Made by a program: the position numbers and the translations under genes
Notes under the pieces: generated by a model
The model's database searches: none
What the model saw: the letters and a program-made list of their open reading frames with translations, nothing else
Told to the model about the DNA's origin: nothing
DNA from: Candidatus Endomicrobiellum mastotermitis
Lineage (GTDB): Bacteria > Elusimicrobiota > Endomicrobiia > Endomicrobiales > Endomicrobiaceae
DNA length: 60,209 nucleotides
Direction: 5' to 3'
Assembly: GCA_031272445.1 (NCBI GenBank)
Contig: JAISTT010000015.1
Location: 1 to 60,209, forward strand
Shown: positions 1-60,209 of the stretch, one piece after another
How the letters are laid out: each line of letters begins with the position of its first letter
How positions within the stretch are numbered: position 1 is the first letter of the stretch

Positions 1-42
1 AAAACTGTAGGTTCAGGTATCGTTACTGATATATTAGATTAA
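1..42 (+). CDS. tuf: Elongation factor Tu, C-terminal end (partial)
   Basis: Only the last 13 codons and a TAA stop are inside the window. They read KTVGSGIVTDILD, which matches the conserved EF-Tu C-terminus (usually a TVGxGxVxxI pattern). EF-Tu delivers aminoacyl-tRNA to the ribosome. Its position directly before rpsJ is the classic str-S10 junction, so the gene upstream of the window is very probably tuf. The product cannot be checked further. Confidence 0.85.
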   Translation, partial: KTVGSGIVTDILD

Positions 43-88
43 ATAAAGTTTTTTTTGTTAAGTTATATAATAAATAGGATTGAAATTT

Positions 89-415
89 ATGGCAAATGAA
101 AAAGCATTACCGAGTCAGCGTATAAGAATTAAATTGCGTGCATATGATCATAAAATGTTGGATGACTCATTAGCAAGAATTGTGGAATCGGCAGGACGTA
201 CAGGAGCGGCTATAACGGGTCCCGTGCTTTTACCTACTAAAATAAGAAAGTATACCGTTAATAGGAGTGTTCATGTTGATAAAAAATCACGCGAACAGTT
301 TGAAATGAGAATACATAAAAGACTAGTGGATATTCGTGAACCTTCTTCAAAGACTGTTGATGAGCTTATGAAACTTGATTTGCCAGCGGGTGTCTATATT
401 GAAATTAAAATGTAA
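89..415 (+). CDS. rpsJ: 30S ribosomal protein S10
   Basis: Small-subunit protein, also the NusE antitermination factor. The sequence has the S10 hallmarks [11 protein letters not shown] near the start and TGPVLLPT in the middle, and a full family length of 108 aa. A TTG lies in frame at 80, but the ATG at 89 is preferred because AGGA at 76-79 sits 9 bases upstream of it and would overlap the TTG. It follows tuf by 46 bases and opens the S10 part of the superoperon, presumably cotranscribed with tuf. Confidence 0.97.
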
Positions 416-451
416 TTTTAAAATATCTGAATTATAGAGAGAAAAAAGACT

Positions 452-1138
452 ATGTTAAAGTCAATAATTGGTGAAAAAATAGGCATGACTCAGGTGTTTG
501 ATGCTAAAGGGAATCTTGTTCCAGTGACGGTAATAAAGGCTGGGCCTTGTGTGATCACTGGGTTGCGGACGGTTGAAAAAGATGGGTACCTAGCTGTTCA
601 GCTCGGTTTTGGAGAAGCGGGTGAAAAAAATCTGATCAAACCCCAAATAAGTTTCTTTAAAAAAAATAATATTTCACTTAAAAAAGTTATTAGAGAATTT
701 AGGGTTACTGATATTTCTGCGTTTTCTGTTGGACAAGAAATAAAAGCTAATGTGTTTAAAACTGGCGATTATGTTGATGTTTCTGCACTTAGTAAAGGTA
801 AGGGTTATGCTGGAGTTATTAAGAGACATAATTTTAGTATGCAACCTGTCTCTCATGGTCAATCGGATAGAACTCGTGCTAGAGGTTCAAGTGGGAGTGG
901 TGGTCCACAAAAAGTTTTTAAGGGAATGAAAATGTCTGGACATTTAGGTAATGAATATGTTACAATACAAAAGTTACTTGTTGTGAGTGTTGATGTTGAG
1001 AAAAATATAATGCTTGTGAAAGGTTCTGTCCCAGCCGTTAAAAGTGGAATATTGCTTATAAGTAATACTCTCAAAAAAATTCCTATTAAGCAAGAGGAAA
1101 CGAAAGTGAAAACCAAAGCTAAAATTAATAAAAAGTAA
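452..1138 (+). CDS. rplC: 50S ribosomal protein L3
   Basis: Early-assembly 23S rRNA-binding protein. The start MLKSIIGEKIGMTQVF and the internal block VFKGMKMSGHLGNEYVT are typical of L3. At 228 aa it is about 20 residues longer than the E. coli protein, mainly through a lysine-rich C-terminal tail from about residue 207. It lies 36 bases after rpsJ. The gap to the next gene is unusually long for this operon (178 bases to the chosen rplD start) and contains a hairpin. Confidence 0.97.
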   Translation: MLKSIIGEKIGMTQVFDAKGNLVPVTVIKAGPCVITGLRTVEKDGYLAVQLGFGEAGEKNLIKPQISFFKKNNISLKKVIREFRVTDISAFSVGQEIKANVFKTGDYVDVSALSKGKGYAGVIKRHNFSMQPVSHGQSDRTRARGSSGSGGPQKVFKGMKMSGHLGNEYVTIQKLLVVSVDVEKNIMLVKGSVPAVKSGILLISNTLKKIPIKQEETKVKTKAKINKK

Positions 1139-1222
1139 ACCGTGGGTGATTTTGATTTATTTATAAATACTAAAAGTTTGGGTAGAAATAGTTTTTAAAG
1201 AGGTTTTTAATTTTAGTGTTTC

Positions 1223-1248
1223 ACTCATTCATAATCGGATTAATGAGT
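1223..1248 (+). promoter_or_regulatory. Hairpin in the rplC-rplD gap with an ATAATCGGAT decamer
   Basis: ACTCATT at 1223-1229 is the reverse complement of AATGAGT at 1242-1248. The enclosed TAATCGGATTA can extend the stem. The decamer ATAATCGGAT (1231-1240) recurs in the gap before rplB next to another inverted repeat. The hairpin sits upstream of rplD, and L4 is the autogenous regulator of the S10 operon in enterobacteria, so a translational or attenuation control role is possible. That role is inferred only. Confidence 0.4.
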
Positions 1249-1316
1249 ACTTTTATTAAAAGTTGTATAATGATTTTTGTAGTGTTTTGGATATGAGATC
1301 AAAGAGAGAAAGTAAA

Positions 1317-1946
1317 ATGGAGACAGTAGTTTATAATTTAAAAGGTCAGGAAAAAGATAAAATAGAAATCCCCGCTTTTTTTAATATTGAGGTTTCTAGC
1401 GTTCTTTTGCATGAGATTGCGACGGCATATTTAAGTAATCAAAGAGCTGGGACGCATAAGACAAAAACGAGAGGAGAAGTGTCTTTTTCAGGTGCAAAAC
1501 CTTGGAAACAGAAAGGGACAGGCAATGCTCGAGCTGGACAGAAAAATTCTCCATTATGGAGAAAGGGTGGTATAATTTTTGGTCCGCAACCTAGAGACTA
1601 TTATATAAAGATGTCAAAACGAAAAAAGAAGATTTCTTTAAATATGGCATTATCTGCTAAATTTAAAAGTGGGAATATGATTGTTATTGATTCTTTAAGT
1701 ATTGATACATTCAAGACTAAGAAGGTTGTAGAGTTGATGAGGAATCTCAAAGTTGATGGGAAGAAGGTTGTTTTTGCAGTTTCTAAAGGCATGGATATGA
1801 AAAATTTTAAGGTTGCTGTAAGAAACATAGAGAATGCAGTATTAAAAAATGTTGAAAATATAAATACTTATGAAGTTCTTTGGGCTGATAAGCTAATTAT
1901 TACTCCTGATGCTATTGGCATGATAAATAAAAGACAATTGGCGTAA
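1317..1946 (+). CDS. rplD: 50S ribosomal protein L4
   Basis: 23S rRNA-binding protein lining the exit tunnel; an autogenous regulator of the S10 operon in some bacteria. The conserved loop GAKPWKQKGTGNARAGQ is present. The reading frame stays open back to a TTG at 1263, but the ATG at 1317 gives the normal N-terminus (METVVYNLKGQE) and a normal length of 209 aa. It is preceded by a purine-rich GAGAGAAAG stretch. The upstream gap holds a hairpin that could serve regulation. Confidence 0.96.
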   Translation: METVVYNLKGQEKDKIEIPAFFNIEVSSVLLHEIATAYLSNQRAGTHKTKTRGEVSFSGAKPWKQKGTGNARAGQKNSPLWRKGGIIFGPQPRDYYIKMSKRKKKISLNMALSAKFKSGNMIVIDSLSIDTFKTKKVVELMRNLKVDGKKVVFAVSKGMDMKNFKVAVRNIENAVLKNVENINTYEVLWADKLIITPDAIGMINKRQLA

Positions 1947-1971
1947 TTTAAGTTATGTTTAGGGAATAGAG

Positions 1972-2262
1972 ATGAATATTAGAAACATTATTAAAAAACC
2001 TATAGTTACAGAAAAAGCAACGATTCTGAAAGAAAAAGGTAAAAATAAGTATACTTTTGTGGTTGATAGGAGTGCAAATAAATTTCAAATAAAGCAGGCT
2101 GTTGAAACTTTATTTAAAGTAAAAGTAAAAAAAGTTCATACTGCAAATTATGTAGGTAAGAGCATAAGAAGGGGTAAAAGTGTTGGTTATAAAAGCGATT
2201 GGAAAAAGGCAATAGTAAAAGTTGATGAGGGTCAGGAAATTCAGATAGTTGACGAAGTCTAA
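1972..2262 (+). CDS. rplW: 50S ribosomal protein L23
   Basis: Exit-tunnel protein and docking site for trigger factor and SRP. At 96 aa it has family length. IIKKPIVTEKAT at the start and VDRSANKFQIKQAVETLF are standard L23 blocks. It follows rplD by 25 bases with an AGGGAATAGAG ribosome-binding stretch. Next comes a 117-base gap holding a strong inverted repeat before rplB. Confidence 0.97.
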   Translation: MNIRNIIKKPIVTEKATILKEKGKNKYTFVVDRSANKFQIKQAVETLFKVKVKKVHTANYVGKSIRRGKSVGYKSDWKKAIVKVDEGQEIQIVDEV

Positions 2263-2314
2263 AAAATAGTCGAGAAAGGGTGTTTTGAAAGGTAAGGTTT
2301 TTATTTTAAAGTTA

Positions 2315-2348
2315 ATAATCGGATAGTGATATAAGTAGTTACTTATAT
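2315..2348 (+). promoter_or_regulatory. Decamer plus perfect hairpin in the rplW-rplB gap
   Basis: The decamer ATAATCGGAT (2315-2324) is the same as at 1231-1240. It is followed at once by ATATAAGT (2329-2336), the loop AGTT, and ACTTATAT (2341-2348), a perfect 8-bp stem. No T-run follows, so it does not look like an intrinsic terminator. Possible roles are a leader-type regulatory structure or an RNA-processing site upstream of rplB. Confidence 0.4.
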
Positions 2349-2379
2349 GAAAAAGAATTCTTAATAATAAGGAAAAGTG

Positions 2380-3213
2380 ATGTCAATTAAAACATTTAGA
2401 CCATATACGCATTCAAGAAGGCAAATGTCAATTTCGGATTTTTCAGATATTACAAAAACGAATCCTGAAAAGTCGCTTATTAAAATAATTAAGAAAAAGG
2501 GTGGTCGTAACAATACGGGACGAGTAATGGTTCGTTTTAAAGGTGGTGGCCATAAGAGATTTTATAGGATTATTGATTTTAAAAGAGATAAACTTAATAT
2601 TTCAGCGGAAGTGGTGGCGATAGAATACGATCCAAATCGTTCAAGTAGAATAGCTCTTTTACAATATATAGATGGGGAGAAAAGGTACATTATTCAACCG
2701 ATGGATGTGAATGTAGGAGATTCTGTTGTTTCAGGTCCAAATGCTGAGATAAAAGCAGGAAATTCTTTGCCTCTTGCAAACATACCGGTGGGTACCTTTA
2801 TACATAACTTGGAATTTATGGCTGGCAAAGGGGGGCAATTAGTTCGTTCAGCTGGAGTTGCCGCTCAGCTTCTTGCCAAAGAGGGCGATTATGCTCATGT
2901 GAGAATGCCTTCTGGAGAAATAAGACTTATCAGAGCTGTTTGTTATGCAACGATTGGACGAGTGGGGAATTTGGATCATGAAAATGTTGTAATAGGTTCT
3001 GCAGGAAGGAATCGTCATATGGGTAGGAAGCCTCATGTACGTGGTACGGCAATGAATGCCGTTGATCATCCTCATGGTGGCGGAAGAGGAAGATCTAAAG
3101 GCAATAATCAGCCTCGGAGTCCTTGGAATCAGTCCGCCAAAGGTTTTAAGACAAGATCTAAAAAGGTCTGGGATTGGGTTATAGTAAGTCATCGCAATAA
3201 AGATAAGAAATAG
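2380..3213 (+). CDS. rplB: 50S ribosomal protein L2
   Basis: Core peptidyl-transferase-region protein of 277 aa (family about 275). The C-terminal block [17 protein letters not shown], including the conserved histidine loop, is intact. The ATG at 2380 is chosen over the GTG immediately upstream at 2377, because AAGGAAAA at 2370-2376 spaces well to either and the ATG gives the usual N-terminus [10 protein letters not shown]. The gene is followed closely by rpsS. Confidence 0.97.
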
Positions 3214-3233
3214 TCTTAGGAGAAGAAAATATT

Positions 3234-3518
3234 ATGAGTCGTTCGACAAAAAAGGGTCCTTATGTAGATGAGAAGCTTTTAAAAAAAGTGCAAAAACTCA
3301 ATGAAGTTGGAGAGAAGAGAATTATTAAGACATGGGCTAGAGCGTGTGTTATAACTCCAGATTTTGTTGGACATACTATGGCAATACATAATGGTAAAAA
3401 ATTTTTTTCAATATTTATATCAGAGCAAATGGTGGGTCATAGACTTGGTGAGTTTGCTCCTACTAGGGTGTTTAAAGGTCACGGTGGAATGACGAAGCAA
3501 GAGACTTCGCCAACATAG
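3234..3518 (+). CDS. rpsS: 30S ribosomal protein S19
   Basis: Small-subunit head protein of 94 aa, family length. [18 protein letters not shown] at the N-terminus and [18 protein letters not shown] near the end are diagnostic. It starts 20 bases after rplB with a TTAGGAGAAG ribosome-binding site. A 109-base gap without an obvious structure separates it from rplV. Confidence 0.97.
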
Positions 3519-3627
3519 ACAAGTTGTAATTGTGACATTTGCTCCTATGAGAATATAGATAATAAAAATTAAGTTTATATTTATAGTGTAGGCTTTCTTA
3601 TATAGTTGAATAAAAAAGGATATTGAT

Positions 3628-3996
3628 ATGGAAGTGAAGGCGATAGCGAAGTTTGTTAGGCATACTCCAAGAAAGGTGAACCAAGTTCTTACGCTTATTA
3701 GGAATAAGAAAGTTGAAAGAGCATTTGAAATTCTTTCTTTTCTTCCAAAGTCCGCTGCTGCGACTATTGAAAAAGTTTTAAAAAGTGCGGTTGCAAATGC
3801 AGGTAAAGTTAAAGATTACTCAAATGTCAAAGTTAAAGAAGCGTGGGTTGGTAATGGACCAATATTAAAAAGAGTAATGCCTGGATCAAAAGGTAATAGT
3901 AGGCCTATAAAAAAAAGAACGTCGCATCTTACGATAGTTGTTGCAGATGTAAGTACGGTTGGTGTTTCGAAAAAGGGGAAAATAGGTAAAAATTGA
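3628..3996 (+). CDS. rplV: 50S ribosomal protein L22
   Basis: Exit-tunnel constriction protein of 122 aa. The start EVKAIAKFVRHTPRKVNQV and the block WVGNGPILKRVMPGSKG, which corresponds to the tunnel-facing beta hairpin, are recognisable. The C-terminal tail is lysine and glycine rich. The ribosome-binding site is AAAAAAGGATATTG before the ATG. Confidence 0.97.
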   Translation: MEVKAIAKFVRHTPRKVNQVLTLIRNKKVERAFEILSFLPKSAAATIEKVLKSAVANAGKVKDYSNVKVKEAWVGNGPILKRVMPGSKGNSRPIKKRTSHLTIVVADVSTVGVSKKGKIGKN

Positions 3997-4043
3997 ATTT
4001 AGGTATGAGAAGTGAATAAAAAATTTAGGAAGGGTAAGTCAAA

Positions 4044-4760
4044 ATGGGCAATAAAGTACACCCGAAAAGCGTAAGATTGGGATATATTAAAGATTGGGAA
4101 TCTAAATGGTTCAACTTAAAAGAGATGCCTAATTTTATAGAGGAAGACTGGCGAATAAGGATCTATCTTAAAGATAAGCTTAAGTTAGCTTCTGTATCAA
4201 GAATTAGTATTGAAAGACAAGGTAAGCTCTTGCGCATAAATATTTATACAGCTCGTCCTGGTATTGTAATTGGCAAAGGTGGACAAGGTATTGAAAACTT
4301 GAAAAAAGAGCTTGAAGTAATGACGTCAAGAAAGATTGTTGTAAACATTATGGAAATTAAAAAGCCTGAGATTGATGCTCAACTTGCTGCTGAGAGTATT
4401 GCATTTCAATTAGAAAGACAAATTGCTTTTAGGAGAGTGATGAAAAAGACTATTGAGCGAGCAATATCAGCTGGAGCGCAAGGTATGAAGGTTATGGTTT
4501 CAGGTAGAATTGGTGGCGCGGATATTGCGAGAACTGAATGGCTTAAAGAAGGAAGGATTCCTCTTCAAACTTTTAGGGCAGATATAGATTATGGTTTTGC
4601 AGAAGCTCATACAACTATGGGGCAAATAGGAGTGAAGGTCTGGGTATTTAAAAAAGAGCTTTTTAAAAAGACAACTAAAGAGTTGTTTGATGAGGCAAAA
4701 GTTGTTGATACTTCAAAAACTGTTTTGGAAAATACACAAAAGAATCAAAATATGGTGTGA
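4044..4760 (+). CDS. rpsC: 30S ribosomal protein S3
   Basis: mRNA-entry-site protein of 238 aa. It has the N-terminal MGNKVHPKSVRLG signature, a KH domain with the GKGGQG loop near residues 78-83, and the C-terminal domain SGRIGGADIARTEW. An AGGAAGGG ribosome-binding stretch precedes the start. It lies 47 bases after rplV. Confidence 0.97.
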   Translation: MGNKVHPKSVRLGYIKDWESKWFNLKEMPNFIEEDWRIRIYLKDKLKLASVSRISIERQGKLLRINIYTARPGIVIGKGGQGIENLKKELEVMTSRKIVVNIMEIKKPEIDAQLAAESIAFQLERQIAFRRVMKKTIERAISAGAQGMKVMVSGRIGGADIARTEWLKEGRIPLQTFRADIDYGFAEAHTTMGQIGVKVWVFKKELFKKTTKELFDEAKVVDTSKTVLENTQKNQNMV

Positions 4761-4828
4761 AAAAAGTTTTTGTACTATAGAGAAAAATGATATAATGTGA
4801 AAGTTATAAAGGTATAAGGATTTGTTAT

Positions 4829-5242
4829 ATGTTGATGCCAAAAAGGGTTAAGTATAGAAAGATGCATAGAGGTAGAATGAAGGGTAGGGCTAAGGGTGGT
4901 ATGTATTTAGCTTTTGGTAAATATGGCCTTCAAGCTTTAGAGCCTGTATGGATAAATAGTAATCAAATAGAGTCTGCTCGTATAACACTTGCAAGGTTTA
5001 TAAAAAAAGGTGGAAAGATTTGGATTAGAATATTTCCTGATAAACCAGTTACTAAAAAGCCTGCTGAAACAAGGATGGGTAAAGGTAAGGGTGATCCGCA
5101 TTTTTGGGTTGCTGTGGTAAAGCCAGGAAGAATAATGTTTGAAATGGAAGGCATTCCAGAAGTAGAAGCGAAAAGAGCTCTTAGACTTGCTTCGAATAAG
5201 CTTCCTATAAGCACGAGAATTTTAGTTAGAGCTGAAATTTGA
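4829..5242 (+). CDS. rplP: 50S ribosomal protein L16
   Basis: tRNA-site-proximal large-subunit protein of 137 aa. It starts [19 protein letters not shown], the usual L16 N-terminus, which supports the ATG at 4829 over the ATG two codons later. The ribosome-binding site is TATAAGGA. It follows rpsC after a 68-base gap and runs almost directly into rpmC. Confidence 0.97.
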
Positions 5243-5249
5243 GGAAAAA

Positions 5250-5447
5250 ATGAAAGATAAAAGTTTAGATGAAATGAAAAATATGACATGTGTTGAACTT
5301 AAGACGAGACTTAGTGATCTTCAGGATAGAATTTTTAAGTTAAAGTTTCATCATTCAGTGACTCCTGTAAAAAATCCTCTTGAGATAAGAAAAGTAAGAA
5401 GAAATATAGCGAGAATTAAGACACTTATCACTCAAAAAGAGGTCTAA
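5250..5447 (+). CDS. rpmC: 50S ribosomal protein L29
   Basis: Small coiled protein near the tunnel exit, 65 aa, family length. The pattern DEMKNMTCVELKTRLSDLQ and the terminal VRRNIARIKTLI are typical. The start is seven bases after the rplP stop with GAGG directly upstream, suggesting translational coupling. Confidence 0.96.
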   Translation: MKDKSLDEMKNMTCVELKTRLSDLQDRIFKLKFHHSVTPVKNPLEIRKVRRNIARIKTLITQKEV

Positions 5448-5489
5448 ATTTAAGATAAAATAATAAATAGGAAGGGAAGTGAGTGTATA

Positions 5490-5762
5490 ATGCCAGAACG
5501 TAAAAAACGCAAATATCGCACGGGTATAGTTGTAAATGATAAAAATGAAAAAACTAGACAAGTATTTATTGAAAGGACGTATCGCCATTCTTTATATGGT
5601 CGCGTAATTCGTAGTAAGAGTAAAATTGCTGTACATGATGAAAAAAATGTGTCTTGTGTTGGTGATGTCGTGGGAATAATGGAATCTAGACCTCTTTCAA
5701 AAACTAAAAGATGGGTTTTAGTTAAGGTTTTAGAGAGTAAAAGTGTTGAAAGTATAAAATAA
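5490..5762 (+). CDS. rpsQ: 30S ribosomal protein S17
   Basis: Primary 16S rRNA-binding protein of 90 aa. The OB-fold pattern is visible: GIVVNDKNEKTRQVFIERTY, then VHDEKNVSCVGDVVGIMESRPLSKTKRW with the conserved SRPLSKTK block. The ribosome-binding site is AGGAAGGGAAGTGAG. It sits in the standard rpmC-rpsQ-rplN order. Confidence 0.96.
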   Translation: MPERKKRKYRTGIVVNDKNEKTRQVFIERTYRHSLYGRVIRSKSKIAVHDEKNVSCVGDVVGIMESRPLSKTKRWVLVKVLESKSVESIK

Positions 5763-5793
5763 GTTGTGTAAAATTATAAAGGTAAATTAATCA

Positions 5794-6162
5794 ATGATTC
5801 AGGAAAGAACTGTTTTAAATGTTGCGGATAATTCAGGAGCCAAAAAGATACGTTGTTTTAGAGTTGCAAAGGGGTTGAAACGTCGCTATGCAAGTGTAGG
5901 TGACATAATACATGCATCAGTACAGGATGCATTGCCCAGGGCAAATATTAAGAAAGGAGATGTTGTTAAGGCTGTGGTTGTTCGTACAGTGAAAGAAATT
6001 CGCAGAGTAGACGGAACTTATATTAAATTTGATGATAATGCGGCTGTTATTATAAATGATGAGGGTGAGCCGAAAGGAACTCGTATTTTAGGGCCGATTG
6101 CAAGGGAACTTAGAGAAGGGAATTATCTTAAGATAATCTCTTTGGCACCTGAAGTAATATAA
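5794..6162 (+). CDS. rplN: 50S ribosomal protein L14
   Basis: Inter-subunit bridge protein of 122 aa, exact family length. [18 protein letters not shown] at the start and the late block [18 protein letters not shown] are diagnostic. It is preceded by an AAAGGTAAA stretch. A 98-base gap follows before rplX. Confidence 0.97.
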
Positions 6163-6260
6163 GATATAGATTTGAGATATACTATGGATTAAGTGTATTT
6201 TTAAGATATCTAAGTGAAAAAGCTGGATTGAGGTAAAAAAGGGAGTGGTAAGTACAAAAG

Positions 6261-6572
6261 ATGCTTAATGTTAAGAAAAAGGACAAAGTATTAGTTTTAT
6301 ATGGGAAAGATAAAGGGAAGAAAGGTAAGATTCTGAAAGTTCTTCCCGATAAGTGCAAAGTTATTGTTGAAAAAGTAAATTTTGTTAAAAGACATATTAA
6401 ACCTAATAAGAGAGATTCCGGAGGAATTTATGATAAAGAAGCTCCTATTGACATAAGTAAAGTTATGCTTATTTGTCCAAAATGTGATCGTGCTTTAAGG
6501 CCTAAGTTTGATAAATTGTCAGACGGTAAGAAAGTGAGAGTGTGTCGTAAGTGTGGTGAGATTATAGTCTAA
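6261..6572 (+). CDS. rplX: 50S ribosomal protein L24
   Basis: Assembly-initiator protein of 103 aa. It has the KOW motif near residues 6-30 (KDKVLVLYGKDKGKKGKI) and a C-terminal CPKC...CRKC ribbon, common in many bacterial L24 proteins and probably zinc binding. A GGGAG stretch lies about 15 bases upstream, a rather long spacing. Confidence 0.96.
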   Translation: MLNVKKKDKVLVLYGKDKGKKGKILKVLPDKCKVIVEKVNFVKRHIKPNKRDSGGIYDKEAPIDISKVMLICPKCDRALRPKFDKLSDGKKVRVCRKCGEIIV

Positions 6573-6657
6573 GAAAGTAAAGAAATATAAATATGTAAAT
6601 AAATGGTGTAGCTGTTATTGTATTTGTTACAGTCCTCAAAAGAAAGGAAAGAGCTAA

Positions 6658-7212
6658 ATGAATCAACCTCGTTTAAAAGAATTTTATCAAAAAAGTGTTA
6701 TGGTTAAACTAAAAGAACATTTCAACTTTAAGAATGTCCATCAGATTCCTAGAGTTTATAAGGTTGTTGTAAATGTTGGACTTGGCGAAGCAAAAGAGAA
6801 TATTAAAATTTTAGATATTGCAACTGCTGAGCTCTCTGCTATCACTGGGCAAAAGCCTATGGTTTGTCGTGCTAAAAAATCTATATCAAATTTTAAGTTG
6901 CGACAAGGTATGCCTATAGGTGTTAAGGTAACGCTTAGAAATGCTATGATGTACGAATTTTTAGATAAGCTTATTAACATTGCAATACCTCGTATAAGGG
7001 ATTTCAGAGGTATTGAATCCAATAGCTTTGATGGAAAAGGAAATTTTAATTTGGGTCTTTCTGAGCAATATATTTTCCCTGAAGTTAATATTGAAAAGTC
7101 AGATAAAACAAGAGGGATGAATATAACCATAGTAACAACTGCTGAAAAAGATGAATACGCTAAAGCGTTACTTGGTTTTCTTGGTATGCCGTTTAAAAAA
7201 GAAAAACATTAA
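6658..7212 (+). CDS. rplE: 50S ribosomal protein L5
   Basis: 5S rRNA-binding protein of 184 aa. It begins with the [13 protein letters not shown] helix, then [16 protein letters not shown] and the glycine-rich [20 protein letters not shown]. The ribosome-binding site AAAGGAAAGAGC directly precedes the ATG. It follows rplX after 85 bases. Confidence 0.97.
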
Positions 7213-7263
7213 TTAATATATAAAAATAAATATATAATAAAGGTGGAAGTAAAGGATTATTTT

Positions 7264-7449
7264 ATGGCAACAACTTCAGCAGAAGCAAAAATGCGCAAAA
7301 GTCAGAAATTTTCGACTCGTCATAGAAATAGATGTCGCTTATGTGGGAGACCTCGTGGATATTATAGAGATTTTGGCATCTGCAGAATATGTCTGCGAAG
7401 GCTAGCGCATAATGGTGAAATACCTGGTTTGACAAAGTCGAGTTGGTAA
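7264..7449 (+). CDS. rpsN: 30S ribosomal protein S14, zinc-binding type
   Basis: The frame is open from a GTG at 7243, but the ATG at 7264 gives exactly 61 aa, the standard length of type Z S14, with AAAGGA a few bases upstream. CRLC and CRIC form the four-cysteine zinc site. [20 protein letters not shown] is the family core. It sits in the conserved rplE-rpsN-rpsH order. Confidence 0.96.
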
Positions 7450-7478
7450 TATAAATTTAAAGAGGGTAACTTATAATA

Positions 7479-7874
7479 ATGATTACAGATCCAATATCAG
7501 ATATGTTTACACGCATTCGGAATTCAAATATTAAATTACATGAAAAAGTTGATATCCCTCTTTCAAAATTGAAATTGGAAATCGCTGAGATTTTGAAAAA
7601 AGAAGGATATATATCAAATTTTAAGAATATTGAAGATAGTAAGCAAGGAGTTTTAAGAATTTATCTCAAATATTCATCTAAAGGGGAAGCGATTTTAAAA
7701 GGAATAAAAAGGGTTTCAAAATCAAGCTTGAGAATATATAAGGGTTATGAGGATATGCCTAGAGTTGTTAATGGTTTAGGAGTTGCAATTGTTTCTACAT
7801 CTAAAGGATTAATGACTGATAGACAAGCTAGGAGAGATAAAATAGGTGGTGAAATAATAGGATATGTTTGGTAA
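7479..7874 (+). CDS. rpsH: 30S ribosomal protein S8
   Basis: 16S rRNA central-domain protein of 131 aa and translational repressor of the spc operon in enterobacteria. The start ITDPISDMFTRIRNSN and the end STSKGLMTDRQARRDKIGGEIIGYVW are conserved. The ribosome-binding site is AGAGGGTAAC. The gap to rplF is 209 bases, unusually wide for this junction, and I see no gene or clear structure in it. Confidence 0.97.
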   Translation: MITDPISDMFTRIRNSNIKLHEKVDIPLSKLKLEIAEILKKEGYISNFKNIEDSKQGVLRIYLKYSSKGEAILKGIKRVSKSSLRIYKGYEDMPRVVNGLGVAIVSTSKGLMTDRQARRDKIGGEIIGYVW

Positions 7875-8083
7875 AGTAGATTAATGAGTAAATAGTTTAA
7901 TAGTACTTGTAAATAAAGTACGTAATTTAAAAAAGATAGGGTATTTGAAATAGCAGTAGACGTGTTGTTTTATTTTTCTCATTGAATTCAATAAAAATTA
8001 TTTGTTGTAAGGATGTATATAAGCATATATCTATAAATTTTTTAAGGATTTTTTAATTGAAATTTTATATTGAGGATTAAAAG

Positions 8084-8650
8084 ATGAGTCGCTTAGGCAA
8101 AAAACCGATTAATATACCAGAAAATGTGAAAGTTGAGTTTGGGGATAGGGTAGTGGAGATAACAGGTCCTGGTGGAAGGCTTTCACAGGTAATAGATAAA
8201 AGTGTGGATATAAAAATTAGTAAAAATAGTTTGATTATTGAGGCTCTTGGGGATTCGCGCAAGCACAGTATGCTACATGGTCTTACGAGAGGGCTTGTTA
8301 TGAATATGATTGAAGGAGTTACTAAAGGTTTTAAGAAGCAACTTGAAATGATAGGACTTGGTTATAAAGCAAGCATAGAAAACGGAAAAAATTTGGTTCT
8401 AGCCGTTGGTTTTTCGCATTCAGTAACTATTCCGATACCACCTGTAGTAAAAGTTACTTCTGCTCTTACGCCAGACAAGAATACTTTAATTACTGTAGCT
8501 GGAATTGATAAGTATGAAGTTGGGGCGTTTGCTGCTAAAATAAGAATAGTGAAACCACCTGAACCTTATAAAGGGGTTGGCATAAGATATTTAGGTGAAA
8601 GAATAATAAGGAAGGCAGGGAAAGCTGCAGCAGGTTCAGGCAAAAAATAG
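8084..8650 (+). CDS. rplF: 50S ribosomal protein L6
   Basis: Large-subunit protein near the GTPase centre, 188 aa. It has two L6 repeats, with MSRLGKKPINIPENV at the N-terminus and PPEPYKGVGIRYLGERIIRKAGK near the C-terminus. The ribosome-binding site is TTGAGGATTAAAAG. It is closely followed by rplR. Confidence 0.97.
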   Translation: MSRLGKKPINIPENVKVEFGDRVVEITGPGGRLSQVIDKSVDIKISKNSLIIEALGDSRKHSMLHGLTRGLVMNMIEGVTKGFKKQLEMIGLGYKASIENGKNLVLAVGFSHSVTIPIPPVVKVTSALTPDKNTLITVAGIDKYEVGAFAAKIRIVKPPEPYKGVGIRYLGERIIRKAGKAAAGSGKK

Positions 8651-8658
8651 AGGATTAG

Positions 8659-9018
8659 ATGAAAAATTCAATAAAAAGATTCGGCTATCGTGTGAAAAGA
8701 GTTAGAAATAAAGTTAGAGGCACTCAGGATAGACCTCGTTTAAGTGTTTATCGTGGCCATAAACATATTTATGCGCAAATTATTAACGATATTGAGGGTA
8801 TTACTCTTACGTCGGCATCAACGTTATCTCCAGAACTTAAAGGAAAGTTAAGCTTTACCGATAATATATTGGCTGCAGAATTCGTTGGTGATTTAATTGC
8901 TAAAAAGGCTGTTGAGAAGGGTTTAAAACGTATTGTTTTTGACCGCAGAGGATATGAATATACTGGCAAAATTAAAGCACTTGCAGATGCTGCAAGAAAA
9001 AAAGGTTTAGAGTTTTAA
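8659..9018 (+). CDS. rplR: 50S ribosomal protein L18
   Basis: 5S rRNA-binding protein of 119 aa. The blocks [20 protein letters not shown] and [20 protein letters not shown] are family signatures. It starts eight bases after rplF with AGAGGATTAG upstream. Confidence 0.97.
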
Positions 9019-9128
9019 TGTTATATTTTATTTTGTAATAAAAAAATAAGGAGTGAAAAAAAGTATAACTTGGAAGGATTTAAATATTGCCTATGGATTA
9101 TAGCGTGTAGTTTTGAAGGGAGGATGAG

Positions 9129-9635
9129 TTGGTTGAACAATTGGTGAGACAACAACAAAAAGATAGTGGTTTGAAGGAAACCGTTGTTGCTGTAAATAGA
9201 GTTGCAAAAGTTGTTAAAGGCGGCAAGAGATTTTCCTTGAATGCATTAGTGGTTGTAGGTGATAGAGCGGGAAAAGTCGGGTGTGGAGTTGGTAAGGCTA
9301 AGGAAGTACAAACTGCGATAAAAAAAGGCAGTGCTCATGCTTTTAAGCATATGATTCTTGTTCAGCTTAAGGGGAGTACTATTCCTCACGAAATAATTGG
9401 CGTTTCAGGAGCTGGAAAGGTTTTATTGAAACCTGCTGCTCCGGGTACTGGTGTTATTGCGTGTGAAGCGGTAAGAGCTGTTCTTGAAGCTGTAGGTATA
9501 AGAGACATCCTTACTAAGTCAATACGTTCTTCTAACTCTTTTAACTTGGTTTACGCGACGATTAAAGCTCTTAAAGGACTTCGTTCAAGAGAAGAGATTG
9601 CTAAAATTCGGGAAAAAGAGGCGGCAGAAATATGA
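9129..9635 (+). CDS. rpsE: 30S ribosomal protein S5
   Basis: Decoding-site protein of 168 aa. It has the double-stranded RNA-binding fold [20 protein letters not shown] and [16 protein letters not shown]-type helices. No ATG is available in frame near the start. The TTG at 9129 is chosen because GGGAGGA at 9118-9124 is an excellent ribosome-binding site. Its stop overlaps the rplO start (ATGA), leaving no room for rpmD. Confidence 0.95.
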
Positions 9636-10078
9636 TAAATTTGGGCAATTTGAAACCTGCAAAAGGTTCGAAGCATAGGAAAAAAATTGTTGGACGTGGG
9701 GTAGGTTCTGGGCATGGACGTACTTCTACTCGAGGGTGTAAGGGGCAAAAGTCACGTTCAGGTGATGGATCGAAGAAGATAGGTTTTGAAGGTGGTCAAA
9801 TGCCTATTTTTAGAAGAATACCAAAAAGAGGCTTTAATAATAAGTTTCGTAGAGAGTACGAGATTGTCAACGTCGGGAAATTAGATAAATTTGCTTCTGA
9901 AACAGAAGTTACTCCTCTATTTTTAAAAAAAGAAGGTCTTGTTAATAAAGCACGGTTTATAAAAATTTTAGGGGATGGTGAAATTGTGAAATCCTTAAAT
10001 GTAAGCGCCTCTGCTTTTTCAAAATCTGCGCTTGATAAAATTAAGGCTGTGGGTGGTAAAGTTAAAATTGTTAAATAA
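9632..10078 (+). CDS. rplO: 50S ribosomal protein L15
   Basis: Late-assembly protein of 148 aa. The glycine-rich N-terminus [18 protein letters not shown] and the block [18 protein letters not shown] are diagnostic. The start codon overlaps the rpsE stop by four bases, indicating translational coupling. In most bacteria rpmD (L30) lies between these two genes; here it is missing. Confidence 0.97.
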
Positions 10079-10121
10079 AAAAATGTGTGTGGATAAAAAA
10101 AGTGGCTGGAATTTGTAGACT

Positions 10122-11462
10122 ATGTTAAAGAATTTTATTGATACGCTTAAAGTACCGCAGTTTCAAGAGAAGGTTTTATTTACGTTGCTTGCGATTATTG
10201 CTTATAGAATAGGGACTGTAATTCCTATTCCGGGTATTAATATAGAAGCTGTAAAATCAATGTTTGCAGCACAAAAAAATGGTTTTTTAGATTTTTTAAA
10301 TATGTTTTCGGGTGGTGCTCTTAATAGAATGTCAATTTTTTCTCTAGGAGTTATGCCGTATATTAATGCGTCTATTATAATGAATCTGATGCAGGGTGCT
10401 CATGTAATTCCTTATCTGGATAAGCTTGCAAAAGAAGGTGAGCACGGTAAAAAGAAAATATCAAAAATTACGAAATTAATGACATTAGTGATTGCTACGA
10501 TACATTCTTTCGGTTTGACTATGGCATTAACTAAAATGTCTACACCAACAAGAATGTGTGTAGTTATTGATCCATCGTCATCGTGGATTATATTGACGAT
10601 TGCAACTCTTGTTACGGGAACGATTTTGATTATGTGGCTGGGGGAGCAAATTACAGAAAAAGGAATAGGAAACGGTGTTTCTATTATAATTTTTGCAGGT
10701 ATTGTAGAAAGACTTCCACATGCAGTGATAAATATTGTAAAACTCGTGAATATGGAAGAGTTTTCAATTTTGTTTGTTTTAATACTTGCTTTTATTGTTA
10801 CAGGAGTTTTAGTTTTGGTTGTTTGGGTTGAAACCGCACAAAGAAGGATTCCTATTCATTATGCAAAAAGAATGATTGGCAGAAGAATGTATGGAGGACA
10901 GACATCTTTTTTACCTATAAAAGTTGATCAATCTGGAGTTATCGCTGTAATATTTTCGGTATCTATTTTATCTGCTCCTTTAGCTTTAGCTCAATTTACT
11001 CCAAACTGGGCGATTTGGAATTTCCCTTTAACTAAAAAAATTGGACAGTATATCACTAATGATTCTATAATATATAATTTAGTTTATGTATCTTTTATTA
11101 TTTTCTTTTGTTATTTTTATAACTCTATATCTTTTAATCCTAAAGAATTGGCAGAAAATATGAAAAAATCTGCTGCTTTTATTCCTGGTATAAGGCCAGG
11201 CGAGCCCACTTCTATATATATACAGAAAGTTTTGGAAAAGGTTACTCTTAGTGGTGCGTTATTTGTTGCTTCTTTGGCCGTTTTGCCGGACTATTTGAGA
11301 TCGATAATGAAAGTTCCTTTTTTCTTTGGAGGAACGTCATTACTTATTGTTGTAGGTGTTTCATTAGATACTATTGGACAGATAGAATCGTATATTATTA
11401 TGCGTCATTATGAAGGATTTGCTAAAGATGCTAGGATAAAAGGTAAGTGGTTTAAACGGTAA
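10122..11462 (+). CDS. secY: Preprotein translocase subunit SecY
   Basis: Channel subunit of the Sec translocon, 446 aa with about ten membrane segments. The plug and early helices are visible in YRIGTVIPIPGIN and FSGGALNRMSIFSLGVMPYI. The late cytosolic loop contains RRMYGGQTSFLPIKVDQSGV, and IPGIRPGEPTSIYI follows. It sits in the spc operon between rplO and adk, as in most bacteria. Confidence 0.97.
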   Translation: MLKNFIDTLKVPQFQEKVLFTLLAIIAYRIGTVIPIPGINIEAVKSMFAAQKNGFLDFLNMFSGGALNRMSIFSLGVMPYINASIIMNLMQGAHVIPYLDKLAKEGEHGKKKISKITKLMTLVIATIHSFGLTMALTKMSTPTRMCVVIDPSSSWIILTIATLVTGTILIMWLGEQITEKGIGNGVSIIIFAGIVERLPHAVINIVKLVNMEEFSILFVLILAFIVTGVLVLVVWVETAQRRIPIHYAKRMIGRRMYGGQTSFLPIKVDQSGVIAVIFSVSILSAPLALAQFTPNWAIWNFPLTKKIGQYITNDSIIYNLVYVSFIIFFCYFYNSISFNPKELAENMKKSAAFIPGIRPGEPTSIYIQKVLEKVTLSGALFVASLAVLPDYLRSIMKVPFFFGGTSLLIVVGVSLDTIGQIESYIIMRHYEGFAKDARIKGKWFKR

Positions 11463-11477
11463 AGTAAAAAAATAATT

Positions 11478-12107
11478 ATGAATTGCATACTTTTAGGTCC
11501 ACCAGGTGCGGGTAAAGGAACTCAAGCAAAAAATATTGTCAAAAGCTTCAATATGTTACATTTTTCTACTGGAGATATGCTTAGAAAAGCAAAAAAGTTT
11601 GACGAAATTATAAACAAACTTCTTTTGACAGGGCAGCTTGTGCCAGACAAAGTAGTTATTGATATTATAAAAAGAAGACTTGAAAGAGATGATATAAAAA
11701 AAGGATTTCTTTTAGATGGGTTTCCAAGAAATTTGAGACAAGCGGAACAGCTAGATTTGATGCTTAAAAGTAAAAATGTAAGAATCAATAAAGTTTTTTT
11801 GATAGATATAGGATTTGAAGAGGTGATTAATAGAATAGCTGGGAGAAGAGTTTGTGAGTGTGGAGCTAGTTATAATATAATAGCGGTTCCTCCAAAGAAA
11901 AATGGAATATGTGATTGTTGTGGTGCTAATTTAGTTCAGAGAAATGACGATAGAGAAGAAAGTGTTGTTAGGGATAGATTTGCTATTTATAAAAGGCAAA
12001 CCGAACCTTTAATTGAGTATTACAATAAAACTGGATTGCTTGTTGAAATAGATGGACTAAAAGATGAAAAAGCTGTATTCAAACAAATAAGCATGTATAT
12101 TTTGTAA
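11478..12107 (+). CDS. adk: Adenylate kinase
   Basis: Interconverts AMP and ATP with ADP. The P-loop [10 protein letters not shown] is at residues 7-16, the AMP-site block LLDGFPRN at about 79-86, and the long zinc-type lid at about 126-163. In the lid the first cysteine pair reads CEC rather than the usual CxxC, while the second pair CDCC and the DD motif are normal, so zinc binding may be altered. Length is 209 aa. The gene follows secY by 15 bases. Confidence 0.96.
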
Positions 12108-12135
12108 TAAATGTATAGTTTTAAAGAGGGTTAAG

Positions 12136-12915
12136 TTGTTTTTTAAGAAACATAATATAGAATTGAAAACGGCGGGAGAAATTGAAAAAATTAGAATTGC
12201 GAGTAAAGTTGTAGGAGAAATCTTACAAAAACTTTACGATGTAATAAAACCAGGGATAACGACTAAGGACATAGATATTTTTTCAGAAAAGTATATAAGA
12301 TCATTGAAAATGGTACCGGCGTTTTTAGGATTTGAAGGTGTAAGTTATCCTTTTCCATCGTCAACGTGCGTATCAATAAATGATGAGGTTGTGCACGGAA
12401 TTCCAAATGCTTCTCGTGTACTCAAGAATGGAGATATAGTTTCTGTAGACGTAGGAGTAATTTACGAGGGCTATTATGGTGATGCGGCAAAAACGTATAC
12501 AGTTGGCAGTGTATCTGATATGGCGAATAAACTCATTAATGTTACGGAAGCATCTTTAAATAAAGGAATTTTAGAAGCCTTCTGTGGAAAAAGACTCGGT
12601 GATATTTCTTATGCTGTACAGAGAACTGTAGAAGATGTTGGATTTTCGGTTGTAAGAGATTTTGTTGGGCATGGCATTGGAAGATGCTTACATGAAGAGC
12701 CCCAAGTTCCGAATTTTGGAAAACCTAATGTAGGTATCAGATTACTTCCAGGTATGGTACTTGCAATAGAGCCTATGGTTAATGTTGGAGGTTATGAAGT
12801 TTGTTCTACAGATGACGGCTGGACTATTGTTACAAAGGATGGTAGTTTAAGTGCACACTTTGAGCATACTGTTGCAATAACAGAAAATGGTTATGAAATC
12901 TTAACAAAGGTATAA
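12136..12915 (+). CDS. map: Methionine aminopeptidase, type I
   Basis: Removes the N-terminal methionine from nascent proteins; a dinuclear metal enzyme of 259 aa. Metal ligands lie in [20 protein letters not shown], in [18 protein letters not shown] and in LAIEPMVN near the C-terminus. No in-frame ATG exists near the start. The TTG at 12136 is used with AAAGAGGG at 12123-12130. It sits in the usual adk-map-infA order. Confidence 0.96.
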
Positions 12916-12916
12916 A

Positions 12917-13135
12917 ATGTTTAAAGAAGACAAAATTATTGTTGAAGGTAAAATTGTGGAATCTTTGCCAAATGCTATGTTTAGAGTTGAAATTGAGGGT
13001 AAACATATGATTTTGGCGCATATGTGTGGTAAAATGAGAATGAATTATATAAAGATTCTTCCCGGAGATAGAGTAAAAGTTGAACTTTCACCTTATGACT
13101 TAACGAGAGGTAGAATAACCTACAGAGAAAAATGA
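12917..13135 (+). CDS. infA: Translation initiation factor IF-1
   Basis: Small OB-fold factor of 72 aa, exact family length. The pattern [20 protein letters not shown], the [24 protein letters not shown] region and the RGRITYR end are diagnostic. It begins one base after the map stop, suggesting coupled translation. Confidence 0.97.
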
Positions 13136-13216
13136 AAGTCACTTTAAAATTTGAAAAATAAATGAATAGGCAGATATAAAAATTTATTAATATATAGAAG
13201 TATAACGGAGCATGAG

Positions 13217-13330
13217 ATGAAAGTCAGAGCGTCTGTAAAGTCGATTTGTAAAAAATGTAGAATAATAAAACGCAGAGGTGTTTTAAGGGTAATTTGTTCA
13301 AATCCAAAACACAAGCAAAGGCAGGGATAG
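13217..13330 (+). CDS. rpmJ: 50S ribosomal protein L36
   Basis: A 37-residue ORF starting [20 protein letters not shown] and ending NPKHKQRQG. Cys11, Cys14, Cys27 and His32 form the C+ type zinc site of L36. AACGGAG at 13204-13210 is a suitable ribosome-binding site. The infA-rpmJ-rpsM order is standard. The gene is easily missed because of its size. Confidence 0.95.
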
Positions 13331-13427
13331 CTACTTAGTTTGTAGGACACAATGAGTTGATCTATTATTTCTTAGTATTTTGTAATGTAAATAAAAAATA
13401 GAAGTATGAAATTCGGAGGACAGATAA

Positions 13428-13820
13428 ATGGCTCGTGTAGCTGGAGTGGATTTGCCGAAAAACAAAAGACTTGATATAGCATTAAGATATATTTATGGTA
13501 TCGGACCTGCCGTATCAAACGAGATTATTGAAGTACTTTCTTTAGAACCTACTAAGAGAGTTAAGGATTTGACAGAAGAGGAAGTTAGCAAAATAAACGG
13601 TCTTATATCAAAAAACTTGAAAGTTGAAGGTGATCTCAGAAGAGAAATTCAATCAAATATCAAGCGTCTCATAGAAATAGGAAGCTACAGAGGATCACGC
13701 CACAGAAAAAATCTTCCAGTTAGGGGGCAAAGATCTAGGACTAACGCGCGTACGAGACGAGGCAAGAGGAAAACTGTAGGGGCAGGCAAAAAATCTCCTA
13801 TGCCAGGCAAAAAAGGATAG
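13428..13820 (+). CDS. rpsM: 30S ribosomal protein S13
   Basis: Head-domain protein of 130 aa. [21 protein letters not shown] at the N-terminus, the helix-two-turn-helix region, and the C-terminal [17 protein letters not shown] plus a basic tail are typical. The ribosome-binding site is TCGGAGGAC. It opens the alpha-operon portion. Confidence 0.97.
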
Positions 13821-13909
13821 TCAATAATAGGATGATTTAGCTTTATATAGTTTTTCAGAACATAAAGTTAAATGTAAGGATATAGGTTTAAGGTATATGG
13901 AGGAAAAGT

Positions 13910-14302
13910 ATGGTGGAAGTGAAAAGAGTTGGTGGATCTAAAAAGAAAAAGTATATTGGTGGAATAGCAAGAGCTTATATATTGTCAACGTTTAATAATA
14001 CTATTGTTAACGTAACGGATGAAAAGGGAAATACTTTAACTTGGGCATCAGCGGGTGGCTCTGGGTTTAAAGGTACAAAAAAAGGGACTCCTTTTGCTGC
14101 ACAGATGACTGCGGCTGCAGTGGGTAAAAAGGCTTTAGATATGGGTGTGAAGCAGGTTGCAGTTTTTGTAAACGGTCCAGGGCCTGGTAGAGAAACAGCT
14201 ATAAGAGGGTTGCAGGGTTCAGGTCTTGGCATAACTGCTATAAAAGATGTCACTCCTGTTCCTCATGATGGATGTCGTCCGCCAAAACTCAGAAGAGTAT
14301 AA
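13910..14302 (+). CDS. rpsK: 30S ribosomal protein S11
   Basis: Platform protein of 130 aa. The blocks [39 protein letters not shown] and the C-terminal [18 protein letters not shown] are strongly conserved. The ribosome-binding site is GGAGGAAAAG. A 197-base gap with no visible gene or structure separates it from rpsD. Confidence 0.97.
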
Positions 14303-14499
14303 CTAAAGATTAAAAATAATGTTACTATTGTTGTTCCTTATATTTATTGCTTTTTTGGATTTTTCTAGTATTTATTAATAAAAAGATAATGTTCAATTTT
14401 AGTAAATATTGCTGTAAATTTGGCAAAAAAGTGAATAATAGTAAAATATTTTGTGGTAGTTATTAAGTTAGTTGTCTAAAACTTTGGAGGATTACATAG

Positions 14500-15126
14500 A
14501 TGTCACGTTATTTAGGGTCAGTATGTAAATTATGTCGTCGTGAAAAGGAAAAACTTTTTCTTAAGGGTGAAAAGTGTTCTGTAAATTGTACTCTTGAGAG
14601 AAAAAGAGGCAAAAATAACCCTGGTCAACATGGCTCTGCAAAAGTAAAAATCTCAGATTACGCAAAACACCTGCGCGAAAAGCAGAAGACGAGGAGAGTA
14701 TATGGCTTAACAGAAGAACAATTTAGTCACTACTATAAAATGGCGGAGAAAATGAAGGGCTCTACTGGTGATAACTTGATTAAACTGCTTGAGTTAAGAC
14801 TTGATAATGTAGTTTATCGTTTAGGATTTGCTTCGTCTAAGAAAATGGCGAGGCAGATCGTAAATCATGGCAATATTTTGGTTAACGAAAAAAAGATAGA
14901 TATGCCGCGTTATCAGTTAAAAGTTGGTGATGTTGTAACAATTCCTGAAAAATATAAATTGAATGCAGTTATAAAAAAACTTGTTGAAAGAACAACGCCG
15001 AATGTTCCTACATGGCTTAGTTTTGATAAAAATAAGTTTTTTGGAACAGTTATAAGTGATCCGCTTATTGGTGAGATTTCTCATCCTATAAACAGTCAAC
15101 TTATTGTTGAATACTATTCAAAATAA
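14500..15126 (+). CDS. rpsD: 30S ribosomal protein S4
   Basis: Primary 16S rRNA 5'-domain protein of 208 aa. The N-terminal CKLC plus C-x5-C cysteines mark the zinc-containing form. The S4 RNA-binding domain follows at about residues 96-160 (LELRLDNVVYRLGFASS). The ribosome-binding site is TTGGAGGATT. In E. coli S4 autoregulates the alpha operon; nothing here shows whether it does so in this organism. Confidence 0.97.
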   Translation: MSRYLGSVCKLCRREKEKLFLKGEKCSVNCTLERKRGKNNPGQHGSAKVKISDYAKHLREKQKTRRVYGLTEEQFSHYYKMAEKMKGSTGDNLIKLLELRLDNVVYRLGFASSKKMARQIVNHGNILVNEKKIDMPRYQLKVGDVVTIPEKYKLNAVIKKLVERTTPNVPTWLSFDKNKFFGTVISDPLIGEISHPINSQLIVEYYSK

Positions 15127-15163
15127 ACTAACAGCCAGAAGGCTTGTTAAATGAGGTTATAAA

Positions 15164-16159
15164 ATGAAAGCCCCGGATTTAGAAAAATTACGTAAACTCA
15201 TTTTAGATGAAGAGACTGCTACGAAATTTTATGGTCGTTTTACTGTGGAACCTTTTGAACGAGGTTATGGTCATACGATAGGTAATTCATTAAGAAGAAT
15301 TCTCCTTTCAGGTCTTGAGGGAGCAGCTATTACTTCCGTGAAAATTTCAGGAGCTTTACATGAATTTGCAGTTTTAAAAGGCGTTAAGGAAGATATCGCG
15401 CATATAATTTTAAATTTAAAAAAAATAAGAGTTAAGCTTCATTCTTCTATAAAATCAGAAGTACTTTACTTAAAAGTTAGAAAGAGCGGCAAAGTGATTG
15501 CAAAAGACATTGAACTTAAAACAGGTGTTGAGATAATGAATCCCGAACAGGAAATTGCAAATGTTGATGCCAAAACACTGCTCGAAATGGAACTGAAAGT
15601 TTCTTTAGGAAAAGGATATGTTCTTGCCGAGGAAGTAAAATCAGGTGATGATTATTCTGTCGGAACTATAGCAATTGATTCTTTGTTTTCTCCAGTAGTA
15701 AAAGTCAATTACGATGTTGAAAATACACGTGTTGAACAAAATCTTAACTATGATAGGCTTGTTATGGAAATATGGACAGATGGAACTATATCTCCAGGGA
15801 ATGCTTTAGCCAAGTCTGCAAATATATTGAAGAAAAGTCTCGTTATATTTACTGATAATGATAGGACAATTGGCTCTAATGATATTATTGAAGAAGAATT
15901 TTCTGAGAGTAAGGGCGAGGAAATTTTCAATCAGTCCATAAGTGTTATAAATCTCTCTACTAGGACGTTAAACGGGTTAAAAAACGCTGGCATTGCGACA
16001 ATAAGAGATATTATTAAGCTAAATGAAGAAAATATATTGAATTTTGACAATTTAGGCAAGCGTTCACTTGAAGAAATTAAAGATGGACTTGAAAGGTTGA
16101 ATTTGTCACTTGAAGTGATGGATATTACAAGGGAGCAGAGGGATGATAAAAACTTATAA
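15164..16159 (+). CDS. rpoA: DNA-directed RNA polymerase alpha subunit
   Basis: Assembly platform of RNA polymerase, 331 aa. The N-terminal domain has FTVEPFERGYGHTIGNSLRR and LKGVKEDIAHIILNLK. After a linker, the C-terminal domain (about residues 255-320) carries LSTRTLNGLKNAGIATIRD and NLGKRSLEEIK, which bind UP elements and activators. Its end overlaps rplQ by 17 bases, suggesting coupled translation. Confidence 0.97.
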   Translation: MKAPDLEKLRKLILDEETATKFYGRFTVEPFERGYGHTIGNSLRRILLSGLEGAAITSVKISGALHEFAVLKGVKEDIAHIILNLKKIRVKLHSSIKSEVLYLKVRKSGKVIAKDIELKTGVEIMNPEQEIANVDAKTLLEMELKVSLGKGYVLAEEVKSGDDYSVGTIAIDSLFSPVVKVNYDVENTRVEQNLNYDRLVMEIWTDGTISPGNALAKSANILKKSLVIFTDNDRTIGSNDIIEEEFSESKGEEIFNQSISVINLSTRTLNGLKNAGIATIRDIIKLNEENILNFDNLGKRSLEEIKDGLERLNLSLEVMDITREQRDDKNL

Positions 16160-16496
16160 TGGAAGTAAACTTGGCATTACAAGTTCGCACAAAAAAGCTT
16201 TACTTCGCAATTTAGCGACTAATTTGTTTCTCCATGAAAAAATAATGACTACGCTTCCTAAAGCAAAAGAGCTTGCGAGTTATTCTGAGAAACTTATAAC
16301 AAAAGCGAAAAAATCTAATTTGAGCGCTATACGAGCATTGAATGGCGAGATAAATAGTAAGGATGTTGTGAAAAAAGTTTTTGATGTTTTTGTTCCACGA
16401 TATAAAGAAAGATGTGGTGGTTATACTCAGATCTTTAAATTAGGATTTAGGCGTGGTGATAATTCTAAACTTGCTGTAATAAAATTGGTGAATTAA
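16143..16496 (+). CDS. rplQ: 50S ribosomal protein L17
   Basis: Large-subunit protein of 117 aa. KLGITSSHKKALLRNLATNLFLHEKI and the C-terminal RCGGYTQIFKLGFRRGDNSKLAVIKL match the family. The ATG lies inside the end of rpoA (17-base overlap). It ends the ribosomal superoperon. Confidence 0.96.
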   Translation: MIKTYNGSKLGITSSHKKALLRNLATNLFLHEKIMTTLPKAKELASYSEKLITKAKKSNLSAIRALNGEINSKDVVKKVFDVFVPRYKERCGGYTQIFKLGFRRGDNSKLAVIKLVN

Positions 16497-16537
16497 AAAT
16501 CAATCTTATTTGAATCTTAAAATATTGAATTATTATA

Positions 16538-16557
16538 TAAGAATGTCAGTATTCTTA
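16538..16557 (+). promoter_or_regulatory. Inverted repeat between rplQ and mreB
   Basis: TAAGAAT (16538-16544), the spacer GTCAGT and ATTCTTA (16551-16557) form a perfect 7-bp repeat between the last ribosomal gene and mreB. A short T-rich stretch follows about ten bases later. It could be a weak terminator of the ribosomal operon or an operator next to a TATATAA-like element for mreB. The sequence does not decide between these. Confidence 0.3.
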
Positions 16558-16578
16558 ATTAGCTTTTTGAGGTTATAA

Positions 16579-17610
16579 ATGTTTAACTATATTTTGGGAT
16601 TATTTTCAAACGATATGGGTATAGATCTAGGAACGGCTTCTGTGCTTGTTTTCATTAAAGGGCAGGATATTGTTTTAAGAGAACCTTCTGTTGTGGCTAT
16701 GGAACGAGATACTAAACATGTTTTGGCTATTGGTAAAGAAGCAAAAAAAATGTTAGGTAAAACTCCTATGAATATTATTGCTGTAAGGCCTTTGAGAAAT
16801 GGTGTTATTGCAGATTTTGAAGCGACTGAGAAGATGATAAGATACTTTATAAAAAAAGTTCATAAGAAGAGGACATTACTTCATCCTAGGGTAGTTATAG
16901 GTGTTCCTTCTGGGATTACTGAAGTTGAGAGGAGAGCTGTTAGAGAATCTGCAGAACAGGCCGGTGCTAGAGAAGTTTATCTTATTGATGAACCTATGGC
17001 AGCAGCTATTGGAGCAGGCGTTCCTATTCAAGAAGCACAGGGAAGTATGATAGTTGATATAGGTGGTGGTACAACTGAAGTTGCTGTTATATCTTTAGGA
17101 GGTATGGTTGTAGCGAAATCGCTTGAGGTTGCAGGTGATAAGATGGATGAAGCTTTAGTTCAATATTTTAGACGCAAAAGTAATCTTACAATAGGTGAAA
17201 ATACGGCGGAAGATGTTAAAATAAAAATAGGTTCTGCATTTCCTCTTGAAAAAGAAATATCAATTGATGTAAAGGGTAGAAACCTTCTTACAGGTCTTCC
17301 TAAAACGGTTAGTATTAACTCGGAAGATGTTAGAACCGCGTTGTCTGATCCTATTAGGAAGATAATAGATGTTATAAGAGGTGTTCTTGAGGAAACTCCA
17401 GCAGAACTTGCTGCTGATCTTGTTGATCGTGGAATAATATTAAGTGGTGGTGGCTCTCTTATAAAAGGACTCCCAGAACTTTTGTCACAAGAAACAGAAC
17501 TTCCCGTGAAACGAGCAGACGATCCACTTACATGTGTAGTAAGAGGAACGGGTGCATATTTAGAAGAGCTAGATAATATAAGAAATTCTAAGAAAAAAAA
17601 TATAGATTAA
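16579..17610 (+). CDS. mreB: Rod-shape-determining protein MreB
   Basis: Bacterial actin that positions the peptidoglycan elongation machinery, 343 aa. Phosphate loops are seen in [12 protein letters not shown] near the start and [18 protein letters not shown] at about residues 158-175. The adenosine motif [18 protein letters not shown] is near the C-terminus. It heads the mreBCD-mrdA-rodA cluster. The ribosome-binding site is TTGAGG seven bases from the ATG. Confidence 0.97.
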
Positions 17611-17646
17611 TAGTTAGGTTGAGTTATTGAATTTTCTAAAATTTGT

Positions 17647-18552
17647 TTGGTAAAATTAAAAGAGTTAACTTGTAAGTGTGTTTATGGTTTATGTCTTGCG
17701 CCGGATTTTTATAAAATGTGCCAACGCCGAAAAGTAAAATATGAAGATTTAATATTTTTGGTTCTTATTTTAGTTGGTTTCTCTTTTATAATTGGAAAGT
17801 TTACTTCTACTGTAAGACTTATAAAAAATCTTGTCTATTGTTTTTCTTATTCAAATCTCAGTTTAATAGATTGTGTTTTTCAATCCTCAGAAAATTTTAC
17901 AAATGATATAAGGTCTATTGTTTATATGCGTCATGAAAATATTGTGTATAAGCAAAAAAATCAAGAGTTAACTGATAAGCTTCGCAATTATGACATTATG
18001 GCTAAAGAGTATGATAATTTGTCAAAACTTTTAAAATTAACAAAAGTAAAAAATACTGTATCTGTGTTTGCTAGAATTTCTATTAGAGATCCAGATAAAT
18101 GGTATAGATGGTTTATAATAAATAAGGGCGAAAGAGATGGTTTATATAATGAACTTCCAGTGTTAATGTTTAATAAAAAAAAAGATACCCTTTGTGCTGT
18201 TGGTAGGATAGTAGGAACATATGGGTCTTCATCTAAAGTAGCTTTAATAACAAATACGGCTCATGCTTTGCCTGTGGAAATTAAAAATAAAGGTGTAAAT
18301 TGTCTTGCTGAAGGGTTTGATTCAAATTTATTGAGAATTACTTATATTCCTCGTGATGCTGATGTTAAAGTTGGCGATGAAGTGGTTGTAAGCGAATTAA
18401 GCTCTGTTTTTCAAAAAGACACACCTGTAGGTGTTGTTACTGATGTATCCGAGAAATCTTCTTTAGATTTTAAAACTGCTACGGCTAAGGTTTTTTTTGA
18501 AATTGACACTATTTATGAAGCAATTATTCTCGTTCCTAAAATGAAAATATGA
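17647..18552 (+). CDS. mreC: Cell-shape protein MreC
   Basis: Membrane-anchored periplasmic scaffold of the elongasome. One membrane segment lies at about residues 33-52 (DLIFLVLILVGFSFIIG), then a coiled stretch (QKNQELTDKLRNYDIM) and the beta-rich MreC core with INKGERDGLYNELPVL. The start is unsure: TTG 17647 gives 301 aa, ATG 17716 gives 278 aa, and neither has a clear ribosome-binding site. Its stop overlaps the mreD start. Confidence 0.9.
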   Translation: MVKLKELTCKCVYGLCLAPDFYKMCQRRKVKYEDLIFLVLILVGFSFIIGKFTSTVRLIKNLVYCFSYSNLSLIDCVFQSSENFTNDIRSIVYMRHENIVYKQKNQELTDKLRNYDIMAKEYDNLSKLLKLTKVKNTVSVFARISIRDPDKWYRWFIINKGERDGLYNELPVLMFNKKKDTLCAVGRIVGTYGSSSKVALITNTAHALPVEIKNKGVNCLAEGFDSNLLRITYIPRDADVKVGDEVVVSELSSVFQKDTPVGVVTDVSEKSSLDFKTATAKVFFEIDTIYEAIILVPKMKI

Positions 18553-19031
18553 AAAAAATAATTTATTATATGCTTCTTTATATTTTTCTTTCTATAATTC
18601 AATTCGTTTTTGGCAAATATTTAAGCGTTTTTGGAATTTTTCCGAATTTTATATTGATTGTTGTTGCATATTTAGGTGTTTCGAAAAAAATAATAAATGC
18701 GCAGGTAATGGGCTTTTTATTTGGGTTGACATGGGATGCTTTTTCAACTGATATTTTCGGTACAAGAGCACTGATGTTTACAGTTATAGGGTATCTCATT
18801 GGTAAGTTTTGCAGAGATTTTGACATGAATAAAATTCTTGTTCAGTTTTTAGTTATTCTTCTTGCAAATATAGTTTATTGGCTGGGGTTTGGTTTAATTC
18901 ACTTTACCATTCTTGGAAATGAGAGTTATATGACTTCCTTTATAGATGGGGTATGTTGTGTGAAAGTTATTGTAACAGTTTTGATTGCTCCTATAGTGTT
19001 TCATGTTTTTGGAATGATCAATAAGATATAA
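18549..19031 (+). CDS. mreD: Rod-shape-determining protein MreD
   Basis: A 160-aa integral membrane protein with about five hydrophobic segments. The family pattern is seen in FGIFPNFILIVVAYLGV and the loop GFLFGLTWDAFSTDIFG, which matches the MreD core GxxxGLxxDxxxxxxxG. The ATG overlaps the mreC stop (ATGA), so translation is coupled. A likely terminator or attenuator follows before mrdA. Confidence 0.9.
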   Translation: MKKIIYYMLLYIFLSIIQFVFGKYLSVFGIFPNFILIVVAYLGVSKKIINAQVMGFLFGLTWDAFSTDIFGTRALMFTVIGYLIGKFCRDFDMNKILVQFLVILLANIVYWLGFGLIHFTILGNESYMTSFIDGVCCVKVIVTVLIAPIVFHVFGMINKI

Positions 19032-19113
19032 TAGGTGTAAAATTCAGAGTCGTGGAGTAAGTTTTATATATTTTATTTATTAAAAAATGTGATTTTTGTG
19101 ATAGTGAATATAG

Positions 19114-19144
19114 CTTGCTGAAAAAGCAGGAAGTGTGCTTTTTT
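19114..19144 (+). terminator. Intrinsic terminator / possible attenuator between mreD and mrdA
   Basis: AAAAAGCA (19121-19128), the loop GGAAGTG and TGCTTTTT (19136-19143) form an 8-bp stem ending in a run of six Ts (19139-19144). An alternative hairpin, CTTGCT (19114-19119) with AGCAGG (19125-19130), uses part of the same bases, so the two are mutually exclusive. That is the layout of an attenuator. The stem is AT-rich, so strength is uncertain. Confidence 0.45.
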
Positions 19145-19206
19145 GTAGTAAGGTGTTGTGTGTTTCTTTTGATTGTGAATCAATTTTGAAGGAAACTTGA
19201 ATTTGA

Positions 19207-21000
19207 ATGGTAATTAAAATGGTATGGCAAAAAGAGGATAAATTTTCATATGAAATTTTTATTACGAAATACAGAACGATTTTTATATTTTTTTTAATAT
19301 TATTTATTTGTCTTTTCATACGTCTTTTTTGTTTGCAAATTGTCAAAGGTGATAGGTACAGAAAAATTTCTGATCAGCAGAGGATGCACAATACGTACGA
19401 GCGTGCTCCGAGAGGTATAATTTATTCTGAGGATAATACTGTGCTTGTGGAAAATAAATTTGTTTTTGTTGCTTTATTTTATCCTTTTAGACAAGGTCAA
19501 ACTCTATCATATAAAAATATAGAAGATTTGAATAAAATTTTCGGGAAAGATGTAAAGTTTATGATAAATATGAGTTATAAATATGGCAAGGTTATAAAGC
19601 TTGCGGATAATCTTACTTTAGAAGATATGTTTAAAATAAGAGAAAAAAAATTGAATTTGAAAGGTATTTCGGTCTTAAGAGAATCGCGTAGGGTGTATTG
19701 CTATCCAGAAGCTACTAGTCATATAACTGGTTATACTGGTGAGATAGGGGCAGACGAAATTGAAGAATTATCTAGATACGACTACAAAATAGGTGATTAT
19801 ATTGGTAGAGGAGGAATTGAGCAAATTTATGACAAGTATTTGCGAGGTAAGGATGGTGGGTGGCAGATTGAGATGAATGCGATGGGGTGTCAGATAAAAG
19901 AGTTTATGTACATTCAGCCAGAAATCGGAGCAAGTGTATACTCTACGATAAACTTGAAATTACAGAAAGTTGCCTATGAAGCCTTAAGAGGGAGTAGTAC
20001 AGGTAGAGGAGCTGTAATAGTGCTTGACGTGAAAACAGGTGCTGTGAAAGTGCTTGTTTCGTGTCCAGGATTTGATGCGAATAAAGCAGGTACTAAAGGT
20101 TTTAACAAATATTTAAAAGATAAAAAGTTGTCGCTTTTTAACAGAACTCTTCAGGCTCTTTATCCTCCGGGGTCTGTTTTTAAAATAATAACTTTTGTGG
20201 CAGCTTTAGAACTCATGAATGTTGATATTGAAGAAATGGTTAAATGTGATGGGACTTTTAAGCTTGGCAATAGAAATTATTCTTGTTGGCGCAGGAGAGG
20301 ACATGAGAAAGTAAATCTTTTTTCTGCGATGGTGCACTCATGTAATGTTTATTTCTATAAAATTGGTTTAAAACTTGGTGTGAAGAATCTTAGTAAATAT
20401 GCAAAAAGGTTTCATCTTGGAGAAAAAATGGGAATAGATTTACCAAATGAAAAAAAAGGCTTTGTTCCCACTCCTGAATGGAAAAAATCAAAATTGAAAA
20501 TGCGATGGCTATACGGCGATACAGTTATACTGTCAATAGGACAGGGTGCGCTTTGGGTAACGCCTCTCCAAATGGCGTGTATGATATCTGCTGTTGCAAA
20601 TAATGGGATTTGCAGAAAGCCTTATATAGTTGATAGAGTTGTAAGTTCAAATGGGGATGAAATGTATTCTCATAAATCAGACTTTAAGGAAAGAATAAGT
20701 TTATCGGATAAAACTTGGGATTTTCTTCATAAAGCGCTTTTAGAAGTAATTGAAAATGGTACAGGAATTAAAAGTAAAATTCCAGGTATTAAAATTGCAG
20801 GGAAAACTGGAACAGCTCAAAACCCGCAAGGAGATGATCATGCTTGGTTTGTCTCTTATGCTCCATTTGACAATCCTGAAATTGCAATGGCAGTTATTAT
20901 TGAAAATGGTGGCGGAGGTGGATATAATGCTGTCCCGATAGGTAGGAAAATTTATGAAACCTATTTTAATATGAAGTCTGAAAAGAGTATAAAGCAGTGA
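19207..21000 (+). CDS. mrdA: Penicillin-binding protein 2 (transpeptidase)
   Basis: Cross-links peptidoglycan during cell elongation; partner of RodA. It has an N-terminal membrane anchor at about residues 24-46, a PBP dimerisation domain, and then the transpeptidase with S323-V-F-K326, SCN at 378-380 and KTGT near 533. At 597 aa it has class B length. The ATG at 19207 lies about ten bases after GAAGGAAAC; an in-frame ATG four codons later is also possible. It overlaps rodA. Confidence 0.96.
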   Translation: MVIKMVWQKEDKFSYEIFITKYRTIFIFFLILFICLFIRLFCLQIVKGDRYRKISDQQRMHNTYERAPRGIIYSEDNTVLVENKFVFVALFYPFRQGQTLSYKNIEDLNKIFGKDVKFMINMSYKYGKVIKLADNLTLEDMFKIREKKLNLKGISVLRESRRVYCYPEATSHITGYTGEIGADEIEELSRYDYKIGDYIGRGGIEQIYDKYLRGKDGGWQIEMNAMGCQIKEFMYIQPEIGASVYSTINLKLQKVAYEALRGSSTGRGAVIVLDVKTGAVKVLVSCPGFDANKAGTKGFNKYLKDKKLSLFNRTLQALYPPGSVFKIITFVAALELMNVDIEEMVKCDGTFKLGNRNYSCWRRRGHEKVNLFSAMVHSCNVYFYKIGLKLGVKNLSKYAKRFHLGEKMGIDLPNEKKGFVPTPEWKKSKLKMRWLYGDTVILSIGQGALWVTPLQMACMISAVANNGICRKPYIVDRVVSSNGDEMYSHKSDFKERISLSDKTWDFLHKALLEVIENGTGIKSKIPGIKIAGKTGTAQNPQGDDHAWFVSYAPFDNPEIAMAVIIENGGGGGYNAVPIGRKIYETYFNMKSEKSIKQ

Positions 21001-22343
21001 TTCAAAGTAAAAATTTTTATCGCCGTTTGGTTTCAGTTATAGATTTTCAACTTGTTTTTTTTGTTATTGGGTTAACATTTATAAGTTTTGTTGCAATATA
21101 TTCAGCGGGTAGCAATTATGGTATGTCATTTAAGTATCTTTCAGTCCAATTATTAGCTTTTAGTATAGGACTTTTTGGATTTATTCTCATTGCGAATTTT
21201 AATTATCAGTATTATAAATATTTGGATAAATTTATTTATATTTTGTCCTCTCTACTTTTAATTTCTGTTCTGATTTTTGGTTCAGTTAAAAGAGGTACAA
21301 AAGGTTGGTTTGATTTTGGTTTCATTTCCTTTCAGCCTGTTGAAATTGCAAAAATAATGTTTATTTTATCGCTTGCTTCTTTTCTTGATCGAAAGTCAAA
21401 AGAGACAGGTAAAATTTCCCATCTAATTTCTGTATTTTTAATGCTTACGGGGCATCTTGCTCTTATAATGATACAGCCTGATCTTTCTTCTACATTATCT
21501 TATTTTCCTGTAACCCTAATTCTTCTTTTTGTTAGTGGAGTTGAACCCTTTTATCTGTTTTGTATTGTAGTTTTTGGTAGTGTAGCTGTAGGTTTACCAC
21601 TTTTGGGAACATTCTTAAATATGCAGCTGCAATTTTCTCAAAGAAGGATATTCTTAATAGATTTTATGACTTCTTTGCAAACTGGTTGGATGGGTGTTTA
21701 TGTTATTGGAGTGATATTGTTTTTAATAGTTATTATATGGTATTTTTTATGTAAATTGAAAATTAAAATTGCGCCTATTTATCCAATTATTTTAAGTGCT
21801 TCAATATTGTTTGGATGCTTATCCTCTTTAGCGATTGAGAAATCACTAAAAGATTATCAAAGGAAGAGATTCGTAGTATTCCTGAATCCAAGGTTTGATC
21901 CGAGAGGTTCTGGCTATAATGTAATACAGTCTAAAATAGCCATAGGTTCTGGAAAGTTTATAGGAAAGGGTTTTAAAAAAGGAACTCAAACTCAATTAGG
22001 ATTCTTGCCTGAACAACATACAGATTTTATTTTTTCGGTTGTAGCTGAAGAAGGAGGCTGGGTCTGGGCACAAATTACACTTTTTTTTTATTTCTTTTTT
22101 GTTTGGCGTACTTTTGTAATAGCGAAGAATGCTCGTGATAGATATGGGTCGCTTGTGGCTATGGGATTAGCTACTATGTTCATGTTTTATATAGTAATAA
22201 ATATAGGTATGGTTATGGGTATGATGCCTGCTACTGGTGTGCCGTTACTTTTCCTTTCTTATGGTGGGTCATCGATTTTTTCGTCATTATGTGCTGTTGG
22301 TATTCTATGCTCTATAAGTATGAGAAAGTATACACACACTTGA
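20997..22343 (+). CDS. rodA: Rod-shape-determining protein RodA (SEDS glycosyltransferase)
   Basis: Polytopic SEDS-family peptidoglycan polymerase, 448 aa with about ten membrane segments. Signature regions are AIYSAGSNYGMSFKYL, GWFDFGFISFQPVEIAKI and the late loop GFLPEQHTDFIFSVVAEE followed by PATGVPLLFLSYGGSS. It uses a GTG start that overlaps the mrdA stop (GTGA), so the pair is translationally coupled. Confidence 0.96.
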   Translation: MIQSKNFYRRLVSVIDFQLVFFVIGLTFISFVAIYSAGSNYGMSFKYLSVQLLAFSIGLFGFILIANFNYQYYKYLDKFIYILSSLLLISVLIFGSVKRGTKGWFDFGFISFQPVEIAKIMFILSLASFLDRKSKETGKISHLISVFLMLTGHLALIMIQPDLSSTLSYFPVTLILLFVSGVEPFYLFCIVVFGSVAVGLPLLGTFLNMQLQFSQRRIFLIDFMTSLQTGWMGVYVIGVILFLIVIIWYFLCKLKIKIAPIYPIILSASILFGCLSSLAIEKSLKDYQRKRFVVFLNPRFDPRGSGYNVIQSKIAIGSGKFIGKGFKKGTQTQLGFLPEQHTDFIFSVVAEEGGWVWAQITLFFYFFFVWRTFVIAKNARDRYGSLVAMGLATMFMFYIVINIGMVMGMMPATGVPLLFLSYGGSSIFSSLCAVGILCSISMRKYTHT

Positions 22344-22484
22344 TTGTGCTATGATGGAGATTTATTTAAATAAGTTAAAACATTAAAATAAATGGTAAAA
22401 ATTGTAGTGGGTTTGCAAAAATATATTTAAAAATATAAAATCATATGAAAAGTTGTTGATTATATAAAATAAGGAGAAGTAAAG

Positions 22485-22685
22485 ATGAAAAAGTTTATGT
22501 TGTTAGCAGTGTTTATGGCGGTGTTTAGCTTGTCGCTGTCAGCTTGTGGAAGCGGGAAAAAGAAAGCGGAAGTTCCTGACGAATCTGCTAATACGGAACA
22601 ACAAGAACAAGATAATATGTCTGTATCACAAGATCTTGAATCTCAGTCTTCTGAAGAAACATCATCAACAGTGCAAGAAAAATAA
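22485..22685 (+). CDS. Small predicted lipoprotein
   Basis: A 66-aa protein with a textbook lipoprotein signal: charged MKKF, the hydrophobic LLAVFMAVFSLSL and the lipobox LSAC (Cys21). The mature part is only about 45 residues, hydrophilic, rich in Glu, Gln and Ser and probably disordered. TAAGGAG precedes the ATG. I do not recognise a family. The location after the rod-shape cluster suggests, but does not show, an envelope role. Confidence 0.7.
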   Translation: MKKFMLLAVFMAVFSLSLSACGSGKKKAEVPDESANTEQQEQDNMSVSQDLESQSSEETSSTVQEK

Positions 22686-22775
22686 AAAACACAATATTAC
22701 AATTATAATTAGACGTTCACGCATACGCATATTGTAAAAAAGGTTTTTTGTTTCTTTTGGGACTAAAGAATGACT

Positions 22776-22819
22776 AGAAACAGCGGTTCATCGCATTTTA
22801 GTGGTGAGCCGCTGTTTCT
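22776..22819 (+). terminator. Strong 15-bp hairpin downstream of the small lipoprotein
   Basis: AGAAACAGCGGTTCA (22776-22790) pairs with TGAGCCGCTGTTTCT (22805-22819) over 15 positions with a single G-T wobble, enclosing a 14-base loop. It is the most GC-rich perfect stem in the intergenic DNA here. No T-run follows on the + strand, so it is not a classic intrinsic terminator. It may stabilise the lipoprotein mRNA 3' end, be part of a small RNA, or be a palindromic repeat unit. Confidence 0.5.
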
Positions 22820-22968
22820 GTATGTATGGGTGTTAAAATGTAAGAAAATTATTTGGATTGTTTTTAGATTCTTCTCACTAGTTTATTATACTCAAAAGTT
22901 GTCAGCGTGGTGGAAGTGACTCTGTATGTAAATTTCATTTGATTTATAGGCGTTTTTATGATAGAGTC

Positions 22969-22974
22969 TATAAT
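22969..22974 (+). promoter_or_regulatory. Probable -10 element for argF
   Basis: A perfect TATAAT lies 33 bases upstream of the argF ATG, giving a leader of about 27 bases with a GTGAGA ribosome-binding stretch. No good -35 box is visible at 16-18 bases. In such AT-rich DNA a lone TATAAT is weak evidence. Confidence 0.35.
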
Positions 22975-23007
22975 TACTGAATTTATGTTTAAAAGTGAGA
23001 TTAAGCT

Positions 23008-23931
23008 ATGTCGAAAAAAGATTTATTGTCAATTTATGATTTAAAAAAGGAAGAAATAAGTACTTTATTGAGAGAAGCTTTTAAGCTTAAAAGCGAGAAA
23101 AAATATCTAGACGTCTTTAAAGGTAAAGTGCTGGGCATGATATTTGAAAAGCCTTCAACGCGAACAAGAGTTGCTTTTTCTACAGCGATGATACAATTAG
23201 GCGGGTCACCTATTTCGCTTGAGCCTGAAAATCTCCAACTGAAAAGAGGGGAATCTATACATGATGCTGCGGTAGTTTTATCAGGCTATTTAAGTGGTCT
23301 TGTTATAAGAACTTTTAAACATTATGACACGGAAGAATTTGCTAAGTACTCCACGATTCCAGTTATAAACGCTCTTTCAGATATAGAACATCCTTGCCAA
23401 AGTTTGGCTGACATCATGACCATTATGGAGATCTATAAAGTAAAAGTAGTTGAGAATTTGAAGGAAGTTAAAATTGTTTATATAGGTGACGGCAACAATG
23501 TCGCAAATTCGCTGCTTGCTATTTCTGCTGTATTAGGACTCAACTTTACTCTTATATCTCCTCATCAATGTTTACCTAAAAAGGATATGTTGGATAAAGC
23601 TTTTGAATATGCTTCGTCAAGTGGAGCAGTAATTAGAATTACAAGTGATATTAGTGAAATAAAAAATGCGGATGTGATATATACAGACGTATGGATTTCA
23701 ATGGGTTACGAGAATGAAATGGAAAATAGAAAAAGAATTTTAATGCCTTATCAAGTAAATAAAGAGTTGTTAAAGAAAGCTTCTTCAAAATGTATTGTTC
23801 TACACTGTCTTCCTGCAGTTAGAGGAGATGAAATTACCGCAGAGGTTATGAATAAATATGGATATTCAATATTTACACAGGCTGAAAACAGACTTCATAC
23901 TCAAAAAGCTATTTTATTACATTTTCTATAA
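23008..23931 (+). CDS. argF: Ornithine carbamoyltransferase
   Basis: Makes citrulline from ornithine and carbamoyl phosphate (arginine biosynthesis). Carbamoyl-phosphate binding residues are in FEKPSTRTRVAFS (about 49-61) and EHPCQSLADI (about 130-139). The ornithine-side HCLP loop is in VLHCLPAVRGDE near residue 268. Length 307 aa matches the family. It stands alone without other arg genes in the window, with its own likely promoter. Confidence 0.95.
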   Translation: MSKKDLLSIYDLKKEEISTLLREAFKLKSEKKYLDVFKGKVLGMIFEKPSTRTRVAFSTAMIQLGGSPISLEPENLQLKRGESIHDAAVVLSGYLSGLVIRTFKHYDTEEFAKYSTIPVINALSDIEHPCQSLADIMTIMEIYKVKVVENLKEVKIVYIGDGNNVANSLLAISAVLGLNFTLISPHQCLPKKDMLDKAFEYASSSGAVIRITSDISEIKNADVIYTDVWISMGYENEMENRKRILMPYQVNKELLKKASSKCIVLHCLPAVRGDEITAEVMNKYGYSIFTQAENRLHTQKAILLHFL

Positions 23932-23993
23932 TGGTACGAATCTTATGAGATTAAGCTGAAAAATTCGGGAGTTAGTGTGTGTAATACTCTAAC

Positions 23994-24632
23994 TTATTTA
24001 AAGCTTTCGTATGTTATTTTAGAATTTTTAACAACATTTGAGTACCAATCATTTAAAATAAGATTTATTTTCTCTTGTATAAGGTTGTTTTTTATTACTG
24101 AGGAATTTTGTTTAAAAGAGTTTTCTAATTCGTAATTCCATAATTTTACGGAAGATGCAAGTATCATTTTTAGTTTGTTTTCGCATATTTGTTTTTTGAT
24201 TATAGTTTCATATTCTTTAGGAGTCAATTGTATAGTCTTTAAAAATGAGTAATATCTCTGTTTGTCAAAGATGTTGTTGTTATTTTTAAATGATTCTGAA
24301 TTCTGCAAATAAGTTCTCAGTTCTTCATCAGTAACTATAATACCGTAAAGTTTTGACTGCTGGTAGAGAATTTCGTTTTTTACTAATAAACTTAGTAGTT
24401 GTGCCTGTATTTCTTTTAAATCTTTTTCAGTTATTTGTTTATTTGTAACTTTTTTTATAGATTGCAGTTGAACTGATGTAAATGAGTTGAGAATTTTTAA
24501 GGGTATTTTTGTGCCGTTTACCTTAGCGGCGTAATTTTTAGTATAAAATAAATGTGGCATAAAACTGCTTATAAAAGTAATTATCGTTATAATAAAAATT
24601 ATGTTCTTATATTTTCTTAAAAAATTCATCAT
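23994..24632 (-). CDS. SurA/PpiD N-terminal-type periplasmic chaperone, lacking the PPIase domain
   Basis: A 212-aa protein with one N-terminal membrane anchor (about residues 10-30), then AAKVNGTKIPLKILNSF and a helical SurA-N-like region (LLSLLVKNEILYQQSKLYG, VTDEELRTYLQ) to about residue 155. The parvulin domain that normally follows is absent, so the protein is a short form or a truncation. It probably binds unfolded periplasmic proteins. The first two codons are both Met. It converges on argF. Confidence 0.7.
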   Translation of the reverse strand: MMNFLRKYKNIIFIITIITFISSFMPHLFYTKNYAAKVNGTKIPLKILNSFTSVQLQSIKKVTNKQITEKDLKEIQAQLLSLLVKNEILYQQSKLYGIIVTDEELRTYLQNSESFKNNNNIFDKQRYYSFLKTIQLTPKEYETIIKKQICENKLKMILASSVKLWNYELENSFKQNSSVIKNNLIQEKINLILNDWYSNVVKNSKITYESFK

Positions 24633-24698
24633 TTCTTTTGCGCTCCATTGTAAGTACTATTTTATGTTTTAAAAATTTATCTAGATCCTCTTAGATTT

Positions 24699-24727
24699 TT
24701 ACTATCATAATAAGAGCTGTGTGTCAA
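24699..24727 (-). promoter_or_regulatory. Promoter for the SurA/PpiD-like gene
   Basis: On the minus strand TTGACA (24727-24722) is followed after 17 bases by TAGTAA (24704-24699). This -35 box is separated by only 5 bases from another TTGACA on the opposite strand, so the two promoters are back to back. Confidence 0.4.
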
Positions 24728-24732
24728 TTTAT

Positions 24733-24761
24733 TTGACATCAAATTTTTTTTTTAATAATGT
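24733..24761 (+). promoter_or_regulatory. Promoter for tRNA-Thr
   Basis: A perfect TTGACA at 24733-24738 has TAATGT at 24756-24761 after a 17-base spacer. This places transcription start about 7-8 bases before the tRNA. The -10 match is modest, but the spacing and position fit well. Confidence 0.5.
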
Positions 24762-24775
24762 AACATAAAGGGAGT

Positions 24776-24848
24776 GCCGATGTAGCTCAACTGGTAGAGC
24801 AGCGGTTTTGTAAACCGCAGGTCGTAGGTTCAAATCCTATCGTCGGCT
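24776..24848 (+). tRNA. tRNA-Thr (anticodon TGT)
   Basis: A full cloverleaf is visible. The acceptor stem GCCGATG pairs with CGTCGGC (one G-T). The D arm is GCTC...GAGC, the anticodon stem GCGGT/ACCGC encloses the loop TTTGTAA with anticodon TGT, the variable loop is AGGTC, and the T loop is TTCAAAT. CCA is not encoded. It reads ACA and, by wobble, other Thr codons. It stands alone upstream of smpB. Confidence 0.95.
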
Positions 24849-24971
24849 ACTTTATTAGTTTAAGTGTAATAAAATAATAAAAATATACAAGCGATAAATT
24901 AAATAAGTGAAAAATTATAAGTTTTCTTGTTAATTTGGAATGAACTTTCATGCGTGTGATGAAATGGCTTT

Positions 24972-25000
24972 ATGACATGTACAAAATAGAAAATTAGGAT
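24972..25000 (+). promoter_or_regulatory. Candidate promoter for smpB
   Basis: ATGACA at 24972-24977 (five of six matches to the -35 consensus) and TAGGAT at 24995-25000 are separated by 17 bases. Transcription would begin about 8 bases before the smpB ATG, so the leader would be very short. Confidence 0.35.
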
Positions 25001-25014
25001 TTCTGAATATTGAG

Positions 25015-25464
25015 ATGGGAAAAAGAATTCTGTCATCAAATAAGAAAGCTTATTATAATTACGAAATTTTTGAAAAGCTAGAGACGGGTGTTGTACTATC
25101 TGGATATGAAGTTAAATCACTAAAGCAGTTTAAAGTAAGTCTTCTTGATAGTATTGTAAAGTTTTCTAATGGTGAAGTGTTTATTGAGAATATGTTTATA
25201 GCTCCTTATGAACGTATATCTACTCATATTATTGGTTATGATTCTAAAAGGAAACGAAAACTTTTAATGCATAGATCTGAGATATTAAAGATTCATGTGA
25301 AAGTTAAAGAAAAGGGATTTACAACTGTTCCACTGGAAATATATATTGGAATTAAAGGTAAAATTAAAATTCTTATAGGTCTTGCAAAAGGTAAGAAGAT
25401 ATACGACAAAAGAGAAGTCATAAAAAAAAGAGACATCGCTAGAGACATTGCTAGAGGATATTGA
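25015..25464 (+). CDS. smpB: SsrA-binding protein SmpB
   Basis: Binds tmRNA and delivers it to stalled ribosomes. At 149 aa it has family length. The pattern NKKAYYNYEIFEKLETGVVLSG, the EVKSLKQFKVSLLDS helix and the basic tail KKIYDKREVIKKRD are diagnostic. No ssrA (tmRNA) gene is recognised in the window. It precedes addA by 33 bases. Confidence 0.96.
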   Translation: MGKRILSSNKKAYYNYEIFEKLETGVVLSGYEVKSLKQFKVSLLDSIVKFSNGEVFIENMFIAPYERISTHIIGYDSKRKRKLLMHRSEILKIHVKVKEKGFTTVPLEIYIGIKGKIKILIGLAKGKKIYDKREVIKKRDIARDIARGY

Positions 25465-25497
25465 TTTATGCTTTTCTAATATAACAATGTGTGGTCC

Positions 25498-28400
25498 ATG
25501 AGTAAGTCGCAAATAATTTCTGTTCAGGCATCAGCTGGCTCTGGCAAGACTTATAGTCTTGCAAGTAGATATCTTTATCTTTTACTAAGTAGCGATGAAA
25601 ATGTTGGAATAAAAAATATAGTGGCCATGACTTTTACTAATAAAGCGGCTGTAGAGATGAAGTATAGAGTTATAGGTTATCTGAAAAAAGCGGCGTTGTG
25701 TCTAAGTACAGGAGATTTTTTTGATAACTTAGGATTTACAAAAAGTAAGTTGGCTGAAAGAAGCAAAGCCGTTTTAAAAAATATCTTTGAGTGTTACGAT
25801 AATTTTAATATAAGTACTATAGATAGTTTTAAAAATCACATCTTAAAATCTTGCGCTATAAATATTGATATATCTCCAAATTTTGTTATAGAGCAAGACT
25901 ACTCGGATAATCTTTTATTTTCTTTGGAAATTTTTTTGCGAAAAACTCAAGTCTCAAAAAATTTAAAAAATATTGTGTTGCAATATTTATCGCAATATTT
26001 GGCAAGAAGTTCAAATTGGTTTCCTAAAAATGATATGTATGACGAGATTAAAAAAGTATTTGAAAAATCTGGAAATATTGGAAAAAATATCCTATATCAT
26101 AGAGGAGTTTCTTTTAAAGATGAGATACTTCTGAAAAGCGAGGTAATTATTAGTAAAGTAAAAAAACTTGCCAATCTTATACCACCAAATTTTCAAGTAA
26201 AAAAGCAGCATTTATACTTAAATGCTATTGAAAAAGTTTTAAACTATGGACAGAGAATTTTTTTTTCGATGGATATTCCAAAAGTGTTTTCACACAAAAC
26301 TATTGAGTATAAAAAAGATGCTAAGATTAACGTTGAAGTAGATTTTATCTGGGAAGAGATAAATAAAGAAATTGAATCTTTGTGCTATTTTTATATGGAA
26401 AACTATTACAACGTTTATTTAGATATATATTCTGAGGTTTTGCTTGAGTTTGATAAACTAGCGAAGATGGAAGGCATTGTATTTTTAAATGAAATTAATA
26501 GAAAAACGGTTAACTTTTTTGAAGAAAATAATACTGTTATACCTGAAGTGTACTATAGATTGTCTGAAAAATATAAGCATTTTTTAATTGATGAGTTTCA
26601 AGATACAAGTCTTGTACAGTGGTTAGGGATTAAAAGATTCCTAGAAGAGAGTATCTCCGAAGGGGGGACGTTTTTTTATGTTGGCGATGTAAAGCAGGCG
26701 ATATATTCTTTCAGAGGAGGGAATCCAGAGATTTTTAATATGATGTCTAAAGAATTTTCTGTTTCTGGCATTGATAGAAAATATCTAAAACAGAATTTTA
26801 GAAGTGGTAAGGTGATAGTGGATTTTAACAATGGTATTTTTTCTAAGGAAAATATTGAAAGATTTTTGAAAGAGATTTACAAAGATAAATATTTTGAGTG
26901 TGATTTTTCAAATTTTTTTGAGACTTATGCCTTTTCTAAACAGGATGCTGCTGGAGAGCATGATTATGGTTACGTTGAACTGTATACTATAGATAAGATG
27001 TGTGAAAACGTTGAAGGGGAAATAAAGCAGAAATTTATGAAATGTATTTTTCAGTGTCTGGAAAGATTTAATGCTCAAAGCATAACAGTTTTATGTAGGA
27101 CACACTGTGAAATTCTTTCTGTGAGCTCATGGCTTTTTGAAAATGGAATTGAAGTTGAATCGCCGCAGACATTAAATATAAAAAATAATGAGTGTATAAA
27201 ACAAATTGTGTCGTTGCTTATGTTTATTGATTCACCTATAGATGTCTTATCATTTTCTTCTTTTATTGTTGGGGATGTTTTCAGTAGAGTCTTAGGTATT
27301 GAAAATTATGAATTTGAAAAATTTATTTTTGATTGTAACAAGAGGAACAAAACTGAGACATTTTACAAGATTTTTAGGGATAAATATAAGAGTTTATGGG
27401 ATGAATACTTTGAAAGTTTTTTTGTTCAAGCAGGATTCGTACCTATTTATGAATTGACGCTTATGATACTTTCAAAATTTAAAATTATTGAAAATTTCCC
27501 TGAAAGTAAGACATTTGTAATGTGTTTTTTGGAACTTGTTAAAGATTTTGAAATGCAGGACTCCGGGATTAAAAACTTTTTAGAATATTTTAATAGTTTA
27601 AGAGACGACGATGAGTCTTTGTATATAAAAAGTGCTTTTGGTAATGGTATAAAAATTATGACGGTGCATAAAGCTAAAGGACTTCAGTTCCCCGTAGTAA
27701 TAATACCTTTTCTAAGTCTTTCAGATAGATCTTTAGAAAGACCGTATTTTTTCGAGTCAAGAGAGAAAATAAAATTGCTGAACGTATCTGAAAATGTTGC
27801 GAAATTTTCAAAGGAAGCTAGAAAAATATATGAAAAATGGAGAGTGAATTCATTATTGTCGGAACTTAATGTACTTTATGTTTCAATGACAAGGGCTGAA
27901 TATGAATTTTACGCTATAGTTCCTTTTAAGTTTAGAAATTCAAATAATATGGTTCCTATTCTTCTTGGAGATAGAGATATTATTATTATGGGTGATAAAC
28001 GGAAATATGATTTAGAAGTTATTGAAGAAAGTAGAATTATTTTAGATGTTTTTACGGGCGGCTATAAAGATATGCAAGAATATTTAAAAAATGCAAATAA
28101 AAAGAGGCTTGACGTAGAAGATATAAAGAAAAAAGGTTCAATTATACATTATGCCTTGTCGAAAATAACATCGTTAAAAAATAAGAATATAAATGATAGC
28201 GTTAATTGCGCTTTTAAATTTACGAGAAAAAAATTTCCTTTTGATGATATTGAGTTTGTGAGAGAAAAACTTTATAGCTTATTTACATCGGAAGAAATTT
28301 TGAGTTTGTTTATGTATGACAACAATATTGTTTACAACGAGAAGGAAGTTGTAAATACGAAAGGTGAAGTTTTTAGAATCGATAAACTAGTGGTAGATGA

Positions 28401-28566
28401 TAGTGAAGTTATTATAGCAGATTTCAAAACTTCAAATTACGATGAAAAGGGTAATGAAGAGCAAGTGAGAGGATATGTTGGCCTTATTTCCGAAATTTAT
28501 CCCCCAAAAAAAATATCAGCTTATATTGTTGATGTTGAAAAAATAGTAGCTGTAAAGTGCGCCTGA
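25498..28566 (+). CDS. addA: AddA/RecB-like helicase-nuclease
   Basis: UvrD-family helicase with a C-terminal nuclease, working on double-strand breaks ahead of RecA. The order is Walker A ASAGSGKTYSL (about residues 10-20), TFTNKAAVEM, Walker B FLIDEFQDTS, VGDVKQAIYSFRGG, LKQNFRS, TVHKAKGLQFPVV and YVSMTRAEYE. The C-terminal nuclease motif is IADFKTSN with a preceding RIDKLVV. ATG 25498 (1022 aa) is preferred over GTG 25489. A partner AddB lies 0.2 kb downstream. Confidence 0.88.
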   Translation: MSKSQIISVQASAGSGKTYSLASRYLYLLLSSDENVGIKNIVAMTFTNKAAVEMKYRVIGYLKKAALCLSTGDFFDNLGFTKSKLAERSKAVLKNIFECYDNFNISTIDSFKNHILKSCAINIDISPNFVIEQDYSDNLLFSLEIFLRKTQVSKNLKNIVLQYLSQYLARSSNWFPKNDMYDEIKKVFEKSGNIGKNILYHRGVSFKDEILLKSEVIISKVKKLANLIPPNFQVKKQHLYLNAIEKVLNYGQRIFFSMDIPKVFSHKTIEYKKDAKINVEVDFIWEEINKEIESLCYFYMENYYNVYLDIYSEVLLEFDKLAKMEGIVFLNEINRKTVNFFEENNTVIPEVYYRLSEKYKHFLIDEFQDTSLVQWLGIKRFLEESISEGGTFFYVGDVKQAIYSFRGGNPEIFNMMSKEFSVSGIDRKYLKQNFRSGKVIVDFNNGIFSKENIERFLKEIYKDKYFECDFSNFFETYAFSKQDAAGEHDYGYVELYTIDKMCENVEGEIKQKFMKCIFQCLERFNAQSITVLCRTHCEILSVSSWLFENGIEVESPQTLNIKNNECIKQIVSLLMFIDSPIDVLSFSSFIVGDVFSRVLGIENYEFEKFIFDCNKRNKTETFYKIFRDKYKSLWDEYFESFFVQAGFVPIYELTLMILSKFKIIENFPESKTFVMCFLELVKDFEMQDSGIKNFLEYFNSLRDDDESLYIKSAFGNGIKIMTVHKAKGLQFPVVIIPFLSLSDRSLERPYFFESREKIKLLNVSENVAKFSKEARKIYEKWRVNSLLSELNVLYVSMTRAEYEFYAIVPFKFRNSNNMVPILLGDRDIIIMGDKRKYDLEVIEESRIILDVFTGGYKDMQEYLKNANKKRLDVEDIKKKGSIIHYALSKITSLKNKNINDSVNCAFKFTRKKFPFDDIEFVREKLYSLFTSEEILSLFMYDNNIVYNEKEVVNTKGEVFRIDKLVVDDSEVIIADFKTSNYDEKGNEEQVRGYVGLISEIYPPKKISAYIVDVEKIVAVKCA

Positions 28567-28606
28567 GAAGCTTTTTGTTATGTATGTGTGTTATTGAGGT
28601 AAAGGA

Positions 28607-28714
28607 TTGAGTGATGATGCTGAAAGAATAGACGATATAGGAAAGTGTCGAGAGTTAGAAAATAAAGTGTACCATTTAATGTTGAGAAGGATCAAAGAGA
28701 AAATATGTTATTGA
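28607..28714 (+). CDS. Candidate 35-residue ORF between addA and addB
   Basis: An open frame from a TTG (28607) with GAGG seven bases upstream encodes 35 residues, starting (M)SDDAERIDDIGKCRELE and rich in charged residues (LMLRRIKEK near the end). It fills the otherwise empty gap between the two nuclease subunits. No family is recognised. It may be a real small protein, the stub of a lost gene, or chance. Confidence 0.25.
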   Translation: MSDDAERIDDIGKCRELENKVYHLMLRRIKEKICY

Positions 28715-28771
28715 AAATTTTTACCTTAAGTTAGTAGGTGAAATATAATTCTATAAGTGGAAAAGCTTTAA

Positions 28772-31573
28772 ATGGCAAGTAAGATAATAAATTTAGATAT
28801 ACATGAGAATATAATAGATTTCACTGCCAACTATATTTTTAAATCGGATAAAAATACGGCTTTGATAAGCGGAGGTAGAAGACCTTTTTTATTTATCAGG
28901 AAAAGGCTTGCCTTGAAACGAAAAAAATCTTTTTTTCCTCCAAAATTTTTTACCAATGACGAGTTTATTGAAGGAATTATTTTTGATAAATTAGAACTTG
29001 TAAAAATTTCAGAAATTGAGGCAGCATTTATTATATTTGAGATTGTTAAGAGAGAAGCGCCATTATTGTTAAAGGGTAAAATTTCTTTTGCATCATTTAT
29101 AGAGTGGTCTTTTGAAATCTTGTCTTTTATAGAACAGTTAGATATGGAAGATGTATGTGAGGAAAAACTAAAAGCTGTAAAGACAAACGCGGAAATAGGC
29201 TATGATGTTCCTGAAAGTATTAATGATTTATTGAAAAATATTTTTAGGATAAGAAAAAGTTTTCACGATAATCTAGACGACGCTTTAAAAATTACGAAGG
29301 GGTATAGCTTTTTAAAGGCTACATTGATGGATGCGAAGTTATTATCTGGTGACTTTGACGAGATTATATTAATGGCTCCTTTTTATCTCCATAAAACAGA
29401 AATTGAAATTTTTAGGAAAATCTATGAAATTGGGAAACTTGTTGTATTTATTCAAGGTAATCCTAGAGATTACGAGATATTAAAGCTTATATATTCCAAG
29501 TTTGATGAGCCTTTACCAAATGTGAAAAATGTGAAAGACAATTATAAGTTAAATGTGTACTCTGCATTTGACGATCAGTCTCAAGGATGTTTGTTGAAAA
29601 ATCTCATTAGAGATTATTCTGAAGAAGAAATAGATAAGACCGTTATTATTATTCCAGACTCAAGAATGTTGCAGTCTGTGATATCTGAAATATCAGTGGT
29701 TACAGACAGCTATAATGTTTCAATTGGTTATCCTGCTGAAAAAACAGCTGTTTTTTCTCTATTAAGTGCAGTTATAGAAGCACAATTTTCAAGAAAGGGC
29801 CAATATTATTACTCAAAAGATATTATGAAGGTTTTGACTAATCCGCTTTTAAAAAATATGAGATTTTTTGGAAGAAGTTCAATATCAAGAATTGTTGCCC
29901 ATAAGATTGAAGAATTTTTAGATGGAAATTCAAAAAGTTGTTTAAGTGGTAGAATGTTTGTTTCTTTTGAGGAAATGGTTAATGAGAAACAACTTCTTGA
30001 TGAAATGAGTCTTACGATAACAAAAGCTTGGGAATATGTGGCTCCTAAAAAAATAGTAAATATATTGAAAAATATTTTTTACGTTTTTTTTATAGCATGG
30101 GAAAATATTAATACTTTTGGTGATCTATCTTGTGTTTTGTTTAACTTTTTAGAAAAGATACACTCTTTGAGTTCCGCTAGTAGTTATCCTTTGAATATTG
30201 GAGCCATTGAGCTATTGCTATATTTAGCGAAAGAACTTAAATTTAGTATACCTAATGCAGAATTTTACAATGAAGAGGTTTTATGTGTTTTTAAAAAGTT
30301 AATAAAAAATAAAAGGATAGCTTTACTCGGTTCACCTTTGAAAGGAATGCAAATATTGGGGCTTTTAGAGTCAAGGAATCTTTTTTTTGAAAACGTATTT
30401 ATTGTAGGTATGTCGGATTCGGCTATGCCTGCTATGAAGAAAGAATATTCTCTTATTCCGAAAGATATAATGTTCACTTTGGGAGTCGAGATAGCGAAAA
30501 GAGAGTTTGAAATACAAAAGTATCACTTTAATAGACTTATTGCGGGTGCAAAAAATTTAAATCTTATTTATCCTGATAACGAGAAAGATGAAAGAAGCAG
30601 ATTTATCGAATCTATTATTTGGGATAAGCAGTTGGAAAGCAAAGATATTAATGCTGTAAAAATAAAAAGGTTTGTTTTACCTAAGTTTTCTATAAGACAG
30701 CATGAGAAGCGGAAATATATGAAGACTAAAGAAATTAAAGAATACCTTAAGAATATGTCTTATACGTATAGTAAAATCGATACTTATTTAGATTGTAAGC
30801 TTAAGTTTTATTTTATGTATGTATTATTGCTTGATGATAGTGTGAAAGTTGGTTGGGAACTTTCAGGTAGCGATATAGGAAATTTTATTCATAATTTTTT
30901 AAAAGATGCGTTATATGAGAAACTCAGCTCTAAAAAGCTTCAATCTTTAGAATTTGAAAATGAGTATTTAAAAAAACTTGAAAATAGTTTTGATAACTTC
31001 TCTCATTTTAAATTTAGGGAAGATGCTTTTATGATAAAAGAAGTCTTAATGCATAAAATGAAAAATGTTTTGAATTGCGAAAGAAAAAGGTCTTATAAAA
31101 CTATTTGTGCTTGCGAGAAGAAATATGTTTCAAATATTGAAACTAACTCGGGTGTTGTTTATAGTTTGAATTGCAGGATTGACAGGGTAGATACTGATGG
31201 CAAAAACTATACAATATTTGATTATAAAACCGGAGCCGTCGCAGATCCTATAGTTTCAAAAAAGTATTTTGATTTAGTGTCTGATAAATACTTTGATAGG
31301 CAGAATATGAAAAAAGCGGTGAAATCTCTGCAGCTGCCATTGTATAAGTACATATTTGAGAAGGAAACAGGGCTTGTGGTTTCAGAATGTGCTATTTATG
31401 GCGTAAAAAATGCAGAAATTATTAAATTCCCGAATAGAGAAGAAATATATGATAAGTGCATTTATGCAGTTAAAGAGATCCTTGATGATATAAATACTTG
31501 CGAAAGTTTTGAGTTTGACAATGAAGATAAAGTCAATTGCAGAATGTGTAGATATTTTTATATGTGCAGATGA
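28772..31573 (+). CDS. addB: AddB-like PD-(D/E)XK nuclease subunit
   Basis: Second subunit of an AddAB-type enzyme, 933 aa. The N-terminal helicase-like part is degenerate, with no clear Walker A (LISGGRRPFLF). The C-terminal nuclease has RIDRVDTDGKNYTIFDYKTG and the QLPLYKYIF helix. Cysteines at YLDCKLKFYF and the final CRMCRYFYMC match the four-cysteine iron-sulfur clamp of AddB and related nucleases. An alternative label is a generic PD-(D/E)XK family protein. Confidence 0.8.
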   Translation: MASKIINLDIHENIIDFTANYIFKSDKNTALISGGRRPFLFIRKRLALKRKKSFFPPKFFTNDEFIEGIIFDKLELVKISEIEAAFIIFEIVKREAPLLLKGKISFASFIEWSFEILSFIEQLDMEDVCEEKLKAVKTNAEIGYDVPESINDLLKNIFRIRKSFHDNLDDALKITKGYSFLKATLMDAKLLSGDFDEIILMAPFYLHKTEIEIFRKIYEIGKLVVFIQGNPRDYEILKLIYSKFDEPLPNVKNVKDNYKLNVYSAFDDQSQGCLLKNLIRDYSEEEIDKTVIIIPDSRMLQSVISEISVVTDSYNVSIGYPAEKTAVFSLLSAVIEAQFSRKGQYYYSKDIMKVLTNPLLKNMRFFGRSSISRIVAHKIEEFLDGNSKSCLSGRMFVSFEEMVNEKQLLDEMSLTITKAWEYVAPKKIVNILKNIFYVFFIAWENINTFGDLSCVLFNFLEKIHSLSSASSYPLNIGAIELLLYLAKELKFSIPNAEFYNEEVLCVFKKLIKNKRIALLGSPLKGMQILGLLESRNLFFENVFIVGMSDSAMPAMKKEYSLIPKDIMFTLGVEIAKREFEIQKYHFNRLIAGAKNLNLIYPDNEKDERSRFIESIIWDKQLESKDINAVKIKRFVLPKFSIRQHEKRKYMKTKEIKEYLKNMSYTYSKIDTYLDCKLKFYFMYVLLLDDSVKVGWELSGSDIGNFIHNFLKDALYEKLSSKKLQSLEFENEYLKKLENSFDNFSHFKFREDAFMIKEVLMHKMKNVLNCERKRSYKTICACEKKYVSNIETNSGVVYSLNCRIDRVDTDGKNYTIFDYKTGAVADPIVSKKYFDLVSDKYFDRQNMKKAVKSLQLPLYKYIFEKETGLVVSECAIYGVKNAEIIKFPNREEIYDKCIYAVKEILDDINTCESFEFDNEDKVNCRMCRYFYMCR

Positions 31574-32560
31574 GAGTAATTAGTGTAAAAAATGTGGGAG
31601 AATAAAGGTTTTTAATTGAATATATTCTTAAATCTCCTTAAAACAATTACTGCAAAAATCACCAAAAATGCCTTGCTCTATATATGTTAAAGTAGTGCTT
31701 TATACTTATGATTCCCTAGAAGAGTATTTTGTCATGTTTTAATGAATTAAAAAATTACTCAGTAATTTATTAAAAATTTTTCATAATTACTACTGTTGCG
31801 ATTATCGTAAAGCCGACTAGCTTTTAAGGCTTTTTTAAATATAGTACTTCTAATATTTAGAATACAAAAGTTTTCTATTATTTTATCTATTTACCATATT
31901 TAATTAGAGCTGAACTGACTGAAATTGAAATGATTTTGATAAACATTTATACACTATAATTTTATAAATATATATTAATTTATTTTTCAACGCAATATCT
32001 GTGTAAACTCTATTGTTGGTAGTTTTTTTATTCTTCTAATGTTTTTATCAAGTTGTTGTAATACCTGATGTTAACTCGTTAGTGAGCTTATTTATGATTT
32101 GCCACTCACTCTATATCCTGATGTTATTTTATATAATACTTATAGAATGAATATGTTAAATTATGTTCCTTTGTATTGACATTTAAGCGTCTCATAATTT
32201 TGTATCATTCTGTAAAGTAGAGATTTTATACCTTATGTTGATATAAAAAGATGGTCTAGTACTATGACGATTTTCTAATGTATTTTTCAAATTAATAAAA
32301 TTTATTTTTTTTTTAGATTTTTTAATCTTCTAAATCTTTAATGATTCTGAAGTTTTCAATATGCATTGATTTTAAAAACATAAAAACTTCACAAATTTAA
32401 ATGTTGATTAACTCTTTTGTTGTTATATATTGTTTATATTACAATTAATATTTATGAGTTGGTGGTAGCAAGTAAATGGGAATATTTTTATTACCTTTTA
32501 AAGGGTATATATACGGTCTTAAATCTGGATGTGCATGTAAAAATTGTTATTAGAGGTGAG
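31574..32560. other. Gene-free stretch, probably decayed coding DNA
   Basis: Almost 1 kb between addB and the DUF4833 gene holds no ORF with recognisable homology and is dense in stops in every frame. On the minus strand a short hydrophobic end (AFLVIFAVIVLRRFKN then a stop at 31612) and a piece reading LVGFTIIATVVIMKN in a broken frame could be relics of a membrane protein. AT-rich DNA gives such pieces by chance, so this is weak. Confidence 0.35.
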
Positions 32561-33091
32561 ATGAAAAAGTCAAAAATTATTATGTTTTTGTTTTTTGTTT
32601 TAGTGCTGGGAATTTCTACTGTTACTAATGCTGTAACCATTAATGAACAAATAATAAATAAAAATCTTTTTTGCATTAAAAGAAATAAGAATACTAATAT
32701 TGTTATGTATGATGTTAGATTAAATTCCAGTGGTGATATTGATAAGTTAAAGCCGATAGACTCTTATTGGATCTTATATGACAAACAAGGGGAGCGTAGC
32801 GAAATAAAAGCGTTTGAGAAAAAAGCTTATGGATTTGCAATAAAGTACAATGTTGAAGAAAGGTATTATGATTTGGTTCTAAAAGCTGTTCCGAATAGGA
32901 ATATAAAAATTGTTTTATTGAACGGTGAACCGAAAGCTGTAATTAAAATAAATAATAAAGATGCATACCTTTTAACGGTTTTTGTTTTTGCAAAAAATGA
33001 CTTAATAATTCCTAAGGTATTACACTATATTATTATAGGTATTGATACTGAAACCGGATCACGGGTTGAGGAAAAAGTAGTTATGCATTAA
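32561..33091 (+). CDS. DUF4833-type secreted protein
   Basis: A 176-aa protein with a clear signal peptide (MKKSKIIMFLFFVLVLGIS, cleavage probably after TNA). The mature part has the pattern FCIKRNKNTNIVMYDVRLNS and PIDSYWILYDKQGE, which I recognise as DUF4833, a family of unknown function found in Bacteroidota and others. The frame is open upstream to 32417, but ATG 32561 with AGAGGTGAG directly before it and a signal peptide is the right start. It converges on the antiporter gene. Confidence 0.65.
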   Translation: MKKSKIIMFLFFVLVLGISTVTNAVTINEQIINKNLFCIKRNKNTNIVMYDVRLNSSGDIDKLKPIDSYWILYDKQGERSEIKAFEKKAYGFAIKYNVEERYYDLVLKAVPNRNIKIVLLNGEPKAVIKINNKDAYLLTVFVFAKNDLIIPKVLHYIIIGIDTETGSRVEEKVVMH

Positions 33092-33120
33092 AAAATTAAA
33101 TTGGTTTTGTGATAAATATC

Positions 33121-34896
33121 TTATTTAATTGATTGTTTTGATGATTGTGAGACGATTTCTGAAGTGATTGTAAGGAGACTTTGTTTCTCCAGATCGTCAA
33201 GTAATAAAGAGGTTAAAGCGTTTGAAACTTCTTCTTCTTCAAAGGCTATACCAGAAGCTCCTGCTTGTTTTAAAGAATCCATGCTGTCAAGGAAGCGTGC
33301 TCTTACAAGTATACGTGTTTTTGAGTTCAATGCAGATGCAGTTGAGACAGTTTCTAGCGTTGCATTTAAATTAGGTACTGTAATAATTAAATAATCTGCG
33401 CTTTTTATGCCAGCTGCAAGTAAGATGTCTCTTTTTGCAGAATTTCCATAAATTACAGCTTGCTTTTGTGAGCTTATGAAGTTAACTGTGTCGATATTTG
33501 TTTCAATGATAATTTGGTTTATGTTATTATTTTTTAAAGTTTGAGTGACTTTTTTACCCGTAGGCCCGTACCCTACAACTATAGCTGTTTTTTGTGAGAG
33601 ATATTCTTTTGTTGGGAGTAAGTTTTTCACAATGGTTTTACTTTGGTTTCCTTTTCGGTCTGCTACAAAATTTAAAATATTCCATAATTTTTTTTTAGAT
33701 TGCAAAAATTTCTCTATTTTTGGTATTTTTTTAAATACTGGAGGATTTAAAGCTATTGAAACTATAGAACATATAACTATTACGTTATAGACAATATCAT
33801 TCCCTTTGGAAAAGCCTAACCTTCTTGCTTCCTGTGCAAGTATAAGCGAGAATTCTCCTATCTGTGATAATCCCATGGCGATTGTGAGAGCGGTTCTTGC
33901 AGAGTATCCTAATATTGAGACTGTAAATATTGCAGCTAAAGGTTTAATAAATAAAATTATTGCAAGACATGTACATATAAGTACAATATTTTCAAGTGCA
34001 AATTTTATGTTGAGAAGCATTCCAACTGCTAAAAAGAATAAGATACCAAAAGTGTCTTTTAGAGGTAAAATATCAGCTCCTGCTTGATGACTTACTTTAC
34101 TCTTACCTACGATCATGCCGCCTAAAAATGCGCCTAGAGCAAGTGATGTCTTGAGAACAAAAGCCGCGAGAACCGCTGTTGCGAAAGCTATTACTAAAAC
34201 TGTGAGTGTAAAAAGCTCTTGAGAACGTGTTTTTGCAATTTTTGACAAAAACCATGGAACAAGGCGTCCTCCGAATTTCATAATTAAAAGTGACAATATT
34301 GTAATACGGAATAAAGTTATTCCTATCGGTTTAAATATTCCTGCGGCAGCGGAGCTCGAATTAGATAATATTTCCGGAAGGTTTGGGAGAATGACAAGTA
34401 TAAATACTGTTAAAATGTCTTCTACAACAAGCCATCCGACAGAGGCGTATCCTTGTATAGTATTAAAAATGTTATTGTCATTTAAAATTTTGGAAAGTAC
34501 CACTGTACTTGCTACAGCAAGTCCAAGTCCAAGTATGAGTCCCGAAATTAAATCTAGTCCTAGTGCTGTACCAGCTAGCGTTCCGCAGATAGTTGTAATT
34601 GTGGTTTGTATTATTGCTCCAGGAATAGCAACATCTTTGACGGCTATAAGGTTGTCCATTTTAAAATGTAGTCCTACTCCGAACATTAAGAGAATGATGC
34701 CAGTTTCAGAAAGTTGTAATGCTAAATCAGAATTTTCTGCAAAACTCATAGGGAGCGGAGAAAAAGGACCTATGAAAAAGCCTGCTATAAGGTATCCAAT
34801 AATAGAAGAAAGACCTAATTTTTGTGTTATAAAACCAAATATAAGTGCAAAAGTGAATCCTATCGCAATGATTTCTAGTAATTGATATTCTTGCAT
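33121..34896 (-). CDS. CPA2 monovalent cation:proton antiporter with RCK domain
   Basis: Inner-membrane cation/H+ exchanger of the KefB/KefC type, 591 aa. About 12 membrane segments span residues 5-385, including GYLIAGFFIGPFSPLP and the GAFLGGMIVGKS region. After a linker a Rossmann RCK-N domain starts near residue 435 (AIVVGYGPTGKKV) and runs to about 560. It would exchange K+ or Na+ for protons under nucleotide control. No ribosome-binding site is clear. Confidence 0.88.
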   Translation of the reverse strand: MQEYQLLEIIAIGFTFALIFGFITQKLGLSSIIGYLIAGFFIGPFSPLPMSFAENSDLALQLSETGIILLMFGVGLHFKMDNLIAVKDVAIPGAIIQTTITTICGTLAGTALGLDLISGLILGLGLAVASTVVLSKILNDNNIFNTIQGYASVGWLVVEDILTVFILVILPNLPEILSNSSSAAAGIFKPIGITLFRITILSLLIMKFGGRLVPWFLSKIAKTRSQELFTLTVLVIAFATAVLAAFVLKTSLALGAFLGGMIVGKSKVSHQAGADILPLKDTFGILFFLAVGMLLNIKFALENIVLICTCLAIILFIKPLAAIFTVSILGYSARTALTIAMGLSQIGEFSLILAQEARRLGFSKGNDIVYNVIVICSIVSIALNPPVFKKIPKIEKFLQSKKKLWNILNFVADRKGNQSKTIVKNLLPTKEYLSQKTAIVVGYGPTGKKVTQTLKNNNINQIIIETNIDTVNFISSQKQAVIYGNSAKRDILLAAGIKSADYLIITVPNLNATLETVSTASALNSKTRILVRARFLDSMDSLKQAGASGIAFEEEEVSNALTSLLLDDLEKQSLLTITSEIVSQSSKQSIK

Positions 34897-35141
34897 TTAA
34901 AGTCACTAGTATTTATTTTTACTTATTGGAGAAAATTTATATATTTATCTGTAGTAGGATATTATGCTTTTTGCAATCTTTTGTGACTAGACGATTCTAT
35001 TGCACTTATTTTTGTTTTTAAGAGTCTAATAAAAAGATGCTTACTTTCATGACTCTATTAATATTAACAAAATAAAATAAAAATGCAAAATAATGTTAAT
35101 TGGTTAATTGATAGATGGATAGCTTATTTACATTAAAATTG

Positions 35142-35150
35142 TGTTATAAT
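35142..35150 (+). promoter_or_regulatory. Extended -10 promoter for the radical SAM gene
   Basis: TGT followed by a perfect TATAAT (35145-35150) fits an extended -10 (TGnTATAAT). Transcription would start near 35157, about 14 bases before the chosen ATG at 35171 or at the alternative TTG (35156). No convincing -35 box is seen. Confidence 0.45.
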
Positions 35151-35170
35151 CAGAATTGAATTTAAGATCT

Positions 35171-37699
35171 ATGGAAAAACAACTATCTCAAATTGATGAA
35201 ATATTGAGTTTTGTGCGAAAGCCTGCGAGGTACATTGGCTGTGAATTAAATTCGTGGCCTGCCGATATATCTGCAGATTTTTCAGTGGTTCTATGCTTCC
35301 CGGATATTTATGAAGTAGGTGCTTCTAATCTTGGACTTGAAATTCTTTACCATTTAATTAATGAAAAAAAACTCGCCCGTTGTGAGAGAGTGTTTGCTCC
35401 TGACAATGATTTAGAGCTACTTTTAAGGAAAAATAAAATCAGCTTATTTTCATTAGAATCTAAAAGCGCTTTAAAGAGTTTTGATATTTTAGGTTTCACG
35501 ATCCAGTGTGAACTTGTTGCTACTAATATTGTTAATATTTTGGATTTATCTGGTATTTCTGTATTTTCAAAAAATAGAAAAATTGATGAGCCTTTAGTAA
35601 TAGGAGGAGGCCCTGCGTTAACTAATCCAGAACCTTTTTGTGATTTTTTTGATCTGTTTGTTTTGGGAGATGGTGAGGATGCAATGGAAAAGATAGTGAA
35701 TATGTGCAGAAAACTAAAGAGCAGTACTAAACTGACTAAAATTGAAATTTTGAAAGAATTATCAAATATAAATGGTGTATACGTACCAATGTTTTATAAT
35801 GTTGAGTATAATGACGATAATACAATAAAATGTGTGGCTCCAGTATATAGAGATGTAAAAACGATTGTAAAAAAAAACGTTGTAAATATTGAAGATGCAT
35901 ATTTCCCAATAAAAAAAATAATTCCTTTTGTTGAAACAGTACATGATAGATTAAATATTGAAATTGCAAGAGGTTGTCTGGGACTCTGTCGTTTTTGTCA
36001 AGCATCAAAATACTATAGACCTTGGAGACAGAGGACGTCTGAAAAATTACTGGAGCTTTTAAGGGAAAGTCTACGAACTACTGGTTTTGAGGAAGTTACC
36101 TTTTCGTCTCTTTCATGCAGTGATTATAAATACTTAGATAAGCTATTGATTGAAGTAAATAATTTATACGGCAATTCTAATCTTAACATTTCTTTACCCT
36201 CTTTGAGATGCGAGAAATACTCTATAAAAATAGCTCAGTACATTAACAGAATTAAAAAGCCTACACTTACTTTTGCTCCTGAAGCTGGAACTGACAGAAT
36301 GCGCAATGTGATAGGTAAATATCTTTCTGAAGAGCAAATAATGGAAACTCTTCTTACTGCAAACGCTATGGGATGGAAAATTATAAAGCTTTATTTTATG
36401 ATAGGTCTTCCTACAGAAACGGACGATGATATAATTGGGATAGAACGTCTCATTAAGTCTGTTAAAGTAAAAGCAAAAAACTTAAATTTTAATATTACGA
36501 TTTCGCCTTTTGTTCCAAAAGCGCAAACAGCTTTTCAGTGGACGCCGATGGCCAGTGCAGATGATTTAAAGCGGAAGATTAATATTTTAAATAAGCTACT
36601 TCCAGCGACGAATATAAAAGCTAACAATTACAAAACAAATATATTGGAAGCTTTACTTGCGAAAGGAGATAGGCGCCTTTCGTCTGTAATTTATAGAGCT
36701 TGGCAGAAAGGTGCGAGATTTGACCAATGGATTGAGAAGTTTAATAGCAGTATATGGGAGGAAGCTATTGCTGAAAGTAAAATTGATTTAAATTTTTATG
36801 TTTATAGGAATATAAAACTTGAAGAAGTTCTCCCCTGGGATCATTTAGATTTTGGTGTATCAAAATATGTCTTATGTGCTGAATATGTTAAAGGTATACA
36901 TGAGACTGCTGATAATGACAAAGTATCTAGTGCTAGTATTCCTCAAAATACATGTGAAGATTATGTTTGTGGCGTAAATCAGTTCAATATGCGAGACTTA
37001 CTGCCTGAAAATTATGTGGAACCTAAGATTTCAGTTATTGAACCTGTTATGCGTTTAAGACTTCGTTTTTCAAAAAAAGGTATGGTCAGATTCATATCGC
37101 ATTTAGAACAAATAAGATTATTTAGAAGATTGCTAAGACGTTCGGGGCTTCCGATAGCATTTACTGCTGGTTTTAGTCCTAAAGTTAAATTGTCTTGCGG
37201 ACCTCCTCTCTCTCTAGGTTATGAGAGTTCAAGTGAATATATAGAATTTTGTTTTACTAAAAAAATAAATATTGAAGATGTGGAGTCAAGTTTTTTAAAA
37301 CTTTTGCCTATCGGTTTTAAGTTACTTGATATAAAGAGAATCCCTTTGAATTTTCCTAGTATGGATATTTTATCTAATGTTGCTGAATATGAGGTAAAAA
37401 ATGTGAATATTTCACAAAAAAAAATAGATGAGTTTTTGTATCAAAGTTCAATCATAGTAGAAAAAGTAAAAAAAGATAAAATTGTTAAGGTTGATATCAA
37501 ACCCTTGATAAAGTCTTTTAAGAATAGAGATGATGTTTTAAAATTGCAGCTTCGTTTTGGAAATGTTGAACATATTAAACCTGAAGTGGTTTTGAAAAAG
37601 TTATTAAAAGAGAATCAAGGAAACTATAATAGAGTGTACGCGATTGAAAGAACTAATTTATATATTGAAACAAAAGATGGAAAAGTACACGAACCTTAA
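35171..37699 (+). CDS. B12-binding/radical SAM protein fused to a DUF2344 domain
   Basis: 842 aa from the ATG at 35171; an in-frame TTG lies at 35156. The N-terminal part is cobalamin-binding-like (VVLCFPDIYEVGASNLGLEI). A radical SAM domain follows with Cys269, Cys273 and Cys276 (RGCLGLCRFC). The C-terminal DUF2344 begins at about residue 623 (RLRFSKKGMVRFISHLEQIR). It corresponds to TIGR03960 joined to TIGR03936, split into two genes in many Firmicutes. Its chemistry is not established; its constant neighbour is RNase G, as here, suggesting RNA or ribosome modification. Confidence 0.85.
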   Translation: MEKQLSQIDEILSFVRKPARYIGCELNSWPADISADFSVVLCFPDIYEVGASNLGLEILYHLINEKKLARCERVFAPDNDLELLLRKNKISLFSLESKSALKSFDILGFTIQCELVATNIVNILDLSGISVFSKNRKIDEPLVIGGGPALTNPEPFCDFFDLFVLGDGEDAMEKIVNMCRKLKSSTKLTKIEILKELSNINGVYVPMFYNVEYNDDNTIKCVAPVYRDVKTIVKKNVVNIEDAYFPIKKIIPFVETVHDRLNIEIARGCLGLCRFCQASKYYRPWRQRTSEKLLELLRESLRTTGFEEVTFSSLSCSDYKYLDKLLIEVNNLYGNSNLNISLPSLRCEKYSIKIAQYINRIKKPTLTFAPEAGTDRMRNVIGKYLSEEQIMETLLTANAMGWKIIKLYFMIGLPTETDDDIIGIERLIKSVKVKAKNLNFNITISPFVPKAQTAFQWTPMASADDLKRKINILNKLLPATNIKANNYKTNILEALLAKGDRRLSSVIYRAWQKGARFDQWIEKFNSSIWEEAIAESKIDLNFYVYRNIKLEEVLPWDHLDFGVSKYVLCAEYVKGIHETADNDKVSSASIPQNTCEDYVCGVNQFNMRDLLPENYVEPKISVIEPVMRLRLRFSKKGMVRFISHLEQIRLFRRLLRRSGLPIAFTAGFSPKVKLSCGPPLSLGYESSSEYIEFCFTKKINIEDVESSFLKLLPIGFKLLDIKRIPLNFPSMDILSNVAEYEVKNVNISQKKIDEFLYQSSIIVEKVKKDKIVKVDIKPLIKSFKNRDDVLKLQLRFGNVEHIKPEVVLKKLLKENQGNYNRVYAIERTNLYIETKDGKVHEP

Positions 37700-37959
37700 A
37701 CATTAGAAAAGTGTGTAGATTTAGTCTTTATACTTTGGTTTTGTTTCTATGTAGGTTAGGTTATAAGAATTGAATAGAGGAATAATAGTTTATGGAGTTT
37801 TTGTTTTCTTTTTAAAACCTCTTGAAATTTTAACTAAATTATTAATAACATAACTAATTATGTTAGATTTAATATAAATAGATAATTTATACAAAGTGAG
37901 GAAGAGTCTTCAGTTTATTAAATTAAGTAATATATTATTTAATTTTTGAAAGACAAGGT

Positions 37960-37968
37960 TGTTATACT
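37960..37968 (+). promoter_or_regulatory. Candidate extended -10 for rng
   Basis: TGT plus TATACT (37963-37968) fits an extended -10 with one mismatch to TATAAT. It ends 11 bases before the chosen GTG start, so any transcript from it would have a leader of only about 5 bases. The 260 bases upstream hold no gene and no strong -35. Confidence 0.35.
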
Positions 37969-37979
37969 TAGAGAGGAAT

Positions 37980-39230
37980 GTGGAAAAGAAAGTGATAATT
38001 GTAGTTAACATTGATAAGTCGATGGGAGAAACAAAGGTTGCTGTACTTGAAAACGGTAAGCTTTTTGATTTATTTATTGATATGAGAGAGAGTGAAAAAT
38101 TATTAAACAATATTTATAAAGGTAGAGTGCAAAATATTGTTCCAGCACTTGGGTCTGCTTTTGTGGATATTGGGCTTAGTAAAAGCGCGTATCTTAGTGT
38201 TGATGATATAGTGGCACAATGTGATGATAAGAATATTGAGAATATGATTTTGGCAGGGCAGGATATTATAGTGCAGGTCTATAAAGAACCTATAAATAAT
38301 AAAGGTCCAAAAGTGACAATGAATATTTCGCTTCCAGGAAGGCTTTTGGTATATATGCCTTTTGGTAATAATATAGGCGTATCTAAAAAAATTAGGAATA
38401 AGCAGGAGTGTGAGAGATTAAAAGATATAGTCAATAAACTGAAAAGGAATGTAGCTGGTGGTATGATAATAAGGACTGGAGCAGAGGAAGTTGAAGAAAC
38501 GGAAATTAAAAACGAAGTCAGCTATTTAACAAAACTTTGGATGTCTATAGTTAAAGAATTTAAAAACGTAAAGCCGACTGATGTTATTCATAAAGATTTA
38601 TGCATGGTGTTTCAGATAATTAGGGATTATTTTTCAAATGATGTTACACTTATGCACATAGATTCGCGAAAGGAGTTCAATGATGTTGTGGATTTTGTAA
38701 AGATTGTATTTCCTGAATTCATTGATAGAATTATGCTTTACGATTCTAAAACGCCTATATTTGAGGCATATGGCATTGAAGAGGAAATGGATAAGTTATT
38801 ATGCTCGAATAAAGTATGTCTTAATTCCGGTGGTTATATTATTATTCAAGAGGCAGAGTCTCTTTGTGCAATAGATGTTAATAGCGGAAAATTTACGTCA
38901 AAATTTACTCAGGAAGAGACTGCTGTTCTTACGAATCTTGAAGCTTCAGAAGAAATTGCAAGACAATTAAGGCTTAGAAATATAGGTGGCATAATTGTTA
39001 TTGATTTTATAGATATGAAAAAACATGCGAACAGGCGAAAAGTTTTGAGTAAACTTCGTGAAGCTACTTTAAGTGATAAAGCTAAAATAAAAATATGGCC
39101 TATAACCAAGCTTGGTCTTATAGAAATGACTAGAGAGAGAAAAAAAAAATCACTATTTTCTCTTTTAAGTAATACTTGCCCTGCCTGCCAAGGACTAGGT
39201 TTTGTATTTTCAAAAAAGAGATACAATTAA
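37980..39230 (+). CDS. rng: Ribonuclease G/E family
   Basis: Endoribonuclease that cuts single-stranded AU-rich RNA in rRNA and mRNA processing, 416 aa. The order is an S1 domain (about 35-115, YKGRVQNIVPALGSAFVDIG), then the catalytic DNase-I-like domain with AIDVNSGKF and IVIDFIDM supplying the metal-binding aspartates, then a CPAC zinc link (CPACQGLG) at the end. GTG 37980 with GAGAGGA upstream fits the family N-terminus better than the TTG at 37959. No RNase E-type C-terminal scaffold is present. Confidence 0.92.
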   Translation: MEKKVIIVVNIDKSMGETKVAVLENGKLFDLFIDMRESEKLLNNIYKGRVQNIVPALGSAFVDIGLSKSAYLSVDDIVAQCDDKNIENMILAGQDIIVQVYKEPINNKGPKVTMNISLPGRLLVYMPFGNNIGVSKKIRNKQECERLKDIVNKLKRNVAGGMIIRTGAEEVEETEIKNEVSYLTKLWMSIVKEFKNVKPTDVIHKDLCMVFQIIRDYFSNDVTLMHIDSRKEFNDVVDFVKIVFPEFIDRIMLYDSKTPIFEAYGIEEEMDKLLCSNKVCLNSGGYIIIQEAESLCAIDVNSGKFTSKFTQEETAVLTNLEASEEIARQLRLRNIGGIIVIDFIDMKKHANRRKVLSKLREATLSDKAKIKIWPITKLGLIEMTRERKKKSLFSLLSNTCPACQGLGFVFSKKRYN

Positions 39231-39284
39231 GAAAATGAAACTTTGAGTAATTATTTTTTTGAAAAGCTATAAAAATAATTGGTA

Positions 39285-39308
39285 TTTAGTGTTTAAAAAA
39301 GCACTAAA
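39285..39308. terminator. Hairpin between rng and uxuB
   Basis: TTTAGTGTTT (39285-39294) pairs with AAGCACTAAA (39299-39308) over ten positions with one G-T wobble and a 4-base loop. It lies between convergent genes. T-rich DNA follows more loosely on the minus side. It may back up the uxuB terminator or protect the rng 3' end. Confidence 0.4.
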
Positions 39309-39310
39309 CG

Positions 39311-39343
39311 CTAAGAAAAAACATGACTGATAATTTTCATGTT
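39311..39343 (-). terminator. Intrinsic terminator of the glucuronate operon
   Basis: Read on the minus strand, AACATGA (39343-39337) and TCATGTT (39326-39320) form a 7-bp stem around a 10-base loop, followed at once by a run of Ts. The stem overlaps the uxuB stop codon. It is the best-formed terminator in the window and marks the end of the kdgA-to-uxuB direction of reading. Confidence 0.6.
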
Positions 39344-40962
39344 CCCAGATATTTTTTTAAAGTTTTGCGAACCGCTCCTTTTCCGACAAGCATTTCTTTG
39401 AAATATTTTTCTATTTTTTTCCCAAGTCCTACTGTATAAAGGTTTATGCCAAATATTTTTTCATTTGATAAAATCTCTACTAATTTACCGTTTGATGAAT
39501 TTGGCTGTCCCACTTTTACATCTTTTAAGGAAGCTTGTAAGTATGGCATGAGTGGGTCAGGACTTAGAGTTAAAGGATTGTTGTTGTCATCTCTGGCTAT
39601 AAGATATCTGCACCAACCGGCTATTGTTAAGGGTATAAATATAAGCGAGTTTATGTTAAGGTCGGGGCGTTTTAAATAGAGTTTGATTGTTTCTCCGAAA
39701 CGTATGCTGAGCTTTTGAGATGTGTCTGTTGCAATGCGCTGGGGAGTATCTGGTATATTGGGGTTTGGAAAGCGTACATTAATAACTTCATTTATAAAGT
39801 CAAAAGGTTTGATGATTCCTGGGTCAACTACAACTGGCATACCTTCGTCATAACCTATTTTTGAGATTAATTTAATAAGATCTCCATCCTTTAGTTCGTC
39901 TGAGATGGATGTAAACCCTAGTATGCAACCGAATATTGCAAGTGCAGAATGTAAAGGATTTAAACAAGTGCATACTTTCATCTTTTCTACTTTATCTACA
40001 GTGTTTTTGTCGCAAAAATAAACTCCCACTTTTTCAAGTGCTGGACGTCCATTTGGAAAAGTGTCTTCGATAACGAGATACTCTGCTTCTTCTGTGTTGA
40101 CGAAGGGAGCAATAATAGAATTTTTAGACGTTTTTATAATTTGAGTACTAATAAAACCTATTTCATCAAGTCGCTGTTTTATTTTTTGAGAAGGATATGG
40201 TGTAATTTTATCAATCATACTCCACGGAAAGGAAACTTTTTTACCATCTGAAAGATAGTCAATAAACTCTTGATTTACGTGTTTACGCAATTTCCATTCA
40301 TTTGCAACGGTTATCACCGCGGCTTTTAGTTTGTCTCCATTATGAGAAAAATTGTCAGTACTTACAAGTGCTATTGGGGTTTTATTGCTTTTATAGCGTT
40401 CATAAAGCAAAGCGGTTAGTTTGGTCATAGCACTTACTGGTTTGACGATTCCTTCATCAAATTCTTTTAATATATCTGTCTTAAATAATCCGTTTATTGT
40501 TTTGAGATCATAGCCTTTTTCTGTAATTGATAATGTTGCTATTTGTAGAGAAGGCGCTGCAAATATGACTTTAAGTCGTTCCCATGCGACTTTATCTGTG
40601 CTATCAGCCGCTATACTCTCAGTAATACTTGAAATTACGTGCAGTTTTATGTTCCCATCCGCACACGTAGTAACTTGTAAGCTAAGGTTATCGTAAGGCT
40701 TGTATGCTTTTTCGATGATTTCATAATCAAAAAGTTCAGCAACAATTATTCCTTTGTTAGATAGTTTTTGTTCAATGAGCTTTTGAGCGATGACACAATG
40801 AAAACCTTTAAAGAGGTTACCAGCCCCAAAATGAATCCATATGGGAGTATCAAAAGTTTTTTTGTAAAGCTCTGAATCGTCAATATCTGTAACATGAATA
40901 TTGTTTCTTTCAAAGTTTATTTTATTCTCTCTGACATACTTTTTATTTTTTAATTCTAACAT
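39337..40962 (-). CDS. uxuB: Fructuronate reductase (mannitol dehydrogenase family)
   Basis: NADH-dependent reduction of fructuronate to mannonate, step 2 after isomerisation. It has an N-terminal Rossmann fold (IHFGAGNLFKGFHCVIAQ at about 48-65) and the long-chain polyol dehydrogenase motif K-x5-N-x2-H in KVCTCLNPLHSALA. At 541 aa it resembles the longer UxuB type. The ribosome-binding site is AAGGGTG. Linkage to uxuA and uxaC supports fructuronate rather than mannitol or tagaturonate as substrate. Confidence 0.87.
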   Translation of the reverse strand: MLELKNKKYVRENKINFERNNIHVTDIDDSELYKKTFDTPIWIHFGAGNLFKGFHCVIAQKLIEQKLSNKGIIVAELFDYEIIEKAYKPYDNLSLQVTTCADGNIKLHVISSITESIAADSTDKVAWERLKVIFAAPSLQIATLSITEKGYDLKTINGLFKTDILKEFDEGIVKPVSAMTKLTALLYERYKSNKTPIALVSTDNFSHNGDKLKAAVITVANEWKLRKHVNQEFIDYLSDGKKVSFPWSMIDKITPYPSQKIKQRLDEIGFISTQIIKTSKNSIIAPFVNTEEAEYLVIEDTFPNGRPALEKVGVYFCDKNTVDKVEKMKVCTCLNPLHSALAIFGCILGFTSISDELKDGDLIKLISKIGYDEGMPVVVDPGIIKPFDFINEVINVRFPNPNIPDTPQRIATDTSQKLSIRFGETIKLYLKRPDLNINSLIFIPLTIAGWCRYLIARDDNNNPLTLSPDPLMPYLQASLKDVKVGQPNSSNGKLVEILSNEKIFGINLYTVGLGKKIEKYFKEMLVGKGAVRKTLKKYLGT

Positions 40963-40976
40963 AAAAACACCCTTAG

Positions 40977-42059
40977 TTATTTTTTATTTTGTTCATCTAA
41001 CGTATCCCAAATACCGAGAATATACATGATACCTAAAGCTCTATCATAAAGACCATAACCGGGACGTAATCCTTGACGAGATTCTTCATTCCAAATATGT
41101 CTTCCATGATCTGGACGAATATAGTACTTAAATCCTAATTTATGAAATGTGCTTACAATCTCTACAATATCTAGAGAACCGTCACAAGAGCGATGTGAAC
41201 TTTCTATAAAATCTCCATTTTCAAAACGTTTTATGTTTCTGACATGAGCAAAAAATATTTTATCATGATAGGTTTTTATTATGTCTATGACGTCATTTTT
41301 ATTTGACGATCCTAGTGAACCGGTACATAGGGTAAGACCGTTTGATGGACTATTAACGAGATTTAAGTATCTTTGAATATTTTCTTTAGAAATTATAAGT
41401 CTTGGTAGACCGAAGATACTCCATGGTGGATCATCTGGATGAATAGCCATTTTTATGCCGCTTTCTTCTGCAACTGGAATAATTTCTTTTAAAAAGTGTT
41501 TTGCATTTTCAAAAAGATTTTCTATAGTAAATCCTTCATAAGCTTTAAACAATTCTCTTATTTTTGAAAGTCTTTCAGGTTCCCAGCCTGGCATCGATAA
41601 TAGTCCTTTTTGTTTTGATAGATTGTCTAAAAATTCATAAGGATTAAGACTATCAATTTTTGCCTTTTCATAAAAAAGTGCTGTTGAGTCGTCAGGAAGA
41701 GCTTTATATAAGTCTGTCCTCGTCCAATCAAAAACAGGCATAAAATTATAACATACAACTCTTACACCAGCCTTTCCTAAATTGCGTAAAGTATTTTTAT
41801 AGTTTTCAATATACTTACTTCTTGACGGAAGTCCGAGCTTTATGTCCTCATGCACATTTACGCTTTCAACTACTTCATTATTAAAGCCTGCTTTAGAAAG
41901 GCAAATTTTAACTTGATTGATTTTATCCATTTCCCAATGATCGCCTGCTGGCACATCATGAAGTGCCCATACTATCCCCTTAACTCCTGGTATTTGTTTA
42001 ATGAAATTTAATGGAATTGTATCAAGTTTTTCTCCATACCATCTAAACGTAATTTGCAT
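40977..42059 (-). CDS. uxuA: Mannonate dehydratase
   Basis: Dehydrates D-mannonate to 2-keto-3-deoxygluconate; a Mn/Fe-dependent TIM barrel of 360 aa. TFRWYGE at the N-terminus, the metal-site block H207-PDDPP and the later RPDHGRHIW are family signatures. The ribosome-binding site TTAGGAGGAG is strong. It lies 14 bases upstream of uxuB on the same strand. A 135-base gap with a palindrome separates it from kdgK. Confidence 0.95.
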   Translation of the reverse strand: MQITFRWYGEKLDTIPLNFIKQIPGVKGIVWALHDVPAGDHWEMDKINQVKICLSKAGFNNEVVESVNVHEDIKLGLPSRSKYIENYKNTLRNLGKAGVRVVCYNFMPVFDWTRTDLYKALPDDSTALFYEKAKIDSLNPYEFLDNLSKQKGLLSMPGWEPERLSKIRELFKAYEGFTIENLFENAKHFLKEIIPVAEESGIKMAIHPDDPPWSIFGLPRLIISKENIQRYLNLVNSPSNGLTLCTGSLGSSNKNDVIDIIKTYHDKIFFAHVRNIKRFENGDFIESSHRSCDGSLDIVEIVSTFHKLGFKYYIRPDHGRHIWNEESRQGLRPGYGLYDRALGIMYILGIWDTLDEQNKK

Positions 42060-42139
42060 GTAGAAACTCCTCCTAATTGTAAGGTCAATAACAATAAATT
42101 TAAAATTGCCAACTATAACTAAGTTGTATATATTTAATT

Positions 42140-42151
42140 ACTTTTAAAAGT
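42140..42151. promoter_or_regulatory. 12-base palindrome in the kdgK-uxuA gap
   Basis: ACTTTTAAAAGT is a perfect palindrome in the gap upstream of uxuA. A similar AACTTTAAA-type repeat lies upstream of kdgK. It could be an operator for an unlinked regulator, but the word is simple and AT-rich, so chance is a real alternative. Confidence 0.25.
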
Positions 42152-42194
42152 TGATAAGCTTTTTAAAAATCACGAATGCGGAATGAAATTCTAA

Positions 42195-43220
42195 TTATCT
42201 TTGGACTCGTCCAGAGGCATCTCCGCTTACCAATTTCAATACCTCATCTACTGATACTTGATTATAATCTCCTTCAATACTATGTTTTAAGCAACTTGCG
42301 GCAACGGCAAATTCTAATGCGTCTCTAGATGAAAAATCGTTGATGAGGGAGTAAATTAGTCCAGCTCCAAAAGAATCTCCTCCACCCACTCTGTCAACTA
42401 TATGTACTAAGTATTCTTTGCTAAAATAATATTCTTTCCCATCATAAAGCATAGCAGCCCAACGATTATCGTTTGCTGAAATGGAGCTTCTTAAAGTTAT
42501 AGCGACTTTTGAGAAATTGAATTTGTCAGCTGCTATTTTGGCAACTTCTTTGTAATCTTCGTGGTTAACTTTACCTAATGTTATGTCGCTATGCCTTGCT
42601 TTTATTCCAAATACATCATCTATGTCTTCTTCATTCGCTATGCAAATATCAACAAATTTGCAAATCTCTCCCATAATTTTTCCAGCTTTTTCTTTAGACC
42701 AAAGCTTTCTTCTGAAGTTTAAATCGCAGCTTATAGTAATTCCTTTTTCTTTTGCGATTTTACAAGCTTTAAGACAAGTTTCTGCTGTCTTGTCACTTAA
42801 TGCTGGAGTTATTCCAGTGAAGTGAAACCACTGTGTTTTTTCAAAAATTTTATTCCAGTCAAAGTCTGTCTCTTCCGCTTCAGCTATAGCTGAGTGTTTT
42901 CTATCGTATATTACTTTTGAAGGTCTTTGACTCGCACCTTTTTCAAGAAAATATATTCCTATTCTTTCGCCACCTCTTGCAATAAATGAAGTATCAACGC
43001 CACGTTCTCTTAAAGAATTTACTCCAGTCTGTCCTATTTCATGCTCTGGTAGTTTACTGATAAAACGTGCATCTAACCCAAAGTTTGCCAGTGATACTGC
43101 AACGTTTGCTTCGCCTCCACCATACGTTGCCCCATAAGTCTTTGTTTGTAAAAAACGATAATATCCATCAGGGGCAAGTCTCAGCATTAGTTCTCCGAAA
43201 GTTACGACTCTCTTTGGCAT
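42195..43220 (-). CDS. kdgK: 2-keto-3-deoxygluconate kinase
   Basis: Phosphorylates 2-keto-3-deoxygluconate to KDPG with ATP. PfkB/ribokinase fold, 341 aa. The N-terminal substrate part has YGGGEANVAVSLANFG, and the C-terminal ATP/catalytic motif is VGGGDSFGAG at 278-287 with Asp282 as the expected base. AAAGGAGAAT precedes the ATG. Its place between exuT and uxuA makes the substrate assignment firm. Confidence 0.93.
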   Translation of the reverse strand: MPKRVVTFGELMLRLAPDGYYRFLQTKTYGATYGGGEANVAVSLANFGLDARFISKLPEHEIGQTGVNSLRERGVDTSFIARGGERIGIYFLEKGASQRPSKVIYDRKHSAIAEAEETDFDWNKIFEKTQWFHFTGITPALSDKTAETCLKACKIAKEKGITISCDLNFRRKLWSKEKAGKIMGEICKFVDICIANEEDIDDVFGIKARHSDITLGKVNHEDYKEVAKIAADKFNFSKVAITLRSSISANDNRWAAMLYDGKEYYFSKEYLVHIVDRVGGGDSFGAGLIYSLINDFSSRDALEFAVAASCLKHSIEGDYNQVSVDEVLKLVSGDASGRVQR

Positions 43221-43242
43221 AATGATATTCTCCTTTTGTATG

Positions 43243-43264
43243 AAACTTTAAAAAGTTAAAGTTT
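43243..43264. promoter_or_regulatory. Inverted repeats upstream of kdgK
   Basis: AAACTTT (43243-43249), 8 bases, then AAAGTTT (43258-43264) make a perfect repeat. A second overlapping one is AGTTAA (43254-43259) with TTAACT (43268-43273). They lie 23 bases or more upstream of the kdgK start within a 116-base gap. A binding site for a transcription factor is possible. Confidence 0.3.
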
Positions 43265-43336
43265 TTCTTAACTCTTTAAGTATTTTTGCTTTAAAAAACA
43301 AAAAAACTTCTCTTTACATCTATTCTGTAGGAGGAC

Positions 43337-44740
43337 TTATATATTTTTTATAGGCTTAAATTTAGGAACAAGCGACCTCATTATACACCATGCTAAAACG
43401 TAAGCAACAGAGCAAAAAGTGAACATTATAGTATATCCTGTTTCAGTGTGTCCAAGCGATTTGTAATAATCAAATAGCCAACCGGCAGCTTTTGAAGTGA
43501 CAAGCCCCCCAAATCCTCCGGCCATACCGCCAATTCCAGTTACAGAAGCCACGACTTTTTTAGGAAACATATCAGATACTGTAGTGAATATGTTTGCTGA
43601 CCATGCCTGATGTGCAGATGCTCCAATTCCTATTAGAATAATAGGGTACCAATAGCTTATTGAACCTAAAGGTTGCGCTAAAAGGACTAGAAGAGGAAAA
43701 AGCGCTATGACAATCATAGCTGTCATGCGTGCGGAATAAATATTTATACCTTTATTGATAAAGTAAGTAGGAAACCATCCTCCGCTTATGCTACCTATCA
43801 TGGTCATACTGTATAAGACTGCCAAAGGTATCATTACTCCTGTTCCCGTTATGTTATATTTGGTTTTGAGATAGGCTGGTAACCAGAATAGAAAAAACCA
43901 CCAAACTCCGTCGGTTAAAAATTTGCCTATGGCAAAAGACCATGTTTGCTTATATCCGAGAAGACGAAACCACTTAACTCTATATTCACTGCTTTCTTCG
44001 TTGTTACTCTTGAGAGTTTGTTCTTCTTCGTCGCTTAATATATAATTGTATTCTATTTCACCTATTCTTCCTTTTTCTAAGAAATTTTTAGGACTATCAT
44101 AGTAACGTTTCCAAAATATTAACCATATGAATCCTACAGCACCTACTATAATAAATGCACTTTCCCAACCAAAATATCTTGCTAACCATGGCACGCTAAG
44201 TGGAGCGGCAATTGCTCCTATGTTAGATCCAGAGTTAAATATACCTGTCGCAAAAGAGCGTTCTTTTTTTGGAAACCATTCTGCTGTAGTCTTAATAGCT
44301 GCCGGAAAATTTCCTGCTTCGCCTATACCTAGCACAAAGCGTGCGAGTATGAATCCTATTACGGAAATGGGTATTAAAATACCTATTTTAGAGAGTGGAG
44401 GCGAAAGTATACTTCCTATTTGTATGGCAAAAGCGTGTATTATAGCGCCTAATGACCATAACACCAGTGACCATACATATCCTTTTTTTGTGCCAAGCCA
44501 ATCTACAAATCTTCCTGCGAAAAGCAGTGATATTGCATAAGATATCTGAAATACCGAAGTAATATTAGCATAATCGCTATTAGTCCAGTGAAATTGTTCA
44601 GATAAGTATGGTTGCAACAAGCTTAATACTTGTCTATCTAAATAGTTTATAGTAGTGGCAAAGAAAAGCAATGCGCATATAGTCCATCTGTAACTGCCTA
44701 CTTTTTGACTAGCCTTTGAAACAGCTTCATTATGCACCAT
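43337..44740 (-). CDS. exuT: Hexuronate transporter, MFS (ExuT type)
   Basis: Proton-coupled importer of glucuronate/galacturonate, 467 aa with about 12 membrane segments. The family start RWTICALLFFATTINYLDRQVLS and FVLGIGEAGNFPAAIKTTAEWFP are typical of the anion:cation symporter ExuT/GudP group. A cytosolic loop (about 215-250) is highly charged. GAGGGAAAT precedes the ATG. It lies inside the glucuronate cluster, which fixes the likely substrate. Confidence 0.92.
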   Translation of the reverse strand: MVHNEAVSKASQKVGSYRWTICALLFFATTINYLDRQVLSLLQPYLSEQFHWTNSDYANITSVFQISYAISLLFAGRFVDWLGTKKGYVWSLVLWSLGAIIHAFAIQIGSILSPPLSKIGILIPISVIGFILARFVLGIGEAGNFPAAIKTTAEWFPKKERSFATGIFNSGSNIGAIAAPLSVPWLARYFGWESAFIIVGAVGFIWLIFWKRYYDSPKNFLEKGRIGEIEYNYILSDEEEQTLKSNNEESSEYRVKWFRLLGYKQTWSFAIGKFLTDGVWWFFLFWLPAYLKTKYNITGTGVMIPLAVLYSMTMIGSISGGWFPTYFINKGINIYSARMTAMIVIALFPLLVLLAQPLGSISYWYPIILIGIGASAHQAWSANIFTTVSDMFPKKVVASVTGIGGMAGGFGGLVTSKAAGWLFDYYKSLGHTETGYTIMFTFCSVAYVLAWCIMRSLVPKFKPIKNI

Positions 44741-44780
44741 ATATTATTTCCCTCACTTATTGTTTTAAAAAATTCTCACG

Positions 44781-46187
44781 TTAAAGATCGAATTTAAAAT
44801 AACGAACGGCGTTATCGTAAGATATATCCTCAATTATTCTAGACAGTACTTTAATATCATTAGGGTACTCACCATTTTCAACCCATTCGCCTATTAGGTT
44901 ACATAATATACGTCTGAAGTATTCGTGCCTTGCATAAGATAAGAAACTACGAGAATCTGTAAGCATGCCAACGAAATTGCTTAGAATTCCTAGATTTGCA
45001 AGAGAAGTGAGTTGGTCTATCATACCAGTTTTATGATCATTAAACCACCAAGCAGATCCCTGTTGTATTTTACTCAACGTTGGAGCGGCTTGGAAGCATC
45101 CCAATATTGTTCCTATGACAGCGTTATCATTGGGGTTTAAACTAAATATTATTGTTTTTGGAAGTTGATCGATGGAACTAAGGGCGTTAAGTAAGTCTGC
45201 GATCTGTGTGCTTGGAGCAAAATTATTTATACAGTCATATCCCATGTCTGGACCAAATTTGTCAAATACTAGTGTATTGTTATTGCGTTTACAACCATAA
45301 TGCAATTCCATAACAAGGTCATTCTTATGATATTCTTGTCCGGCAAATATCATAAAAGCAGTTTTATATTTCGACTCTTCTTCTTTAGTAAGGGTATCTC
45401 CCTTTAACTTTTTCTCAAATATTGTCTCTACCTCTTTTTCAGAAGCTGTGACGTACGTAATATATTCTATGGCATGATCCGTTGCGCGACAACCCAAAGA
45501 TATAAAAAATTCAAGTCTTTTCTTAAAGGCTTTTTTTAAATCTGCGAAGGATGTTATTTTAATATTGCTTGCTTTTGAAAGTTGGCTTATGTAATTTATG
45601 AAAATAGGTTGTTCTATGTTTAGCGCTTTATCAGGACGCCAAGCTGGAATAATCTGTACGTCAAAAGATTTATCTTCTTTAATTTTTTGATGCCATTCAA
45701 GAGTATCTATAGGATCGTCTGTAGTGCATATTAGTTTAACTCCTGATTGTTTTATTATTCCGCGGGCAGACATAGATTTTTCTCTTAATTTTCTGTTGCA
45801 TAATTCCCATACTTCTTGTGCGGTTTCGCTGTTTAGGACACCCTCATAATTAAAATACTTTCTGAGTTCAAGATGACTCCAGTGGTAAAGAGGATTTCCG
45901 ATAGCCCTTTCAAGAGTTTCTGCCCATTTTTGAAATTTTTCTCTAGCCGGAGCATTACCTGTAATATAGCTTTCTTCTACTCCATTAGAACGCATTTGTC
46001 GCCACTTATAATGGTCGCCATCTAACCATATTTGGTTTATGTTTTCAAATTGTCTGTCTTGAGCTATTTCCTTAGGACTAAGATGGCAGTGATAATCTAC
46101 TATAGGTTTTTTAGATGCATATTTGTGAAAAAGTTCTTTTGCTGTTTCTGTAGAAAGTAAAAAATCTTTGTCAAGAAATTTTTTCAT
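44781..46187 (-). CDS. uxaC: Glucuronate isomerase
   Basis: Converts glucuronate to fructuronate (and galacturonate to tagaturonate), the first catabolic step. 468 aa, amidohydrolase-like barrel. IVDYHCHLSPKEIA carries the H33-x-H35 metal motif; LICTTDDPIDTLEWH and SFLSYARHEYFRRILCNLIG near the end are characteristic. AGAGGAAAAT precedes the ATG. No altronate-branch genes (uxaA, uxaB) are nearby, so glucuronate is the likely substrate. Confidence 0.95.
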   Translation of the reverse strand: MKKFLDKDFLLSTETAKELFHKYASKKPIVDYHCHLSPKEIAQDRQFENINQIWLDGDHYKWRQMRSNGVEESYITGNAPAREKFQKWAETLERAIGNPLYHWSHLELRKYFNYEGVLNSETAQEVWELCNRKLREKSMSARGIIKQSGVKLICTTDDPIDTLEWHQKIKEDKSFDVQIIPAWRPDKALNIEQPIFINYISQLSKASNIKITSFADLKKAFKKRLEFFISLGCRATDHAIEYITYVTASEKEVETIFEKKLKGDTLTKEEESKYKTAFMIFAGQEYHKNDLVMELHYGCKRNNNTLVFDKFGPDMGYDCINNFAPSTQIADLLNALSSIDQLPKTIIFSLNPNDNAVIGTILGCFQAAPTLSKIQQGSAWWFNDHKTGMIDQLTSLANLGILSNFVGMLTDSRSFLSYARHEYFRRILCNLIGEWVENGEYPNDIKVLSRIIEDISYDNAVRYFKFDL

Positions 46188-46274
46188 AATTTTCCTCTCT
46201 TATTTTTTGTTAAGTTAAACTTATTTGAACAGATGACAGCGTTAATAATAGTAAAATTGCAAATAATTTATATT

Positions 46275-47243
46275 TTAGTTGCTTTTTTGCAGTAAATGAA
46301 TGGCGAAACCATTTATTTCTTTTTCTAAATATACAAATTTTATATTATTGTTTGCATCGTATTTGGCGGTTTTATAATTAAAACTGACTCCTTTTTTTGT
46401 TAAATGGTATAGAGATCTTTCAACGCTGTTGGTGACTATTGCAATATGTCCGTTTGTACCGTGACAAGGTGGTTCCATAATTTCTAGATGCTCACTTGCA
46501 AAAACAGAAGAAGAAGTTTCTCTTTTTACAAAACCAAAAATATTTGAAAATAAATCTGCCGTTTCTTTTACTTGGGATTTGTCCTTTGAATTAATGCATG
46601 TATGAGCCACTTCAAAACCCAAAATTGCTGACACAGCTTCTTTTGAGAGTTTTGTTATGGTTGTAAAATCATCCTTATTAATTAGTTCTTTACTTGCTAT
46701 CCAGCTTCCTCCGCAAGCGATTACTTTTTTAAAACTTAAATATGAGCTTATGTTTTTTAGATTAATACCGCCTGTTGGCATAAAATTCATATTGGGATAC
46801 GGGGCCGATAGTGATTTTATCATATTTATTCCACCTATGCTTTCGGCTGGAAAAAACTTTACAGTATCAAGACCTAGTTCTAAAGCTGTTTCTATGTTAC
46901 TTGCACTTGAACATCCTGGAATTATAGTTATATCCTTTTCAATGCAATATCTCACTATTTTAGGATTTAGTCCTGGGCTTACTATAAATTTTGCTCCTGC
47001 ACAAATCGCTTCGTCAACCTGTTGAATTGTTAAGATTGTTCCAGCTCCGACTAACATTTGAGGAAGTTCTTGAGAGATGGCTTTAATGGATTCTTTTGCT
47101 GCTTGCGTTCTGAATGTTATTTCGGCACAGTTAATTCCGCCTGTTCTAAGTGCTTTTGCAAGTGGTATTGCATGGTTTACGTTATCCAGAATGATAACAG
47201 GGACAATTCCAATTCTCGCAATTTCTTTTAATGATTCATTCAT
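46275..47243 (-). CDS. kdgA: KDPG aldolase with a C-terminal VOC-like domain
   Basis: Cleaves KDPG to pyruvate and glyceraldehyde-3-phosphate. Residues 1-205 are the class I aldolase, with Glu41 and Arg45 in CAEITFRTQAA and the Schiff-base Lys129 in TVKFFPAES. Residues 210-321 form a second, glyoxalase/VOC-like domain (EVAHTCINS, GHIAIVTNSVERS, FAIHLL). The usual enzyme is about 210 aa, so the extra 110 residues are notable. It is first in the cluster with a strong GGGGGAG ribosome-binding site. Confidence 0.9.
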   Translation of the reverse strand: MNESLKEIARIGIVPVIILDNVNHAIPLAKALRTGGINCAEITFRTQAAKESIKAISQELPQMLVGAGTILTIQQVDEAICAGAKFIVSPGLNPKIVRYCIEKDITIIPGCSSASNIETALELGLDTVKFFPAESIGGINMIKSLSAPYPNMNFMPTGGINLKNISSYLSFKKVIACGGSWIASKELINKDDFTTITKLSKEAVSAILGFEVAHTCINSKDKSQVKETADLFSNIFGFVKRETSSSVFASEHLEIMEPPCHGTNGHIAIVTNSVERSLYHLTKKGVSFNYKTAKYDANNNIKFVYLEKEINGFAIHLLQKSN

Positions 47244-47269
47244 TGTTTGCTCCCCCTTTGTTTATAACT

Positions 47270-47298
47270 ATTATAATATACATCTTTTAGTTTTTAAA
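47270..47298 (-). promoter_or_regulatory. Promoter of the glucuronate operon (before kdgA)
   Basis: On the minus strand TTTAAA (47298-47293) and a perfect TATAAT (47275-47270) are 17 bases apart. The start would lie about 20 bases before the kdgA ATG, leaving room for the strong ribosome-binding site. It could drive all six genes down to uxuB, though the gaps before kdgK and uxuA may hold further promoters. Confidence 0.55.
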
Positions 47299-47357
47299 TG
47301 TTGAACTAAGGAGCGGGGATGAAGTCTATTTTATCATGAATATACACAAATGTGAAA

Positions 47358-49493
47358 CTAAAAACCTTCTTCCATTTCTATTTCTGTAGTTAAATCTTTT
47401 TTTTCAGGATTTAACAAAGTGACTTTATCACTGTGTTTTTTAGGAACGGTTCCGTATATAAATGCATCCAAAAGTGTATCAGAAGTTTTAGTTGATGTAA
47501 GGAGACCTGTTTTTTGATCAATTAATGCCCATTCAATATTTTCTGGTTGTGCAAAGTCCATTACTGGCTCTTTTTCAAGAGCCTTTTTCATAAATTGCGT
47601 CCATATTGGACATGCGATTACTCCTCCAGTGGCTTTTTCACCGAGAGATATCGAACTATCATCATATCCAACCCATACTCCACTGACTAGTTGAGGGGTG
47701 TATCCTATAAACCATGCATCGCTTGAGTTGTTTGTTGTGCCTGTTTTCCCGGCGCAAGGTCTTCCTAAATTTTTTGCGTTCCATCCACTTCCATTTTCAA
47801 CAACAGCTTTCAAGAGGTTGGTTATAATAAAACAGTTTTGAGCTGAGAAAATTTCTTTTTGCTGAGGAATATTTTGCTCTAAAATTTTTCCATTTCTGTC
47901 ACTTATTTTTGTAATAATATAAGGAGTTGTTTTAATGCCACCTGAAGCAAAAGTTGTAAATGCTGAGACCATTTCTTGTAAAGTTACTTCACTCGACCCT
48001 AAAGCGAGAGAAAAAGAATTTGCAAGAGGCGTTGTTATACCTAAATTTCTTGCGGTTTGTATAACTTTTGCTGGTGTTACTTTCATAATTGTTTCAACCG
48101 CACAAGTGTTGATAGACAGGGCGAGAGCTGTTCTCAAAGTTACAGATCCTCTATATTTTTTACCATAATTTGCAGGTGCCCAAATCTTGTTTGTGTTAAT
48201 TAGATCTTTTTCAGATACAGTTTCAGCTATATTTTCAAGCGTTACTGGATCTCTTGATACTAAATCCCATGAATTCCCCTTATTAATAAAAACCATTGGC
48301 TTGTCGTTAAGAATTGTTGCAGGTGTAAATCCTGTTTCAATTGCCGCTGCATATATAAATGGCTTAAAAGAAGAGCCTGGCTGTCGCTTTGCTTGAGTTG
48401 CTCTATTGAATTGCGATTCTTTGAAGTTGCGTCCACATACTATTGCTCTTATCGCTCCATTTTTAGGGTCTATAGCTATTAGAGCTCCTTGTACTTTTTG
48501 TGCTTTTCGCTTAGTCTTTTCAAATGTACTTAGTCTGCTTTCGTCAAATTTTGTAAGAGTTTCTTCAATTGCTTTTTCAGCTGCTATCTGGGCGTTTATG
48601 TCGAGAGTTGTGTAAATTGAAAGCCCTTCTTTAAATAAAGTATCTGTACCGTACTTTGGTTCGACTATTGATCTTACTATTTCCAGAAAATATTGGAGAG
48701 AATTTCCATTTGAAGCGTTTTCTTTTGGAGGTAGTGCAGTTGAGCGTGCTTGCTGTTCTTGAGCCTTTGTAATATAGTTTAGCTTTCTCATCTTTAATAA
48801 AACAAGATTTCTTCTTGCAAGAGCCGCTTTTTCGTTTTTAAAAGGATTATAGTAGTTTGGAGATTTTGGAATTGCGGCAAGCATTGCAGATTCTGCAAGA
48901 CTTAAGTTTTGTGCGTTTTTATTGAAATATGTTTTTGCTGCCGCTTGAACTCCGTAAGCACCATTGCCAAAATATATTTGGTTCATATAAAACTGTAGGA
49001 TTTCATATTTTGAATAGTTTTTTTCAAGCTGTATCGTCAGTAACACTTCTTTAATTTTTCTAACCAATGTTTTGTCGTTGTTTAAAAATATAGTTTTTGC
49101 AAGCTGTTGTGTTATTGTAGATCCTCCTTCTACCACCTTACCCTTTAACAATATCTTTAAAAAAGCGCGCACAATTCCCTTTATTGATATTCCCCAGTGT
49201 TTAAAAAAATCGTTGTCTTCAATAGCTATAAAAGCATTTTGGAGATTAATCGGCGTTTCTTTTATTGACGTAAAAGCACGTCTCTCAGTGAAGAGTTCTG
49301 CTATTAAATTATTGTCTTTGTCGTAAATTTTAGTTGATAATTTGGGAATATAGTTGCCGAACTGTTGTATGGATGGTAAACTGTCTATTAAATTTGCTAC
49401 GACTTTGCCTGCCACAAGTATAAGTATAAATAATAAAACAATGATTATAAAAATTGAAAAATTAAAAAAAGAGCTCTTTTTTTTTCGTTTCAT
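47358..49493 (-). CDS. mrcA: Penicillin-binding protein 1A (bifunctional)
   Basis: Class A PBP polymerising and cross-linking peptidoglycan, 711 aa. It has a basic start and a membrane anchor at about residues 10-36. The GT51 domain has Glu92 in IEDNDFFKHWG and GGSTITQQLAK. The transpeptidase has S374-S-F-K377, SIN in SINTCAVETIM and KTGT in CAGKTGTTNNSSDAWF. A consensus promoter ends only 10 bases before the ATG and no ribosome-binding site is visible. Confidence 0.95.
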   Translation of the reverse strand: MKRKKKSSFFNFSIFIIIVLLFILILVAGKVVANLIDSLPSIQQFGNYIPKLSTKIYDKDNNLIAELFTERRAFTSIKETPINLQNAFIAIEDNDFFKHWGISIKGIVRAFLKILLKGKVVEGGSTITQQLAKTIFLNNDKTLVRKIKEVLLTIQLEKNYSKYEILQFYMNQIYFGNGAYGVQAAAKTYFNKNAQNLSLAESAMLAAIPKSPNYYNPFKNEKAALARRNLVLLKMRKLNYITKAQEQQARSTALPPKENASNGNSLQYFLEIVRSIVEPKYGTDTLFKEGLSIYTTLDINAQIAAEKAIEETLTKFDESRLSTFEKTKRKAQKVQGALIAIDPKNGAIRAIVCGRNFKESQFNRATQAKRQPGSSFKPFIYAAAIETGFTPATILNDKPMVFINKGNSWDLVSRDPVTLENIAETVSEKDLINTNKIWAPANYGKKYRGSVTLRTALALSINTCAVETIMKVTPAKVIQTARNLGITTPLANSFSLALGSSEVTLQEMVSAFTTFASGGIKTTPYIITKISDRNGKILEQNIPQQKEIFSAQNCFIITNLLKAVVENGSGWNAKNLGRPCAGKTGTTNNSSDAWFIGYTPQLVSGVWVGYDDSSISLGEKATGGVIACPIWTQFMKKALEKEPVMDFAQPENIEWALIDQKTGLLTSTKTSDTLLDAFIYGTVPKKHSDKVTLLNPEKKDLTTEIEMEEGF

Positions 49494-49503
49494 AACTACA
49501 GAA

Positions 49504-49532
49504 ATTATATTTTAAAATAAAGTTTGTGTCAA
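49504..49532 (-). promoter_or_regulatory. Perfect-consensus promoter of mrcA
   Basis: On the minus strand TTGACA (49532-49527), exactly 17 bases, then TATAAT (49509-49504): both boxes and the spacing match the sigma-70 consensus. The expected start near 49497 leaves a leader of only about 4 bases before the ATG at 49493, i.e. a nearly leaderless transcript. Confidence 0.7.
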
Positions 49533-49833
49533 AGGAGATAGGAGACAACTTTTACTCATTAAAGATTATATGTTGAAAATTGGAAATAGATTATGGGATG
49601 ATAAAAGTTATTAATTTTTGATACCATATCAAAACTTTCTAAGAACTCATCCTTGCTTTTTGGTTCTTAGATTCTAATCTCTTAACAACAAATAAAAAGA
49701 GTGCTATAATCGTAAATTATAAGTGCGTATTTATGTAAGGATAAAGTAGTTGGTGTTTACATTTTGATCTGTATAATTGACTTATACCTTAAATAGGAAT
49801 AAAGTAGATGGACATATGAATAATTTTTGTTCA

Positions 49834-49842
49834 TGGTATAAT
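49834..49842 (+). promoter_or_regulatory. Extended -10 promoter of the DUF502 gene
   Basis: TGG plus a perfect TATAAT (49837-49842) is an extended -10. Ten bases separate it from the ATG at 49853, the same distance as for the divergent mrcA, and no ribosome-binding site is seen. The transcript is expected to be nearly leaderless. Confidence 0.5.
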
Positions 49843-49852
49843 TGGGTAAACT

Positions 49853-50536
49853 ATGATAAATTCTAGCAATGAGAAGCAAGTAAAAAAAAGTTTAAAGGAA
49901 AAAATCAGCATTTTAGCTAAGACATATTTTGTTACAGGGTTAATTGTCATCATACCCCTTTGGCTCACATTTTTTATTGTGACTATTATTTTTAAATGGG
50001 TAAGTAGTTTTGCCTTGCCTGTTATTAATTATTTTGTTGTTGATACGTTTTTGGTTCATGCTATAGCGAGGGTTTTGAGTTTTTTTATTTCAATTTTAAG
50101 TATAGCCATTTTAGGGTTTATTACAAATAGGGTTTTTGGGAAAAATGCTTTAAATTCTATAGAGAAACTTATTGAAAAGTTGCCTGTTTTAGGAACGATT
50201 CATTCTGCGGCGAAGCAATTTGTAAATTTTTTGTTTGGTAAAGACAGCGCAAAGAATTTTAAGAAAGTTGTTTTTGTTCCTTATCCATATAAAAATATTT
50301 ATAGTGTAGCTTTTTTAACTAGTGAACAAGTAATTAATGATGAGAAATATTTTTGTGCTTTTATGCCTACAACTCCAAATCCTACAACTGGGTTTTTATT
50401 ACTGATTAAAGAAGAAGATGTAATTTATACTAACTATAGTGTAGAACAGGCGTTTCAGTTTATTATTTCAATAGGAGTAATAAATATGGATGGAAATAAT
50501 AAAGAAGCGAACTTTATAAAAAATAGAGAAATTTAG
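49853..50536 (+). CDS. DUF502 family membrane protein
   Basis: A 227-aa protein with two N-terminal membrane segments (about 27-50 and 65-90, in YFVTGLIVIIPLWLTFFIVT and FISILSIAILGFITN). A soluble part follows with IEKLIEKLPVLGTIHSAAKQ and the family motif MPTTPNPTTGF. The function of DUF502 is unknown. It is followed by hisS after two bases, so the two are cotranscribed and probably translationally coupled. Confidence 0.82.
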   Translation: MINSSNEKQVKKSLKEKISILAKTYFVTGLIVIIPLWLTFFIVTIIFKWVSSFALPVINYFVVDTFLVHAIARVLSFFISILSIAILGFITNRVFGKNALNSIEKLIEKLPVLGTIHSAAKQFVNFLFGKDSAKNFKKVVFVPYPYKNIYSVAFLTSEQVINDEKYFCAFMPTTPNPTTGFLLLIKEEDVIYTNYSVEQAFQFIISIGVINMDGNNKEANFIKNREI

Positions 50537-50538
50537 GG

Positions 50539-51903
50539 ATGAATTATAAGGCTCCACGTGGTACACATGATATTTTTGGCGTAGATCTCGAGCGAATGAG
50601 TTTATTGGAGCAAAATGCAAGAACTATTTTTAAAAAATACGGATTTAAAGAGATGAGAACTCCGATATTTGAAGATGCCTCTCTTTTTACGCGTTCTGTT
50701 GGGCAAGTTACTGATATCGTAAAAAAGGAAATGTATATATTTAAAGATAGAAAGGAAAGGAAACTTGCTTTACGACCAGAAGGAACTGCGTCTATAGTAA
50801 GAGCTTTTATTGAGCATAGGCTTGATGTTATGGGGCCTGCTGTAGTTAAATTTTTTTATATGGGTGAAATGTTTCGCTATGAAAGGCCGCAAGCAGGTCG
50901 GTATAGACAATTTCATCAAATAGGAGCTGAATTTTTTGGCAGTTCGTCTCCTGCTGCAGATGCAGAAATTATCTTGTTAGCCTATGATTTACTTCGCTCA
51001 GTTGGTATAAATAAAGTAAGTGTACGCTTAAATTCTTTGGGTTGCCAGAATTGCAGACATGCTTTTAGAGAAGAATTGGTTAAATATCTAATTTCTATAG
51101 AGGGTCTGTGTGGAGACTGCCGGGAAAGACTTTGGAGAAATCCTTTAAGAGTTCTTGATTGCAAGATAGATTTAAATAGGTTTACTTGTATTCCTGAAAT
51201 GTCAAATTACTTGTGTAGTGAATGTGAAAATGATTTTAGTTTGTTAAAGTCTTTACTTGATGGTGTGAGATGCAATTATAAAGTTGATAATAGACTTGTA
51301 AGGGGACTGGATTATTATACGAAAACTGTTTTTGAAATTTATTGTACAGATATTGATTCTCATACGGAAATTGCAATATCTGAAAAAGTTGAAAAGGAGT
51401 TAAGTACAAAAGTTTTGGATATAGGTCAGACTGTTGTACTTGCGGCAGGTGGAAGATATGATAATCTTGTTGAGGAATTGGGAGGACGAAGCACTCCAGC
51501 TGTTGGATTTGCCCTTGGGTCTGAAAGAGTTTTAATTGTTGCTGACACAAACCTGATGCCTTTAAATATTTTTCAAGAGGAAGAGATTTATTATATAGCT
51601 ATTGTTGATCAAGAACTTTTCAAAGAAGCTTTTTCTTTTGCAGTAAAAATTAGGAGAGATGGATTAAAAAACAATAAGAATATTTCCGTTTTTGGTCCTA
51701 TTGATGGGAAGAGTTTAACATGGCAACTAAAATTTGCAGATAAGATAGGAGCTTCTAAAACGATAATTTTTGCTAAGATTGAATTTGAAAAAGGTAAAGT
51801 TTTAGTAAAGAATATGCAGAATGCAAAGGATAAAATGCAAACAGAAGTTCTTATAGATGAATTTTTAAATGTGACTAATAATTGTAGAGCAGTACATAGT
51901 TAG
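50539..51903 (+). CDS. hisS: Histidyl-tRNA synthetase
   Basis: Charges tRNA-His. Class II, 454 aa, about 30 residues longer than typical. Motif 1 is FEDASLFTRSVGQVTDIVKK, motif 2 is MGEMFRYERPQAGRYRQFHQ, the His-specific block is LVRGLDYYTKTVFEI, and motif 3 is AVGFALGSERVL. A C-terminal anticodon domain follows. A cysteine set in the middle (CQNC, CGDC, CSEC) suggests a structural zinc or insertion region, as seen in some HisRS. Confidence 0.96.
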   Translation: MNYKAPRGTHDIFGVDLERMSLLEQNARTIFKKYGFKEMRTPIFEDASLFTRSVGQVTDIVKKEMYIFKDRKERKLALRPEGTASIVRAFIEHRLDVMGPAVVKFFYMGEMFRYERPQAGRYRQFHQIGAEFFGSSSPAADAEIILLAYDLLRSVGINKVSVRLNSLGCQNCRHAFREELVKYLISIEGLCGDCRERLWRNPLRVLDCKIDLNRFTCIPEMSNYLCSECENDFSLLKSLLDGVRCNYKVDNRLVRGLDYYTKTVFEIYCTDIDSHTEIAISEKVEKELSTKVLDIGQTVVLAAGGRYDNLVEELGGRSTPAVGFALGSERVLIVADTNLMPLNIFQEEEIYYIAIVDQELFKEAFSFAVKIRRDGLKNNKNISVFGPIDGKSLTWQLKFADKIGASKTIIFAKIEFEKGKVLVKNMQNAKDKMQTEVLIDEFLNVTNNCRAVHS

Positions 51904-52636
51904 AAATTCAATTTGGAGTGCAGTTATGTTTTTTTTCTAGTTCTACTAAAACACTAATAGAAAATCCTTATGTGTGATAAATAGACTGCTTACGTTTACT
52001 ATTGACTAGTAAATTCTTTGTTAAGATGAAAGAAGAGAAACTTACGCGACATAAATTATAAAAGATTGTTAAGTATTAGTCTTGTATTCTACAAGTACCA
52101 AGTATTGAGACTTATGTCCGATGGAGTAAATTCTCGAGAAAGTAAACTATATAGTTTCTTTTATGGTAATGTGTGAGACTTTTCTACAAACTTGCTTATA
52201 ATTTTTAGCATCTTTTCTGTGGATGTACTTGATGTATTTTTTGACTCAACCAGTGTATTTTCTTATTTCTACTAGAAAGTTTTTAAATAGTTTCTTTTGA
52301 AATTGTTCTTTATTTTGTACGTCTATACTACTTTTGATAAATTTTGTATTAGATGACGTTATTATCATTTTCAATTTTTAGAGTTTAGTATGAAGCTAAA
52401 GTAGTTTATTTAGTCTTCCTGCTTCAAAACAACCTTATTTATACACTATTATAAACTTTGATGGTTGTATCAATTACCACGCAAAAATCGTCTATCTATA
52501 AAATTCTATAAAACTGGTAGACAAGTGTTGTGGATCTAAGGTCTTTAGTTAACAAATTATACTATCATCTTTTGGCCCATTGTGACTAAGGTTAATAAAT
52601 AAACCACATGTTAATTATAAAACATTCAACATTAAT
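51904..52636. other. Gene-free stretch, possible gene remnant on the minus strand
   Basis: About 730 bases between convergent hisS and the citrate synthase with no intact gene. A 40-codon open piece on the minus strand (52368-52246, reading KKLFKNFLVEIRKYTG at its end) is followed in a shifted frame by SKNTSSTSTEKMLKIISKF. This loosely resembles the N-terminal domain of a tyrosine recombinase, but the match is by eye and may be chance. No repeat, tRNA or terminator is evident. Confidence 0.3.
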
Positions 52637-54010
52637 TTATGTATATTTAGATAAATACTTTTTTGCAAACTTTAATAACTCTTCATGTGATAAGCAATTG
52701 TTTCTTCCATCTTTATAGAGTTTATCAATCTCTTCCTTAATTTTTGTTATAGCAGGATCATTTTTATCTAGTTTTTCTTGTGAATCCATAAGCTTTGGAA
52801 GCTGTGTGTTATACCAATATGCCAGTCCCGCTAGACCGGCTCTGTCTGTAATAGCAACCTCTGGTGGTCTACCTAAAATAGCATGAGTGTCAAATACATT
52901 GTATATTTCCTGCTCTTTCAATAATCCGTCAGCATGTATTCCTGCTTTTGTTATATTGAAGTTTGATCCAACAAAAGGTTGGTTTGGAGGGATATCATAT
53001 TTAAGTTCATTTTTAAAATATTGTGCTATTTCAGTGATAGTGGATAAATCCATTCCGTTTGTTGTTCCCCTCAAGGCAGTATATTCTATAGCGAGTGCTT
53101 CAACTGGAGTGTTGCCTGTTCTTTCTCCTATACCTAAGAGTGTCCCATTGATTCCGGCGCATCCGTAAAGCCACGCACTTGTAGAGTTTGCTAGAGCTCT
53201 GTAGAAATCATTATGTCCATGCCATTCAATATACTTTGATGGAACTCCTGCATGGTGAGTTAAACCATACACTATTCCGTTTATATTTCTTGGCATCGAA
53301 GCTCCTGGGTAACTTACGGCAAATCCTAAAGTGTCACAGGCTCTTATTTTTATTGGAATTTCAGCTTCCTGAGAGAGTTTCATAAGCTCAATTGCGAATG
53401 GGACGACGAAACCGTAAAAATCTGCTCTTGTTATATCTTCAAAATGACAGCGTGGTATGATACCTTTCGATAAAGCAGCTTTAACTATATCCAAGTACAT
53501 ATTCATAGCTTCTTTACGCGTTTTCTTCAACTTTAAAAAAATGTGGTAATCTGAACATGAAGTCAAAATACCCGTTTCTTTAAGTCCAATTTCTTTTACG
53601 AGTTTAAAATCACTTTTTGTGGCTCTTATCCATGCAGTGATTTGAGGAAAATCATAGCCCAATTCTTTGCATTTATACACTGCTTTTCTGTCTTTTTCAG
53701 AGTAAAGGAAGAATTCAGATTGTTTTATCATTCCATTTGGTCCGCCAAGCTTGTGAAGATATTTATACAGTTGGACTATTTGCTTTACTGTAAAAGGATT
53801 AATTGCCTGTTGGCCATCGCGAAATGTGGTGTCTGTAATCCATATTTGATCAGGAGGGTTCATAGGAACAACTTCATTATTAAAGGAAATTTTTGGAATC
53901 TCAGCATATGGAAACATTTCTCTGAAAAGATGTGGTTTAGTTACGTCTTGGAGCTCAAAATGGTATTCTTCAGATTCAAGTCTATTTGTACGTTTATTAA
54001 GAGTAAGCAT
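52637..54010 (-). CDS. Re-citrate synthase (isopropylmalate synthase-like)
   Basis: Condenses acetyl-CoA with oxaloacetate to citrate with Re stereochemistry, a DRE-TIM enzyme unrelated to GltA. The 457-aa sequence has DTTFRDGQQAINPFTVKQI, LHKLGGPNGMIKQSEFFLYS, CHFEDITRADFYGF, EWHGHNDFYRA and GERTGNTPVE. These blocks fit the clostridial Re-citrate synthase group better than LeuA or homocitrate synthase. No leu genes are adjacent. The ribosome-binding site is AAAGGAGATATG. It lies on the same strand as the aminotransferase. Confidence 0.72.
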   Translation of the reverse strand: MLTLNKRTNRLESEEYHFELQDVTKPHLFREMFPYAEIPKISFNNEVVPMNPPDQIWITDTTFRDGQQAINPFTVKQIVQLYKYLHKLGGPNGMIKQSEFFLYSEKDRKAVYKCKELGYDFPQITAWIRATKSDFKLVKEIGLKETGILTSCSDYHIFLKLKKTRKEAMNMYLDIVKAALSKGIIPRCHFEDITRADFYGFVVPFAIELMKLSQEAEIPIKIRACDTLGFAVSYPGASMPRNINGIVYGLTHHAGVPSKYIEWHGHNDFYRALANSTSAWLYGCAGINGTLLGIGERTGNTPVEALAIEYTALRGTTNGMDLSTITEIAQYFKNELKYDIPPNQPFVGSNFNITKAGIHADGLLKEQEIYNVFDTHAILGRPPEVAITDRAGLAGLAYWYNTQLPKLMDSQEKLDKNDPAITKIKEEIDKLYKDGRNNCLSHEELLKFAKKYLSKYT

Positions 54011-54254
54011 TCATATCTCCTTTAATTTAATACTATACTATATACATGTTGTAACTAATTGTTTTATAGTAATATAATCAATTAATGTAATAAAAAAATA
54101 AATTAACATTTTCTTCTACTTCTACATACTTTACTCTATATAAATAACATAATATAAAGTTTAAAAATATATAAGTAAGCGATAAGGACAATTAATGGTT
54201 ACTATATTACTTATATATTATGATTGTCATTTTTATTTGTTTTAAGGTATAAGC

Positions 54255-55442
54255 TTAATCTTTTAAGATTGTCATTAATCTGTCAATGCCTCTTTTAATA
54301 TTTTCAATAGAAGTTGCATAAGAAAGTCTTATGTATCCTTCAGCTCCGAAAGCTGAACCTGGAACAACTGCAATTTTAGCTACATCTAGTAAGTAGTCTG
54401 CAAACTCTATATCTGTATTGATAATTCTTTTTTTAAAAGCTTTTCCTAAAAGAGATTTTATGTTGGGAAAGACGTAAAAAGCACCTTCTGGTTTTCTGCA
54501 TGTGATACCTTTTATATTGTTGAGTCCTTGTACTATGTAATTTCTTCTTTTTTCAAATTCTTGTTTCATATGTTCAAGATAATCTTGAGTGCCGTTTAGT
54601 GCTTCTACAGAAGCCTTTATTGAAATTGATGAAGCATTTGAAGTTGATTGACTTTGTACTTTTGCCATTGCGGAAATAATGTTTTTAGGTCCAGCCGCGT
54701 AACCTATTCTCCAACCTGTCATTGAATAGGCTTTTGAAACTCCATTTACTACAATTGTAAGTTCTTTGACTTCTGGGCAAACTTCTGCAATAGATGTGAA
54801 TTTGAAATTGTCATATGTAAGTTTTTCGTATATATCGTCTGAAATTATGAGGATTTTATTTTTTACACATACTTTGGTTATTGCTTTTAGTTCATTAGCA
54901 GTATATGTAGTGCCTGTAGGATTTGATGGAGAGTTAACTATGATAGCTTTTGTTTTTGAAGTCAAAGCCTTTTCTATTTCCTCTGAAGTTGCTTTAAAAT
55001 CGACTTTGTCGTTTGTTTGGATTATTACGGGCTTCCCACCAGCAAGTATAACCATATCTGTATAAGAAACCCAGAATGGTGCTGGAATTATAACTTCGTC
55101 TCCGTCGTCAATTATTGATTGAAAAATGTTATAGATGGAGTGTTTGGCTCCGCATGAAACTATAATTTCTTCAGGAGAATATGTAAGATTGTTATCTCTT
55201 TTGAGTTTGTTTATAATTGCATTTTTTAGCTCTGGAGTCCCAGCAACTGGGCAGTACTTTGTGAAACCTGAGTTTATTGCTGAGATAGCTGCTTCTTTTA
55301 TGTTAATAGGTGTATCGAAATCTGGCTCACCTACACCAAAATTTATGATGTCTACTCCCTGTTGTTTAAGTGCTTTTGCTTTCGCATCTATTGCTAGTGT
55401 TGGAGATGGTTTGATTGAGTGTACTCTTTTTGAAATTTGCAT
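54255..55442 (-). CDS. Aspartate/aromatic-type class I aminotransferase
   Basis: PLP enzyme of 395 aa. FGVGEPDFDTP, NPTG at 174-177, the Asp/Tyr of SDDIYEKL near 201-208, and Lys237 in GVSKAYSMTGWRIGYAAGP (PLP Schiff base) are all present. It is most like AspB/AspAT subgroup Ib, converting oxaloacetate and glutamate to aspartate and 2-oxoglutarate. The substrate is not certain. It lies 244 bases upstream of the citrate synthase on the same strand, consistent with C4/C5 amino acid supply. Confidence 0.88.
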   Translation of the reverse strand: MQISKRVHSIKPSPTLAIDAKAKALKQQGVDIINFGVGEPDFDTPINIKEAAISAINSGFTKYCPVAGTPELKNAIINKLKRDNNLTYSPEEIIVSCGAKHSIYNIFQSIIDDGDEVIIPAPFWVSYTDMVILAGGKPVIIQTNDKVDFKATSEEIEKALTSKTKAIIVNSPSNPTGTTYTANELKAITKVCVKNKILIISDDIYEKLTYDNFKFTSIAEVCPEVKELTIVVNGVSKAYSMTGWRIGYAAGPKNIISAMAKVQSQSTSNASSISIKASVEALNGTQDYLEHMKQEFEKRRNYIVQGLNNIKGITCRKPEGAFYVFPNIKSLLGKAFKKRIINTDIEFADYLLDVAKIAVVPGSAFGAEGYIRLSYATSIENIKRGIDRLMTILKD

Positions 55443-55546
55443 TTTTTATTTCCTTTTTGTTTGGATTATTTGCAAAAAAGCATTAATCATTGATTTATAT
55501 TATAATTTTTGAAAATTGATTTAATTGTGAACTTTGGAATACTTTA

Positions 55547-55575
55547 TTGACAAAATTCTCTGGATTTTATATTAC
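55547..55575 (+). promoter_or_regulatory. Promoter of rplU-rpmA-obgE
   Basis: A perfect TTGACA at 55547-55552 is followed after 17 bases by TATTAC (55570-55575). Transcription would start near 55582, and the rplU ATG is at 55599 with AAAGGAG in between. It lies in the divergent gap with the aminotransferase gene. Confidence 0.55.
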
Positions 55576-55598
55576 TACAAGTCAAAGGAGTATGTCAA

Positions 55599-55913
55599 AT
55601 GTATGCGATTATTAAGACAGGTGGGAAGCAGTACAAAGTGGAAAAAGGCTCTAATTTAGTGGTAGATAAAATTGATAAGGCACAAAAAAATCAAGAGATT
55701 GTTCTTAAGGAGGTGTTGTTGCTTTCGGATGAGCAGAAGACATTAATTGGGAAACCTATAGTTGAGGGTATAACTGTAACGGCAAAAGTCATTTCCCAAA
55801 AGAGGGCACCTAAAATTTTAGTATTTAAAAAAAAGCCTAAAAAGGGATACAAGAAACTTCAAGGGCATCGTCAGTATTTAACAGAGTTAGAAATTACTGG
55901 AATTAGTGTTTGA
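55599..55913 (+). CDS. rplU: 50S ribosomal protein L21
   Basis: Large-subunit protein of 104 aa. MYAIIKTGGKQYKVEKGSNL at the start and KKPKKGYKKLQGHRQYLTELEI near the end are diagnostic. The ribosome-binding site is CAAAGGAG. No Prp protease gene lies between rplU and rpmA, unlike in Firmicutes. Confidence 0.97.
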   Translation: MYAIIKTGGKQYKVEKGSNLVVDKIDKAQKNQEIVLKEVLLLSDEQKTLIGKPIVEGITVTAKVISQKRAPKILVFKKKPKKGYKKLQGHRQYLTELEITGISV

Positions 55914-55944
55914 AAAACCTACTTAATAGGAAGGAGGCATCGAA

Positions 55945-56196
55945 ATGGCGCATGTCAAAGCGCAAGGTTCATCTACTAACGGGCGTGACTCGCATGGTCA
56001 AAGGTTAGGCGTGAAAATTTATGGTAATCAAAAAGCTTCTGCGGGTGCGATCATAGTTCGGCAAAGAGGTACAAAATATCACCCTGGAATAAATGTTGGA
56101 ATTGGCAAAGACGACACTATTTTTGCAAAAAGTGCTGGAATTGTTAAGTTTGTCAGAAAGTCTGGTGGTAGATGTTACATAAATGTTTATAGATAA
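55945..56196 (+). CDS. rpmA: 50S ribosomal protein L27
   Basis: P-site protein of 83 aa whose N-terminal tail reaches the peptidyl-transferase centre. It starts [20 protein letters not shown] directly, without the cleavable N-terminal extension seen in Firmicutes, which agrees with the missing Prp protease. AAGGAGG precedes the ATG. Its end overlaps obgE by 14 bases. Confidence 0.97.
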
Positions 56197-57448
56197 AGTC
56201 ACTATTTCTCTTACAGCTGGTTGTGGAGGTGATGGTTGTGTTTCATTTAGAAGAGAGAAATATGTTCCTTATGGGGGACCCAACGGTGGCAATGGCGGTA
56301 AAGGTGGTGATATTTATTTTGAATGTGACATTCATAAGACTACTCTATTAGATTTATCATACACTCCAAAATTTAGGGCAGAAAATGGACAAAAAGGTTT
56401 ATCTAATAATAGGTTTGGTAAATCTGGTAAAGATTTAGTACTGAAAGTTCCCTCGGGAACTTTGGTTCTTAAAAATGGAGAGTTTTATGCTGATTTGAAA
56501 TCGACTAACGAGAGAATTTTAGTTGTTAAAGGTGGTAGAGGCGGTAGAGGAAATGCTTCTTTTAAAACAGCTAGATACACAGCCCCTAGAATATCTGAAA
56601 AAGGCGAGCCGGGTGAAACCGCAGAAGTAAGTCTTGAGATCTTTTTAATTGCAGAGGTTGGATTTGTTGGTTTTCCTAATTCTGGAAAGTCTACTCTTTT
56701 ATCACGGATTTCAGCCGCAAAGCCTAAAATAGCAAATTATCCTTTTACAACTTTAGTTCCTAATTTGGGTGTTGTTAACTATAAAGGTAAAAGTTTTGTA
56801 GTTGCTGATATCCCTGGAATAATTGAGGGAGCTCATAAAGGTAAAGGACTTGGATTTGAGTTTCTAAGGCATATAAGGCGTACAAATATTCTTGTGTATG
56901 TTATAGATGTAAGTACTAATGACGATGATAGTAGCGATCCCTATGTAAGTTATAAAATACTTAATAATGAATTAAGAAATTATTCAAAATATCTCGTAGA
57001 AAAACATGTCATAATAGTATTGAATAAAATTGATTTACCAAGCTGTCAGGAACATATCAAAAAGTTTAGAGAACGTTTAAAAAATAAAAAAATACTTGAA
57101 GTTTCAGCTGTAACTGGAAAGGGTGTTGATAAATTGATTGTGGAAATGATGAAAATGCTTGAAAGGCCGCTTTCTTTTAAATTTGAAGAAGAGGTGAAAG
57201 AAACATCTATTAAAAGATATATTTATAAACCTGATTTCCAAGTTAATATTGAAAATGGCGTTTTTATAGTTACTGGGAGTAAGATTGAAACTCTTACTAA
57301 AATAACAAAGTTTAATGAAGATGAGGCATTGAGACGTTATCAAAATATAATTAAAAAAATGGGTTTGGAAACTAAGCTTGAAGAAATGGGTGCTAAGTCT
57401 GGTGATATAGTTAAGATCTGTGGTTTTGAATTTGTTTTTGAAAAATAA
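56183..57448 (+). CDS. obgE: GTPase Obg
   Basis: Ribosome-associated GTPase in 50S assembly and stress control, 421 aa. The glycine-rich Obg fold spans 1-158 ([19 protein letters not shown]). The G domain has [17 protein letters not shown] and SAVTGKG. A C-terminal OCT domain runs from about 340 to 420. The ATG lies inside the last codons of rpmA, so translation is coupled. Confidence 0.97.
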
Positions 57449-57458
57449 ATAATTTAAT

Positions 57459-57492
57459 AAGTAGTTTGAACTTTATGATTTTTTGACTACTT
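57459..57492. terminator. Convergent hairpin between obgE and the FtsB-like gene
   Basis: AAGTAGT (57459-57465) and ACTACTT (57486-57492) form a 7-bp stem with a 20-base T-rich loop between two convergent genes. It reaches the stop codon of the minus-strand gene. As a bidirectional terminator it would be weak. Confidence 0.3.
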
Positions 57493-57809
57493 TAAAATCT
57501 GTATTCTACTTCTCCTGGTGCTATAACGTTTAGTTCGCTGCGCACCATTCTTTCTAGATATGAAGGTTCATTTTCAAGGTAATATAGTCGTTCTTTTATT
57601 AATTTGTTTTGTTTTTTTGCGTTTTTAATATTTTCGTTTAATTTTTTTTGTTCAAAAAAACGCCTTATAAGAGTTCTGTTACCTTCGTTAAAAGTTAAAA
57701 TCAGTAAAATAATAATAAAGATTATGTAGCGAATTTTAATCTTGTTCATTATATGCTTCATAAGCCTACAGGTTAGCAAAAATGAATTTCTTTTGCTACT
57801 TTTCTTCAT
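57492..57809 (-). CDS. FtsB/DivIC-like septum formation protein
   Basis: A 105-aa single-pass protein. It has a basic N-terminus, a membrane segment at about 27-45 (RYIIFIIILLILTFNEG), then a coiled coil (KKLNENIKNAKKQNKLIKER) and the family tail LERMVRSELNVIAPGEVEYRF. The ERMVRSELNxIxPGE pattern is typical of FtsB/DivIC, which links early and late division proteins. It lies 62 bases after a lipoprotein gene on the same strand. Confidence 0.78.
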   Translation of the reverse strand: MKKSSKRNSFLLTCRLMKHIMNKIKIRYIIFIIILLILTFNEGNRTLIRRFFEQKKLNENIKNAKKQNKLIKERLYYLENEPSYLERMVRSELNVIAPGEVEYRF

Positions 57810-57871
57810 ATAAGTTAATTACTATTGAACTTGCTTTTTATGTGAAAGTATAAAAATTTGCAAAGAATTAC

Positions 57872-58453
57872 TTAATCGGTGAGCATTTCAAAAAAAATAG
57901 TAGAAAGTTTTTTTGCAAGCAGACTGTTGTTCGATATTATTTCAACTTTTACATTTCCGTTTTCTATACTAGTTATGAAAATACCTACTTCTGTTGAAGC
58001 TAGACAACAATCAAAGCTCTTTGAGAGCCCAAAGGCAATTATGTATCCCACTTTAAGGTTTTTATGTGTGATGGTTGCTTTGAGCTTTTTTAATATATGT
58101 AGGCTTTTAGCAAAGCAAGTTTCCTTAGGTATTGTAAAAACTGCACTGGATCTCCCAACTTTTTCATTTTTAAATTTTTCAATAGAAAAACCTAACAATC
58201 GGTTTGGGTAACTTAAAATAGAACATGACGTTAAGAATGGAATTGATGTACTCAAAGTTAGTATAAGAAGAAGTCGTATTATAAATCTATAATTTCTACT
58301 GCAAACAACAGAATTTGCGATGTTAGAATTGGTTAAAGGGAACTCTGAGAGAAGATGTTTATAGTTTCTTTCCCAAGTACACATAACTGCATAGTAGAAC
58401 AACTTTTCTATAAAGTTTAGTTTAGTATCCTTTTTAAGTTTATTTTTGTGCAT
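57872..58453 (-). CDS. Predicted lipoprotein of unknown function, odd N-terminus
   Basis: 193 aa with a hydrophobic segment (about 58-73) ending in the lipobox LTSC (Cys77). The mature 117-residue part is unrecognised, with LHILKKLKATITHKNLKVGY and VGIFITSIENGNVKVEII, possibly an alpha/beta fold. The 57 residues before the signal are unusual for a lipoprotein and no nearer start codon precedes the signal peptide. The upstream part may be a leftover of another gene, or the gene may be decaying. No clear ribosome-binding site. Confidence 0.5.
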   Translation of the reverse strand: MHKNKLKKDTKLNFIEKLFYYAVMCTWERNYKHLLSEFPLTNSNIANSVVCSRNYRFIIRLLLILTLSTSIPFLTSCSILSYPNRLLGFSIEKFKNEKVGRSSAVFTIPKETCFAKSLHILKKLKATITHKNLKVGYIIAFGLSKSFDCCLASTEVGIFITSIENGNVKVEIISNNSLLAKKLSTIFFEMLTD

Positions 58454-58982
58454 TTTTGACTTTTGTTCTTTATGTATAATAATTATGAGCTGCTTCTTGT
58501 GCTTAGAGTAAACTATGAATCTTCTCTGTTATTGTTGTGATTTACATACACATCAGTACTTCCATTATTATAAGCTTTAGCTTTTCTCCTTGTAAGATAA
58601 GGTATTAAATTTGTATTTAAATTGCTTTTTATATTTTTTGTTAACACATTTGCGTCTACATTGCTACACTAACATCTTATCTGACACACTTCTTTGTTGC
58701 AATTCTCTAAGATTATACAAATCATTTTTAGCTTAGTAAATAAAAGGCTATTTATTTGTTTAAAGTGAAATATTTAATTATAATAATAACATAGAATATA
58801 CAAAAATGTCTGTTTTTTTGAAATATTAAATCTCTAGAGTTCGTTTGAGTGTACTTATTATGATTATATGTATTATATATAGCACGTTGAAGAGGGAAGG
58901 TTTATGACTGAAAGTGTTTTTGTTTTGTAAACTTACTCTTTTTTAATTTTAAAGTTGGCAATAGATTTTTTAATATATAATA
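58454..58982. other. Gene-free stretch upstream of nadA
   Basis: About 530 AT-rich bases between divergent genes. The only item seen is a minute ORF at 58904-58930 (eight codons) with a strong AGGGAAGG ribosome-binding site. No recognisable gene remnant, RNA or repeat was found. Confidence 0.5.
58904..58930 (+). CDS. Eight-codon mini-ORF before nadA
   Basis: ATG at 58904 with AGAGGGAAGG just upstream encodes MTESVFVL and stops at TAA 58928. The ribosome-binding site is among the best in the window, yet nadA itself (52 bases further) has none. It could be a leader peptide, the stub of a lost gene, or chance. Confidence 0.25.
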   Translation: MTESVFVL

Positions 58983-59924
58983 ATGAATACTGAGATTGTC
59001 AAAGAATTAAATAGCTTAAAAAAAGAAAAAAATGCTGTAATTTTAGCTCATGTTTATCAATTACCTGAAATTCATGATATAGCGGATTTTGTTGGCGATT
59101 CTTTGGATTTGAGTAGAAAAGCTTTTCAAGTAAAAGCGGATATAATTGTTTTTTGTGGCGTTTATTTTATGGCTGAAATTGCATCAATATTAAATCCTAA
59201 TAAAAAAGTTCTAATTCCAGATATAGATGCCGATTGCCCTATGGCTGGTATGATAACAGTTGAGAAGCTAAAAGAATTTAAGTCACAGTGTAAAAATCCG
59301 GTAGTAGTAGCTTATGTTAATACTTCTGCTGCGGTGAAAGCAGAGAGTGATATATGTTGTACCTCATCAAATGCTGTAGATGTTGTAAAAAGTATTAAAA
59401 GTAGTGGAGAAATAATTTTTGTTCCTGATAGAAATTTAGGTAGTTATGTCCAAAAGAAATCTGGTATAGAGATGAAAATATGGAATGGATTTTGTCCTAC
59501 TCATAACAATTTTATTTTGCCAGAATATATTTTAAAAGCTAGGAGAGAACATCCACACGCTGAAATTTTAGTGCATCCGGAGTGTCGTCCTGAGGTTATA
59601 TCTTTGGCAGATCGCGTTATGTCAACAGGCATTATGTGTAGATATGTTAAGGAAAGCTATAAGGAGGAATTTGTCATAGGAACGGAAAGCGGAATATTAT
59701 ATAAGCTTAAAAAGGACAACCCGAATAAAAATTTTTATCCAGCGTCGTCTCTTGTAATTTGTCCTAATATGAAAAAAATTACCGTGGCAAAGGTCAAAGA
59801 TGTGCTTGCGAATATGAAGAATTTTGTTTCTGTACCAGAGAAAATAAGAGAAAGATCTTACTATCCTGTTTTAAAAATGTTAAAAGTTATACAAAAGCAA
59901 ACAATTTTTAAGAAGGGGTTTTAA
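58983..59924 (+). CDS. nadA: Quinolinate synthase A
   Basis: Condenses iminoaspartate with dihydroxyacetone phosphate to quinolinate for NAD synthesis, using a 4Fe-4S cluster; 313 aa. KNAVILAHVYQLPEIHDIADF and VGDSLDLSRKA are at the N-terminus. Expected cluster cysteines lie in FCGVYFMAEIA, WNGFCPTHNNF and VICPNMKK. No ribosome-binding site is visible and a TATAAT lies directly before the ATG. nadB and nadC are not in the window. Confidence 0.93.
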   Translation: MNTEIVKELNSLKKEKNAVILAHVYQLPEIHDIADFVGDSLDLSRKAFQVKADIIVFCGVYFMAEIASILNPNKKVLIPDIDADCPMAGMITVEKLKEFKSQCKNPVVVAYVNTSAAVKAESDICCTSSNAVDVVKSIKSSGEIIFVPDRNLGSYVQKKSGIEMKIWNGFCPTHNNFILPEYILKARREHPHAEILVHPECRPEVISLADRVMSTGIMCRYVKESYKEEFVIGTESGILYKLKKDNPNKNFYPASSLVICPNMKKITVAKVKDVLANMKNFVSVPEKIRERSYYPVLKMLKVIQKQTIFKKGF

Positions 59925-60019
59925 TTTATATAAAAGTTTTATGATGTATGGTGCTTGTCTGTAAAATAAACAAGGAAGACTTGACTAATAACTAAAGGTA
60001 AATTTGAGCTTTATAAATA

Positions 60020-60048
60020 AAAAAGAGAACAAACTACTCTCTCTTTTT
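60020..60048. terminator. Bidirectional terminator between nadA and the corrinoid gene
   Basis: AAAAAGAGA (60020-60028) and TCTCTTTTT (60040-60048) form a perfect 9-bp stem with an 11-base loop. It lies between convergent genes, with its own T-run on the + side and T-rich sequence on the minus side, as expected for a shared terminator. Confidence 0.6.
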
Positions 60049-60083
60049 CTTTAACCCTATAACTTATACAGATGAGAAAAATT

Positions 60084-60209
60084 CTAAATAGAAGTTTTTT
60101 GTAGTGTTTTTATATATGCAACAGCTTCTATAGCGTCTCTGGCATAAGCGTCTGCTCTGATTTCTTTTGCAAACTTTTCGGTGACAGCAGCTCCTCCTAT
60201 AATGACTTT
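60084..60209 (-). CDS. Cobalamin-binding protein, C-terminal end (partial)
   Basis: The last 41 codons of a minus-strand gene that starts beyond the window. VIIGGAAVTEKFAKEIRADA followed by YARDAIEAV is the end of a B12-binding Rossmann domain, as in MetH and MtaC/MtbC-type corrinoid proteins. The protein ends right after this domain, so it lacks the MetH activation domain. It is therefore a short-form methionine synthase or a separate corrinoid protein. Confidence 0.7.
   Translation of the reverse strand, partial: KVIIGGAAVTEKFAKEIRADAYARDAIEAVAYIKTLQKTSI

Follow-up and report, generated by a model that had tools for sequence, protein, structure and literature searches.

The gene that concerns us here lies on the minus strand of the window, by which we mean the whole stretch of 60,209 nucleotides that was analyzed. 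It belongs to an Endomicrobiellum-type symbiont (Elusimicrobiota) of the termite gut and is the first gene of a minus-strand run in which UxaC, an MFS transporter, a KdgK-type PfkB kinase, UxuA, and a reductase of the mannitol-dehydrogenase family follow (Table 1). Taken together, these genes look like a hexuronate pathway whose last enzyme is KDPG aldolase. For the reductase (39337-40962, minus strand), the best NCBIfam model is D-arabinitol dehydrogenase, at 127.9 of the 600 bits needed, and it is operon context alone that points to fructuronate reductase as its product.

Table 1. Features of the fusion gene and of the genes that follow it (positions in the window)
Feature	Position	Strand	Basis
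eda-VOC fusion gene, 322 aa, ATG start	46275..47243	-	ORF reading, Pfam/NCBIfam, AlphaFold2
KDPG/KHG aldolase domain, residues 10-199	46647..47216	-	PF01081 E 7e-70; genome search matches same place
Lys129 codon, putative Schiff-base lysine, motif VKFFPAE	46857..46859	-	motif residue; counterpart of E. coli Eda Lys133
VOC-superfamily domain, residues 205-322	46278..46631	-	AlphaFold2 secondary structure; hhalign to VOC profile
His214 codon, putative metal ligand 1 (GloA His5)	46602..46604	-	48/48; aligns with first GloA strand
Glu254 codon, putative metal ligand 2 (GloA Glu56 strand)	46482..46484	-	48/48; least sure pairing of the four
His266 codon, putative metal ligand 3 (GloA His74)	46446..46448	-	48/48; alignment to GloA
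His316 codon, putative metal ligand 4 (Glu122 in GloA)	46296..46298	-	His in 48/48; alignment
uxaC, glucuronate isomerase, next operon gene	44781..46187	-	PF02614 E 1.8e-205
MFS transporter, probable hexuronate importer	43337..44740	-	PF07690 E 3.7e-56; best NCBIfam D-galactonate transporter, below cut-off
kdgK-like PfkB sugar kinase	42195..43220	-	PF00294 E 3e-34; NF041633 kinase half 592.5 bits, cut-off 700
uxuA, mannonate dehydratase	40977..42059	-	PF03786 E 1.8e-150
uxuB-like mannitol-dehydrogenase-family reductase, 541 aa	39337..40962	-	PF08125/PF01232; NCBIfam models below cut-off

Hexuronate use in Endomicrobiellum, acquired from Lachnospiraceae, is described in PMC11257099, and PMC8809381 locates glucuronate genes in related symbionts. 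The scan of genome contigs returned one close relative (83% identity), from "Candidatus Endomicrobiellum glyptotermitis." The window's own assembly is 795 kb and 85.9% complete.

The aldolase half is readily recognized. PF01081 scores 234.9 bits against a cut-off of 27.8 (Pfam), and the eda model TIGR01182 spans residues 9-205 with 259.1 bits against 156.05 (NCBIfam). In structural comparison of the aldolase domain, the best six PDB entries give Z scores of 32.8-34.6 and an rmsd of 1.1-1.4 over 208-209 residues, at 38-46% identity. The first-pass annotation had called the active site intact, and all seven motif residues (E41, R45, T69, P90, K129, T157, and S180) are indeed found; their catalytic roles are presumed from E. 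coli Eda, whose Lys133 we take to be the counterpart of Lys129. The KHG/KDPG aldolase Eda (PF01081, TIGR01182) thus shares the whole N-terminal domain, the active-site motifs, and the fold with the window protein, which differs in its extra 115-residue C-terminal VOC domain. By family, the N-terminal half is a class I aldolase of the KDPG type, and it would be expected to cleave KDPG. The KHG/KDPG aldolase/sugar kinase fusion NF041633 is likewise built on KDPG aldolase, but there the partner is a kinase instead of a VOC domain; its kinase half matches the KdgK of the operon.

The C-terminal domain and its putative metal site

Residues 205-322 have no Pfam match. NCBIfam offers a weak glyoxalase-I match over residues 257-321 (E 0.023), and the protein misses the cut-off of TIGR00068 (glyox_I), with 14.6 bits against 120. 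The AlphaFold2 model, built from 32 aligned sequences, has a mean pLDDT of 93.4 over the whole protein and a pTM of 0.88. Its predicted elements are, in order, strand 211-218, helix 222-236, strands 246-250, 253-256, and 265-271, helix 274-283, and strands 288-295, 301-306, and 313-319. These correspond to two predicted beta-alpha-beta-beta-beta modules, the doubled arrangement that marks a VOC domain, and nothing in the predicted secondary structure points to a different fold. A fold search with full-length models was uninformative on this domain; the aldolase barrel fills the matches listed, with no VOC chain among them, and a viral library was no more informative.

The domain was also compared by profile, using hhalign on 35 of the domains and 15 VOC proteins. 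The alignment of the two profiles reached 96.6% (E 6.7e-10, score 58.6), against scores of 12.2 for a reversed profile and at most 16.9 for 20 column shuffles. The best sequence match of the domain profile among solved structures is methylmalonyl-CoA epimerase, itself of the VOC superfamily (PF13669; 3rmu, E 0.0026), but just about 45 residues align; PF13669 matches 2 of the 25 intact fusions at E <= 1, at best with E 0.0046. The assignment of an aldolase plus a VOC-type domain made in the first-pass annotation is therefore borne out, with PF01081 covering residues 10-199 and with sequence profile and predicted topology supporting the placement of residues 205-322 in the VOC superfamily.

A spaced pattern of histidines had been noted in the added part. 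Ten residues are invariant in all 48 domains aligned: His214, Asn218, Phe248, Glu254, Gly262, Gly265, His266, Tyr305, Phe313, and His316. Four of them, H214, E254, H266, and H316, may form a metal site; their conservation and the predicted topology are observed, and inspection of these positions across the homologues found no loss. The closest frame of reference is glyoxalase I GloA (PF00903), to which the domain is related by VOC profile and whose metal ligands we take to be His5, Glu56, His74, and Glu122. Its first three places are occupied here by His, Glu, and His, with the Glu pairing unsure. In the 15 comparison VOC proteins, the His5 column holds His in 12 and the His74 column in 11; the Glu122 column holds Glu in 13, with gaps in the other 2, and the Glu56 column, in a gappy stretch, holds Glu in 2 only. 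The metal ligands of glyoxalase I are His/Gln-Glu-His-Glu. The domains of the present family read H-E-H-H in place of H-E-H-E, with His and not Glu as the fourth putative ligand in 48 of 48.

One position sets the window copy apart: it has Glu at residue 257 (46473-46475), where the other 47 of the 48 domains have Lys. This is possibly an early change in the lineage of this endosymbiont.

Spread of the fusion and decay of its aldolase half

The VOC domain was matched at E <= 0.01 in 47 of 340 Elusimicrobiota genomes. We left out G020, G022, and G335, whose matches have E values of 0.008-0.0095 and contain internal stops, and counted the remaining 44, all with E of at most 2e-24. Of these, 18 belong to the genus of the window organism and 26 to another Elusimicrobiota family, here called f15. 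KdgA had been described as longer than the standard aldolase, and because the domain recurs in these 44 genomes, and in other records as well, the added stretch of about 115 residues is real coding sequence. From the 44 genomes, 43 ORFs could be extracted (a contig end truncates that of G256). Every one has an aldolase or aldolase-like half ahead of the domain, with only a marginal resemblance in L038 and L039. In other genera, eight Elusimicrobiota genomes have aldolases in frames of 220-287 residues, and a ninth (G194) has one in broken pieces; the genome scan gave no VOC-domain match in these nine, nor did a recheck of seven of the loci.

The aldolase-VOC fusion is not unique to the window organism. 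The expectation that such fusions occur elsewhere was correct, for besides f15 there are fused copies in a Subdoligranulum record (L034) and in two fecal records of unannotated host (L056 and L057), together with standalone copies in Collinsella (L033) and Subdoligranulum (L035). These five records came from plasmid and phage collections, and the spread in Bacillota is barely sampled by them. Scans of viral contigs gave no VOC-domain match and one aldolase record (L127), without a VOC match. L056 and L057 (MT836066 and MT838159) are labeled "Bacteriophage sp." and carry the aldolase-VOC fusion; L056 further encodes a kdgK-family gene, an aminotransferase, and an amidohydrolase, and both records look like fragments of bacterial chromosomes. 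The Collinsella copy (L033:4666-5339), which already bears the annotation "VOC family protein," directly follows an orphan PTS IIB gene. In the domain tree, one f15 copy (L007, from G089) clusters with the small Endomicrobiellum clade of the window (98/92, on a long branch), and its placement away from other f15 copies suggests horizontal transfer.

The aldolase half has not fared equally well everywhere. Taking "intact" to mean that the first six motif residues are kept, we count 25 intact fusions in total, with Ser at the seventh position in 23 and Thr in 2. Among the 43 Elusimicrobiota ORFs, 22 are intact and 21 are without catalytic residues, the latter all from f15, where they make up 21 of the 26 fusion-bearing genomes. 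Of these 21, 17 have lost both the lysine and most of the barrel's second half; L031, L040, and L044 keep the lysine but are missing other residues, and L036 is of full length without the lysine. The remnants are still recognizable as aldolase-like: PF01081 matches 15 of the 21 at E <= 1, hhalign against the intact aldolase gives a probability of 94.8-100% in seven of eight subgroups and 58% for L038/L039, and the model of the L029 remnant aligns with KDPG aldolases over 159 residues (Z of about 17, rmsd 2.5-2.6).

The pathway appears to have gone with the catalytic residues. UxaC is present in eight of nine tested genomes with an intact fusion versus none of the 21 with a degenerate one, and KdgK of the window type (E <= 1e-20) in nine of nine versus none of 21. 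The nine comprise G000, three further members of its genus (18 genomes), and every one of the five f15 genomes with an intact fusion; as all genomes are drafts, any single absence is uncertain. Within the PF01081 family, to which the search for a replacement aldolase refers, no other match at E <= 0.001 was found in the 21 degenerate genomes (drafts, 72-99% complete). In the domain tree of 48 rows, the degenerate label needs two changes on well-supported branches, which reads most simply as two losses of the aldolase half; a single loss, with later regain by recombination, may instead have occurred.

Gene context of the degenerate forms gives no functional lead. A cinA-family gene lies nearby at six loci (one identified by Pfam, the rest by BLAST clustering), and a sulfatase-family gene, ABC-2 transporters, and others are also found. 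We considered whether an internal start might yield a free VOC protein. A Met stands just before the domain in 19 of 25 intact and 19 of 21 degenerate ORFs, but a Shine-Dalgarno-like core precedes it within range in 3 of 19 and 1 of 19, compared with 16 of 25 and 15 of 21 for the called ORF starts, and this rarity leaves the idea unsupported.

Selection was estimated separately for the two halves. Of 14 close degenerate pairs, 10 have a defined dN/dS for both halves, and dS is saturated in one half or both in the other four. In those 10, the VOC half has values of 0.019-0.074 and the N-terminal half 0.136-0.290, with the VOC half lower in every pair; the saturated pair L038/L039 goes in the opposite direction, with a VOC dN of 0.161 above 0.091 for the N-terminal half. 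Among 10 intact pairs (VOC 0.082-0.364, N-terminal half 0.074-0.220), five have the lower value in the VOC half. Eight of the 10 come from reduced Endomicrobiellum genomes, which may be under weaker selection; the two from f15 (VOC 0.096 and 0.082, N-terminal half 0.074 and 0.094) are nearer to the degenerate ones. Pairs share members and so are not independent. The degenerate aldolase half is relaxed, not neutral, and for that reason probably still serves folding or assembly. That the degenerate halves are mere pseudogene noise is unsupported, as both halves have dN/dS below 0.3 in those degenerate pairs for which it is computable.

What the VOC half may do

Where the pathway exists, the N-terminal aldolase would split KDPG into pyruvate and glyceraldehyde 3-phosphate, the last step of glucuronate use, and the fusion would couple the activity of the VOC domain to this cleavage. 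The reading that we favor, with moderate confidence, is that the VOC half is an independent putative metal domain with its own reaction on a small oxo-compound, kept after the aldolase decayed. We infer an independent, metal-dependent activity of this kind because the domain is tightly kept after the loss of the pathway. Most likely, the oxo-compound would chelate the metal through two neighboring oxygens; candidate substrates are an alpha-keto acid or an alpha-oxoaldehyde of central carbon metabolism, and the chemistry may be the proton transfer (enolization) usual in VOC isomerases. Such an activity would be useful without the pathway too. In f15, the aldolase half has decayed, apparently in two lineages, with the VOC half remaining under strong selection. 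A product-side or general keto-metabolite is favored over KDPG itself as the substrate. The activity would also be dispensable, because other genomes of the same genera are without the gene.

The first-pass annotation had offered KDPG, methylglyoxal, and a sensor function as possible roles. A domain that helps the pathway would act on 2-keto-3-deoxy sugar acids (KDG and KDPG), as an epimerase, a tautomerase, or an anomer-opening enzyme feeding the aldolase. The aldolase or aldolase-like half borne by all 43 extracted ORFs speaks for it, and so do the neighbors: a kdgK-family gene lies directly beside the fusion or domain gene in L034, L046, L050, and L053-L056, and the standalone copy of L035 sits next to an IlvD/EDD-type dehydratase, a LacI-family regulator, and an epimerase-like gene. 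A 2-keto acid, moreover, would readily chelate the metal of a VOC site. The recurrent sugar-acid context is the main evidence against the reading that we favor, as it suits a sugar-acid substrate more than a general one. Set against a pathway helper are the 21 genomes in which the domain stays strongly conserved and in which no further PF01081 match, UxaC, or window-type KdgK was found, and we regard such a helper as unlikely, if still deserving of some weight. Our guess is that the sugar-acid context and survival outside the pathway would be reconciled if the substrate were a product or side product common in keto-acid metabolism. A sensor or allosteric domain, binding a metabolite and tuning the aldolase, would suit a fusion to a central-pathway enzyme, and VOC domains can act as binding proteins. 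It is nevertheless very improbable given that the domain persists, under tighter constraint than its partner, in proteins whose aldolase half is without catalytic residues, and that all four putative metal-site residues are invariant; in purely binding VOC proteins, such as the bleomycin-resistance proteins, these residues are not so kept. Because the domain is tightly kept after the pathway is gone, helping with KDPG or sensing for the aldolase is unlikely to be all that it does, and neither of these two suggested roles can be the whole story for the 21 genomes with a decayed aldolase.

Methylglyoxal deserves a separate discussion. The domain might detoxify methylglyoxal arising from the triose phosphate that the aldolase releases, as a lactoylthiol lyase or as a thiol-independent variant. 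In keeping with this, the domain profile is related to those of glyoxalase I and methylmalonyl-CoA epimerase, and the first three GloA ligand types are retained; triose phosphates arise with or without the aldolase, which would fit the survival of the domain; in addition, G100 has a methylglyoxal synthase and no PF00903 match. The fourth ligand, however, is His in 48 of 48 domains, and the enzymes expected around a glyoxalase are scarce: methylglyoxal synthase occurs in 4 of 30 genomes, a GCS2-type ligase (the only type looked for) in 1 of 30, and the glyoxalase II C-domain (HAGH_C) in 0 of 30, a search whose control also misses several well-known genomes. PMC11257099 reports methylglyoxal synthase as absent in Endomicrobiaceae, in agreement with our count, and its main text contains no word starting with "glyoxal." In two genomes the synthase lies no more than about 3 kb from a separate PF00903 VOC gene (G095:C2:114663-117657 and G098:C7:319165-322162), likely a dedicated glyoxalase pair; of the genomes with the synthase, the PF00903 search took in G095, G098, and G100 and left out G089. 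The scarcity of glyoxalase II, synthase, and GCS2 ligase disfavors a glutathione-type glyoxalase. Taken as a whole, we judge a glyoxalase role improbable.

Returning to an independent reaction on an oxo-compound, we put forward, tentatively and as something that may well prove wrong, a bolder version: an H-E-H-H family of VOC enzymes that, in gut anaerobes, carries out a novel reaction on a keto-metabolite of central metabolism, moves from phylum to phylum as a fusion with KDPG aldolase, and in one family of Elusimicrobiota has outlived that aldolase, whose half would then be a dead scaffold. An aldolase fusion and a VOC domain are known kinds of finding. Among the literature matches listed, which cover open-licence literature, there is no paper on a KDPG aldolase-VOC fusion, no description of an H-E-H-H site, and no report of a VOC domain surviving the decay of its aldolase.

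It is important to remember that a further function may lie behind an annotation that names just KDPG aldolase, and that some aldolase-family matches in gut Elusimicrobiota are without catalytic residues, which calls for caution in annotation. In the degenerate f15 proteins, nature has supplied inactivation mutants of the aldolase, and the job remaining to them is probably that of the VOC domain. What began as a curiosity of annotation has thereby become a testable case of enzyme discovery.
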